A stretch of DNA of 46,081 nucleotides from a virus. Both the position numbers and the translations under genes were made by a program. The stretch spans positions 1 to 46,081 of IMG/VR virus record IMGVR_UViG_3300020472_000053; one strand, given 5' to 3'. Below the pieces are notes generated by a model. That model was not told the DNA's origin. It saw only the letters and a list, made by a program, of their open reading frames with translations, and searched no databases. Below, in pieces: positions 1 to 46,081 of this stretch. Each line of letters starts with the position of its first letter. Positions within the stretch are counted from its first letter, which is position 1.

Positions 1-408
1 GAGGATGAAGAAGCAATTGATCCATTTGATTTCTGGCAAGGTGCTAACTTCAAGTTGAAGGCAAAGAACGTTGCTGGATATCGTAATTATGACTCTTCTG
101 AGTTTGCTGCTCAAAGTCCTCTATTAGATGACGATGATGCATTAGAAGCACTTTGGAAGAAGCAAAGTTCTCTTCAAGAGTTCGTTGCTGCTGATCAATT
201 CAAGTCTTATGAAGATTTGAAGAAGCGTCTTGGTTATGTTCTTGGAAATAAAACCCAAGTTCGTCAGGATCCTGAAGTTATAGAGGAAGATAATGATCGT
301 GGTTCCGCAGAACAATTAGTTACTTCTGCTGCTAGTGCAGGAAGAGGAACTGGTGCTGAAGAGGAAGATGATGCTTTAAGTTACTTTCAACAATTAGCTG
401 AAAGTTGA
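1..408 (+). CDS. 32: gp32 single-stranded DNA-binding protein, C-terminal part
   Basis: The gene enters the window already open, in frame from base 1, and ends at TGA 406-408; 135 residues are visible. The segment around DFWQGANFKLKAKNV...GYRNYD matches the end of the T4-family gp32 OB-fold core, followed by the helical stretch FKSYEDLKKRLGYVLG, which resembles T4 FKSFEELNTKFGQVMG. The tail is strongly acidic (EEDNDRG, GAEEEDDALSYFQQL), as expected for the gp32 C-terminal arm that recruits replication and recombination partners. The zinc-binding region lies upstream of the window, so it cannot be checked. TTG at 55 is an internal codon, not a start. A perfect hairpin terminator follows directly. 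Confidence 0.9.
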   Translation, partial: EDEEAIDPFDFWQGANFKLKAKNVAGYRNYDSSEFAAQSPLLDDDDALEALWKKQSSLQEFVAADQFKSYEDLKKRLGYVLGNKTQVRQDPEVIEEDNDRGSAEQLVTSAASAGRGTGAEEEDDALSYFQQLAES

Positions 409-414
409 TATTAG

Positions 415-440
415 AAAGGGGTCTTACGACCCCTTTTTTT
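415..440 (+). terminator. Rho-independent terminator after gp32
   Basis: A perfect 9-bp stem (AAAGGGGTC at 415-423, GACCCCTTT at 428-436) with a TTAC loop is followed by an unbroken T run to 440. It sits 6 nt after the gp32 stop codon and just touches the stop of the convergent gp53 gene, so it also separates the two opposing operons. Confidence 0.92.
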
Positions 441-1104
441 ATGGCATTGTTATATTTGTATTTTCTGTTTGAATTATATAATCATCAATATATTCTGAGG
501 AATCATCATAAATCATAGCATCTCTAAAGTCATTTAGGAATTGTTGTAAGAATCCTGTTTTTAAGACGTATATATTTCTTTTATCATCATTTAATCTACT
601 TTCATATAAGAAGTTGGATATTCCTGTTCTAGCAGTTACTCCAGAAACAGTTACATTAGTTGATAATCCATTATCGTAGAATGTAATAGAATAGTTTGAA
701 TCTACAATTTTTCCTTCTGGAATAATTAATCTACCTTTACTATCTTTTATTTCTCTGGTTTCATAAAATCTAGTATTATTTAAAGTTGTTCCATATTTTT
801 CTAATGCAAAGTCATAGACATCTTTACTTGATAATGGCCATTGATTTCTAACATTAGTAATACCTGCAGATATTAAAATAACCCAATCTAATTCATCACT
901 ACCATATAATTCTTCTGCAACATTATCTGGTCTTACACCTTCAGGTATTTCATATCTATCAAATACTGTAACTATATTTTGTAGATCATCTCTTAATTTG
1001 ATTCTACGAAATAAATTTTTAGTTTCAACATATTCTAAGGATGATTTTCTATCCGATAAGAATGATGGATATCTTAAGTTTGGTATTTCTCTAAAGTATC
1101 CCAT
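439..1104 (-). CDS. 53: Baseplate wedge subunit gp53
   Basis: At 221 aa this is slightly longer than T4 gp53 (about 196 aa). The N-terminus MGYFREIPNLRYPSF and the motif VAEELYGSDELDWVIL at residues 62-77 are typical of the family; the second is the LysM-like patch by which gp53 clamps wedges together around the hub. A helical segment near 195-210 (FLNDFRDAMIYDD) precedes a short C-terminal tail. The start codon overlaps the stop of upstream gp48 by one base (TAATG), indicating translational coupling. It is the last gene of the leftward operon gp4, 115-aa ORF, gp48, gp53, and ends against the gp32 terminator. Confidence 0.88.
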   Translation of the reverse strand: MGYFREIPNLRYPSFLSDRKSSLEYVETKNLFRRIKLRDDLQNIVTVFDRYEIPEGVRPDNVAEELYGSDELDWVILISAGITNVRNQWPLSSKDVYDFALEKYGTTLNNTRFYETREIKDSKGRLIIPEGKIVDSNYSITFYDNGLSTNVTVSGVTARTGISNFLYESRLNDDKRNIYVLKTGFLQQFLNDFRDAMIYDDSSEYIDDYIIQTENTNITMP

Positions 1105-2141
1105 TAGTATCCTACTCCTCCCATTCCTGTATCTGAATCATAATCAACATCATAAATTGGTTCAAGTTCTTTAAATTCTAAATCTAGTTGCATAGAAATA
1201 GGTGTTGCATCTTCATATGTTGCATATACACCATCACTTGTATAATTAACTGATACATTAGTCAAAAAGCATTGTTTAAATTTATGTAGAAATGGGTGAT
1301 CTTGATTACCACTTCTATATCTTAATTCAAAAACATTAGGTGTTTTTATAAAGAAGTTACCTTTATTACTAGTTGCTGTCTTTGTTTTTGGTGCCATATT
1401 TCTTTTAAATGTCCTGATAATTAATTTTATCTGCTCTGATTCTTGAGCATTTCTGGGAGTCATTTTAAAAGAGAATCGGAAGTTTCTTAATTTTGGACCA
1501 TTAAACAAGAGTTCCATATTTGGATTCATAATTGAACCCTCAGATCTTGCTAGTAGTTGGTTTCCACTAATATTTCCTCCAAATGTATTTACTGCTCTTG
1601 CCGCAAGTTGTTTAGTTAAAATATCTGCAGCACCATCCATTCCTCCAATATCATTTGTTACTTTTTTAAGAGTATCACCAACATTACTTTTCATTTTTTC
1701 TCTACCTTCTGCAGTTGCAAAATCACCAGTTGCTACATCTTGAAATGCTTTTGCTCCTGCAGCTGATAATCCATTTAAACTAGAAGATCCATAATCAACA
1801 TCATTTGAATCTTGTATATTTGAGGGAATTTGTAATAATATAGTTCCTGTATTTTTTAAAACTCTAGAAGATAATCCACCAATTGAAGTCCATCCAAGTC
1901 TATTATTTAATGTATTATTTCTACCACCTGGTCTAGTAATAAGTTCTCCAGTTTTTCCCTTTCCTATGGGTCTATATTCCAGAACATCAACCTGTAAATA
2001 ATCAGTTGATTCTGTCATTGCTTCATATGGATATCTTAATATCCCTCCTTGCATTTGACCTGCTAATTGGTCTACTGATAGGCTAGATGCAATATTTCCT
2101 ATTGTTTGTTTTGCTTGATTAACAACTTGTCCAAGTACCAT
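1104..2141 (-). CDS. 48: Baseplate tail-tube cap gp48
   Basis: This 345-aa protein is close to T4 gp48 (364 aa). An N-terminal segment (MVLGQVVNQAKQTIGNIASSLS) and the phrase ILRYPYEAMTESTDYLQVDVLEYRP open it. The core FRFSFKMTPRNAQESEQIKLIIRTFKRNMAP, followed by FELRYRSG and CFLTNVSVNYTSDG, resembles the tube-like fold shared by gp48 and gp54. In T4, gp48 sits on the gp27 hub and nucleates the tail tube together with gp54. The adjacent gp53 binds in the same part of the baseplate. Paralogous gp54 is the main alternative identity, but the length and the company of gp53 favour gp48. Confidence 0.82.
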   Translation of the reverse strand: MVLGQVVNQAKQTIGNIASSLSVDQLAGQMQGGILRYPYEAMTESTDYLQVDVLEYRPIGKGKTGELITRPGGRNNTLNNRLGWTSIGGLSSRVLKNTGTILLQIPSNIQDSNDVDYGSSSLNGLSAAGAKAFQDVATGDFATAEGREKMKSNVGDTLKKVTNDIGGMDGAADILTKQLAARAVNTFGGNISGNQLLARSEGSIMNPNMELLFNGPKLRNFRFSFKMTPRNAQESEQIKLIIRTFKRNMAPKTKTATSNKGNFFIKTPNVFELRYRSGNQDHPFLHKFKQCFLTNVSVNYTSDGVYATYEDATPISMQLDLEFKELEPIYDVDYDSDTGMGGVGY

Positions 2142-2164
2142 TATAGAAATCGACCCTTATTATT

Positions 2165-2512
2165 TTAACTATTTAGACGGAATTTTGCGAAAGGTATTCT
2201 ATCTAAGTCATTTAGTTCATCATCATGTACTTCATAGAGACCTCCAGCTACTTCACTCCATGTATATTGGCGTGTTTGCCCCCAATGAAAATTGATACCA
2301 CGAAAACCCCATTCAAAAATATCTGTTACAGCAACTAATGGATTTTGATCATATCTAATATTAGGTGTTTTTGGATTATATACAAAAACATAAAATTTTC
2401 CAGGACTAGGAATTTTATCACCCTCTTCTAAAGAACTTATAATATCCATCATTAGATCATCAGGATCTTCAGTTCCAATTAGATTTTCTCTTATTGAAGT
2501 AACACGACTCAT
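2165..2512 (-). CDS. Conserved phage protein of unknown function
   Basis: The protein has 115 aa. The N-terminus is helical and acidic (DPDDLMMDIISSLEEGDK). The rest is aromatic-rich with several likely strands (KFYVFVYNPKTPNIRYDQNPLV, then DIFEWGFRGINFHWGQ and RQYTWSEVAGGLYEV). No signal peptide, membrane segment or enzymatic motif is visible. Its start overlaps the end of gp4 by four bases (ATGA), and gp48 follows 23 bases later, so it is co-translated with morphogenesis genes. A small virion or baseplate assembly protein is a plausible reading from context only; I do not recognise a named family. Confidence 0.75.
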   Translation of the reverse strand: MSRVTSIRENLIGTEDPDDLMMDIISSLEEGDKIPSPGKFYVFVYNPKTPNIRYDQNPLVAVTDIFEWGFRGINFHWGQTRQYTWSEVAGGLYEVHDDELNDLDRIPFAKFRLNS

Positions 2513-2946
2513 TTGATTCCTAATTCGTTTTCTGTGAGTATTTTAAATTCATAACCTCTATCTGCACACCAATCTTCTGCTGCATTCCATTTTGCTTGAT
2601 TCTTTGCATATTCAAATGCTTCACGCATATAACTTTTAGTTTTAAGTTTTGATTTAACTGGTGGTGATGTTTGTTTTTTGGGTTTAACTTCAATAATATA
2701 TTTTTTAATTCTTCCAGTATTTTCTTTTAATTTAATATAGAAATCTGGAAAATATCTATGTGGTCTATTATCTATTGGAGATTTATACCATACATACATT
2801 TCTTCACTTCCCCATTCAAGAATATTGATATTGGAGTCACAATATTGCATAAATTTACGTTCCCAGAGAGAACGGTATATAATAGTAGTTGGATCGCCTT
2901 TATACTTGTAAGGGCACCTTGGCTTATACTTTCCTTTATAGGCCAT
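2509..2946 (-). CDS. 4: Head completion protein gp4, PD-(D/E)xK nuclease-like
   Basis: At 145 aa this matches T4 gp4 (about 150 aa), which finishes filled heads before tail joining. The opening KYKPRCPYKYKGDPTTIIYRSLWERKFMQYCD is the family signature. A PD-(D/E)xK nuclease-type core is visible: E29 in SLWERKF, PD at 67-68 in RYFPDFYI, and E86-x-K88 in YIIEVKPKKQ. Family knowledge therefore suggests a restriction-endonuclease-like fold, perhaps trimming or holding the packaged DNA end; whether it cuts DNA cannot be read from sequence. It is the first gene of the leftward operon, and a late-promoter-like octamer for the rightward genes overlaps its start codon. Confidence 0.87.
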   Translation of the reverse strand: MAYKGKYKPRCPYKYKGDPTTIIYRSLWERKFMQYCDSNINILEWGSEEMYVWYKSPIDNRPHRYFPDFYIKLKENTGRIKKYIIEVKPKKQTSPPVKSKLKTKSYMREAFEYAKNQAKWNAAEDWCADRGYEFKILTENELGIK

Positions 2947-2951
2947 AAATA
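2944..2951 (+). promoter_or_regulatory. T4-late-like promoter octamer for the rightward hub operon
   Basis: CATAAATA differs from the T4 late consensus TATAAATA only at its first base. It lies 28 bp before the GTG at 2980 and overlaps the ATG of divergent gp4. Late T4-type promoters need only this -10 element plus the phage sigma factor gp55. Confidence 0.55.
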
Positions 2952-2971
2952 AATATGAATATCATAGTAAA

Positions 2972-2979
2972 TATTTAGA
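2972..2979 (-). promoter_or_regulatory. Possible late-promoter octamer for the leftward gp4-gp53 operon
   Basis: On the minus strand these bases read TCTAAATA, one mismatch from TATAAATA, 25 bp upstream of the gp4 start. It would form a divergent late pair with the rightward octamer at 2944. Short AT-rich matches occur by chance, so this is tentative. Confidence 0.35.
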
Positions 2980-3651
2980 GTGGCAGAATCGTTAGTCAAG
3001 AAAATTACAATGAATGAGGCCAAACAGAAGTTTGGTAACTTGGCAATGAACAATCATTACCTTGTTCATTTCTCTTCATTAAAATCAACTATAATGAGGT
3101 ATCTTGAGCGTAGAACTGGTTTTGATGATATGAAAGAGTTTATAGCAAGAGATGCTGGAATTCTTTGTGCAGATGCATCATTACCTGCTAGTGCATTTGC
3201 AACTGGTGAAGTAAAGGATAATTTTATGGGTGTCCCGCAAGAGTTTGCTCATACAAGATTGTATACAGATATTGATTTTACTTTTTACGTTGATAAAAAT
3301 TATACTATGCTGAGATTTTTTGAAGGATGGATGGATTATATTACAAGTGGTGCTTATGGAACTGGTCTTAATGAGAGTGTTAAACCTTTTTATAGAAGAT
3401 TGAAGTATCCAGATGATTATAAAGTAGATTCAATGACAATTACAAAATTTGAAAGGGATTATGATAATGAGATACAATATCAATTTATAAATGCGTTCCC
3501 TAAATCTATTACACCTGTTCCTGTTACTTATGGTGCTGCAGAGTTGTTAAAAGTATCTGTTAGTTTTAATTATGACAGATATATAATGAAAAGATTGAAT
3601 CATCATGAATGGAAAGATCTCTTTACTGGTTGGTTTGATGATTTATTCTAA
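2980..3651 (+). CDS. Tail-tube-fold protein, probable gp54-like tube initiator
   Basis: The protein has 223 aa. The central part (residues 61-121: LCADASLPASAFATGEVKDN, then TDIDFTFYVDKNYTMLRFFEGWMDYI) follows the pattern of the gp19/gp54 tail-tube family: a conserved Leu-Pro turn, a G-V-P-Q loop, a strand pair and the FFEGW motif. In T4, gp54 caps the baseplate with gp48 and starts tube polymerisation. Here it is the first gene of the rightward block, opposite gp48 and just before gp26. The GTG at 2980 lacks a clear ribosome-binding site; ATG at 3010 (MNEAKQKFG) is an alternative start. It could instead be another tube-related protein, so the gp54 name is an inference. Confidence 0.6.
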   Translation: MAESLVKKITMNEAKQKFGNLAMNNHYLVHFSSLKSTIMRYLERRTGFDDMKEFIARDAGILCADASLPASAFATGEVKDNFMGVPQEFAHTRLYTDIDFTFYVDKNYTMLRFFEGWMDYITSGAYGTGLNESVKPFYRRLKYPDDYKVDSMTITKFERDYDNEIQYQFINAFPKSITPVPVTYGAAELLKVSVSFNYDRYIMKRLNHHEWKDLFTGWFDDLF

Positions 3652-3684
3652 ATAACCTCCTATATAATATATTGAAAGATTATT

Positions 3685-4410
3685 ATGCCTTTACCAAAAA
3701 TTAATACACCAACTTATGAATTGGTTCTTCCTTCTAATAATAAGAAGGTTAAATATCGTCCTTTTCTTGTTAGAGAAGAGAAAATTCTTGTAATGGCTTT
3801 AGAATCTGAAGATATGTCTCAGATTACTAATTCTATTATACAGATACTTACTGATTGTATTCTTACAAAAGGTATTGATGTTGCAAGTTTGGCAACGTTT
3901 GATATTGAATATTTGTTTTTAAATATTCGTGCAAAATCTGTGGGTGAATCTGTAGAGGTAAATGTTACTTGTCCAGATGATAATAGAACTACAGTTGAAA
4001 TAGATGTTAATATTGATTCTATTAAAGTTAAGAAGAATAGAAAACATAAAGATACTGTAAAACTTGATGATACACTTTCATTAAAATTAAAGTATCCTTC
4101 TGTAGCACAATTTATTGATAATAATTTTGAGGTTTCTGATGATACTGGAGATAGTGTTGCTAAATCACTTAGCATGATTACTTCCTGTATGGATATGATT
4201 TATAATGATGAAGAAAGTTGGGATGCATCAGAGTCTACTACTAAAGAATTGACAGAGTTTATTGAACAATTAAACACTAAACAATTTAAAGAGATTGAAA
4301 AGTTTTTTGAGACAATGCCTAAACTTTCTCATAAACTTAAGGTAACAAATCCAAAGACTGGTGTTGAATCTGAAGTATTACTGGAGGGACTAGCAAGTTT
4401 TTTCAGTTAG
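3685..4410 (+). CDS. 26: gp26-like baseplate hub assembly protein (putative tail assembly chaperone)
   Basis: The protein has 241 aa, against about 208 in T4 gp26. The start MPLPKINTPTYELVLPSNNKKVKYRPFLVREEKILVMA is characteristic of the T4 gp26 family. It continues with IQILTDCI, IEYLFLNIRAKSVGE and a Cys-containing hairpin (VNVTCPDDNRTT). The C-terminal half is acidic and helical. T4 gp26 is needed to assemble the baseplate hub. By position, just before tape-measure-like genes and followed by a short ORF reachable by -1 frameshifting, it takes the place of lambda gpG, the short form of a tail assembly chaperone. Its last codons run through a slippery T6C sequence at 4398-4404. Confidence 0.83.
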   Translation: MPLPKINTPTYELVLPSNNKKVKYRPFLVREEKILVMALESEDMSQITNSIIQILTDCILTKGIDVASLATFDIEYLFLNIRAKSVGESVEVNVTCPDDNRTTVEIDVNIDSIKVKKNRKHKDTVKLDDTLSLKLKYPSVAQFIDNNFEVSDDTGDSVAKSLSMITSCMDMIYNDEESWDASESTTKELTEFIEQLNTKQFKEIEKFFETMPKLSHKLKVTNPKTGVESEVLLEGLASFFS

Positions 4411-4440
4411 GTATGGCTCATACTAGTCTTGAGTCATACT
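4398..4440 (+). promoter_or_regulatory. Programmed -1 ribosomal frameshift signal
   Basis: A heptamer T TTT TTC (4398-4404) lies in the exact X XXY YYZ register of the gp26 frame. Five bases later an 11-bp stem starts: 4410-4420 pairs with 4430-4440 (two G-U pairs) around a 9-nt loop, TACTAGTCT. The gp26 stop codon TAG is at 4408-4410. Slipping back one base opens the frame of the following ORF without an intervening stop. The predicted fusion has 240 gp26 residues plus 61 further residues, 301 in all. The ATG of the downstream ORF (4413-4415) is buried in the stem, which would disfavour independent initiation. Confidence 0.72.
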
Positions 4441-4589
4441 ATAAGATTAACTTTGCTTTGATTCAACATCATAAATATTCATTAACTGAGCTAGAGAATA
4501 TGATACCTTGGGAAAGGGAAATTTATGTAACTCTACTAAAACAACATATAGAAGAGGAAAATTTAAAACAACAACAAAGTGGCAGTTAA
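4413..4589 (+). CDS. Short ORF after gp26, T-like extension of the tail assembly chaperone (gp51-like position)
   Basis: From its own ATG the protein has 58 aa, beginning MAHTSLESYYKINF and ending LKQQQSGS. It contains YSLTELENMIPWEREIYVTL, an aromatic and acidic helical pattern common in the downstream halves of tail assembly chaperones (lambda gpT-like). It lies in the -1 frame of gp26, and the frame is open from the slippery site at 4398, so the likely product is a gp26-fusion of 301 aa. The end overlaps the GTG of the tape-measure-like gene by 11 bases, suggesting coupling. In T4, gp51 also acts in hub assembly, but I cannot prove homology from this short sequence. No strong ribosome-binding site precedes the ATG. 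Confidence 0.72.
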   Translation: MAHTSLESYYKINFALIQHHKYSLTELENMIPWEREIYVTLLKQHIEEENLKQQQSGS

Positions 4590-6159
4590 GGGATTAAAAT
4601 TAAATATTACTAGTAAATCTTTTGGTGGTGGATCTTCTATTCCCAAAATGGATTTTGGTGGATCTAAGTTAGGAATTCAACCAGCAAAAATTAAATCTTC
4701 AAGTCTTTTAGATACTACAGATACTCTTGTAGGTAAAGGTGATGTTGCTTCACATGAAAATATGAAGCAGGAGACTAATAAGATTCATGCAACTATTAGT
4801 CACCTTACTACATTTGTAAGAAAGAATCGTGGTAAAATAAATGATAATACAGTAAAGATAGATCAGAACGAACAAAATATTAAAATTAATGCTAAGAAGA
4901 TTACTCTTCTAAAGAATGTAATTAAAGCACAAGAACCTTTTGGTGGAAATGAAGATCCATTAGCAGAAGTAAATAATACTCTCGAAGAAATTGGTGTTTT
5001 ATTGGCTTTGGATTTTTCACGTCGTGAAGAAATAGCAAAGGAGGAATTGGCAAATCAAAGAGAAGAGAAGGCAGAAAGAAAAAGATCTATGAAGGAGAGG
5101 ATGATAGAAGGGTTGAAGGGTGTTGGACGGAAAGGAATGGGTGCAGCAAAAGGTGCTGCAGGTAGTGTTGGTGGAGCTGCAGCAAAACCCGTTACTGGTA
5201 TATTTGATCAAATTAAAGAAGTAGTAGCACTTTTAGGAACTGCAGTTTTTGCTAATAATGCTATTGATTGGTTAAAGGATGAGAAGAATCAGGAAAAGGT
5301 TGGTAATTTCTTTAAGTTTATAGCAAAACATTGGAAATGGGTATTGGGTGCTGTTGCTGGTGTTGCTGCTTTAACTGCTTTAGGTGGACTTGTTAGTATA
5401 ATAGGTGGTCTTGGTGCTGCTCTTGGAATATTTGCAAATCCACTTGCATGGAAAATTATGGCTGCTATTGCCATAGGATATGGTGTATGGAAAGGTGGTC
5501 GATGGATTCATAAAAAGTTTGTTGGTGGTGAGGAATTTGTAGATGCTCATGCAGAGAATAATAAAAAGAAAGAAAAATTACATGAATTAGGAATAACTAA
5601 TACTGGAATGATTACTGGTCCAGGAGGTAAAAGATTAATAAGTGTTGAAGAACATGGAACTGAGGCACAGAAAGCAGCATGGAGAGATTTTAAGAATGAG
5701 CAGATTAGAATTGATGATATTAGGGATGAAATGCGAGATGAAATGGAGGCAGAGAAAAAGGCAGCCAGAGAAGAGTGGAAAGAAAAGGCAATGGCAAGTA
5801 AAGTTGGTGATGAAAAAGTAGATTGGAAATATTGGAATAAAAAATGGGATGAAGATTGGGCTAAGCAACAGGATGCTATTAGAGCAAAACATGAACAAAG
5901 AATAGTTTCTGAAGCAACAACTCAAGCTGAAAGAATAAAAATTAATACAAAATCAGGTATTGATGAACAAGCTGCAAGATTGAATCAAGCACCAGAAGAA
6001 GATGCATTTATTGATATTGATTTGGGTCGTATTAGAAAGGATGGTTCTCCTATAACTTCAGGTAATCAAGATGATGTAAATGAAGTTGAAATTATTAGTC
6101 CTACTAATAAGTTAAATCCATATATGGAAGAAACTCCAGAACTTCTTGGGATAGTATAA
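4579..6159 (+). CDS. Tape-measure-like tail protein (gp29 position)
   Basis: The protein has 526 aa and starts at a GTG inside the end of the preceding ORF. The order is: a Gly/Ser-rich N-terminus with GLKLNITSKSFGGG; a coiled-coil region at about 55-115; a very charged helix near 145-175; an Ala/Gly-rich linker; a strongly hydrophobic region at about 210-310 (EVVALLGTAVFANN, WVLGAVAGVAALTALGGLVS, LAWKIMAAIAIGYGVW); then a long charged helix region rich in Glu and Lys. Hydrophobic segments inside a long helical protein directly after chaperone-type genes are the hallmark of tail tape measures, and T4 gp29 (590 aa) holds this role. The hydrophobic region may insert in the host membrane during DNA entry. 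Tape-measure identity is inferred from architecture and order. Confidence 0.68.
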   Translation: MAVKGLKLNITSKSFGGGSSIPKMDFGGSKLGIQPAKIKSSSLLDTTDTLVGKGDVASHENMKQETNKIHATISHLTTFVRKNRGKINDNTVKIDQNEQNIKINAKKITLLKNVIKAQEPFGGNEDPLAEVNNTLEEIGVLLALDFSRREEIAKEELANQREEKAERKRSMKERMIEGLKGVGRKGMGAAKGAAGSVGGAAAKPVTGIFDQIKEVVALLGTAVFANNAIDWLKDEKNQEKVGNFFKFIAKHWKWVLGAVAGVAALTALGGLVSIIGGLGAALGIFANPLAWKIMAAIAIGYGVWKGGRWIHKKFVGGEEFVDAHAENNKKKEKLHELGITNTGMITGPGGKRLISVEEHGTEAQKAAWRDFKNEQIRIDDIRDEMRDEMEAEKKAAREEWKEKAMASKVGDEKVDWKYWNKKWDEDWAKQQDAIRAKHEQRIVSEATTQAERIKINTKSGIDEQAARLNQAPEEDAFIDIDLGRIRKDGSPITSGNQDDVNEVEIISPTNKLNPYMEETPELLGIV

Positions 6160-6160
6160 T

Positions 6161-7171
6161 ATGAAAACATTAAAATTACCTGAAAGTGGAGTTACTAAAC
6201 TCAAATTAAATGTTACTAATATTAAAAGTATTCTTATTGATCGTAGTAATAGTTTGAAAAAAATTAATGCTAAGAAAGAAAGTCTTGATCAACAAGCACA
6301 ATTTGCATCTGATAGATCTGAAGAAGAAAAAAAATTAGAAAAGAAGAAATCTCCACTTAAGCGTATAGGTAAAGGTGTTAAAAAAGTTGGTAAAAAAATA
6401 GGTCGTGGTGTAAAATCAATATTTGATAGTATGATATCATTGGCAATGCCCCTTATTATGGCTACTCTTGTTAATAATATAGAAAAAATAACAGAAGCAA
6501 TAAGGACATTTTATGAAAATAATAGAGCAATTTTTGATGGAATTGGGAAAGCAATAAATGTGCTTGGTAAGGGATTTATGATGATTGTTAATTTTATTAG
6601 TGGGATGGAAGAAAGTAAAGATGCAAAGAAAATGAAAGAATTGGATTCTACCATTACTAATTTACAAGGTCATCTTAAGAAAATAGAACCATTAGAGAAA
6701 TTAGGTAAAAAGTTGAAAGGGGAAGCTGATAAAGCTAAATCGAAATCTGGTGCAGAATTTCCAGAAGTAGAGGGTGGAGATTCAACCACAAGTGCAACTA
6801 CAAGTGATGGAAGTGAAACTAAACTTAAGGTTTCTCCTGAAGCTGAGAAGTTAATGGATCATGTAATTAATGATGACCCAGAATCTTTGAAGAAAGATTC
6901 TACTTTATCTACGAATCCAACAAAAGAGCAAGTGGCATCATCAACTGATTTATCAAATAGTTTATCAAATAGTAAAGAAGTAATAACACCAAATACACCA
7001 CAAAGATCGGATTATCCAAAAACTGTATCTGGGTTTAAAGATTTTAAAACTGATTATAAAAAGTATGTTAGTGGTAATTCTCAAGTTAATATTGATTTAA
7101 ATTCATTAAAGTCGAATAAAAGAAAACCAAGGACTGTGATTCTTGCTACTCAAACTATTGTGGAGAATTAA
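6161..7171 (+). CDS. Second tape-measure-like or hub protein, probable paralogue of the preceding gene
   Basis: The protein has 336 aa and starts one base after the previous stop. Its N-terminal phrase KLKLNVTNIKSI echoes GLKLNITSKSF of the upstream protein. A basic linker (KRIGKGVKKVGKKIGRGVKS) leads to IFDSMISLAMPLIMATLVNN, comparable with IFDQIKEVVALLGTAVFANN upstream, and a helical YENNRAIFDGIGKAINVLGKG. The C-terminal half is Ser/Thr/Lys-rich and probably flexible. The parallels suggest an old tandem duplication with loss of the long charged tail. It may form part of the tape-measure bundle inside the tube or plug the hub. I do not recognise a T4 gene name for it. Confidence 0.6.
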   Translation: MKTLKLPESGVTKLKLNVTNIKSILIDRSNSLKKINAKKESLDQQAQFASDRSEEEKKLEKKKSPLKRIGKGVKKVGKKIGRGVKSIFDSMISLAMPLIMATLVNNIEKITEAIRTFYENNRAIFDGIGKAINVLGKGFMMIVNFISGMEESKDAKKMKELDSTITNLQGHLKKIEPLEKLGKKLKGEADKAKSKSGAEFPEVEGGDSTTSATTSDGSETKLKVSPEAEKLMDHVINDDPESLKKDSTLSTNPTKEQVASSTDLSNSLSNSKEVITPNTPQRSDYPKTVSGFKDFKTDYKKYVSGNSQVNIDLNSLKSNKRKPRTVILATQTIVEN

Positions 7172-7174
7172 GAT

Positions 7175-8488
7175 ATGGCAAACGCATCTAAATCAGCATT
7201 ATATTCTGATATAAAAATCCATAAAACTGTTAAATCAGGAAGGGCTTCTAGTAAACGTAAGACTGCTGATCTTAAGGGTAAAATTATAGATTTTAATTAT
7301 TATGAAAGTTTATATTCTCCTATGGTTACTGCTACAGCAACATTTATTGATGCTGGTGGTTCAGTTGATGCTGATAAGGCACAAGATTCTAATGAAAGAA
7401 AAACTAGTATAAAAGATGGATTACCAATTACTGGATTAGAAACTGTTGAGGTTGATATAGAACATACTTCTGGTAAATTAATAATAAAATATGGTGATCT
7501 TACAGTTAATAGTGCACCGACTATAGTTCAAGAAGGTAATAGATCTGCTGTATTTTTATACATGACATCTAATTTGGGAATTAAAAATTCTAAAACCCCT
7601 CTTAATAGAAAGTATAAGGGAAAAATTAGTGATACTGTTAAAAAACTTATGGGAGATTATATATCTTCTAAAGTAAAATTTGATGTAGATGAAACTAAAA
7701 ATTCATATAATTTTATTACTAAGAATGAGGGATTTTTAGATATAGTAAATTCATTATGTAGAAAATCTGTTCCAGTAAAGGGTGATCCTGGATATTTCTT
7801 CTATCAAAATCAGAATGGATATAATTTTAAATCTATTGATAATTTAATTAGTGAAGGAAAGGAGAAAATGTCTAATGATGGTTATAAATCCACACATACT
7901 TATACTTATTCTGGTGCAATAAAAGCAGATGATGAAAATGATTTTAAAATTTTAAGACCACCTATAATGTCTAAAGATCAGGATGTTATAGATGCTGTAA
8001 AAGATGGAACATATTCTAGTCGAAATGTTTTTATAGATCCAAGAACATTAGAGAAAACAGAGCAAATTTTTAAATTGGGTCAAGATGGTCCAACTAATAC
8101 TCTTGGTAAAAAATCAGATATAGCAGGTGAACTTGAAGATGGTGGTAAAGTTACTTTTATGGTGGAGGATGTTGGTAGTTTAGAAGAAGATCCTTCTATA
8201 GTGCAGAATAATAGTCCACGTGAATGGCAAGCTAAATCTAGAATGAGATATAAACTTCTACATTCTCAGATGGTTACTATTCAAGTTCCTTGTAATTTAG
8301 AATTAGTTGTAGGTGATCTTGTTAGATGTGAATTTGAATTTCCAGGAGAGAAAAAGGAAGAAGGTGTTGCTAGTCAACAACAAAGTGGTAATTATCTTAT
8401 TCTTCATCTTTGTCATCATTTTGATCCTAATAGATCATATACTTCTATGACTCTTGCCCGTGATACTTATGGACTACATACAAAATAA
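7175..8488 (+). CDS. 27: Baseplate central hub protein, gp27-like
   Basis: The protein has 437 aa, against 391 in T4 gp27. It starts three bases after the preceding stop. The first domain carries LKGKIIDFNYYESLYSPMVTATATFIDAGG and IKYGDLTVNS, the usual opening of gp27/gpD-type hub proteins that form a trimeric tube-like ring. The middle has FITKNEGFLDIVNSLCRKSVP. The end has ELVVGDLVRCEFEF and YLILHLCHHFDPNRSYTSMTLARDTYG, the pattern of the last tube domain, where a hub protein sets a carrier strand against the spike. The neighbouring OB-fold gp5-like gene is the expected binding partner. Confidence 0.78.
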   Translation: MANASKSALYSDIKIHKTVKSGRASSKRKTADLKGKIIDFNYYESLYSPMVTATATFIDAGGSVDADKAQDSNERKTSIKDGLPITGLETVEVDIEHTSGKLIIKYGDLTVNSAPTIVQEGNRSAVFLYMTSNLGIKNSKTPLNRKYKGKISDTVKKLMGDYISSKVKFDVDETKNSYNFITKNEGFLDIVNSLCRKSVPVKGDPGYFFYQNQNGYNFKSIDNLISEGKEKMSNDGYKSTHTYTYSGAIKADDENDFKILRPPIMSKDQDVIDAVKDGTYSSRNVFIDPRTLEKTEQIFKLGQDGPTNTLGKKSDIAGELEDGGKVTFMVEDVGSLEEDPSIVQNNSPREWQAKSRMRYKLLHSQMVTIQVPCNLELVVGDLVRCEFEFPGEKKEEGVASQQQSGNYLILHLCHHFDPNRSYTSMTLARDTYGLHTK

Positions 8489-8500
8489 GGAGATATTATA

Positions 8501-9454
8501 ATGGCAAAGAATAAAAAACCTGATGAATTTTTTGGAGAAGACACCAAGTTTTGGATGGGTCGTGTTGTTGATGCAACTCATCAGAAGAAACAGATAGATG
8601 GATTTGGGTGGGGATGGAGATATAAAGTAAGGATTTTTGGTGCATATACTGATGAATCTATTAAAGATGATGAAGTTCATACTGCAACAGCAATGCTTGG
8701 GGTAAGTGATGGTAGTGGAGGTGGAGGAAGATCAAGGTCATTAAGAATTACTCAAGGTGATATGGTTTTTGGTTTTTATATGGCACCTGATGAAGGATTT
8801 CCTGTTATAATTGGTGTTTTTCCAAGAACAAGAGAAGCAGTAACAACAGCTGGATTTACTGCAAATGTAAAGAAAGGGTTAGCACCAGTTGAAGTAAGTG
8901 AACAGGGAGGAGCTCCTATTCCTGTGTTAAATGATAATAAAAATACGAAAGGACCTACTAATCCCAAAGAGACACCTAAAGAGAAACTCCAAAAGGAAAT
9001 TGGGTTAGATCCTGAGGCACCAGTTGAAAAGGATTCTGTTCCAGATCCTGCTAAACCTTTAACTCAAAAAGGAAAGGATTTGTGGAATATGGAAGTTGGT
9101 GAAAGTGCATTAGATTCAAATCAAGCAGATGAGATTGCAGCAGAAATTGCTAAAGAAAATAATCTTAACACTAAGGAAGAAGTACAGGAATACCTAGAAT
9201 CATTTGAAGTTACTACTACTTCAGCGGCTGATACTCAAGAAATTTCAGCATACTCAGAGAGTGTTGCTTCATCTGCTATGGAACCAAAAGAAGAAATGTA
9301 TTATGCTACAGGAAAGAAATTTCAAAGTGGTTCTTATGATATAGATGATGATTTTAAAATGCCTCCAAAATATATTGATACTGCAAAGACTCAACTTAAT
9401 CCAGCATGGATTGAAGAACAAAAATTAACTAATGAAGCATTGGATATCTTTTGA
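8501..9454 (+). CDS. 5: gp5-like baseplate hub spike protein, OB-fold part without lysozyme domain
   Basis: The protein has 317 aa. AAGGAG at 8487-8492, eight bases before the ATG, supports the start. Residues 16-110 look like the OB fold of gp5 (FWMGRVVDATHQKK, YKVRIFGAY, LRITQGDMVFGFYMAPDEGFPVIIGVFPRT), which joins the spike to gp27. T4 gp5 continues into a lysozyme domain and a triple beta-helix; here residues 110-317 are acidic and low in complexity, with no lysozyme motif visible. The beta-helix-like part is apparently encoded separately at 11372-11920. Cell-wall degradation must come from elsewhere or is dispensed with. Confidence 0.75.
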   Translation: MAKNKKPDEFFGEDTKFWMGRVVDATHQKKQIDGFGWGWRYKVRIFGAYTDESIKDDEVHTATAMLGVSDGSGGGGRSRSLRITQGDMVFGFYMAPDEGFPVIIGVFPRTREAVTTAGFTANVKKGLAPVEVSEQGGAPIPVLNDNKNTKGPTNPKETPKEKLQKEIGLDPEAPVEKDSVPDPAKPLTQKGKDLWNMEVGESALDSNQADEIAAEIAKENNLNTKEEVQEYLESFEVTTTSAADTQEISAYSESVASSAMEPKEEMYYATGKKFQSGSYDIDDDFKMPPKYIDTAKTQLNPAWIEEQKLTNEALDIF

Positions 9455-9470
9455 TATGCTTTAAATGCTG

Positions 9471-9478
9471 CATAAATA
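9471..9478 (+). promoter_or_regulatory. T4-late-like promoter octamer before the 622-aa structural gene
   Basis: CATAAATA, the same octamer as at 2944, sits 22 bp before the ATG at 9501 in one of the few intergenic gaps of this block (46 bp). Confidence 0.55.
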
Positions 9479-9500
9479 AACTTATATATACTGACTTTAA

Positions 9501-11369
9501 ATGACGGCAGCTGCTCCACCATTTTTAAATAACAAACAAACAAAATATTTTACCCAGCTTATAAAAGATAATCCACTTGATAAACACTCTCAGAATATTA
9601 TCGGTGCGGTAAAAGAAAGTTATCCTGCATTAAAGGATATTGTTCCAACAACATCTGGTTCTAGAAGTGCCCAAGATTATTTGGCGTTTACTAAAAGAAT
9701 GGAGGAATATAAAAATTTTGAAATTAATCAAGTTTTTCCTGCTTCTATTACTTCTGGAAATGTAATTATTCTTGCTGATGCTCATCAAAATACCTTTCAT
9801 GAAACCATTGAAGCTGACTTGGGTAATTTTATGGATAATATTACTAAGGCAGGAAATTTTGGTGTTAAACTTCCAAGTGAAATTAACTCAGTAGTTAATA
9901 AAATAAGTGGAACTGCAAAGCAGTTTACTGGTCAAATTGGTAATGCAGTTGCGGATAAAATGGTACCATTTTTATCTGGTGGCATGGATCAGTTAGCTAA
10001 TCGTATGTTTCAGATAATTAAACCTTATCCTGCTGCACTTGCTGCAGTTATTGCTGCTCAAACTTCTTTAATTTCACCTATTAAAGGTCTTTTTGGTGCA
10101 ATGGATTGTTTAGCATCAAAGATGACAGATGCTTTAACTAATACCATAAAAGATATGATTACTGGGTTAGTTAAGAATGTTGTTAATACTGCTGTTTGTG
10201 TTGCACAACAATTTATAGGTGCATTAACTAGTAAGATTGCTAATATGGTTGATGGATTTCTTAGTCCTTTTTTAGGTCCTATTCAGAAAATTCTTAGTCC
10301 AATTGGTGCTGTATTTGGTATTAAGAATGCTATATTAGGTGGTATGAATATGTTTAAAAAAGTTTCTAATTTGTTTAGATGTGAGAGTCCACCTAAATTA
10401 GTTGCTAGTCATAAACATACATTAGATATTGGACCAAATAAAAGTGCTACTCAGACAGAAGAAAAATCAAAACTTGATAAGGCTATTGCTGCTGCTAGTA
10501 ATGCTAATGCATCTTTACAATCAAAGAAAGATGGACTTTTAGGTGGAGTTAGTAGTGGTTTAAGTTCTTTTGAGGAAAATGTTGGTGAATGGGGTATTTT
10601 TGGTTCTAAAGTTAAAGATTCTGGTAATCAAGGTATAGGAAATTGTAATACTAGTAATCCATTTGCATGTGGTTCACCAAAAATAGAATTTTTTGGTGGA
10701 GGAAAGGGTGTAGGTGCTGCTGGTGAAGTAATACTTGGTAATTTTATAAATCATTTAGATCCTGAAGATATATACGGAGATATTAAAAAAACTGGTAGTA
10801 TTATTGGTGTAAATATAACTTCTCCTGGTGAAGGATACACTGAAGAACCAATAATAGCATTTACTGATAGTTGTAGACAAGGATATGGTGCATATGGTAG
10901 AGCAACAATTGATTCAAATATTAATTCACCTACTTATGGTCATGTAGTTAATGTAGTAATTGTATCTGAGGGTGAGAATTATCCAACAGATTCATATCAG
11001 ATTGTTGATAATGTTACTGATGATGATGGTAATATTACTCAAACAACTGTATTAGATGGTGATAATAGTGAAGTTTATATTTCTGATGTGATAATTGACA
11101 ATCCAGGAACTAAATATAATACTGATGATGTAATTGAAGGGTTTGACGATTTAAAGTTAATAGTAAATGAAGATACTGGTCAAGTAATAAATGTTGAAAT
11201 TTTAGAACAATTGGCGTATGATGTTCTTCCAAATCTTGAGGTAGTATCTAAAAATGGATTTGGGTTAGTTCTTCGTCCAATAATGAAAATTAGAACAAGA
11301 ACAAGACCTCAAGAAGAGGTTCTACAACAAGTTCAGTGTATTGGTAATTTCCCTAGAGGTGAAGATTAA
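9501..11369 (+). CDS. Large baseplate or tail structural protein of unknown family
   Basis: The protein has 622 aa. The N-terminal 110 residues are helical (TKYFTQLIKDNPLDKHSQNIIGAVKESYPALKD). Roughly residues 110-300 are rich in small hydrophobic residues (MFQIIKPYPAALAAVIAAQTSLISPIKG, FLGPIQKILSPIGAVFGIKNAILGG). A Cys-containing segment follows (NCNTSNPFACGSPKIEFFGGGKG). The C-terminal part begins IIGVNITSPGEGYTEEPIIAFTD; the S-P-G-x-G-Y turn is a recurrent element in marine phage fibre and baseplate proteins, and a related one follows at SEGENYPTDSYQI. Its place between the two gp5-like pieces suggests a spike or hub-peripheral protein. It has no enzymatic motif I recognise. Confidence 0.7.
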   Translation: MTAAAPPFLNNKQTKYFTQLIKDNPLDKHSQNIIGAVKESYPALKDIVPTTSGSRSAQDYLAFTKRMEEYKNFEINQVFPASITSGNVIILADAHQNTFHETIEADLGNFMDNITKAGNFGVKLPSEINSVVNKISGTAKQFTGQIGNAVADKMVPFLSGGMDQLANRMFQIIKPYPAALAAVIAAQTSLISPIKGLFGAMDCLASKMTDALTNTIKDMITGLVKNVVNTAVCVAQQFIGALTSKIANMVDGFLSPFLGPIQKILSPIGAVFGIKNAILGGMNMFKKVSNLFRCESPPKLVASHKHTLDIGPNKSATQTEEKSKLDKAIAAASNANASLQSKKDGLLGGVSSGLSSFEENVGEWGIFGSKVKDSGNQGIGNCNTSNPFACGSPKIEFFGGGKGVGAAGEVILGNFINHLDPEDIYGDIKKTGSIIGVNITSPGEGYTEEPIIAFTDSCRQGYGAYGRATIDSNINSPTYGHVVNVVIVSEGENYPTDSYQIVDNVTDDDGNITQTTVLDGDNSEVYISDVIIDNPGTKYNTDDVIEGFDDLKLIVNEDTGQVINVEILEQLAYDVLPNLEVVSKNGFGLVLRPIMKIRTRTRPQEEVLQQVQCIGNFPRGED

Positions 11370-11371
11370 TT

Positions 11372-11920
11372 ATGTCTGATCAACAAAGGCAATATGATAT
11401 ATTTGGGGAAAAGTTTTTAATAGAAACTAATACTGATAGGTATAGTAAGCCTGGTAAAGCTGCTTATTTTCTTCAATCTCAAACTACAGATGGTGTAAAA
11501 TATAATCAATCTCTACATGAGGGTAGTGGATTATCCCGTATACATGCAGGTAAAACACTACAGATAGATGTTGGTGGTGCTAATAGTGATGAAGATAATT
11601 CATTAATTATGACTGCTCATAAGGGCAATGCTTCAATTAATGCTGATGGTGGTAAACTTTTACTTAAAGCATCAGAAATTGTTATAGAAGCAAAAGATGG
11701 TTTATATCTTCAAGGTTCTCAAGTTCAAGTTGGATTTGCTCAAATGGGAAGAACGGATAGTGTAGAAATAACGGGACAGTCTGTTAATGTAACCACAAGA
11801 GGTGGTAATATTGGTGATCTTCTTAGAACAAGTAATTTATTTCAAGCATTTGCTGGTAGTTATGTTCAAAAGAACTTGGTAGCAGGTGTTGCCAAAGGTG
11901 TAGGAAAATTCTTCGGGTAA
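11372..11920 (+). CDS. gp5 C-terminus-like spike beta-helix protein
   Basis: The protein has 182 aa. After a short N-terminal segment, residues 50-145 form a ladder of short strands with regular spacing (SRIHAGKTLQIDVGG, NSLIMTAHKGNASINADGGKLLLKASEIVIEAKDGLYLQGSQVQVG, DSVEITGQSVNVTTRGGNIGDLL). This is the pattern of the triple-stranded beta-helix in the C-terminal needle of T4 gp5 and VgrG. The last 40 residues are helical and hydrophobic. With the OB-fold protein at 8501 it would reconstitute a spike from two polypeptides. The start follows the 622-aa gene by two bases. Confidence 0.6.
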   Translation: MSDQQRQYDIFGEKFLIETNTDRYSKPGKAAYFLQSQTTDGVKYNQSLHEGSGLSRIHAGKTLQIDVGGANSDEDNSLIMTAHKGNASINADGGKLLLKASEIVIEAKDGLYLQGSQVQVGFAQMGRTDSVEITGQSVNVTTRGGNIGDLLRTSNLFQAFAGSYVQKNLVAGVAKGVGKFFG

Positions 11921-11924
11921 TAAT

Positions 11925-14489
11925 ATGACAACTCAATTTCCTATCGATAATGAAAATGTAAATACTGGCGATTCGGTATTTGAGAATGTTTTTATCTATG
12001 GAAAATTAAATTATGATTTTAGTTCTCCTCCTGATGAAGGTGAAGATAGTATACCCATAAATTTTGATAAAATTTCAGTTAGAAAATGGATAGCTGTTGG
12101 TACAACTGCTACATTTTCATCAGATGTAACTATTGCTGGTGATTTATCACTTACAAATTTAATAGCATCTGGTAGTATAACTGCAAATAGTTATGAGAAC
12201 TTTGAATTTGCAGATTTACCTATAGGAACTGCTGAAGAACCCACATTTGGACCAAATAAAGTATTAATGGTCAAAGGTGATTCAACAGGGTATGAGCTTG
12301 TTGATCCTTCACAATTGAATCCTGTTCAATTAAGAAGTACTGGTGTTATTGGTGATGGGACAATATATTCAGGAACTGGTGCAATAACAGATAGTAAATT
12401 AGTTATTAGTGGAATTTCTACTGTTAATTTTCAACTAGAAGATCGAGTAAAAGTATTTGGTGCTACACCTACCACTGATTCTACTACTATTTCTGCTCCT
12501 GCATCAAATGCAAATAGTTCAACACCTATTCCTGCTGTTGGTGGTTCTGCTACTAGAACTTATTATTATTGGATTGCTGAATATAATTTAACTAGTGGAA
12601 TAGTTGGTCCAGCAACGCAAGCATTACCAGCAGCAGGTATTCGAGGAACTACTCTTGATGATATGAATGCTTCTTCGCATTCTTCATTAACTTTATCAAG
12701 ATCTAGTGTAAATAATGGACTTCTTGTATATCGTCAAGAATATGTAGGATCTGGTAATGCTGGTAATGCAGATATTGCACAAGCAAAATTAATTGGTATT
12801 TTAGGCAGAAAGGAATTAGGTGATTCAACAACCTCTTCTATTAACTGGAAAGATTATGGTAATTATGATCAAACTGCATGGGCTGGAAAGGGTATTTCTA
12901 ATGAATTTGTAGGAAGTGGAACTACTACACATCAAATTCATTTTCCTGTTGTAGCATCTACATCATCATTTAAAGGTTGGAATATAGATGAAATAGTTTC
13001 TATTGATTCTAGTTCCATTACTCTGAATAGTAATTATAATTTAAATTCTGGTAATGCAGTTAAAGTAGTTCATGATAATACATATGCACTAAAACAAGCA
13101 ATTGATACAACTGTTGCTAATGGTGGAAATACACTTACTTTAAGTGGTGGAACTTTCTTAGTAAATAAACTAACTATTCCTACTAATTTCACTATTAGTG
13201 GTAATGGAAAAAATACTATAATTAAGAAGCAATATTTTGGTAATGATCCAAATGATGGTGGAGGAAATTCATTAACTTTAGATGGTAAATTAATTGGAAT
13301 TGGTATAACCAATGGTAAGGATATAACTATTCAAAATTTAACAATTGATGGTAATAATGTAAATAATATTAATTTCTCTGCAGATAGTCAAAATTATCTT
13401 ATATTCCTTGAGGGTATATCTTCATCTTTAATTAAAGATATTGAGATTAGAAACAGTTCAGCTTCTGGGTTATATCTCAATACATCAAAACGTGTTTCTG
13501 TTGAGAACTGTACTTTTGTTGATGGTAGTCTTTCAGACAGATATTATTATAGACCCTTAACTGCTCAAGGTTCTGAGGTATTCCGACTTAATGGTTGTTT
13601 AATTGAAAATTATCCTGGTTCTATTGATGTTTCATCTTCGACAGTTGTTGCTGCTACTGGTAATATTATTAGAAATTGTGGCACAGGTCTTGAATCATAT
13701 GCTACTGGTAAGATTACAACGATTAATAATATTATGCTTGGACCTGCTGATGAATGGTTACCATCACCAGATATCTATGATAGTGATTGGGATGGTGTTA
13801 ATGTTACTATTACTAGAGGATCAACTTTTGAAGGTCCAGTTCTTCAATTCTTAGAAGATGGTGAACCAAAAGATTTAAGAGCAGTTCATCTTGATAGACT
13901 TATAGGTGGAATAGGAACTATGGTAGGATTGGCTGGAACCAATGCTACAGATGTAAGTCTTGGATCTACATTTATGCCTTTAAATTTATTAACTCCAGAA
14001 ACAGGAGCATATGGAAAACAAAATGGTTATATACAAGTTGGTTTAACAGATGTACAAACTAATACTATTGGAATTGGTTCAGTTTTAGGGTATGAGATTG
14101 TTGCATCTGAATATCAAAGTGTTCCTACAGGACTTTCAACATATGTTGGAATTGATACTGCAGTATGGGGTGGTGGTGGAGGTACTCAGATTGGTTCTGG
14201 ATGTACTAATTATTTAATTACTCTTACTGATTCAAATGATTTTAATTCATTTGCTGAAGGTGATCTTATAAAATTGGTAGGTCATGAAGTTAGTCCTGAT
14301 CTTGGTTCTCAAGAAATGGTAGTTGGGAAAAAGGTTGATGGAATTCTCAAGAAATTGGAAATGAGATTTAATCCTAATCCAGGAACTACTGCTGTAAATT
14401 CTACTGGTGGAGCTAACGGTGAAGAAACTGGATACATATACAAGAGGAAAGTATTTACTATCGCAAAAGGAAGAGTCGGAGTTAACTAA
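11925..14489 (+). CDS. Tail fibre or tailspike protein with right-handed beta-helix domain
   Basis: The protein has 854 aa. The N-terminal part has fibre-type repeats (FDKISVRKWIAVGTTATFSSDVTIAGDLSLTNLIASGSITA) and an attachment-like FGPNKVLMVKGDSTGYELVDPSQL. Residues about 385-620 form a beta-helix of pectate-lyase type: ALKQAIDTTVANGGNTLTLSGGTFLVN, then IQNLTIDGNNV, LIKDIEIRNSSASGLYLNTSKRVSVENCTFVDG, VAATGNIIRNCGTG. Such domains bind or depolymerise surface polysaccharide in tailspikes; no catalytic carboxylate pair can be assigned by eye. The end has GGGGGTQIGSGCTNYLITLTDSNDF and a short C-terminal domain. It lies between the spike protein and the 1370-aa protein. Confidence 0.68.
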   Translation: MTTQFPIDNENVNTGDSVFENVFIYGKLNYDFSSPPDEGEDSIPINFDKISVRKWIAVGTTATFSSDVTIAGDLSLTNLIASGSITANSYENFEFADLPIGTAEEPTFGPNKVLMVKGDSTGYELVDPSQLNPVQLRSTGVIGDGTIYSGTGAITDSKLVISGISTVNFQLEDRVKVFGATPTTDSTTISAPASNANSSTPIPAVGGSATRTYYYWIAEYNLTSGIVGPATQALPAAGIRGTTLDDMNASSHSSLTLSRSSVNNGLLVYRQEYVGSGNAGNADIAQAKLIGILGRKELGDSTTSSINWKDYGNYDQTAWAGKGISNEFVGSGTTTHQIHFPVVASTSSFKGWNIDEIVSIDSSSITLNSNYNLNSGNAVKVVHDNTYALKQAIDTTVANGGNTLTLSGGTFLVNKLTIPTNFTISGNGKNTIIKKQYFGNDPNDGGGNSLTLDGKLIGIGITNGKDITIQNLTIDGNNVNNINFSADSQNYLIFLEGISSSLIKDIEIRNSSASGLYLNTSKRVSVENCTFVDGSLSDRYYYRPLTAQGSEVFRLNGCLIENYPGSIDVSSSTVVAATGNIIRNCGTGLESYATGKITTINNIMLGPADEWLPSPDIYDSDWDGVNVTITRGSTFEGPVLQFLEDGEPKDLRAVHLDRLIGGIGTMVGLAGTNATDVSLGSTFMPLNLLTPETGAYGKQNGYIQVGLTDVQTNTIGIGSVLGYEIVASEYQSVPTGLSTYVGIDTAVWGGGGGTQIGSGCTNYLITLTDSNDFNSFAEGDLIKLVGHEVSPDLGSQEMVVGKKVDGILKKLEMRFNPNPGTTAVNSTGGANGEETGYIYKRKVFTIAKGRVGVN

Positions 14490-17400
14490 ATGCCTGATAA
14501 CACAAATGTTAATAATAATACAGCAGTTACCGTTGTAGGTAGAACAGCTCCAGTCCCACCTGGTCAACAAAAGTCTGCTAAATCTATACCTGTTGTTATT
14601 GCTAGTGACCAATCAACAATTCCTGTTGCAGAACAGAATAAGGTTCAATCAGAAGTTGCGTTATCACTTCTTGGTATTCCTAGATCTGAAGTTGCACTTG
14701 GTATTTTTGCTGATGTTAATACCTATGATGTAAACCCTACAGAATGGTCAGCATCACCTGAACAATATGGAACTGTTGGTAATAGTGGTCCATATCAAGG
14801 TGTAGGTGCTACTATGGGTCATGGATTGACTCATATCCCAGAGGAATCTGGAGCACTTTTAGAAGCTCCTGCTGATAAATCTGCATTATTAACCTCAAAA
14901 AGATTTTTTAGATACCAACCAGGTCGTGTTTCTGCTGCTACATTTGGTGTTAAGACTACTACAATTGCAGATGCTGGAACAGGAATAGCTAATCCAGCAG
15001 TTAGGAAATATGGAATATTTGATAAGTATGATGGATATTATTGGGAAACAAGAAATAATGGTAAGGGAGATAATTTTTGTGTAGTTAGAAGAACTCAATC
15101 AACTACTCAATTTAATCCATTAGCTTTTCCTACTGTTCAAACTGAAGATTTTGGTGTCACAAATCCTCCAGATCCTTTAGGACCAAGAGCATCACATCAT
15201 GGATTTGGTACTGTAATTCCTACTGATCCTGTATCAATTCCTGCTGGTTATAAAACTAGAGAATTTGGTAATTTAGTTATTTTGAGAGATAACCTCTTAA
15301 TGACTCATGCTGGTTGTTATGACCCATCTATACTACAACCAGAAACGAAGGAAGATATTAGTATAGTAACTACTACAGCAGGTAATTCAATTCTTACATT
15401 ACCTAATGTAGCAAAACAGATTAGTCATACTTCATATAATATTGATACTGGATTAATGACCATTACTACAAATGGTCCTCATAATTTCCATAAAGGTAAA
15501 TTCTTAACATTAACTGACATAACAATGTCATGTACTGTTACAGGGTCTGTTGTTAATAAGGTATATCCTAATAGAGCAGATCAAGCATTTAATGGATATA
15601 ATGTTGTTGGTGTTAATTCAACAACTCAATTTGTTATTAATGTTGGTGTATCTACTGTTCCTACAATTTATGTTTCTGGTGGTTGGGCAGTTGGATTATC
15701 TACAGCACAACATGTTAGATATAGTAAAGGATTAAATGCAGATCCAATATCAGGTTTAACAGATACTAAGATTTATAAACTCCATAATGTTACAGTTAAT
15801 ACTTCAACTGGAGTAACTACTGCTAGATTAATAAACATAAGTTCTTCAGGGGAACAGGCAGTTACTGGTTTAACTGCTGGAACAGATTATAATAATCATA
15901 GCTTAGTTACACCAGTTCCTTTTGTCCAACCATTAACAAGTAGTTTAACTACTATTGTTGGTCGTGGAACCACAATATCTTCTCAGTATACAAAATATAC
16001 TTCAATAGAAACTAATGATGCAAATACTGATTCTGCTGGAACTGGTATGTTCCCTTATGTTTATGAAAGTGCTACAGGTAGTAAAGAGGGATATATTGAC
16101 ACTAGAGCAGCGACTGTTGCTCAATTAGGTACACTTAAGCAAGAAATTATTAATGTAAATAGTGTTTATCATAATTGGGTAAATCAGAATGTTGATATGG
16201 ATTATTGGAATGTATATGAATATCGTATTCCAAGATCAAGGTTTAGTGGTGATAGATTAGACTTTTTAACAGATACATTATTGTATAGTGATTCAGTGGC
16301 AACAAATAAACCTGGTGCTAAAGTTTTAGATTCTGCAACTAATGAAGTATTAACTGATACTAGTATTTGGGATCTTGACTTTGACAAGGTTACCATGTAT
16401 AAGATTGAGTTCTCATGGTATGGTGCTGTTGGTGCTCTATTCCTTGCATATGTTCCTGTAAGTAGTGGAGAAGCTAGATGGGTTAGAGTTCATCATTTAA
16501 GGGCATCTAACCAACTTAAGATTGCTTCTCTTGGTAATGCTACATTACCTATTACATATATGATATATGGTGGAGGTGGTGCAGATGCTTTGGGTTATGC
16601 CAATAACCTTAGAGGAGTATCAATGTACAAATCTGGGTCTGAGCATATTGTTAAGTATGGTGCTTCATATTATATTGATGGTGGTGATAGAGGAACTGTA
16701 AAACTCTTTAGTCATGCTAATGATACTTCTACTGAAGTATTTGGTAATAAGAGAACCTTTATTATAGATAATGATCATTCTACAGGAGCAGCAACTACTC
16801 ATATAGGATTATCAACTGCTACTGATGCAAATGAACCGTATATCTATGCTGGACCAAATTCTGGATTATCAACTTCTTATTATGTTGGTGCAAAAGTAAT
16901 TACTGGACAACCTTTAGATCAAAATATTGAAATAACTCATGTTGGTATTAGTAGTAATAGACTTTATTTAAATGCTCCTATTAGTTCATCTTTATCTGAT
17001 GGTCAAACAATTACTATCGTATCACAACGATCATCTTCCCTAGTTGGTTTAAAGTGTAGAGATTTTATAGCAAGTAGCACAGGACAATTAGTAAGAAATA
17101 GAACTCAAGTATATCCTACTAGATTATCGACTGGATCTACCAATGGAGTTGTTAAATTAGATTTAATTAAATCTCCAGTATTCCAGACGGACGCAGCAGT
17201 AACTAATATTAATGGTCCAATGTTACGTTCAAAGATAGGTATTGGTAAGAGAGGAAAACCAACAAGAGTAGATGTTCCATTAACGACTTATGGTGGAGCA
17301 CATACTTATGTTGGTGGTAATGTTAATGATATAGTGACTACTGATAATGGTTCAACAACTTTTGATGTTCTTGCTACAGGAACAGCATATGATTCTAATA

Positions 17401-18602
17401 CAGGATTATTAACAATAGGTATTGATGGTGGAACTGGTTCATTTACAGTTGATTCTACTACAGTTAGATTAAAGAAGAATACTTTTGCATTTACATGTAG
17501 TTTGGATAATTATGCTTCCACTCATACATATCCTCGTGAAATAGATCCAATGCGAGATCCTAATGACGGTGCTATTAATAATGGTACGTTAAGTATTGAT
17601 ATATCAGGATCATCATATAACCCTACAACGGGTATTATGCATATTAAAACTACTCAAAATCATGGTTTGTCGGCAGGAAGTAGTAAAATTCAATTTGCTC
17701 CTCATTCATTAACTCTTAGTTGTAATTTTAATAATGCAACTGGCCAGGATGCAGAAAAGACATATCCTCGTGAATATGGTAGTGGTAATCCTGGTGGTGG
17801 ATCAGATCCAGCATATCAATCTTGGTTAACTATTTTAGGTAGTAATTTTGATGCCGATGAATTTGATATTCAGGTATTACCTGCTCAACCATCTACAAAT
17901 CAAAATGCACATACTTTTGTTGCAGCAGCAGATAATTGTATTCGTAAGGAAGGTAATGATATATCAGGAGATTGGAGTAAGAATTTAATAGTTAGAGCTA
18001 AGACATCTACTACAATTAGTGTTCGTGTAACTAATTCTGATGATGTTGATACTGCTTCTTCTGCTGAGTATGTTAGAGATATTGGAAGAGGAACTTATGG
18101 TTGGTTTAGGGGTTATTATGCAAATGATCCAGCACAGAAAAAAATCTCTGTTTTTGGTTTTCTTGAAAATAAAGGATATGATAGAACTAAAAATATTACA
18201 GATAATGGGTATACTTTCTATGCTTTAGAATCTACTCCTGATGAAATAATTTTGATGGCGAAAGAACCATTCTTAAGAGAAGAGAATGCTAGTCCAGTTG
18301 GAACTCCAGTTGCTGGAGTTGGAACTGATTTTACTATGGATGGACTTTCATCAATTAAAGTTGATCAACAAACTAGAAGTCCTGTTGCTAAGACAGGAAC
18401 AGTAATTGCAACTATATTTGTTCCTGCTTCTGGTGCTGAGTTTGATTTAGCACCATATTTTGATTATAATAAAGAATATCTTTCATTCCCATTAACGGAT
18501 AGTATTGAAAGTCTATACTTGTTAGCATCATCTCAGACTAATTATAATGCTGGAGACGCAGCAACTGAGGTTTCTGCTAGTTTAACTTGGGAGGAACAGT
18601 GA
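14490..18602 (+). CDS. Giant virion structural protein, paralogue of the next gene
   Basis: The protein has 1370 aa and starts directly after the preceding stop codon. After a flexible N-terminus (KSIPVVIASDQSTIPV, a phrase common in phage virion proteins) comes LLGIPRSEVALGIFADVNTYDVNPTEW. A conserved core carries RFFRYQPGRVSAATFGV, YKIEFSWYGAVGALFLAYVPVSSGEARWV and GASYYIDGGDRGT. The 1195-aa neighbour has the same elements in the same order. Two repeated blocks near residues 1000-1100 (FAFTCSLDNYASTHTYPRE and LTLSCNFNNATGQDAEKTYPRE) show internal duplication. The probable role is baseplate-peripheral or fibre; no enzymatic domain is recognised. Confidence 0.68.
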   Translation: MPDNTNVNNNTAVTVVGRTAPVPPGQQKSAKSIPVVIASDQSTIPVAEQNKVQSEVALSLLGIPRSEVALGIFADVNTYDVNPTEWSASPEQYGTVGNSGPYQGVGATMGHGLTHIPEESGALLEAPADKSALLTSKRFFRYQPGRVSAATFGVKTTTIADAGTGIANPAVRKYGIFDKYDGYYWETRNNGKGDNFCVVRRTQSTTQFNPLAFPTVQTEDFGVTNPPDPLGPRASHHGFGTVIPTDPVSIPAGYKTREFGNLVILRDNLLMTHAGCYDPSILQPETKEDISIVTTTAGNSILTLPNVAKQISHTSYNIDTGLMTITTNGPHNFHKGKFLTLTDITMSCTVTGSVVNKVYPNRADQAFNGYNVVGVNSTTQFVINVGVSTVPTIYVSGGWAVGLSTAQHVRYSKGLNADPISGLTDTKIYKLHNVTVNTSTGVTTARLINISSSGEQAVTGLTAGTDYNNHSLVTPVPFVQPLTSSLTTIVGRGTTISSQYTKYTSIETNDANTDSAGTGMFPYVYESATGSKEGYIDTRAATVAQLGTLKQEIINVNSVYHNWVNQNVDMDYWNVYEYRIPRSRFSGDRLDFLTDTLLYSDSVATNKPGAKVLDSATNEVLTDTSIWDLDFDKVTMYKIEFSWYGAVGALFLAYVPVSSGEARWVRVHHLRASNQLKIASLGNATLPITYMIYGGGGADALGYANNLRGVSMYKSGSEHIVKYGASYYIDGGDRGTVKLFSHANDTSTEVFGNKRTFIIDNDHSTGAATTHIGLSTATDANEPYIYAGPNSGLSTSYYVGAKVITGQPLDQNIEITHVGISSNRLYLNAPISSSLSDGQTITIVSQRSSSLVGLKCRDFIASSTGQLVRNRTQVYPTRLSTGSTNGVVKLDLIKSPVFQTDAAVTNINGPMLRSKIGIGKRGKPTRVDVPLTTYGGAHTYVGGNVNDIVTTDNGSTTFDVLATGTAYDSNTGLLTIGIDGGTGSFTVDSTTVRLKKNTFAFTCSLDNYASTHTYPREIDPMRDPNDGAINNGTLSIDISGSSYNPTTGIMHIKTTQNHGLSAGSSKIQFAPHSLTLSCNFNNATGQDAEKTYPREYGSGNPGGGSDPAYQSWLTILGSNFDADEFDIQVLPAQPSTNQNAHTFVAAADNCIRKEGNDISGDWSKNLIVRAKTSTTISVRVTNSDDVDTASSAEYVRDIGRGTYGWFRGYYANDPAQKKISVFGFLENKGYDRTKNITDNGYTFYALESTPDEIILMAKEPFLREENASPVGTPVAGVGTDFTMDGLSSIKVDQQTRSPVAKTGTVIATIFVPASGAEFDLAPYFDYNKEYLSFPLTDSIESLYLLASSQTNYNAGDAATEVSASLTWEEQ
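16454..16485 (+). repeat. 32-nt exact repeat, copy 1 (in the 1370-aa gene)
   Basis: These 32 bases, encoding V-P-V-S-S-G-E-A-R-W-V, recur without mismatch at 20233-20264 in the 1195-aa gene. A second shared run of 24 bases occurs at 16665-16688 and 20403-20426. They mark paralogy and could be recombination points. Confidence 0.85.
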
Positions 18603-18605
18603 TCA

Positions 18606-21600
18606 ATGACCAATGGAGGAAAGGATGTTAAGATTGGACATGATAAACGTCCAATATCTATTATTCCCGATAATAAACAGCCTCTTTATAGTTATGCGAC
18701 AGGTCAGAAATTAACTGATGAATATGGTAATGAATTACTTGTAGAGACAGAGACTTATAATCTTAAAGATCAAGGAAAAGATAGATCAACACCTATTGTT
18801 TTCCCTTCAGAAGAGGACACATATAATAGAATTGAATATACTACAATTCTGAATAATTATGTAATATCTTGGAGTGCTGGTACTAATTTAGTTACTTTTG
18901 CTGCTCCTGCTGATGCTGCTGGTATTGTTACTACAGGAGATAAACTTAGTGGTGTTGGTATTCCTGATGGAACTATTTTTACTGGTGGTAGAAGTGGATC
19001 TGGTGGATATAGGATATCAAATAATCTTGAGGGAAATGTTGGTTCAAGAACTATAGATGTATTACGAAGAACTAATGCACCTAAAAAATCTGATCCTGCA
19101 TGGTCAATTGAAGAACAATTCGCAGAAACTAGTGAAGTAAGTAGTACATTATTAGGTGTTAATAGAGCAGAATTACAACTTAGTTTATTTTCAGATGTTT
19201 CTTCTTATGGTTTAGATAATGAAGAATTTATATTTACTCAATTTAGTACTGGAATATCTGCTGGCCAGTGGGATCAAAGAGTAAATGAAATATATGGTAA
19301 AAGATATCTTGGAAAAGTTATTGAGGAAACATCAGAATCATCTATTAAATTGGGTGCACTTCCTGTTTCTCATACATTTCCATTTCCACCAGCAACTGCA
19401 GAATTAGGATGGTATAATGAGACTTTTTACAATCAATATATTAAATTTATAAATTTGGGAAATGATTTATATGATTGGTATAGTGGACCTAATGGTGCAG
19501 CATATCCATCAACATGGACAAATCAATTTTTAAATCGTGCTACTGTAGATGTTGATAATAGTATTGTTAGATATAAAGCAAGTACTGAAGCTTCTTTTGC
19601 TGCTGTTGATGTATGGACTGAAACATGGAGATCTTTATTAAAACAAGAACTTAAAGATCCAATAACAAATGAACCATTTTTATTTGCAAGTATTTTAGAT
19701 TTATCGGAAACTTTTAAAGATAATTATCCTACTGCTACTGATATTAGACCTGGATATGCGGATGCTAGAACTTCATATTCTCTTTTAGAATCTAGAAGGG
19801 TTTTTCGATATCAACCAGGAAGAATAAGTGGATTTACTTTTGGTGTGAGAGCATCTACAGAATCAGTTTCTGGATATAATATAGAGTGGGGTATTGGTAA
19901 TCCAACAGATCATTATATATTTAAAATAAGACAAGGAAATTTATTTATTGTTAGAAGAAGTACTGTTGCATTAAATGCTAGTGCATTAGAGAGAAGTGGT
20001 CTTTCATTAACTGATCAGACATATGAAGTATCTGGAGATCCATTAGATAAAAATCCAATTACTGGTGATCCACAAAAATATTATACGATTGAAGTTCCTC
20101 AAGATAATTTTAATGGTGATCCATTAAATGGTAATGGACCTTCAGGATATGGTATTATTGCCAAGAATGTTACTATGTGGAAAATTGAATTTGGTTGGTA
20201 TGGTGCTATTGGATGTAGATTCTATGCATATATTCCTGTAAGTAGTGGAGAAGCTAGATGGGTTGTTGTACATACATTTGTTATTGAAAACTCACTTAAT
20301 CAACCATGTTTACAAGATTCATATTTTAAATTAAGATATTCATTGCATATATTTAATACTTCTGATATAAGAACACCACAATATCTCTATAAGTATGGTT
20401 CATCATATTATATTGATGGTGGTGATGAAGGAACACAACAGATTAATTCTTCATCTAGTGGTAATAAAATAGTTAATAGTGTAAATGAAGAGACTTTATT
20501 GGGAATGACCTGTAAAGATCTTATGCTTAATAGTGTTGGTCAAGAAATAGAGAATAAAAGATCCTTATTTCCAATATCTGCAACAATTACCTCAGATTGT
20601 TTAGCTGAGATAAGAGTTCAAAGATGCAAAGCATGTCCTGGATTTGGTCATGTTTATACACCAGGATTAAAAACAGGTGTTAATGGTAGATATGTAAATG
20701 TTGCTTTTTTAGATGCAACTAGATTAGTTGCTATAGATCCTGTTTCTGGACTTGGAACTTCATTTCATAAGAATGATGATGGTGCTAAATTTATTGCACC
20801 TACAATATGGAATGCATATGCGAAAAATCTCAGTTCTCCAGATGGTGATGGTGGTTATATAATTGCACAAACATGGGGATATAGTGGATCTGGTGGTGCT
20901 AGAGCACCAAGAAATATTGCAGATGATTCTCTTTATTATGATTCAATTTCAAATACTCCAGTATCAATACCGTCAGATGTTAATGGATCGTCAGTATATG
21001 TTCATCAAGTTAGATTAAGTAATTGGAATGATGCTATTGTTTCATCTGCTACTCCATTGACAGGATCAGAAATTACAATTCAATTTCTTAATCCAGATCC
21101 TAGAGATGATTACTCTCATTATGCTGACTTTGCTATTGGTGTTACTAATATAGTTCCTGATATTGATCCAGCAACTCCAACAGTATTAGATGGATGGAAT
21201 CTTTCTGGTATAAGTACTACTATTCTTCCAGATGAGAATATTCTTTTTGATTATCATTCTCATAACTATTCATCTATTAATATAGATGGTGTTGAAGTAG
21301 GTGAGACTCATGGTGGACAAAATCCAAATCCTAATATGGAAATAGATTTCAGGATTCCTACGGTTGGTGGTATAGAAGGAGGAACATGTTCTAAAGTAGT
21401 AATAACTGTTCAAAATCCTGAAGATATAACCAATCTTGAGCAATTAACTACTAATCCAGAAACTGGAATATCAGGTAAATATTATTTACGTAAGTTGGGT
21501 GCATTTCCTTCTGGTATTTTATTTACAAATGGGGAAGTTGTTATTGAAAGTAATGGAGTTTTGATCACTACACTTACTTTTTTTGGAGAGCCAATATCAT

Positions 21601-22193
21601 ATATGGATGGAAATACTCAAAAAAGTTATATTGAAATTAGTGGAGACATTACTCCCTTTACTGGAGGATCAACTAGTAATATTACAATAAAGATAAGACC
21701 TATGCGTTTAAAATCAAGTTCTAGAGATGTAACAAAGTTATATAATTATAATCCATATCCTCTTTATTTTGTTGCAAAGTTAGGAGATAATGCTAATATT
21801 AATAATATATCAATAAAAGAAAAAATTGGGGATTTTACTAGAACTATTTCTCCAATATATGCTTTAGGTAATAATGTTCAACTTACTAATGCCAGTAATA
21901 GAGCAGAAACTGATGGATCAGCACCTACTAATTTTTTAGAAATTGATAGGTTATCATCTGCAATAATAGATAATCAAAATACACAAAGATTAAGAACATC
22001 TGAATTAAAAGATGTCTTTTATGTTGGTGAAAATTCAACCAAAAAGGTTGATATGACTAAAGTATTTGGTCCAAATAAAATTACTATATTACCAACTAAT
22101 AATAATATTGAAGCAACATTTTTTACTGCAAAAAAAATAAAAGGAGTTGGTAATGGTAATATACAAATGAGTGTTAATTATGGTGAGCAATAA
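18606..22193 (+). CDS. Giant virion structural protein, paralogue of the previous gene
   Basis: The protein has 1195 aa and starts three bases after the 1370-aa gene. Shared with that protein are LLGVNRAELQLSLFSDVSSYGLDNEEF, RVFRYQPGRISGFTFGVRAS, WKIEFGWYGAIGCRFYAYIPVSSGEARWV and YGSSYYIDGGDEGT. Unique parts include an N-terminal basic segment (GGKDVKIGHDKRPISII), a Cys-containing loop (VQRCKACPGFGHVYTPGLKTG) and a C-terminal region with NITIKIRPMRLKSSSRDVTKLYNYNPYPLYF. Its stop overlaps the ATG of the next gene by one base. Two related proteins side by side suggest duplicated, perhaps alternative or hetero-oligomeric, baseplate or fibre components. Confidence 0.67.
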   Translation: MTNGGKDVKIGHDKRPISIIPDNKQPLYSYATGQKLTDEYGNELLVETETYNLKDQGKDRSTPIVFPSEEDTYNRIEYTTILNNYVISWSAGTNLVTFAAPADAAGIVTTGDKLSGVGIPDGTIFTGGRSGSGGYRISNNLEGNVGSRTIDVLRRTNAPKKSDPAWSIEEQFAETSEVSSTLLGVNRAELQLSLFSDVSSYGLDNEEFIFTQFSTGISAGQWDQRVNEIYGKRYLGKVIEETSESSIKLGALPVSHTFPFPPATAELGWYNETFYNQYIKFINLGNDLYDWYSGPNGAAYPSTWTNQFLNRATVDVDNSIVRYKASTEASFAAVDVWTETWRSLLKQELKDPITNEPFLFASILDLSETFKDNYPTATDIRPGYADARTSYSLLESRRVFRYQPGRISGFTFGVRASTESVSGYNIEWGIGNPTDHYIFKIRQGNLFIVRRSTVALNASALERSGLSLTDQTYEVSGDPLDKNPITGDPQKYYTIEVPQDNFNGDPLNGNGPSGYGIIAKNVTMWKIEFGWYGAIGCRFYAYIPVSSGEARWVVVHTFVIENSLNQPCLQDSYFKLRYSLHIFNTSDIRTPQYLYKYGSSYYIDGGDEGTQQINSSSSGNKIVNSVNEETLLGMTCKDLMLNSVGQEIENKRSLFPISATITSDCLAEIRVQRCKACPGFGHVYTPGLKTGVNGRYVNVAFLDATRLVAIDPVSGLGTSFHKNDDGAKFIAPTIWNAYAKNLSSPDGDGGYIIAQTWGYSGSGGARAPRNIADDSLYYDSISNTPVSIPSDVNGSSVYVHQVRLSNWNDAIVSSATPLTGSEITIQFLNPDPRDDYSHYADFAIGVTNIVPDIDPATPTVLDGWNLSGISTTILPDENILFDYHSHNYSSINIDGVEVGETHGGQNPNPNMEIDFRIPTVGGIEGGTCSKVVITVQNPEDITNLEQLTTNPETGISGKYYLRKLGAFPSGILFTNGEVVIESNGVLITTLTFFGEPISYMDGNTQKSYIEISGDITPFTGGSTSNITIKIRPMRLKSSSRDVTKLYNYNPYPLYFVAKLGDNANINNISIKEKIGDFTRTISPIYALGNNVQLTNASNRAETDGSAPTNFLEIDRLSSAIIDNQNTQRLRTSELKDVFYVGENSTKKVDMTKVFGPNKITILPTNNNIEATFFTAKKIKGVGNGNIQMSVNYGEQ
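20233..20264 (+). repeat. 32-nt exact repeat, copy 2 (in the 1195-aa gene)
   Basis: Second copy of the run at 16454-16485. The two lie 3.8 kb apart in direct orientation, in genes that otherwise differ strongly at the DNA level. Confidence 0.85.
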
Positions 22194-24628
22194 TGGCATT
22201 AACTAATCCAATAATATTCGGTCTAGAAGTAACAAGGAATTTAGCTGATGTAAAAGATAATAATATTGCATTACAATCCTTAACTTTAGATATAAAGGAT
22301 TTAGATGTTATTCGTGGTAGTTTTTCTGAAGGTGCTTCTGAAAGTGATTGGCTTAGTTTTTCTGGACTTAGTGTTCCAATTTATAAGCAGATTAGAAGAT
22401 TTTATCAAGATTCAGAAATTTCTGAAAATTATCTACAGAAAAGAGCTGGACATAATATAATATTATTTGGTAATTTGAATATTAATGGTGCATTTGATGG
22501 TAATGCTATAAGATATCGATATATTAAAGGATTGGGAACTGGAACTAGATCTGTTGCTTTAGCAGATATATCTACTTCTAGAATTAGTTCTTGGAGTTCT
22601 TCTGCGAATCCAGTTACTGCAAGTTCTCCTATTTCATATGGGGCACAAGTAAGGGTATCTACTGGTGGAAAATTACAATTTGGTACTCAGTCTGGTGTAA
22701 CTGGAAATAGATTACAAACAACTTTAGTTCCAGAAGCTAAAGAATTTGATTCAGAATTTCCTACTCATAAAATACAAACTAATATTGGTGGTCAAACAGT
22801 AAATCTTTATGCTATGAAAGGAATTCCAGTAGTTTGGACTGGATTTTTTAGAAATTTAAATGCAGACATATATTTAAGTTCTCTTACTCAGAACACTAAG
22901 GCAAGTTGGAGAATAGAACAAACTGATGATTCAAGTAGAAGATCAACTATTGAAAATTTTGGTGGCACTCATACTTATGTTAGATATAGATCTGTAGTCT
23001 CAAAAGAAAGATTTATTAAATTTTATTATAATCCAGATAAAATTACTCAGATTTATCTTAATTCAGCAGGTATTACTGAATTGCCTATTGTTAAGTTTAA
23101 TAATGCAACTATATTGAGTTTTGCTTATAATGAATTAACTACATTTCCAGATTTTACTGATATTGCACCAAATTTAATTCAGTTAACTCTCCATAAAAAT
23201 CCATTTATATACTCTGAAATTTCTACAGAACGAAAACTAAATTCAGCTGTAATGAATAAAATTCCTACTACTGTAACTACATTTGCGATGGGTAGTTGTT
23301 TTTATAAACTTACAGATAGTGATGTTATAGCAAATCGTCTTCCTAATCTTAATTATTTAAATCTCCAGAACAGTTGGGGTAGACGATTAATGAATGAAAC
23401 TAATGATGAACTCCCAAATGTACCTAGTTCTATAACTGATTATAGAATGTATAATAATAATTTTAAAACATTTGATACTAGTCCATCTGGTAGTAATATT
23501 AATATAATGAATGCAACTGCTTTAACTAGACTTGAGTTACATTATAATAGAAGTCTTACTTCTCCAGTAACATTTGCAATTTCTAGTAATGTTATTAATT
23601 ATGTCAATATAGGTGTTACATCATTAGTATTACCTGATATGTCAGGAAAAACTTCTTTAGGAACATTCTATGCTTATAGTTCTGGAAGTTTTGGATCATT
23701 ATTTTCTGGCACTAATTATAAGTTTAATAATTGTAGTAATTTAGGAACTCTCTACATGTATAATTCTTGGGGAACTACTGGTCCTTTTCCAAGATTTACT
23801 AATCCTAAACTAAATTATATTGATTTACGATATTGTAGTATGTCTGGTGGTGGAATGAATACAGATGGATCTACTGATACTTCATATGTACTTCCAGAAT
23901 TAACATTCCAAAATACAGGAGATTTGCAGAATTTTTATTGGTTTAGTCGTGGTAGTAGTTCAATAATTGCTAATATACATCCAAACGTATTTACATATAC
24001 ACCAAAGCTATATCATGTTTATTGGATTACATGGTATAGAACACCAGGACCACTACCTAATCTTAATGGTTGTCCTGCTTTAACATACTGTAGATTTCCC
24101 TATAATAATTTTAGTGGAAATATGCCAGATTTTAATGGTAATCCTAATATCTATTATGTAGAATTTCAATATAATTCTCTTACTAATGATATTCCTGCTC
24201 TTAAGAATTTAAGTAATTTACAATATTTAAGATGTTATAATAATAATTTTACTGGATTGAAAGCATTTGAAAATTTAGTAAACCTACGATATTTTTGGTG
24301 TCATAATAATCAAATCACTGGAGAGATACCAACGTTTGCAGGATGTCCTAGAATGTATTATTTGGTTATGTATAATAATCAATTTACTTCTTATAAGAAA
24401 GGTGCATTTACAGGTATAACTCAGATAAGATATTTAACACTTCAGAATAATAGTTTACCACAATCATCTATTAATAATATATTAGAAGATTTATATGATA
24501 ATTATCAATCTTCTAAACGTGGTGGAGTTACTATAGATCTTCGTGGTAATGCTGCACCTATTAATGGAGCTGCTAATGAATATATACAAATATTAGAAAC
24601 AAAAGGTTGGGACATTAGACACGCTTAA
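22193..24628 (+). CDS. Leucine-rich-repeat virion protein, putative receptor-binding
   Basis: The protein has 811 aa. Residues 1-290 form a structural part (MALTNPIIFGLEVTRNLADVKDN, YGAQVRVSTGGKLQFG). From about 290 to 790 come irregular leucine-rich repeats with the N-x-F/L-x-G-x-x-P pattern: LSFAYNELTTFPDF, CRFPYNNFSGNMPDF, VEFQYNSLTNDIPAL, CYNNNFTGLKAF, CHNNQITGEIPTF, LTLQNNSLPQSS. A C-terminal cap (ILEDLYDNYQSS, then TIDLRGNAAPINGAANEYIQILETKGWDI) closes the solenoid as in bacterial LRR proteins. LRR surfaces bind proteins or glycans, so host recognition is the likely role. There is no signal peptide, consistent with a virion rather than a secreted protein. The start overlaps the previous stop (TAATG). 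Confidence 0.75.
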   Translation: MALTNPIIFGLEVTRNLADVKDNNIALQSLTLDIKDLDVIRGSFSEGASESDWLSFSGLSVPIYKQIRRFYQDSEISENYLQKRAGHNIILFGNLNINGAFDGNAIRYRYIKGLGTGTRSVALADISTSRISSWSSSANPVTASSPISYGAQVRVSTGGKLQFGTQSGVTGNRLQTTLVPEAKEFDSEFPTHKIQTNIGGQTVNLYAMKGIPVVWTGFFRNLNADIYLSSLTQNTKASWRIEQTDDSSRRSTIENFGGTHTYVRYRSVVSKERFIKFYYNPDKITQIYLNSAGITELPIVKFNNATILSFAYNELTTFPDFTDIAPNLIQLTLHKNPFIYSEISTERKLNSAVMNKIPTTVTTFAMGSCFYKLTDSDVIANRLPNLNYLNLQNSWGRRLMNETNDELPNVPSSITDYRMYNNNFKTFDTSPSGSNINIMNATALTRLELHYNRSLTSPVTFAISSNVINYVNIGVTSLVLPDMSGKTSLGTFYAYSSGSFGSLFSGTNYKFNNCSNLGTLYMYNSWGTTGPFPRFTNPKLNYIDLRYCSMSGGGMNTDGSTDTSYVLPELTFQNTGDLQNFYWFSRGSSSIIANIHPNVFTYTPKLYHVYWITWYRTPGPLPNLNGCPALTYCRFPYNNFSGNMPDFNGNPNIYYVEFQYNSLTNDIPALKNLSNLQYLRCYNNNFTGLKAFENLVNLRYFWCHNNQITGEIPTFAGCPRMYYLVMYNNQFTSYKKGAFTGITQIRYLTLQNNSLPQSSINNILEDLYDNYQSSKRGGVTIDLRGNAAPINGAANEYIQILETKGWDIRHA

Positions 24629-24630
24629 AT

Positions 24631-25566
24631 ATGGCAATTCCAAATCAGGGTTATAGACAAGATTTAAATTTAGAAGAAACTCCTGCAGATGATACTGCAT
24701 TGAATAATATTGGTGGTGCTGGTATAGCAGGAGATTTAAGAATTATACAAAATAATTTAAGAAATATAGGAACTGTAGGTTATAGTTCTCTTACTGATGG
24801 ATTTTTTACTTTTGATTCAGATTATTGTTTTACTAATGATGATCCTATTACAGTTAGTCAAACAATAACATTTAGTGGGGAAGGGATTATTGGAGTATCA
24901 TCTACTTATTATGTTTGTAATTCTAATGCAGTAAATAAATTTAAACTTTCATTACGTCCTTCAACACATTCATCTGGATTAGCGATAGTAGGATTTGCAG
25001 GAACTTGTGATGTTAGGTTTGATTTTAGTAGAAGTGAAGCAGTAACAAGAGAGAATCTTGTTAATTATGTGATGCCAGATAATCTTATGGATGATGATTG
25101 GTCTATTCTTGCTGGTAATAACGATCTTAATGGTATGTTTGATGTAACACAAACTAATACAGAAAATATAAATTATGGTATTACTAAAAAATATAGAGGT
25201 AATGAGGATACTTCTGCAACTAAAGATGTAAAATTTGAAGGTATTGTTAAAGTTGAAGATCCATTAGCATTTAATGATAGTGCAACTGATTTGGCTGATG
25301 CTAAGTCTCCTGGAGTATTCATTCTTGGTACTCGTGCATTTTCAAGTGACAATAATCCTTGGGAAGAATTAGGAAGTGCTGATGGGACAGGATATTTACA
25401 AACTGGGAGTAATGAAGTAGCTATAGGTGAGTTAAATTTTGCTAATAGTATAACAATTGAGGGAATATCTAAAGTATCTGAATCATTAGGTGGTGTTACA
25501 TCATATACTCATAAGATGCCAGTAGTTATTAATGGAGAAACTTATTATATTTTATTAAAACAATAA
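24631..25566 (+). CDS. Tail-fibre-associated structural protein
   Basis: The protein has 311 aa. The N-terminal 50 residues (QDLNLEETPADDTALNNIGGAG, then DLRIIQNNLRNIG) share a pattern with the opposite-strand 735-aa protein (NNLSDVGSAETSLNNLLNG, then DLDAIRNIW), which suggests a common attachment module. The middle is beta-rich (FSGEGIIGVSSTYYVCNSNAVNKFKLSLRP). The C-terminus carries VKFEGIVKVEDPLAFNDSATDL, SPGVFILGTRAFSSDNNPWEEL and MPVVINGETYYILLKQ. Its stop codon abuts the stop codon of the convergent gene with no bases between and no terminator. The function is not recognised beyond probable virion attachment. Confidence 0.65.
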   Translation: MAIPNQGYRQDLNLEETPADDTALNNIGGAGIAGDLRIIQNNLRNIGTVGYSSLTDGFFTFDSDYCFTNDDPITVSQTITFSGEGIIGVSSTYYVCNSNAVNKFKLSLRPSTHSSGLAIVGFAGTCDVRFDFSRSEAVTRENLVNYVMPDNLMDDDWSILAGNNDLNGMFDVTQTNTENINYGITKKYRGNEDTSATKDVKFEGIVKVEDPLAFNDSATDLADAKSPGVFILGTRAFSSDNNPWEELGSADGTGYLQTGSNEVAIGELNFANSITIEGISKVSESLGGVTSYTHKMPVVINGETYYILLKQ

Positions 25567-27774
25567 TTATTCACACATAATTTTAAATGTTCCTGATGGA
25601 GTATCAATAGTTACTTTATTATTAGATGCTTCAGACAGGTCAGTACTTAATGCTGTTATAGTACCAATACCAGTAGCAGTCAAAGAATCAAATTTTATAT
25701 TTCCATTATCAACTTTCATGTTAGGACGAATAGCTTTTGTTGCTAGTCCATCTTCTGTTGGAGTAAATGGTGGAGAAGTATCTAAAGGTGGGCAACATAA
25801 TACTCTTTCAGTAATATCACTAGATTCTTTTGTTACTGTTACCTTTTCTCCTACTAGTAATTTTGCTGTTGTATTATTATTAATAACAATATTATTAGTA
25901 TTAATTGTGGTTATTTGAGTATTAGCTGCAAATTGAGATCCTAGAACACGATATGTAGCAGAACCATCTAATGCTGCTGTTCCTGAAACTGGAATTGTAG
26001 TTGCTGGAGAATTAGTCTCAGTCGTTACTACTAAACATTCAGTGTCTTCTGGAGTACAAAATGCACCTAAAGAATCATTAATTAATCCCCTACTCTGGTA
26101 GAAATACATTTCTGTATTAGCACCAATAGTTTGGGATGGGAAAATATTAACTTCTGAACTATTTCCAGTTGTTGTTATACCAGTATAGGATGATGATCCA
26201 TTACAAATAAGAAGCATGTCAGTTCTTAAATTTACAGTATCACCACTTGATATTGTTAAAGTGGTTCCACTTGTGGATCCAGTTACATTTTTAACAAATC
26301 CACGATGATCTATAAAGGTAACTGTATTGGATCCACTAGCAGTCATATTTTTATCTAAAATTACAAAATTATTAATAGAAATATCTTGAACTATTGTATC
26401 ATTAGCAATACCAGTTCCAAATACCCTATTTCCTACTTCTATATTTGATGTATCAGTTATACTTAAAATTGGAGATCCATTAACTGTTGTATAAGATGCA
26501 GATTTTCTTTCTATATCACTATATGATGTTTTTGGTTGATATTTTATATCAAATTTCTTTGTAGTGCTTACCTTTACATAATCATTTTTACTAGAGGGTG
26601 TTCCTCCTGCATCTGTAAGACCAATCTGTCCTCCACCAAAAAGAATAGAAGTATCTAAAAATGTTGCAAAATCACCTTTTACAGCATCACTAAAGTCATA
26701 ATCTGTTCCATATAAAAGGTAAAATGGAATTCCAGTTCCAGTATCACCACTTCGGTTATAACTAAAATTAATACTTTTTTCTGATGTATTACTACTTAAT
26801 GAACTTGGAATAAAATAGCGATATCTTATTGAATATTTCTCAGTTTCTTTAAGAACATATGTAGAGTGTGATATACTAGTATCTTGACCCATTACTTTTG
26901 TGAAAGTTACATTACCACTAAAATTTCCTGCTACAGAATTGGATCCATCAGGTTTCTCAAAAGTAATTCCTCCAGTTGTAGTGTTAATATCACTAACTTT
27001 TGCATCAACAGCAATTTGATTAGTTCCAGAATTACTGGCACTCATACCAATAGCTACATTAACTGTATCTGCTGCTGAGATTATGATATTATTCCCTACA
27101 CCAGCAGCATTGGATCCAGATACAGTTTTTGTATGAAGAATTCTTTTTATTTCATCATATTTTGTTCCTGACCCTGTATTATGATATGATTCTTTCTCAA
27201 AATCAAAGGTAAAGCAATTATTACTACTAATAGAAAGATTATATATTCCAGTTTGTGTTGGTATAAAAAATCCTTCCCATAAAATTCCACCATCACTGTC
27301 TGCTGATGCTGGATGTAATTTATCAGTATAATTAAAATGTCCTCTTTGCCAAAAGTTATCTTGTTTATATGGTGTTCCACTAAAAATATCTGTGGAATTT
27401 TCATTTATTTGTGTTGAGTCATAATATTTTGCTGTTAGTCCATTTCCACCTGCTAATCTTGGTTCACCAGTAAAAACTCTAAATTTATCTAACTTGTTCT
27501 GATATGTAATGGCAGGAGAAACAGGTGCTGATCCTCCTCCTGTAGATTCTGTAGATTCGGTTGCACTATCAATAAATGCTTGATATCCAGTAGAATCTAA
27601 ATTAATATTCCATATATTTCTAATCGCATCTAAATCTTGACTTATAAATTTAGCAGGAGATGCTTTTGTAACTAGACCATTTAAAAGATTATTTAATGAT
27701 GTTTCTGCACTTCCAACATCTGAAAGATTATTATCTCTCCTTATACCTATTCTTTGGAATACTTTTTGTGGCAT
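25567..27774 (-). CDS. PA14-domain virion or adhesin protein
   Basis: The protein has 735 aa and is the only leftward gene in the adhesin block. Residues 1-60 hold the attachment-like pattern NNLSDVGSAETSLNNLLNG followed by DLDAIRNIW. Residues about 111-250 fit a PA14 domain: GLTAKYYDSTQ, NFWQRGHFNYTDKLHPA, GGILWEGFFIPTQTGIYNLSISSNNCFTFDFE. PA14 domains are beta-barrels that often bind carbohydrate in adhesins and glycosidases. The remainder consists of repeated beta segments (GSPILSITDTSNIEVGNRVFGTGIANDTIVQDI, and others). A surface-binding fibre is likely. The start faces the divergent small-gene cassette, and a weak late-like octamer (ACTAAATA on the minus strand, 27789-27796) lies upstream. 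Confidence 0.7.
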   Translation of the reverse strand: MPQKVFQRIGIRRDNNLSDVGSAETSLNNLLNGLVTKASPAKFISQDLDAIRNIWNINLDSTGYQAFIDSATESTESTGGGSAPVSPAITYQNKLDKFRVFTGEPRLAGGNGLTAKYYDSTQINENSTDIFSGTPYKQDNFWQRGHFNYTDKLHPASADSDGGILWEGFFIPTQTGIYNLSISSNNCFTFDFEKESYHNTGSGTKYDEIKRILHTKTVSGSNAAGVGNNIIISAADTVNVAIGMSASNSGTNQIAVDAKVSDINTTTGGITFEKPDGSNSVAGNFSGNVTFTKVMGQDTSISHSTYVLKETEKYSIRYRYFIPSSLSSNTSEKSINFSYNRSGDTGTGIPFYLLYGTDYDFSDAVKGDFATFLDTSILFGGGQIGLTDAGGTPSSKNDYVKVSTTKKFDIKYQPKTSYSDIERKSASYTTVNGSPILSITDTSNIEVGNRVFGTGIANDTIVQDISINNFVILDKNMTASGSNTVTFIDHRGFVKNVTGSTSGTTLTISSGDTVNLRTDMLLICNGSSSYTGITTTGNSSEVNIFPSQTIGANTEMYFYQSRGLINDSLGAFCTPEDTECLVVTTETNSPATTIPVSGTAALDGSATYRVLGSQFAANTQITTINTNNIVINNNTTAKLLVGEKVTVTKESSDITERVLCCPPLDTSPPFTPTEDGLATKAIRPNMKVDNGNIKFDSLTATGIGTITALSTDLSEASNNKVTIDTPSGTFKIMCE

Positions 27775-27775
27775 C

Positions 27776-27803
27776 TTGACTTTTTAGGTATTTAGTATAT
27801 AAT
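27776..27803 (+). promoter_or_regulatory. Sigma70-type promoter for the small-gene cassette
   Basis: TTGACT at 27776-27781 and a perfect TATAAT at 27798-27803 are separated by 16 bp and lie 24 bp before the ATG at 27828. This is host-type, unlike the late octamers ahead of the structural genes, and suggests early expression. Confidence 0.65.
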
Positions 27804-27827
27804 ATATAAAAATAAGATATTTTTAAG

Positions 27828-28052
27828 ATGGATCAAAAAGAATTATTAGAAGATCTTCTAAGACAAAGAAAGGAGTTACAATCAAAACTTGTTGAAGTGC
27901 AACAAGAATATGCAGCAATGAAAGATCAGTTTATTAGATTACAAGGTGCTGTTGATGTATTGGAACATCTTTTAAAAGAAGAGACTCAACCAGGTCCAGA
28001 AGGTTTTGATCCTATGGCACCTAAATTGACTCAACCACTTGATTTGGAGTAA
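27828..28052 (+). CDS. Small coiled-coil protein of unknown function
   Basis: The protein has 74 aa. Residues 3-52 form a heptad-rich helix (LLEDLLRQRKELQSKLVEVQQEYAAMKDQFIRLQGAVDVLEHLLKEE) with Leu, Val and Ile at core positions, so an oligomeric coiled coil is expected. The last 20 residues are Pro-rich and acidic (GPEGFDPMAPKLTQPLDLE), perhaps a peptide tail for partner binding. The ATG lies 24 bp after a sigma70-type -10 element. It leads a run of four small genes lodged between two structural blocks. No enzymatic motif; function unknown. Confidence 0.78.
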   Translation: MDQKELLEDLLRQRKELQSKLVEVQQEYAAMKDQFIRLQGAVDVLEHLLKEETQPGPEGFDPMAPKLTQPLDLE

Positions 28053-28058
28053 TTTGTA

Positions 28059-28247
28059 ATGGATGATGATTGGGTAAATCGCACAATTATTGATGTATGT
28101 AATAGATCCTTTCTGATCATTTCTGATGATGGGGAAGAAAGAACTATTGTATGTGAAACTACAGAAGAATTTATGGATGTCTTAGAAGTAGTAAATAAGT
28201 TACTTGATCCAGAAAGAATAAAATATTCTAATTTAAAAACTGTCTAA
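28059..28247 (+). CDS. Small acidic protein of unknown function
   Basis: The protein has 62 aa, reading MDDDWVNRTIIDVCNRSFL and then a likely strand-turn-strand (IISDDGEERTIVCETTEEF) and a helix (FMDVLEVVNKLLDP). GGAG before the ATG (around 28045) is a good ribosome-binding site. The pattern of a short beta meander followed by a helix suggests a compact folded domain. It lies six bases after the coiled-coil gene and presumably shares its promoter. Function unknown. Confidence 0.75.
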   Translation: MDDDWVNRTIIDVCNRSFLIISDDGEERTIVCETTEEFMDVLEVVNKLLDPERIKYSNLKTV

Positions 28248-28271
28248 ATATGACGACTAGACATTTACACT

Positions 28272-28421
28272 ATGGACAAAATCAGACTAAGTTTTGATGG
28301 ATGTTATAATTACAAGAAATTAAAAAAAGAAGGTCTTGTTAGTGAAGAAGAAGAAGTTAAGGAAACTTCTGAATCAGATTTTATTAAAATGCACACTGAG
28401 TTAAACAACGACGCTTGTTAG
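28272..28421 (+). CDS. Very small ORF (49 aa), unknown
   Basis: ATG at 28272 opens 49 codons up to TAG at 28419-28421. The product (MDKIRLSFDGCYNYKKLKKEG...) has a basic N-terminal half and an acidic middle (SEEEEVKETSESDF). It fits snugly between its neighbours (24 bases before, 3 bases after), which supports it as a real gene. The ribosome-binding site is weak. No family recognised. Confidence 0.5.
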   Translation: MDKIRLSFDGCYNYKKLKKEGLVSEEEEVKETSESDFIKMHTELNNDAC

Positions 28422-28424
28422 ACT

Positions 28425-28727
28425 GTGTATAAACTTTCCATTAAATTTTGCTGGTTTAGTGAGGGTAGTAAAATAGTCAAAATGTATTTCATTAATGAGA
28501 TGCCATTTACTTTTGATGAATTACCTGATGGACACTTGTGGGATGAAGACTTATGCAAGATAGCAGATGAAAATAGAACCTATGACGAAAATGATATGTA
28601 TAGATCATTCAGTTATTTGGTTACAGAAGAGGTTCATCCTGAGTTTTTTCCCTTAGAAATAGAAAATCCAGAGCTTTTACCACCCGATATGGAGTATTAT
28701 TATTCGGACGAAGATCTGGTGGAATAA
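28425..28727 (+). CDS. Small acidic protein of unknown function
   Basis: From GTG at 28425 the protein has 100 aa; from ATG at 28482 (MYFINEMPFTFDEL) it has 81. The GTG lacks a clear ribosome-binding site, so the start is uncertain. The body is strongly acidic (HLWDEDLCKIADENRTYDENDMY, EYYYSDEDLVE) with a Pro/Glu-rich stretch near the end (VHPEFFPLEIENPELLPPDM). Such negative charge could reflect a DNA mimic or a partner-binding protein, but nothing specific can be said. Last gene of the small cassette; a late-promoter-like octamer for the giant fibre gene overlaps its stop codon. Confidence 0.62.
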   Translation: MYKLSIKFCWFSEGSKIVKMYFINEMPFTFDELPDGHLWDEDLCKIADENRTYDENDMYRSFSYLVTEEVHPEFFPLEIENPELLPPDMEYYYSDEDLVE

Positions 28728-28730
28728 ATA
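28723..28730 (+). promoter_or_regulatory. T4-late-like promoter octamer before the S74 fibre gene
   Basis: AATAAATA, one mismatch from TATAAATA, lies 35 bp before the ATG at 28766 and overlaps the end of the preceding small gene. Confidence 0.48.
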
Positions 28731-28765
28731 AAACATAGAAATGTATTGACCAAAGAATAAATCCG

Positions 28766-31700
28766 ATGCCTCTTAATAAGCTGGAAAACTTCATAAAGAA
28801 TACTGAGGGTCGTATTCTTTATGTCAATCCCAATGATCTTGATTCTACAGATTCAGTATCAAACCAGGGAAATTCATTAACTCAACCCTTTAAGACGATT
28901 CAACGAGCATTATTAGAATCTGCTAGATTTTCTTATTTGAGAGGTAATGATAATGATATTATAGAAAAGACGACAGTTCTTGTATATCCTGGAGAACATG
29001 TAATAGATAATAGACCAGGATTTGGGATTAGGGTAGATCCTGGTAATTCTAGTGCAGCACAAGTAATATCTCCTTCAGGGACTGTTTCTCCTGCTACTAC
29101 TTTATCATTAACATTATCATCTAATTTTGATTTAACACAAGAAGATAATATTCTTTATAAGTTTAATAGTGTTCACGGTGGTGTAATGATTCCTCGTGGT
29201 ACATCTATTGTAGGTCTCGACTTAAGAAAGACTAAAGTTAAACCAAAGTATGTTCCAAACCCAACAGACTCTAGTGTTCCTGATAGTGCTATCTTTAGAG
29301 TAACTGGTGCATGTTACTTCTGGCAATTCTCTATATTTGATGGAGATGAAAGTGGTATAGTATATACAGATAATTCAAATTTTACTTTAGCAAATAGATC
29401 AAAACCAACATTCTCACACCACAAATTAACTTGTTTTGAATATGCAGATGGTGTAAATGATCCTGCAGGATATACTAGAACTGACTTAGCAATGTATTAT
29501 GCTAAGTTATCTAATGCTTATGGTGTTGATTCTGGTAGGGATATTGTAGCTGCGGATACTTATCCTACAAATCTATCTGGATTTGCTCCTCAAAGACCTG
29601 AATATGAAATTGTTGGTGCATTTGCATCAGATCCAGTTAAAATATTAACTGCTCAATCTGGTGATGGAAATACACCTAGTTCAATTATTACAATTACAAC
29701 GGTTACTCCTCATAAATTAAATGCAGGAACTCCTATAAAGATTAAAAACATTACTGAGAAAGCATATAATATTTCAACTAAGGTTGCTAATGTAATTAGT
29801 GATACTCAATTTACTTATGTTCTACCAACCGTTTCACCAACTTTAGCTACTCAACCATTTGCATCAAATGGAACAGTAACTATAGAAACTGATAATGTTG
29901 ATGGTGCGTCTCCATACATCTTTAACTGCTCCATGCGTTCTGTATGGGGTATGAATGGTATGCTTGCTGACGGTAACAGAGCAACTGGATTTAAATCAAT
30001 GGTTGTTGCTCAGTTCACTGGTATATCATTGCAGAAAGATGATAGAGCATTTGTAAAATATGATAAGACTTCTCGTTCTTATCAGAGTATGAATATTGGT
30101 AATGTTGTTAGAGGATCTGCTCTAGCATCAGAATCATCATCTCTTGATGCAGGTAAAGTTTATCATTTAGATTCACAAGCTGTTTATAGAAAAGGTTGGG
30201 GAACTAGTCATATTAAGATTACTAATGATGCAATTCTTCAGATAGTATCAGTATTTGCTATTGGTTATCAACAACATTTTGATGTAAGAAGTGGTGGTGA
30301 TGCTTCAATTACAAACTCTAACTCTAACTTTGGACAATTATCATTATCATCTGATGGATTTAAGAAAAAGGCATTTGATAAAGATAATACTGCTTTCGTT
30401 ACTAGTGTTATTACCCCAAGAGCAATAACATCAAGTGAAACTAATATTGATTGGGCAGCAATTGATGTTGGTGTTACTACTGCTGTTGGTATATCAAGTC
30501 ATCTTTATATACATGGATTTAATAACCAAGATGATCCACCTCCAACACTTCTTTTAGGATACCGTTTAGGTGCTAAAGTAAATGATGAAATTACTGTAAA
30601 AGTATTTGATGTTCCTGGTAATGTGGATATTGTTCGTACAGCACCAGTTTATATGGTAGATAATATTGTTGGTGGTGCAACAACATTATCTCAGGGAACA
30701 ACATCAAGTTTTAAAAAATATGTTGTTCAATCTGCAATAGTTGATAATAAGCTTAACTTAGGGGCAAACTCTATTAAAACTGGTGAAAAGATACGAGTTT
30801 TTAGTGATAATGCAGATCTTCCTGAGAATTTAGAGGATAATATAATCTATTATGCTATAGATCAAGGAAATAATGCTGAGATTAAAGTAGCATCTAATAA
30901 AACAAATGCTCAGAATGGAACTGCTATTACAATAACTGGTGGATCCAGTTTATATGTTGAAAGTAGAGTTCATGATAAAGATTCTGGTGATATAGGACAT
31001 CCTATTCAATGGGATCCTAATAATAATCATTGGTATATGCATACTAGTGATGATAATACCATTTATTCTGGTATAAGCACTTATGGTGTTGGTGGTAATA
31101 TTGGTCTTGGTGCAAAAACACAAGTAACATATATTTCAAGAAAGGATGATCCACGAGGTCTTGATGAAAAAGTCTATAAACTACGTGTTGTAGTTCCTAG
31201 AGAGACTGTTAATGGTAAAGATCCAGAGGAATCATTTATTATTCAGGAATCTAGTTCTACAGGAGCTATAGCAAATTCTGATTTTACATTAACAACCCTA
31301 TCTCCAAATGCAGATAAGAAATATGACACTAATAAAAATTTAAGACTTATTGAGAAATGTACTGTATCTGCGTATACGGTTACTGTATATACAGAACTTC
31401 CTCATAACTTAAAAGTTGGTGAACATATTGTTGTTTATAATGTAACTGATACTACAAATACTGGAGGGTTGGATGATCTTGGATATAATGGAACATTTGC
31501 AGTAACAAGTATTACTGATGAAAAAACATTTACATATAAAACAACTGATGTAGATGGAGTAACACATACAGTTCCTAGCACATCTACTAATGATACATCT
31601 TCTAGAACAACAGCATCACCTAGATTTGAGAGGAATGATAATAGATCAAACTTCTATGTTTATAGAAATGAAACAATAGTACCATATATTGAAGGTATTC

Positions 31701-34700
31701 AAGATGGTATCTATCATATATTTGTTATAAAAGCAGATAATACTATTACTGAAGAGTTTACTGATCTTAAGTATAGTCAGAGTGTTGTTGACCTTTATCC
31801 TCAAAGAGATAGAGATAATATTGAGGATAATCCTCAAGCAGCAAAATCTTTTGCTAAGAGAACTCCTATAGGTGATGTTGCCACTAATGAACTTAAGAAG
31901 AGTATAACTAGAGAATCTGTAGACCAATTCCTAACAGATTTTGGTACAGGTCTTAGGATTAGTAATGTATCAACAACTTCTACTCTTGCTACTCTTACAT
32001 TTGATAGAAGACATAATTTAGGAGGACTTGTAACTGGTACTATTACACCTGGTTCTGGTTATACAAATGGAACTTATTATAATGTTAGAATTTTATCTGG
32101 TAACCAAGCAGGTTCTTGGTCTGGAGCACTTGCAAAAGTAGTTGTATCTGGTGGTCAGGTTACATCTACTGAGATAACATCTGGTGGTTCTGGATATGCT
32201 GCTGGAACATATTATTTTGAACAAGTAAAGATTGGTAATGGTAATGCAGATGCAAGATTTGTTGTTGCTGCTAGTGGTATTTCATATACTAGCGATGAGG
32301 CAAATGTATTACAAATAACAGGTCTTAGTGTTGCTTCTGATTGGCATGGAAGAATTACTAGTATTCCAACATCAACTACAGTTGGTCTTGCCAGAACATC
32401 TGGTGATCCTATACCTTTAGTAGGGCAATATGCGTTAAACCTTGGTCCTTCTCAGGTAGTAAGTAGTGTTTATGAATCCACATCAGGAATTAGTACATTT
32501 ACAACTACTACAGGTCATGGATTAGTTGCTGGATCTAAATTCCGAGTGGTAGATTCTAGTAATAACTGGTTAGGTGATTTTAACGTTAAGGAAGAATTAA
32601 CTTCTGTTAAATTTAGTGCACTTACTAGTCCTAGATTAGTTTCTAATGTATCTTCTGGTAGAATATTACGTCATGGAATGGATTCTGCTGACGCAATATC
32701 AGATAAAACAGATGAAAATCTTGGTGCAAGAGGTTTACCTTTATATGATGGTGAAAGCTTTAAACTTATTGCTGATATAACCACTGGAACTTCTATTAGA
32801 ATAGATGCTGCAAATTCTGGTATTGGAACTATAACCAGACTACCATTAGGATCTTATATACAAGTTGGTAGTGAAATAATGAGAGTTACTAGCTCTACTT
32901 TAGGTGCTAGTGAGGATATTTCTGTTCTTCGTGGTGCATTAGGAACTCTTATACAAAGTCATTCTGCTAATGATTTAATTAGAAAAGTTAAACCATTACC
33001 TGTTGAATTCCGTAGACCATCTATTATTCGTGCTTCTGGTCATACGTTTGAATATGTTGGTTATGGACCAGGTAACTATTCAACTGGTCTACCTCAGGTT
33101 CAAGTTAGAACCTTATCTGAAAGAGAAGACTTCTTATCACAATCACAAGAAAGATCTTGTGGAACAGTTGTTTATACTGGTATGAATAGTAGGGGTGACT
33201 TCTTTATTGGTAATAAGAGAGTTAGTTCTGCAACTGGTCAAGAGCAAACATTTGATGCTCCTATTCCTACTGTCACAGGTGAAGATCCTTCAAGGTCATC
33301 AGTTATCTTTGATGAAGTTGTTGTTAAAGAAAGATTGATTGTTGAGGGTGGTAGAACTAATAAGATTCTATCTCAGTTTGATGGTCCAGTAACTTTCAAT
33401 AAGGAAGTTAAGATTAATGATAGTCTTACTGTTGTTGGTGATTTAAAATTAAATGCTGCTGTTACTATTCTTGATGATACCGATGCTATTGTTCCTGGTT
33501 CTTCTCCAGAACTTCGTAGTAAGGATCATGGTTGCTTAGTATTAGAAGGTGGAATGGGTGTCGAGAAGAGGTTAAATGTAGGTGGTGCAACTTGGATTAG
33601 TGATACTCTTAATATAACTAATGGATCTGTAATACTAGAAGCAGGTGTTTCTAATGAAGGTTATCGGATTGATTCTGGTAATGACATTTTGATGAGTCTT
33701 TATAAAGGTGATGGTTATGCTGATGATCCTATAATTCTCGGTGTAAAAGATGGTAAGAGACTTGTTATTGGTGCCAATGCGACTGGTCTTGTTGAGATCA
33801 GAGATTCTGTAACTGGTGATTTTAGAGCAGCATTTACTCAAAATGAGCAGAGATTGTACTGGGATGGATATGAAAAATTCAGAACAGAACCTTCTGGTGT
33901 TTTAGTTACTGGAATCACGACTACTTCAGATTTAAGTGTAACTGGTGTTACTACGATTGGTGGTGCTATTGATGCTGGATCAAATGCTACTATTGATGGT
34001 TGGATTGCTATTGGTGGAACAGCAACGTTTGATTCATCAGCAATGATTGATACAAACACTAGAGGTCATGGTTGGCTTGCTATTGGATCTACTGCAACCT
34101 TTGATGGAAATGTTACTGCTCCAAAATTCATAGGTGATCTTCAAGGTAATGCTGATAGTGCTACTACTATAACTGGTAGTGGATTTGATCTCAATACTTC
34201 AGGTATTGTTACTTGTGGATTACTTCATGCTACTAATACTGGTAATTTTGATGGTGCTTATGTTGGTTATGGTCTTAGTGTTGTTGGAAGTGCTTGGGTT
34301 AGCAATAATTTCCGAGTCGAAGGAACTAGCACAACATTAAATACTACTTTAAGTGCTAATGGTACAACCATAACTGGTACTCTTGATGTTAATGGTCAAG
34401 CAGATATTGATAATATAAACATTGATGGAAATACAATTAATACTGCTAGTGGAAACCTAACAATTGATTCTGCTGGTGGAACAACAACTATTAGCGATAT
34501 TTTGAGTGTTGGTGGTAACACAACTGTGAATGGACAGTTAGATGTAACTGGTAATATTAGAGCATTTACTTCTGATATTAGACTTAAGACTGATATTGAA
34601 CCAATTACTAATGCATTATCAAAGGTTGACTCTTTAAATGGTTTCACCTATAATCATAACGAAGTTGCTGCTGCACTAGGATTTGATACTGAGACTAGAT

Positions 34701-34873
34701 ACGCTGGTGTATCTGCTCAAGAAGTTGAGAAAGTTCTTCCAGAAGTAGTTTCTCCTGCTCCTGTTGATGAGAATTATAAGACAGTTCAATACGAACATAT
34801 TGTCCCACTTCTAATTGAAGCAATCAAAGAACTTAAAGCAGAGGTCGAGGAACTAAAGAAACATAAACATTAA
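28766..34873 (+). CDS. Giant tail fibre with C-terminal S74 self-cleaving chaperone
   Basis: This 2035-aa protein is the largest gene of the window. The N-terminus (RILYVNPNDLDSTDSVSNQGNSLTQPFKTIQRALLESARFSY, then TTVLVYPGEHVI) is a beta-helix-type opening widespread in cyanophage fibres. The middle has FFIGNKRVSSATGQEQTFDAPIP and fibre repeats of the type GITTTSDLSVTGVTTIGGAIDA and GWLAIGSTATFDGNVTAP. The last 100 residues, from S1936, are a peptidase S74 intramolecular chaperone: SDIRLKTDIEPITNALSKVD, then YAGVSAQEVEKVLPEVV and YEHIVPLLIEAIKELKAEVEELKKHKH. In that family the trimeric domain folds the fibre and then cuts itself off just before the conserved Ser. Mature length would be about 1935 aa. 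Confidence 0.87.
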   Translation: MPLNKLENFIKNTEGRILYVNPNDLDSTDSVSNQGNSLTQPFKTIQRALLESARFSYLRGNDNDIIEKTTVLVYPGEHVIDNRPGFGIRVDPGNSSAAQVISPSGTVSPATTLSLTLSSNFDLTQEDNILYKFNSVHGGVMIPRGTSIVGLDLRKTKVKPKYVPNPTDSSVPDSAIFRVTGACYFWQFSIFDGDESGIVYTDNSNFTLANRSKPTFSHHKLTCFEYADGVNDPAGYTRTDLAMYYAKLSNAYGVDSGRDIVAADTYPTNLSGFAPQRPEYEIVGAFASDPVKILTAQSGDGNTPSSIITITTVTPHKLNAGTPIKIKNITEKAYNISTKVANVISDTQFTYVLPTVSPTLATQPFASNGTVTIETDNVDGASPYIFNCSMRSVWGMNGMLADGNRATGFKSMVVAQFTGISLQKDDRAFVKYDKTSRSYQSMNIGNVVRGSALASESSSLDAGKVYHLDSQAVYRKGWGTSHIKITNDAILQIVSVFAIGYQQHFDVRSGGDASITNSNSNFGQLSLSSDGFKKKAFDKDNTAFVTSVITPRAITSSETNIDWAAIDVGVTTAVGISSHLYIHGFNNQDDPPPTLLLGYRLGAKVNDEITVKVFDVPGNVDIVRTAPVYMVDNIVGGATTLSQGTTSSFKKYVVQSAIVDNKLNLGANSIKTGEKIRVFSDNADLPENLEDNIIYYAIDQGNNAEIKVASNKTNAQNGTAITITGGSSLYVESRVHDKDSGDIGHPIQWDPNNNHWYMHTSDDNTIYSGISTYGVGGNIGLGAKTQVTYISRKDDPRGLDEKVYKLRVVVPRETVNGKDPEESFIIQESSSTGAIANSDFTLTTLSPNADKKYDTNKNLRLIEKCTVSAYTVTVYTELPHNLKVGEHIVVYNVTDTTNTGGLDDLGYNGTFAVTSITDEKTFTYKTTDVDGVTHTVPSTSTNDTSSRTTASPRFERNDNRSNFYVYRNETIVPYIEGIQDGIYHIFVIKADNTITEEFTDLKYSQSVVDLYPQRDRDNIEDNPQAAKSFAKRTPIGDVATNELKKSITRESVDQFLTDFGTGLRISNVSTTSTLATLTFDRRHNLGGLVTGTITPGSGYTNGTYYNVRILSGNQAGSWSGALAKVVVSGGQVTSTEITSGGSGYAAGTYYFEQVKIGNGNADARFVVAASGISYTSDEANVLQITGLSVASDWHGRITSIPTSTTVGLARTSGDPIPLVGQYALNLGPSQVVSSVYESTSGISTFTTTTGHGLVAGSKFRVVDSSNNWLGDFNVKEELTSVKFSALTSPRLVSNVSSGRILRHGMDSADAISDKTDENLGARGLPLYDGESFKLIADITTGTSIRIDAANSGIGTITRLPLGSYIQVGSEIMRVTSSTLGASEDISVLRGALGTLIQSHSANDLIRKVKPLPVEFRRPSIIRASGHTFEYVGYGPGNYSTGLPQVQVRTLSEREDFLSQSQERSCGTVVYTGMNSRGDFFIGNKRVSSATGQEQTFDAPIPTVTGEDPSRSSVIFDEVVVKERLIVEGGRTNKILSQFDGPVTFNKEVKINDSLTVVGDLKLNAAVTILDDTDAIVPGSSPELRSKDHGCLVLEGGMGVEKRLNVGGATWISDTLNITNGSVILEAGVSNEGYRIDSGNDILMSLYKGDGYADDPIILGVKDGKRLVIGANATGLVEIRDSVTGDFRAAFTQNEQRLYWDGYEKFRTEPSGVLVTGITTTSDLSVTGVTTIGGAIDAGSNATIDGWIAIGGTATFDSSAMIDTNTRGHGWLAIGSTATFDGNVTAPKFIGDLQGNADSATTITGSGFDLNTSGIVTCGLLHATNTGNFDGAYVGYGLSVVGSAWVSNNFRVEGTSTTLNTTLSANGTTITGTLDVNGQADIDNINIDGNTINTASGNLTIDSAGGTTTISDILSVGGNTTVNGQLDVTGNIRAFTSDIRLKTDIEPITNALSKVDSLNGFTYNHNEVAAALGFDTETRYAGVSAQEVEKVLPEVVSPAPVDENYKTVQYEHIVPLLIEAIKELKAEVEELKKHKH

Positions 34874-34875
34874 GT

Positions 34876-35568
34876 ATGAGTCACATTTATACTATTTTCC
34901 CCACCACAATTTATGTTGGGGAAGTGAAAGATCACAAAAAACATAAAGAAGAGTTCTATAAGGTTTATCCTAAATTTGACTATGAAGTCAATGAACATGA
35001 TAATACTGTTAGTGAGAACACTGGTAAAGTATTGCTTCACTTAGAGGACACATTAAATCCTTTATTTGAAGAAATAATTTATGGGCATGTAAAATCTTAT
35101 ATTTGTGATATACTAAGATATAAAGATATATTTAATTACGTTATAATAAAGAGTTGGTTATCAAGAGCAAGAAGTAGTAAGAATGAAATACCTTGGCATA
35201 TACATTCACCAAGCCATATTTCATTTTGTTATTATTTGAATATGCCACCAAACTCACATAAATTAAAATTAGGTTCACCTTATAATGAATTTACTCCTTT
35301 TTTAGGATCTCATTCTGAGAATAAACTTGATGAAAGGGTTATGATTGATGAATATACTAATTTGAATTCAGTTACATTTGATATGTCTCCACCTGAAGGT
35401 TCAGTAGTTTTGTTTCCTAGTAGAATAAAACATACTACAAAGTCAGTTGTAAAAGATTTTACTGGAGAGAGATTAGCAATTGTTGGAGATATTATATTGA
35501 CATTAAAAGAAGATCAACTTCAATATTCTATGGGGTTTATTGATCCAAAGTATTGGAAACAATATTAA
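34876..35568 (+). CDS. 2OG-Fe(II) oxygenase-like protein
   Basis: The protein has 230 aa. IPWHIHSPSHISFCYYLNMP (H108, H110) followed by a Gly/Pro turn (SPPEGSVVLFPSRIKHTTK, H186) and GERLAIVGDIIL (R199) matches the double-stranded beta-helix of 2OG-FeII_Oxy_5-type proteins. There, an HxH motif and a distal His bind iron and an Arg binds 2-oxoglutarate. Such proteins are frequent in marine T4-like phages beside fibre genes; substrates are unknown. It follows the fibre stop by two bases, so it is co-expressed with it and may hydroxylate a fibre protein or a host component. The next gene overlaps its end in another frame. Confidence 0.72.
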   Translation: MSHIYTIFPTTIYVGEVKDHKKHKEEFYKVYPKFDYEVNEHDNTVSENTGKVLLHLEDTLNPLFEEIIYGHVKSYICDILRYKDIFNYVIIKSWLSRARSSKNEIPWHIHSPSHISFCYYLNMPPNSHKLKLGSPYNEFTPFLGSHSENKLDERVMIDEYTNLNSVTFDMSPPEGSVVLFPSRIKHTTKSVVKDFTGERLAIVGDIILTLKEDQLQYSMGFIDPKYWKQY

Positions 35569-35572
35569 ATTT

Positions 35573-36145
35573 ATGGAAGATATAAGAGATGAGTTTGGTT
35601 CTCTAAGTGAATCAGTAAGATTTAGTGATTATAAAACAAGAGAAACTACTTCAGGAACAAATAATATAACTTCTAGGACATATTCCTCATTAATGACTCT
35701 TGCAACAGGATACTTCAGAAAAAGTACTTTACAAGCAAATGTAAATGTTTCTTTCTCTCTTACTAAAAAGATAGAGTGTAATAACTCTGAATATATTAAT
35801 ATTGTTATAGATAAACTTGAAAGATTAAATAAATCAAGATTTAATAGAGTTCTTATTCCTAAATTTGACTATTTTGTTAAAGATGATATAATTGAATTGT
35901 CAATGGAATATATCAAGAGCTCTTATAATTTACTTACTCCAAATGATAGTAAAATTATTTACGAAGATGTTGTTTTATGTAAATCTGATTGGACTTTTCT
36001 AGATTACCATCCAGAAAATTATATAAAGGATCAGAATACAAATGAAATTTATGCTGTTGATTTTTTAAGTTACACTCATATCCCAGACATAGAGTATAGA
36101 AAATATGTTTGGAATAGTATATGGGAAGAATATCAAACTAAATAA
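35573..36145 (+). CDS. Tail-tip N-terminal module fused to a kinase-like domain
   Basis: I prefer ATG at 35573 (190 aa); an upstream ATG at 35540 would overlap the oxygenase gene by 29 bases. Residues 2-20 (EDIRDEFGSLSESVRFSDY) match the start of the next, glycine-rich adhesin (DDIRNEFGPTGTVSFADY), a module common on phage tail-tip proteins. The C-terminal part looks like an aminoglycoside-phosphotransferase or LPS-kinase fold: a hinge-like IIELSMEYIKSSYN, then TFLDYHPENYI with D144 and N149 in place of the H-G-D-L-H-P-x-N loop, and AVDF (D163) in place of the metal-binding Asp. The first loop residue is Leu rather than His, and the N-lobe is short, with no clear Gly-rich loop. Activity is therefore uncertain, and both the kinase call and its substrate are inference. 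Confidence 0.55.
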   Translation: MEDIRDEFGSLSESVRFSDYKTRETTSGTNNITSRTYSSLMTLATGYFRKSTLQANVNVSFSLTKKIECNNSEYINIVIDKLERLNKSRFNRVLIPKFDYFVKDDIIELSMEYIKSSYNLLTPNDSKIIYEDVVLCKSDWTFLDYHPENYIKDQNTNEIYAVDFLSYTHIPDIEYRKYVWNSIWEEYQTK

Positions 36146-36171
36146 TAAAAAGTTAAAAATCTTTTTGAAAA

Positions 36172-37281
36172 ATGCCAATTAATAAATCTACAGGTGATAT
36201 AATAACTGCTGATGACATTAGGAACGAATTTGGACCTACTGGAACAGTAAGTTTTGCTGATTATAGAGTAAATGAAAGTCATGGATCACTTTCAAATATG
36301 AAATTGGATAGATTGGCAGGTCCTAATAAAGATACTGATATTCCTTCAACTGGTGTAATTACATTTGAGAATTTTTATAACTCTAGATTAAATGTAGTTG
36401 TTAAAATTACTCATAATGATTCAGTTGCAAAAACTGTATATAACAATAATAATACAAATAATGTAAAGGTTATTGGTGGTCTTAGGAGTAGACCTACTAA
36501 TACAGCTGGACGTAGAATTTATATTAATGTTAATCAGACTATTGGTGGATCTGCTGCTCAATCAGGTATTCGCAATGCATGTGCGTTAACAACTGGAGAG
36601 TGGGTTAATGGTGCTTGGGCTACTGGTGCAGGTACTTCTGTTTCAGTTGATATTGGTGGATCTGGAAAGATATATGGAAATGGTGGAAATGGTGCTGCTG
36701 GTTCTTCTGGAGGTGGTGATGAGGCCATTGGTGGTCGTGGAGGAGATGGATCTAGTGCTTTAGGCATAGAATTTGGTGCATCAAATAATAAAGTTCATAT
36801 TAATAATACAGGATATATTCAAGCAGGTTACGGCGGCGGTGGCGGCGGTGGCGGCGGATGGAATTCTCCAAGTAAAGAAGCTGAAGATCATACTGCTGGT
36901 GGCGGCGGCGGTGGCGGCGGTGCTGGATTTATTATAGGAGAAGGTGGAACTGGAGGTAGTGGATGGAAAAACCAAAAGTCTGGAGATGGTGGAGATGGTG
37001 GAACACAAGATGGTGGTGGAGGAGGTGCTGGTGGTAGTAAGGGTGGTGCTGAAGGAGGTGAAGGAGGTGCTGGTGGAGAACCGTCATCTAATGCAGGTGA
37101 TGGAACTGAAGCAGGTGGAGATGCTGGAGGTGGCGATGGTGGTGAAGGTGGTGATAATGGATATGCTATAATAAATGAAAATGCTGCTACTGCTATCAAC
37201 TATTCAAATAGTGGTGGTCCTTATCAATCAGGAACAGGTAGTAAAGTAGGAGACACTGCAACTGGTGTAAATCCATTGTAA
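36172..37281 (+). CDS. Glycine-rich tail adhesin, gp38-like
   Basis: The protein has 369 aa. The N-terminal module STGDIITADDIRNEFGPTGTVSFADYR...TFENFYNSRL attaches such proteins to fibre or baseplate partners. Residues 80-170 form a beta domain with an INVNQTIGG motif. Residues about 170-330 are poly-glycine motifs separated by short variable loops (GNGGNGAAGSSGGGDEAIGGRGGDGSS, GYGGGGGGGGGWNSP, GGAGGEPSSNAGDG), as in T-even gp38 adhesins, where the loops decide receptor specificity. Two islands use GGC codons (36831-36858, 36901-36920), unlike the GGT/GGA used elsewhere. It is probably the tip protein that determines host range; the neighbouring genes could modify it. Confidence 0.72.
   Translation: MPINKSTGDIITADDIRNEFGPTGTVSFADYRVNESHGSLSNMKLDRLAGPNKDTDIPSTGVITFENFYNSRLNVVVKITHNDSVAKTVYNNNNTNNVKVIGGLRSRPTNTAGRRIYINVNQTIGGSAAQSGIRNACALTTGEWVNGAWATGAGTSVSVDIGGSGKIYGNGGNGAAGSSGGGDEAIGGRGGDGSSALGIEFGASNNKVHINNTGYIQAGYGGGGGGGGGWNSPSKEAEDHTAGGGGGGGGAGFIIGEGGTGGSGWKNQKSGDGGDGGTQDGGGGGAGGSKGGAEGGEGGAGGEPSSNAGDGTEAGGDAGGGDGGEGGDNGYAIINENAATAINYSNSGGPYQSGTGSKVGDTATGVNPL
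36831..36920 (+). repeat. GGC-rich polyglycine codon tracts
   Basis: Two stretches, 36831-36858 and 36901-36920, consist almost entirely of GGC with single GGT codons. They encode the longest Gly runs of the adhesin and are far richer in GC than their surroundings. Confidence 0.85.
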
Positions 37282-37299
37282 ATTTCAATTTGTTTTATT

Positions 37300-37860
37300 A
37301 TGAAAGACTGTCTTAAAGTATATGATAATGCTTTTACATCAGATGAATGTGAAAGGTATATGGATTATATGGATAAATTAGAGGATCGTAGTTTAATACA
37401 AGAGACTAAATTTAGACATAAAGTAGATCATAAATCAATTAATCTGGCACATGAATATGATTTGCAAGCATGGTCTTGGGTGGGTGAGAGTTTCTTTCCT
37501 ACTTTACATAAGTGTGTTGAAGATTATTTTGATGAGTATAGTATTCTTCAAAATCAAAGATACCTATTCCATGATATTAAATTAAAAAAGATTCCTGAAG
37601 GTGGTGGATTTCATGATTGGCATTTTGAAACTGGTAGTCCAATAGCTTGTACAAGAATAATAGTTGTTCAATTATATTTAAATACTGTTCATAATGCTGG
37701 AGAGACTGAATTTTTATATTTAAATAAAAGAATTGATGCAGTTCAAGGTAGAGTGATTATATTTCCTGCTGCATTTACACATACTCATAGAGGTAATCCA
37801 CCTATAGGTCAAACTAAATATATCGCAACTAGTTGGGGTAGTATGCAATCAAATGATTAA
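37300..37860 (+). CDS. 2OG-Fe(II) oxygenase, prolyl-hydroxylase-like
   Basis: The protein has 186 aa, a usual length for this fold. GGGFHDWHFETG gives the first iron ligands (H108-x-E110, carboxylate Glu rather than Asp). TRIIVVQLYLNTVHNAGETEFLYL supplies the core strands and the G-E-T-E-F turn. RVIIFPAAFTHTHRGNPPIGQTKYIATSW supplies the distal His (H161 or H163) and a basic residue for 2-oxoglutarate. This matches the P4H-like family common in cyanophage genomes. It starts 18 bases after the adhesin, so fibre or adhesin modification is a natural hypothesis, but nothing in the sequence names a substrate. Confidence 0.82.
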   Translation: MKDCLKVYDNAFTSDECERYMDYMDKLEDRSLIQETKFRHKVDHKSINLAHEYDLQAWSWVGESFFPTLHKCVEDYFDEYSILQNQRYLFHDIKLKKIPEGGGFHDWHFETGSPIACTRIIVVQLYLNTVHNAGETEFLYLNKRIDAVQGRVIIFPAAFTHTHRGNPPIGQTKYIATSWGSMQSND

Positions 37861-37954
37861 AAAATTTAAGGTTATTAGAGTAATACCTAATGAACGTATT
37901 ATTCCTAATAACTATGAGAATTATATGATTGTTTTGAATAAAGTAAAATTATGA
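37853..37954 (+). CDS. 33-aa ORF linking the oxygenase and the cupin-like gene
   Basis: ATG at 37853 lies within the last codons of the oxygenase gene, and its TGA overlaps the next ATG (ATGA, 37951-37954). The product (MIKKFKVIRVIPNERIIPNNYEN...) is basic at the start with several Val/Ile strands. The double overlap is typical of translational coupling and argues for a real gene, though there is no known homologue I can name. Confidence 0.45.
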   Translation: MIKKFKVIRVIPNERIIPNNYENYMIVLNKVKL

Positions 37955-38439
37955 CTCAAGCAATTTGCAAACAATATTTTAAAAAGTATCATAATGAAGG
38001 TTTTTCATTATGTGCTATAGAACCTCAGAAGGGTTGGATTGGTATAGAACCTGAACGTGTTAATCATGGTTTATATCATTATGTTGTGTATGGTAAGGCA
38101 AAATTTGGTATACCATTTAAGGAAGGATTTAATATAGTTGAATCAAAGCAATTTTTTAGTATGAAAGAACATTTACATGAATCTTTAATGTTAGAAGCAC
38201 TTGAAGATTTTTATTGGGTGGGTTTTAATACAGTAGATAAGGGACAAGATTGGGATGGTAGATTGGTTACTGAAAACATATTAAAGGTTGAAAAGGAATC
38301 TTATTTAATATGTTTTGATGGTTTGCCAATAGTTGAGAAACAAGAGCTTACGAGATTTGATTATGGTATTGTATGTCCTGATAGGGAATATGAAATAGAT
38401 ATAAGTGAAGGTGTATTAGGTCTTTTTACTAAGTGTTGA
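37951..38439 (+). CDS. Cupin-like protein of unknown function
   Basis: The protein has 162 aa. Likely strands with Gly turns (LYHYVVYGKAKFGIP) and the segment MKEHLHESLMLEALEDFYWVGFN suggest a cupin or RmlC-like jelly roll; H-x-H at the end of FFSMKEHLHES could bind a metal. The rest (WDGRLVTENILKVEKESYLICFDGLPIVEKQ) continues the strand pattern. It ends convergent with the halogenase gene, overlapping it by 11 bases. Cupin-like proteins often accompany halogenase or oxygenase genes in bacteria, so a joint pathway is possible. The fold is a by-eye guess. Confidence 0.5.
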   Translation: MTQAICKQYFKKYHNEGFSLCAIEPQKGWIGIEPERVNHGLYHYVVYGKAKFGIPFKEGFNIVESKQFFSMKEHLHESLMLEALEDFYWVGFNTVDKGQDWDGRLVTENILKVEKESYLICFDGLPIVEKQELTRFDYGIVCPDREYEIDISEGVLGLFTKC

Positions 38440-39949
38440 TATATTCTAAACGATCTTTAACTGTCATATTATTTTGATAGTGGTATCTATAATTTTCAAC
38501 TAATTGTTTTGTATAGAATTCATAGTTTTTTATTTGCCATTCTTCTATTTTAGGAAGTTTGCCTAGATATGGTTTATCATATCCAATTAACATACTAGCC
38601 CAGTTATAACCATTAAGGTTAGTTTCTGCATGATATACCCATTCTTTTTTTAATTTCTTTTCAATCATATTTGACATTGATTCTAATATATTTGTTGTAT
38701 CATATGCTCTCCAATATTCTGTATCTGTTCTATCAGTTAATGTATAATGACCTAAAACATATTCCATTGTCTCATCTAAGAAATCTGCCATCACTTTACT
38801 TAATATTATACTTCCCTTTGAAGACCAACCTTTATGTTTATTAATTAATTTTGAAGCATTTCTAATAGTAACACAGGCAACCATTATTGCAGTTGCTTCC
38901 AATGGTTCAATAAAACTTTGACTTAATCCATTACTAATTACATTCTTAACCGCAATATTATCTAATCTTCCGCTTGTAAACTTACTAGATTTTAATGGAT
39001 TCCATGTTAAACCTTGTTTCTTCCAATGATCTCTAATATGTTCTTCTGCTTGTTCTACTGAAATAAAATCATCACAGAAAACATATCCTGAACCTATCTG
39101 ACCCCATGTTGGAGTTTCCCATATCCATCCATAAGGTTGAGCAATACTTAGTGTACTAGGTCTATAACTTTGTGTATAGACTGGACCCCAAATAGCAGCA
39201 TTGTTTATTAAACCATTATAAGGTTTAAATTCTGCCATGTCACCTATTAAAACTTTTTTAAATCCTGTGCAATCAATAAACAGATCTGCACTCATTTTAG
39301 ATCCATCTTTTAGACTAATACTTTTTACACCATTTTCATCAAATTCTACATTATTAATATGACCTTTAATTTCAGTATAACGATGTTTTGGAGTATGTTT
39401 ACGAAGACTATTACCAAATTCTTGAGCATTTATATGGTAACTATATCCTGGAAATTTACTGAAATTAGATTCATTCTGTTTGGTGAATGGACTTAATTTG
39501 CGTGATAGGAGATATTCACAACCACCTTGACTATTATTAAACCAATCTATATCATAATTTGGTATTCCTTTTTCTCTTTGAGTTAGAAAATATTCTACCG
39601 AACTAATTTCCTTTTTAAATATATTTTTACCAAATTCAGTTATTGGAGTATGGAATGATTGACCTGGTAATAGGTCATCAAAACTGTGCATCCATCTACT
39701 ACCTATATTATTAAAATCTAAAAATTCAATACCATATTTAAAGGATGCTTTAGCATCTTTCATCCATTTTACTTCATCAATACCACAGGTTTCAGCTACA
39801 TGTTTAATGGTAGGGGTAGTACTTTCTCCTACACCTAAACTATCTACTTCTTCGCTATGGATGATAGTTAGTTCAGCATTAGTAGTTGCTGCTAGGTAAG
39901 CTAGACTTACCCAACCTGTAGTTCCACCACCAACAATAATAATTTTCAT
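38429..39949 (-). CDS. Flavin-dependent halogenase of the tryptophan halogenase family
   Basis: The protein has 506 aa, full length for the family. The order is: FAD-binding G-x-G-x-x-G in MKIIIVGGGTTGW (G7-G12); GESTTPTIKH (41-50); the catalytic Lys in WMKDAKASFKYGIEF (K71, equivalent to PrnA K79); LFIDCTGFKK, a flavin-contacting strand; W-x-W-x-x-P in PYGWIWETP (W275, W277, P280), a variant of the halogenase W-x-W-x-I-P motif that blocks monooxygenation; and SFIEPLEATAI (E351). These enzymes use FADH2, O2 and a halide to halogenate aromatic substrates; a flavin reductase would come from the host. Cyanophage Syn10 VirX1 is an established viral relative that favours iodide. It is transcribed leftward with the small gene upstream, overlapping it by ATGA. 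The substrate is unknown. Confidence 0.9.
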   Translation of the reverse strand: MKIIIVGGGTTGWVSLAYLAATTNAELTIIHSEEVDSLGVGESTTPTIKHVAETCGIDEVKWMKDAKASFKYGIEFLDFNNIGSRWMHSFDDLLPGQSFHTPITEFGKNIFKKEISSVEYFLTQREKGIPNYDIDWFNNSQGGCEYLLSRKLSPFTKQNESNFSKFPGYSYHINAQEFGNSLRKHTPKHRYTEIKGHINNVEFDENGVKSISLKDGSKMSADLFIDCTGFKKVLIGDMAEFKPYNGLINNAAIWGPVYTQSYRPSTLSIAQPYGWIWETPTWGQIGSGYVFCDDFISVEQAEEHIRDHWKKQGLTWNPLKSSKFTSGRLDNIAVKNVISNGLSQSFIEPLEATAIMVACVTIRNASKLINKHKGWSSKGSIILSKVMADFLDETMEYVLGHYTLTDRTDTEYWRAYDTTNILESMSNMIEKKLKKEWVYHAETNLNGYNWASMLIGYDKPYLGKLPKIEEWQIKNYEFYTKQLVENYRYHYQNNMTVKDRLEYINT

Positions 39950-40212
39950 TTGTATCTTTCACTTTTTGGTAATTCTCTAAGATCATCCATTTTTCTTATA
40001 TGTTCGATTTTCATTATTGTATGATATAACCTAATAACATCTTTGGGTGCATCTGCTTTCCATAAAAATGGTAGTAAACCATGAACAACACTTTTAAATG
40101 ATATTTTAATTAGAATTGCTGAATTTTGAATAGAGTGCCATAGATGATATTGATAACTCCATCCAGTCTCTACCTTTAGATGATAGATTGATTCTTTGAT
40201 TATATTTCTCAT
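39946..40212 (-). CDS. DUF6356-like small protein, halogenase partner gene
   Basis: The protein has 88 aa. The motifs W-S-Y-x-x-H (residues 18-23) and SVVHGLLPFLWKADAPKDVIRLYHTIMK (41-68) resemble DUF6356, a family of small proteins with a conserved H-x-x-x-P-F signature and unknown function. A moderately hydrophobic helix (SAILIKISFKSVVHGLLPFLW) could touch the membrane. Its end overlaps the halogenase start by four bases (ATGA), so the two are translationally coupled and probably act together. The start lies only 7 bases after a host-type -10 box, so the mRNA may be leaderless. Confidence 0.62.
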   Translation of the reverse strand: MRNIIKESIYHLKVETGWSYQYHLWHSIQNSAILIKISFKSVVHGLLPFLWKADAPKDVIRLYHTIMKIEHIRKMDDLRELPKSERYK

Positions 40213-40219
40213 AATCTTA

Positions 40220-40248
40220 ATTATACCAAAAGTATCTATATATGTCTA
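40220..40248 (-). promoter_or_regulatory. Sigma70-type extended -10 promoter of the halogenase pair
   Basis: On the minus strand TAGACA (40248-40243) and TATAAT (40225-40220) are separated by 17 bp, with TG one base before the -10 (TGGTATAAT). It points leftward into the 88-aa gene, whose ATG begins at 40212. The flanking fibre genes instead carry late-type octamers. Confidence 0.65.
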
Positions 40249-40259
40249 TAAGGAAATAT

Positions 40260-40267
40260 AATAAATA
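40260..40267 (+). promoter_or_regulatory. T4-late-like promoter octamer before the 1122-aa fibre gene
   Basis: AATAAATA lies 20 bp before the ATG at 40288, divergent to the halogenase promoter in a 75-bp intergenic gap. Confidence 0.5.
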
Positions 40268-40287
40268 ACTAAAAAATACGGCGAATA

Positions 40288-43200
40288 ATGTCTGATATTA
40301 GAAAGACTTTCAATTTTAGAGCTGGTGTTCAAGTTGATGATGATGTATTCATTGTTCGAGGGTCACGAGTTGGTATAGGGACAACAGTTCCCGATAAGAT
40401 TTTTGATGTTAGGGGAGAATCCAAATTTGTTGGATTAGTAACTGCCCAAAACGTCGATTTTTCTGCTGGAATATCAACATTTGGTGATGTTAAGATTGGT
40501 AGTGGCATTTCAATGAATGCTTCTTCTGGGATTATTACTGGTAAATTTGCTGGTGATGGTTCTGCTTTAACTAGTCTTCCTACTTCTCCGTGGACATCTT
40601 ATAATCAGACATATAACGGTGCTACTCATAATTCTATTAGTAAATTAACAGGTAACGTAGGTATAGCAACTGATCTTGCATCAAATAATTTTCAAGTAGG
40701 TGCTAATCCTTATGACTTAATAAGTGTTGGTGTTGGTATTAGATCGGATGGTAATATAAGAGCTTCTGGAGTTATAACTGCTACAACATTTGACGGTGAT
40801 TTAACAGGTAATGTTAATAATTTCCGAACTGGATTATCTACATTTTTTGGTGATATTCATTTACATGGATCTACTGGTGTTACTTCTGTTACTTGGGATA
40901 ATTCTGAAAATTCATTAATATTTAAGGATAATATTAAGGCAGCATATGGAGATGGTTCAGATTTAAAACTATATCATGATGGAAGCAGATCATACATTCA
41001 AGATGATATTTCAGGGGATTTAAGAATAAGTTCTAATGATATTAGATTTAGATCTAGTGATGATGCTACTACATCATTTTATGTTGATCATGATGGGGAG
41101 ACACAGCTATATTATAATACAAATATCAAATTAACAACCTCTGATTCAGGAGTTAATGTTACTGGAATTACAACTACTGATGATTTAAATGTAACTGGTG
41201 TTTCTACACTTGGAGTATCAACATTTACTGGTGCTGTAGGTTTTGGTTCTACTGCATTATTTCATGATGATGTAAAAGCAGAATTTGGAGATGCTTCAGA
41301 TTTAAAAATTTATCATGCAGCTGCAGATGGTGGTTATAATGCTATTAAAGATAATGCGTTACACACAGGTGGTTTAGTTATTGGTTCTAATACATTAAGT
41401 ATTAAGAGTGCAGCACTTAATTTAACTCAAGCTGTGTTTATGGCAAATGAAAGAGTTGAGTTATATCATAATAATGATAAGAGACTTTCCACATCTGGAG
41501 TCGGGGTCACTGTTTACGATCACTTAGATACAACTAATGCACATGTATCTGGTGCTTCTACAGTAGGTCAAATTACTATTTCTTCTGATGCAAATGTAAC
41601 TGGTATTGGTTCTATTAGTTCTAGTGGTGTTATTACTGCTAATATCTCAGTTAATGTTGCAAGTGCAGCAACTATTACTGCTACTGGTATTGATGTTCCA
41701 GCTGGTATTGTAACTGCTACAACATTTAAGGGTGCTTTAACTGGTAATGTAACTGGTAATGCTACTGGAACTGCTGGAGGATTATCAGGAACCCCAGACA
41801 TCACTGTTGATGATGTTATTGCAAATACGGTTGGAATTAATACTGCCATAGCATCTAAACAATTATATGTTTATGATGATTCTAATGACCTAGTTAGACT
41901 TAATAGTAACAAAGATGGTGCATATATTTCATTTGTTGATGAAACTGGTGTTCAAATGCCTTACATTGGTGGTAGAGGAGATCATTTATCATTTGGTACA
42001 CTTAATTCTGGAGAAAAAGTTCGTATAACTGGAATTGGATCTATTGGTATTGGAGTTACTATTCCTGAACGTCAATTCCATGTGGTAGGAACATCTACAG
42101 TAACAGATAATGCTTGGTTTGGTGGTAATGTTAATATTAGAAATAACTTAACTCTTGATGGCACTTTAGTTGCTCCAACTATTCAGTTGGATACTCTTAA
42201 TACTTTTAATGTAGGTAATAAGGCACAACTTCATGCTTCGTCTGGTATTACAACTGTTTCAAAACTATATGCAACTGGTATTTCAACATTTATGAGTTTT
42301 GTTTCTGTAGGAACAACTTATCATGATCAAATGTTTAGTGTTAATGAGACAGAAGAGAGTAGATTTACTATTACACCTGGTGGTGCAGTAGGAGTAGGAA
42401 CAACTGCTTTAGGTATTCCAAGTGGTATTCAGTTACATGTTAATAGAGATGCTATTATAAAACGTGGACTTGGTGTTGGTCCTATTACATCACTTAAATC
42501 ATGTGTTGATTTTTCTGATGTAGTTAATTTTGGTGGAAATAGTGCTAATGTAGCATATATGTTACCACCTAAAGTAGATGCAACTCAAAAAGGTAACTTG
42601 ACCGCAATAGGTGGTGGAGCTGTAACTGCTGGTGCAGTAGTTTATGATACTAGTGTTAATCAACTTCAATGTTGGAATGGATCTGCTTGGGTTGCTCAAG
42701 CTGCAGGTGGTGTAACAGATCTAGATGGATTATCTGATGTTACTTTTGGTACACTTGCTAATGATCAAGTATTGAAATATAATTCTTCAACATCTAAGTG
42801 GGAAAATGGAACTGTTGCTGGTGGTGGATTTAATAATGTTGTAGATGATACATCACCACAATTAGGTGGTGATCTTGATGCTAATGCTAAAATGATTACT
42901 TTTAGTGATAGTAGTAATATAACTGCCGATAACGCAATAAAATTTGGTGTACATGGTGATTTACGTCTTGGTTCCATTTCTGGTTTTGGTGTAATTTCAA
43001 ATGATGCAGCAAATACTATGGGACTCCTGATTGGAAATACAAATGGTGCTTCTGGTAGGCATGTAATAATACAGGGAAGAAGTGGTCAGAGTACGATTGT
43101 AGCTAATAATGATGGAACAGAAAGTAATGCTCAATTATATTGTGCAGGTACTAAACGTCTTGAAACAAAAGGAGGAGGAATTAATGTTATTGGTATTACA

Positions 43201-43656
43201 ACTTCCACTTCATTTGATGGAAATGGTGCACTAAAGGCAAGAGCAGAATTTACAGTTCAAACTGGTGGAACTCTTTTAAAAGCTAAAGGAACAGTCGGTG
43301 CTGGTGTAACTGCTAATGTAGAAATTACCAGTGCTTACAGATCATATTCTTTATTGAAGGTTGAAACAGATTATCCTGCATGGGTAGTCATATATGTTAC
43401 TGATGCTACGAGAACTGCTGATGCTGGTAGAACTATAGATGCAGATCCTACTCCTGGATCTGGTGTGATTACTGAAGTAATTGGTACTAGTGGAGCTGCT
43501 CAAGAGTTCTTAATGACTCCAGCAGTTATTGGATGGAATAATGAATCTTCATCATCTAATCAAAGAAAAATATATGCAAAAGTTGCAAACCAAGATAGTG
43601 CAGATCGTAATATTGAATTAAAATTAACTCTACTTCCACTTGAATTAAATCCCTAA
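40288..43656 (+). CDS. Tail fibre protein with repeated beta modules
   Basis: The protein has 1122 aa. The N-terminal SDIRKTFNFRAGVQVDDDVFIVRGSRVGIGTTVPD is a standard opening of marine T4-like phage fibres. Two copies of a module are visible: YGDGSDLKLYHDGSRSYIQDD near residue 213 and FGDASDLKIYHAAADGGYNAIKDN near 331. Between them are short strand-turn repeats (VTGITTTDDLNVTGVSTLGVSTFTGAVGFGS). Further on come LDGLSDVTFGTLANDQVLKYNSSTSKWENG and SPQLGGDLDANAKMITFSD, a linker frequent in pelagic phage fibres. The C-terminal about 140 residues form a separate domain (EFTVQTGGTLLKAKGTVGAGVT...KLTLLPLELNP). No S74 domain. Its stop overlaps the next ATG by one base. Confidence 0.78.
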   Translation: MSDIRKTFNFRAGVQVDDDVFIVRGSRVGIGTTVPDKIFDVRGESKFVGLVTAQNVDFSAGISTFGDVKIGSGISMNASSGIITGKFAGDGSALTSLPTSPWTSYNQTYNGATHNSISKLTGNVGIATDLASNNFQVGANPYDLISVGVGIRSDGNIRASGVITATTFDGDLTGNVNNFRTGLSTFFGDIHLHGSTGVTSVTWDNSENSLIFKDNIKAAYGDGSDLKLYHDGSRSYIQDDISGDLRISSNDIRFRSSDDATTSFYVDHDGETQLYYNTNIKLTTSDSGVNVTGITTTDDLNVTGVSTLGVSTFTGAVGFGSTALFHDDVKAEFGDASDLKIYHAAADGGYNAIKDNALHTGGLVIGSNTLSIKSAALNLTQAVFMANERVELYHNNDKRLSTSGVGVTVYDHLDTTNAHVSGASTVGQITISSDANVTGIGSISSSGVITANISVNVASAATITATGIDVPAGIVTATTFKGALTGNVTGNATGTAGGLSGTPDITVDDVIANTVGINTAIASKQLYVYDDSNDLVRLNSNKDGAYISFVDETGVQMPYIGGRGDHLSFGTLNSGEKVRITGIGSIGIGVTIPERQFHVVGTSTVTDNAWFGGNVNIRNNLTLDGTLVAPTIQLDTLNTFNVGNKAQLHASSGITTVSKLYATGISTFMSFVSVGTTYHDQMFSVNETEESRFTITPGGAVGVGTTALGIPSGIQLHVNRDAIIKRGLGVGPITSLKSCVDFSDVVNFGGNSANVAYMLPPKVDATQKGNLTAIGGGAVTAGAVVYDTSVNQLQCWNGSAWVAQAAGGVTDLDGLSDVTFGTLANDQVLKYNSSTSKWENGTVAGGGFNNVVDDTSPQLGGDLDANAKMITFSDSSNITADNAIKFGVHGDLRLGSISGFGVISNDAANTMGLLIGNTNGASGRHVIIQGRSGQSTIVANNDGTESNAQLYCAGTKRLETKGGGINVIGITTSTSFDGNGALKARAEFTVQTGGTLLKAKGTVGAGVTANVEITSAYRSYSLLKVETDYPAWVVIYVTDATRTADAGRTIDADPTPGSGVITEVIGTSGAAQEFLMTPAVIGWNNESSSSNQRKIYAKVANQDSADRNIELKLTLLPLELNP

Positions 43657-45851
43657 TGTCAGACACTAAACGCCGCTATACTGTTGGTTTAAAAAATAGA
43701 AACGATTTAGATGATTTCTATACTCAAATGGATGAATCTACTGGAAATGATACTATTCCCAGTAGAAGTTGTCATTGTGTTCAGAGAAGACCAATTAGTA
43801 GAAATACTGAATATGAATTAACTGATGCAGAAGCAGAGGAATTAAGAAAAGATCCTAGAGTTGTATGTGTTGAAAGAGATCTATTGGAGATGGGGTGTAG
43901 TCCAGAATATAATTGGACTCAAACATCTCCTTTTAATAAAACAACAGGAGGTTTTAGTGGTTCTGATAAAAATTGGGGATTAAAAAGAGTTATTGATGGT
44001 GAAGGTGTAGCTAATTGGGGTAGTGATGGTAATCCAAGATTGATGGGTTCATCTGTTAGCACTACGAGTTCTGGTAAGAATGTCGATGTTGTAATTGTTG
44101 ATTCTCATATTAATCCAGATCATCCAGAGTTTGCAGTCAATCCTAATGGAACTGGTGGTAGTAGGGTTAATCAGATAAACTGGTTTCAGTATAAAGATGC
44201 TCTCGGATATAGTTGGCATCCATCAACATATACTTATACTGATAGTGACATGAGTAATTGGACTGCTTATGATAGCAATCATGGAACTCATGTAGCAGGA
44301 ACCGTAGCAGGAAATACTAATGGTTGGGCTCGAGATGCTAACATTTATAATATGGCATATGATGGTAATTTAGCTGGAGTATATAATTTTAGTACTGTTC
44401 TGTGGGATTATTTAAGGTATTTTCATAAGAATAAATCAATAAATCCTGTAACTGGTAGAAGAAATCCAACAATTACTAATCATAGTTGGGGGTGGAGTAG
44501 AACCATTTACCTTAATGAAGTTTTTAAGGTGCTTTATAGAGGAACAACTCTTGACTTTACTTGGGGAAGAGGCACTACAAGTAAAGCATATGCTCTGCAA
44601 ATTTTAGGTTGTAATGCTACTGTAGGATATGATAATGTTAAGGGATCATATAATAAGATTCCTGTAAGAAGTTCTGCAGGAGAGTTAGATATAGAGGATT
44701 GTATTGCAGATGGTGTAATTCTTATTGGTTCTGCTGGTAATGGTCTTAGTTCTATTCAAACTCCAGGTCATGTAGATTATAATAATCGTCTTTGGTATAA
44801 AACCTCCAGTGGAGGAACAGAAATTGAATTTGACTACGAACAAGGTCAAACTCCTAGTTCTGCTCCTGGATTTATATCTGTAGGATCTGTTAGTAGTAAG
44901 AAAGATGAATATAAATCTGTTTTTAGTAATTTTGGTTCGAGAGTAGATGTTTGGGCACCTGGAAGTGATATAATATCTCCTATTTTTAATAAAACAACCG
45001 CAGCTAATGAGAGTGGTTTGTCACCTATAATAAGTGATACGAGGGATAGTGCATATGGACTTGCTTCTGGTAGTGGAACAAGCATGGCATCACCTCAAGT
45101 AACAGGAGTTATTGCTTGTCTTGCAGAACAAGAGCAAGGATTAACACAATCAGAAGCATTACAATATCTTAACGAAACTTCTAAGACTAATATTGGAGAT
45201 ACTGGTGAAATTCAAACTTTAACTATAACTGAACATGCAGCTAACGCAGGTAATGAAGATGTAAGTTATTTTCATATTGTTCATGGTTTCTGGACAGAGA
45301 GTAATCCTGTAAATTGGCCAGCTACACTTCAAAATGGTTGTATATTAAGATTTGAATTTTCTCAGAATGGTAAAGAAACTAGAATTTTCTATTTTCAATA
45401 TCGTAACAGTCTGCCTAAGTATGTTACTTATGGTTTTGGTGGATGTAATTTTCATAGGCAAGATGGAGTCTTTACTTATAATATTCAACCAACAGATGAT
45501 GTGACTGGACAGGGTTATAAGACTTATACTTTACAATATGTTGATTATACTGGAAGAGACTATTATACTGAGGGAAGAAATTATTATGATCATTATCATG
45601 CTACAGATGAAATAACAGTAAACATTAGAGTAGAATCTATGTATGCTAATGAAGTAGCTCTATCTGGACTACAATCTACTTCAGAAACTTGGCATAGATT
45701 GGAAAATAGTACTAAAAAATATCTATTTTATAAAAAGAAAAGACCTGAAAGTGGTCAATCTCTTCCTAAATTAACACAAAAGAATCGTAATTCTACTGTT
45801 GCTGGCATTAAATATCCAAGAACAATGAAATCTTTCCATGCTCATGATTAG
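43656..45851 (+). CDS. Subtilisin-like serine protease (S8) with propeptide and C-terminal extension
   Basis: The protein has 731 aa. Residues 5-76 (RYTVGLKNRNDLDDFY...RVVCVERDLLEM) look like an inhibitor-I9-type propeptide. The catalytic triad is intact: D149 in DVVIVDSHINPDHPEF, H209 in NHGTHVAGTVAGN, S476 in GSGTSMASPQVTGVIA, with oxyanion N362 in ILIGSAGNG. The last 200 residues are a Tyr-rich beta domain (FHIVHGFWTESNPVNWP, FYFQYRNSLPKYVTYGFGG), perhaps a virion anchor or substrate binder. There is no signal peptide, so it acts inside the infected cell or as part of the virion. Being coupled to a fibre gene (ATG at 43656 overlaps its stop), it could mature fibres or attack host surface proteins; the sequence does not decide. 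Confidence 0.88.
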   Translation: MSDTKRRYTVGLKNRNDLDDFYTQMDESTGNDTIPSRSCHCVQRRPISRNTEYELTDAEAEELRKDPRVVCVERDLLEMGCSPEYNWTQTSPFNKTTGGFSGSDKNWGLKRVIDGEGVANWGSDGNPRLMGSSVSTTSSGKNVDVVIVDSHINPDHPEFAVNPNGTGGSRVNQINWFQYKDALGYSWHPSTYTYTDSDMSNWTAYDSNHGTHVAGTVAGNTNGWARDANIYNMAYDGNLAGVYNFSTVLWDYLRYFHKNKSINPVTGRRNPTITNHSWGWSRTIYLNEVFKVLYRGTTLDFTWGRGTTSKAYALQILGCNATVGYDNVKGSYNKIPVRSSAGELDIEDCIADGVILIGSAGNGLSSIQTPGHVDYNNRLWYKTSSGGTEIEFDYEQGQTPSSAPGFISVGSVSSKKDEYKSVFSNFGSRVDVWAPGSDIISPIFNKTTAANESGLSPIISDTRDSAYGLASGSGTSMASPQVTGVIACLAEQEQGLTQSEALQYLNETSKTNIGDTGEIQTLTITEHAANAGNEDVSYFHIVHGFWTESNPVNWPATLQNGCILRFEFSQNGKETRIFYFQYRNSLPKYVTYGFGGCNFHRQDGVFTYNIQPTDDVTGQGYKTYTLQYVDYTGRDYYTEGRNYYDHYHATDEITVNIRVESMYANEVALSGLQSTSETWHRLENSTKKYLFYKKKRPESGQSLPKLTQKNRNSTVAGIKYPRTMKSFHAHD

Positions 45852-45883
45852 TTGAAATATAAGTTTTTATACATAACTCTGTT

Positions 45884-45963
45884 AGGGTTTAAGAGACCCT
45901 CTATAATATTTTAAGACAACCAGTGGCGAAAGTGTCACAAGACTCCATGAGGGGTCTTTTTTT
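45884..45963 (+). other. Intergenic RNA-structure region ahead of the helicase gene
   Basis: This 147-bp gap holds AGGGT/ACCCT (45884-45888 with 45896-45900), then AGACCCTC at 45894-45901, which could pair with GAGGGGTCT at 45949-45957 through a one-base bulge in place of the terminator stem. A TATAAT occurs at 45902-45907, without a convincing -35 element. These competing pairings resemble an attenuator. Confidence 0.35.
45939..45963 (+). terminator. Rho-independent terminator after the subtilase gene
   Basis: AAGACTCC (45939-45946) pairs with GGGGTCTT (45951-45958, one G-U pair) around an ATGA loop, followed by a T run to 45963. It closes the fibre-protease transcription unit. Confidence 0.85.
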
Positions 45964-45964
45964 A

Positions 45965-45973
45965 TGCTATAAT
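45965..45973 (+). promoter_or_regulatory. Extended -10 promoter for the helicase gene
   Basis: TGCTATAAT is a perfect extended -10 element, directly after the terminator and 25 bp before the ATG at 45999. It suggests host-polymerase, early-type transcription. Confidence 0.6.
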
Positions 45974-45998
45974 ATATCCATACAAACAAAGAGCATAG

Positions 45999-46081
45999 AT
46001 GCAGTTACGTCCTCATCAGGAAAAAGCATTGGAAGCAATGGCAAGAACCTCTAAGGGACAGATCATCGTGCCTACAGGCGG
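45999..46081 (+). CDS. uvsW: UvsW-like DNA helicase, N-terminal fragment
   Basis: Only 27 full codons are in the window: MQLRPHQEKALEAMARTSKGQIIVPTGG. LRPHQ-x-x-A followed by K-G-x-x-I-V-P-T-G-G is the Q-like motif and the beginning of the Walker A loop of superfamily 2 helicases such as T4 UvsW, which unwinds branched DNA and R-loops during recombination-dependent replication. The N-terminus is shorter than T4 UvsW, which has a leader domain before this point. The gene continues beyond the window, so the name rests on this short match and on T4-like context. Confidence 0.65.
   Translation, partial: MQLRPHQEKALEAMARTSKGQIIVPTG

Follow-up and report, generated by a model that had tools for sequence, protein, structure and literature searches.

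The prototype of a tail assembly chaperone produced by frameshifting is the gpG/gpGT pair of phage lambda (Xu, Hendrix and Duda, 2004; reviewed in PMC5009743), and G-T frameshifting is widely conserved among phages, with T4 as the exception (PMC5009743). For the tail assembly chaperone (TAC) genes of T4-like phages, the study by Vladimirov, Gautam and Davidson (2022; Virology 566:9-15) is cited in PMC10885494 and PMC12846349; the passages concerned credit it with the recognition of separate short and fused long T4-like genes and of poly-T slip sites in TAC-N. The passage in PMC12846349 also describes a conserved −1 frameshift with a GTTTTT motif in the TAC genes of the Vandenendeviridae and Andersonviridae. 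Sullivan et al. (2010; PMC3037559) had already recorded that the N-terminal ~200 residues are absent from the gp51 proteins of cyanophages and vibriophages, and gp51 itself from phage Aeh1.

The stretch of DNA analyzed here (the window) is a virus record of 46,081 nucleotides (46 kb) from IMG/VR and belongs to a T4-like marine phage. At the end of its gp26 gene lies a compact cassette (Table 1) that very probably, as judged from sequence, directs a programmed −1 frameshift through which one gene yields its tail assembly chaperone in two lengths, TAC-N (short) and TAC-NC (long).

Table 1. Features of the frameshift cassette and its neighboring genes in the window.
Feature	Position	Strand	Evidence or remark
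Tail-tube-like gene upstream of the cassette	2980-3651	+	PF23849 Phage_TTP_2, E 1.7e-20; phrog_45 tail tube, E 8e-38
gp26, short form (TAC-N), 241 aa	3685-4410	+	PF12322 T4_baseplate, E 2.8e-71
SD-like GGAGG, ending 10 nt 5' of the heptamer; probable frameshift stimulator	4383-4387	+	
Slippery heptamer T_TTT_TTC	4398-4404	+	−1 register; sequence and T6 heptamer in 350/353 loci
−1 frame extension, predicted C-terminal domain of TAC-NC, 61 codons	4404-4589	+	elsewhere annotated 'gp51'
0-frame stop TAG, one sense codon past the heptamer	4408-4410	+	sequence; spacing common to 187/208 relatives
Downstream hairpin	4410-4440	+	4410-4420 paired with 4430-4440, loop 4421-4429
ATG of the short ORF	4413-4415	+	without an SD at usable spacing; not kept across the wider family
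526-aa protein with hydrophobic stretch, probable tape measure by position	4579-6159	+	gene order and hydropathy

The gp26 reading frame closes with the codons AGT (4396), TTT (4399), TTC (4402), AGT (4405) and TAG (4408). All base-level elements described in a first-pass annotation of this DNA are indeed present: the heptamer T TTT TTC in the correct register, a 5-nt spacer (4405-4409), the 0-frame stop in the spacer region, an 11-bp stem with a 9-nt loop (two of the pairs are G-U), the ATG of the short ORF (ORF2) within this stem, and a −1 frame that stays open for 61 codons beyond the slip. This frame runs from 4404 to a TAA codon at 4587-4589 and would give a fusion protein of 301 amino acids; the extension matches phrog_634 (E 6e-29) and the C-terminus of phrog_150 (E 6e-7). 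Among the open frames of at least 100 codons in the window, an in-register TTTTTTC occurs this one time. That annotation mentioned neither the SD-like GGAGG element nor the restriction of the stem to one clade. On the minus strand at position 25191, a TTTTTTA heptamer likewise stands near a stop and is accompanied by a −1 frame of some length; it lies opposite a gene for a 311-aa protein. Since this spurious look-alike is a product of chance, evidence from a single sequence is insufficient.

Relatives were gathered through similarity to gp26, not through the motif, and reach down to about 23% identity. This yielded 353 loci with a readable gp26 end, 208 of which are non-redundant at 90% identity. 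Shortly before the gp26 stop, 350 of the 353 loci have an in-register T6 heptamer; it lies at most six codons from the stop in 344 and eight codons upstream in six further ones (L237, L256, L257, L259, L271 and L211), where the 0-frame stop follows eight codons past the heptamer instead of one. In the three others (L095, L193 and L093; phage Kuja in two records, and K475), CTTTTT replaces the T6 heptamer and the −1 ORF is still kept; this is a weaker run, with perhaps a different slip or mechanism there. The −1 ORF is open in all 208 non-redundant loci, with a length of 55-84 codons, and in 187 of them a single codon separates the heptamer from the 0-frame stop. The last Phe codon is TTC in 188/203 loci, against a background of 31% TTC among the Phe codons of these genes. 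Because the 208-locus set demands a T6 run, the wobble T and the first TTT are found in 208/208 by construction; the expectation of 127 for the wobble T has to be read in the light of this requirement, and the fair figure is 350/353. Loci with the heptamer occur in Kyanoviridae, Sinorhizobium phage phiM7, Aeromonas phage Aeh1 and Vibrio phage V07 (Schizotequatrovirus), and also in phages of Stenotrophomonas, Acidovorax and Rhizobium. Absence of the heptamer or of the −1 frame relation from close relatives, named beforehand as grounds for giving up the proposal, was looked for, and both are kept (350/353 and 208/208).

Next to the heptamer, the relatives share an upstream element. The sequence GAGGG ends 9 nt 5' of the heptamer in 126/208 loci, and GGAGG 10 nt 5' of it in 64/208. 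The Glu codon at this SD-like site is GAG in 127 of 164 relatives, compared with a background of 29%. We considered the element as the start signal of ORF2 itself and rejected this assignment, because the share of GAG is independent of ORF2 start codons (77% in loci with such a codon and 79% in those without). An upstream hairpin in which the T run pairs with the SD-like sequence (12 bp long in the window) was likewise discarded as a conserved element, since its folding across the relatives does not exceed that of codon shuffles (z −0.05). The upstream SD-like element is not mentioned in the passages of PMC10885494 and PMC12846349 that deal with these chaperones, and it constitutes a testable feature.

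The downstream hairpin of the window has a folding energy of −14.7 kcal/mol, corresponding to a z of −3.4 when a 43-nt segment is folded and of only −1.9 with a 66-nt segment. Across the relatives, downstream folding measured against codon shuffles has a mean z of −1.88, compared with −0.37 in control coding windows; the value is −3.37 in the clade that carries the stem and −1.26 elsewhere. The exact stem of the window is distributed bimodally, with at least 9 of its 11 pairs retained in 61/208 loci, and at its exact columns the hairpin is missing from about 70% of the relatives; the S-CAM4 clade has another stem at roughly the same place. Covariation over the whole family is weak, with few clear double changes (for instance CTC/GAG to CGC/GCG), and an Rfam search returned sub-threshold chance matches only. 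The hairpin is real within the clade of the window and is not universal, and we rejected it as a general part of the cassette, the exact stem being limited to 61/208 loci. Conservation of both heptamer and stem, the latter with compensatory changes, had been put forward in the first-pass annotation as a check on its proposal; the heptamer stood up to it, the clade-specific and weakly covarying stem did not.

T4 carries genes 26 and 51 on opposite strands. When its proteins were compared with a profile of the conceptual gp26-ORF2 fusion, T4 gp51 aligned with columns 12-285 of 301, across the junction (E 3.7e-13; the best of 40 shuffled gp51 controls reached E 0.038), and its C-terminal 60 amino acids alone matched the profile of the −1 extension (E 1.8e-6). 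The N-terminal part of the fusion matches T4 gp26 (E 3e-20), which ends just past FF; these two residues are encoded by TTC TTT, so that there is no heptamer, and the −1 frame closes at once. Neither of the two domains showed a relation to T4 gp28 or gp29. By these profile matches, T4 gp51 is the full-length long form, and the 'gp51' of cyanophages corresponds only to its C-terminal domain. Where a separate gene encodes the long form, the slip site is thus missing. The earlier recasting of the T4 gp26/gp51 pair as a G/GT-type system holds for the homology (E 3e-20 and 3.7e-13) and fails for frameshifting in T4 itself.

The order tail tube, gp26, ORF2 and long protein recurs in annotated relatives. 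The 526-aa protein downstream of the cassette is probably the tape measure, as suggested by its position and its hydrophobic stretch; no family match names it as such. In a comparison with predicted viral structures, a confident AlphaFold model of gp26 (pLDDT 90.5) was similar to gp26 proteins of other phages and to a gp51 of the T4 type. A fold search of the PDB gave no significant match to gp26, with the HK97 tail chaperone 2ob9 ranked 6th (E 1.5), and sequence searches of the PDB and of NCBIfam gave no match. Because the HK97 match is non-significant, the identification as a chaperone is based on gene order, the relation to T4 and the literature, and not on structure. Three other large genes on the plus strand of the window were noted. 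One in the tail-gene region (22193-24628) encodes a protein of 811 aa that contains leucine-rich repeats (LRR_4, E 7e-15), a seemingly unusual feature in a phage; a 2035-aa protein (28766-34873) carries a Peptidase_S74 chaperone domain close to the C-terminal end (E 3e-15) and is probably a tail fiber or spike; and a 731-aa protein (43656-45851) contains a subtilase domain (Peptidase_S8, E 8e-27).

Beside the observed cassette, its conservation and the homology to gp51, we infer the occurrence of slippage, its rate and its role in tail assembly as follows. Most ribosomes would halt at the TAG codon at 4408 and release TAC-N. At T_TTT_TTC, a minority would slip back by one base, with the SD-like GGAGG (10 nt upstream) as a stimulator and, in the clade of the window, the hairpin (5 nt downstream) as another; they would then read on to position 4589 and produce the 301-aa TAC-NC with the junction ...S-F-F-Q-L-G-M-A-H... 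By analogy with gpG/gpGT of lambda, TAC-N would form a coat around the tape measure protein, and the C-terminal domain added in TAC-NC would serve to recruit subunits of the tail tube.

The ATG at 4413 allows other readings of the same region. In the clade of the window, frameshifting to TAC-NC might be accompanied by reinitiation at this codon, giving some free C-terminal domain. The ATG is kept in 78/78 of the closest readable relatives; it is missing in many sister clades, and in the window it is overlapped by the hairpin and served by no SD, so that it may have been conserved for the sake of the protein and the stem. We regard such a dual mode as unlikely. That the short ORF is simply a separate gene, reached by reinitiation two bases past the gp26 stop with no fusion made, is very unlikely, even though an ATG stands near the stop at the window's position in 98/208 relatives, where reinitiation may take place, and databases annotate the short ORF as its own gene in P-SSM2 and others. 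None of these 98 ATG codons has an SD-like 4-mer at −14 to −4. When the −1 frame was scanned from its opening to 14 codons past the slip, 59 of the 208 loci had no ATG, GTG or TTG and 89 had no ATG; S-CAM8, S-CAM4, DSL-LC03 and Aeh1 are examples of such loci, and in them the domain has been left unannotated. Independent initiation can therefore not be the general mechanism. Moreover, a separate gene would not need the heptamer to be conserved, and T4 gp51 is this very fusion. Transcriptional slippage as the source of the fusion has very little probability: on a run of six Ts the polymerase may slip in principle, but slippage usually favors longer runs, and the ribosome is indicated by the register of the codons, by the constant distance of the SD-like element and by the downstream hairpins. 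Chance or a sequencing error, for which the look-alike at 25191 might speak, is excluded for all practical purposes because the identical arrangement is conserved in hundreds of relatives, in independent contigs as well as isolate genomes.

The −1 programmed frameshift is hence our preferred reading. Conservation, the relatives that lack a start codon and the fused gp51 of T4 strongly support the earlier proposal of a 241-aa and a 301-aa form that resemble the G/GT pair. The frameshift reading accounts for the short gp51 of cyanophages and vibriophages and the missing gp51 of Aeh1, and with that provides a possible answer to the question of gp51 length raised in 2010 (PMC3037559). It also corrects hundreds of marine phage records that either miss the second half of the protein or list it as a 'baseplate hub assembly catalyst' in its own right. 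We consider it an evenly balanced proposition that frameshifting was the ancestral state of the chaperone gene in the T4 superfamily, under a three-part signal like that of dnaX (an SD-like element, the T6 heptamer and a clade-specific hairpin), T4 being a derived exception in which a second gene replaced recoding. If true, this would also explain the 'truncated' gp51 of cyanophages and vibriophages and the 'missing' gp51 of Aeh1 (PMC3037559); parts of this idea may already be contained in Vladimirov et al. (2022). The relatives collected here represent a large natural data set on the evolution and loss of frameshift signals.

The −1 signal of E. coli dnaX combines an SD-like element about 10 nt upstream, the heptamer A_AAA_AAG and a downstream hairpin, and yields a truncated protein. 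The cassette at the gp26 stop shares this layout of SD-like element, heptamer and hairpin, whereas its heptamer is a different one and its product would be extended. From gpG/gpGT of lambda, its putative analogue, it differs in the slip sequence T_TTT_TTC and in the SD-like stimulator. With the Vandenendeviridae and Andersonviridae, as these are described in the passage in PMC12846349, it has in common a −1 frame that is open throughout and a poly-T slip site in the 3'-terminal part of TAC-N, but those are other phage families with the motif GTTTTT. The short form, the separate long fused form and the poly-T slip sites credited to Vladimirov et al. (2022) in the cited passages are further points of likeness, and this kind of frameshift chaperone, including its presence in T4-like phages, is already known; the case presented here is real and well supported, and not categorically new. 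With T4 itself, the short form shares its homology to gp26 and the long form its homology to gp51 across the junction, but the long form of T4 is a separate full-length gene, whereas that of the window needs a frameshift; the window thus carries a homologue of the T4 pair and not of the T4 mode of expression.
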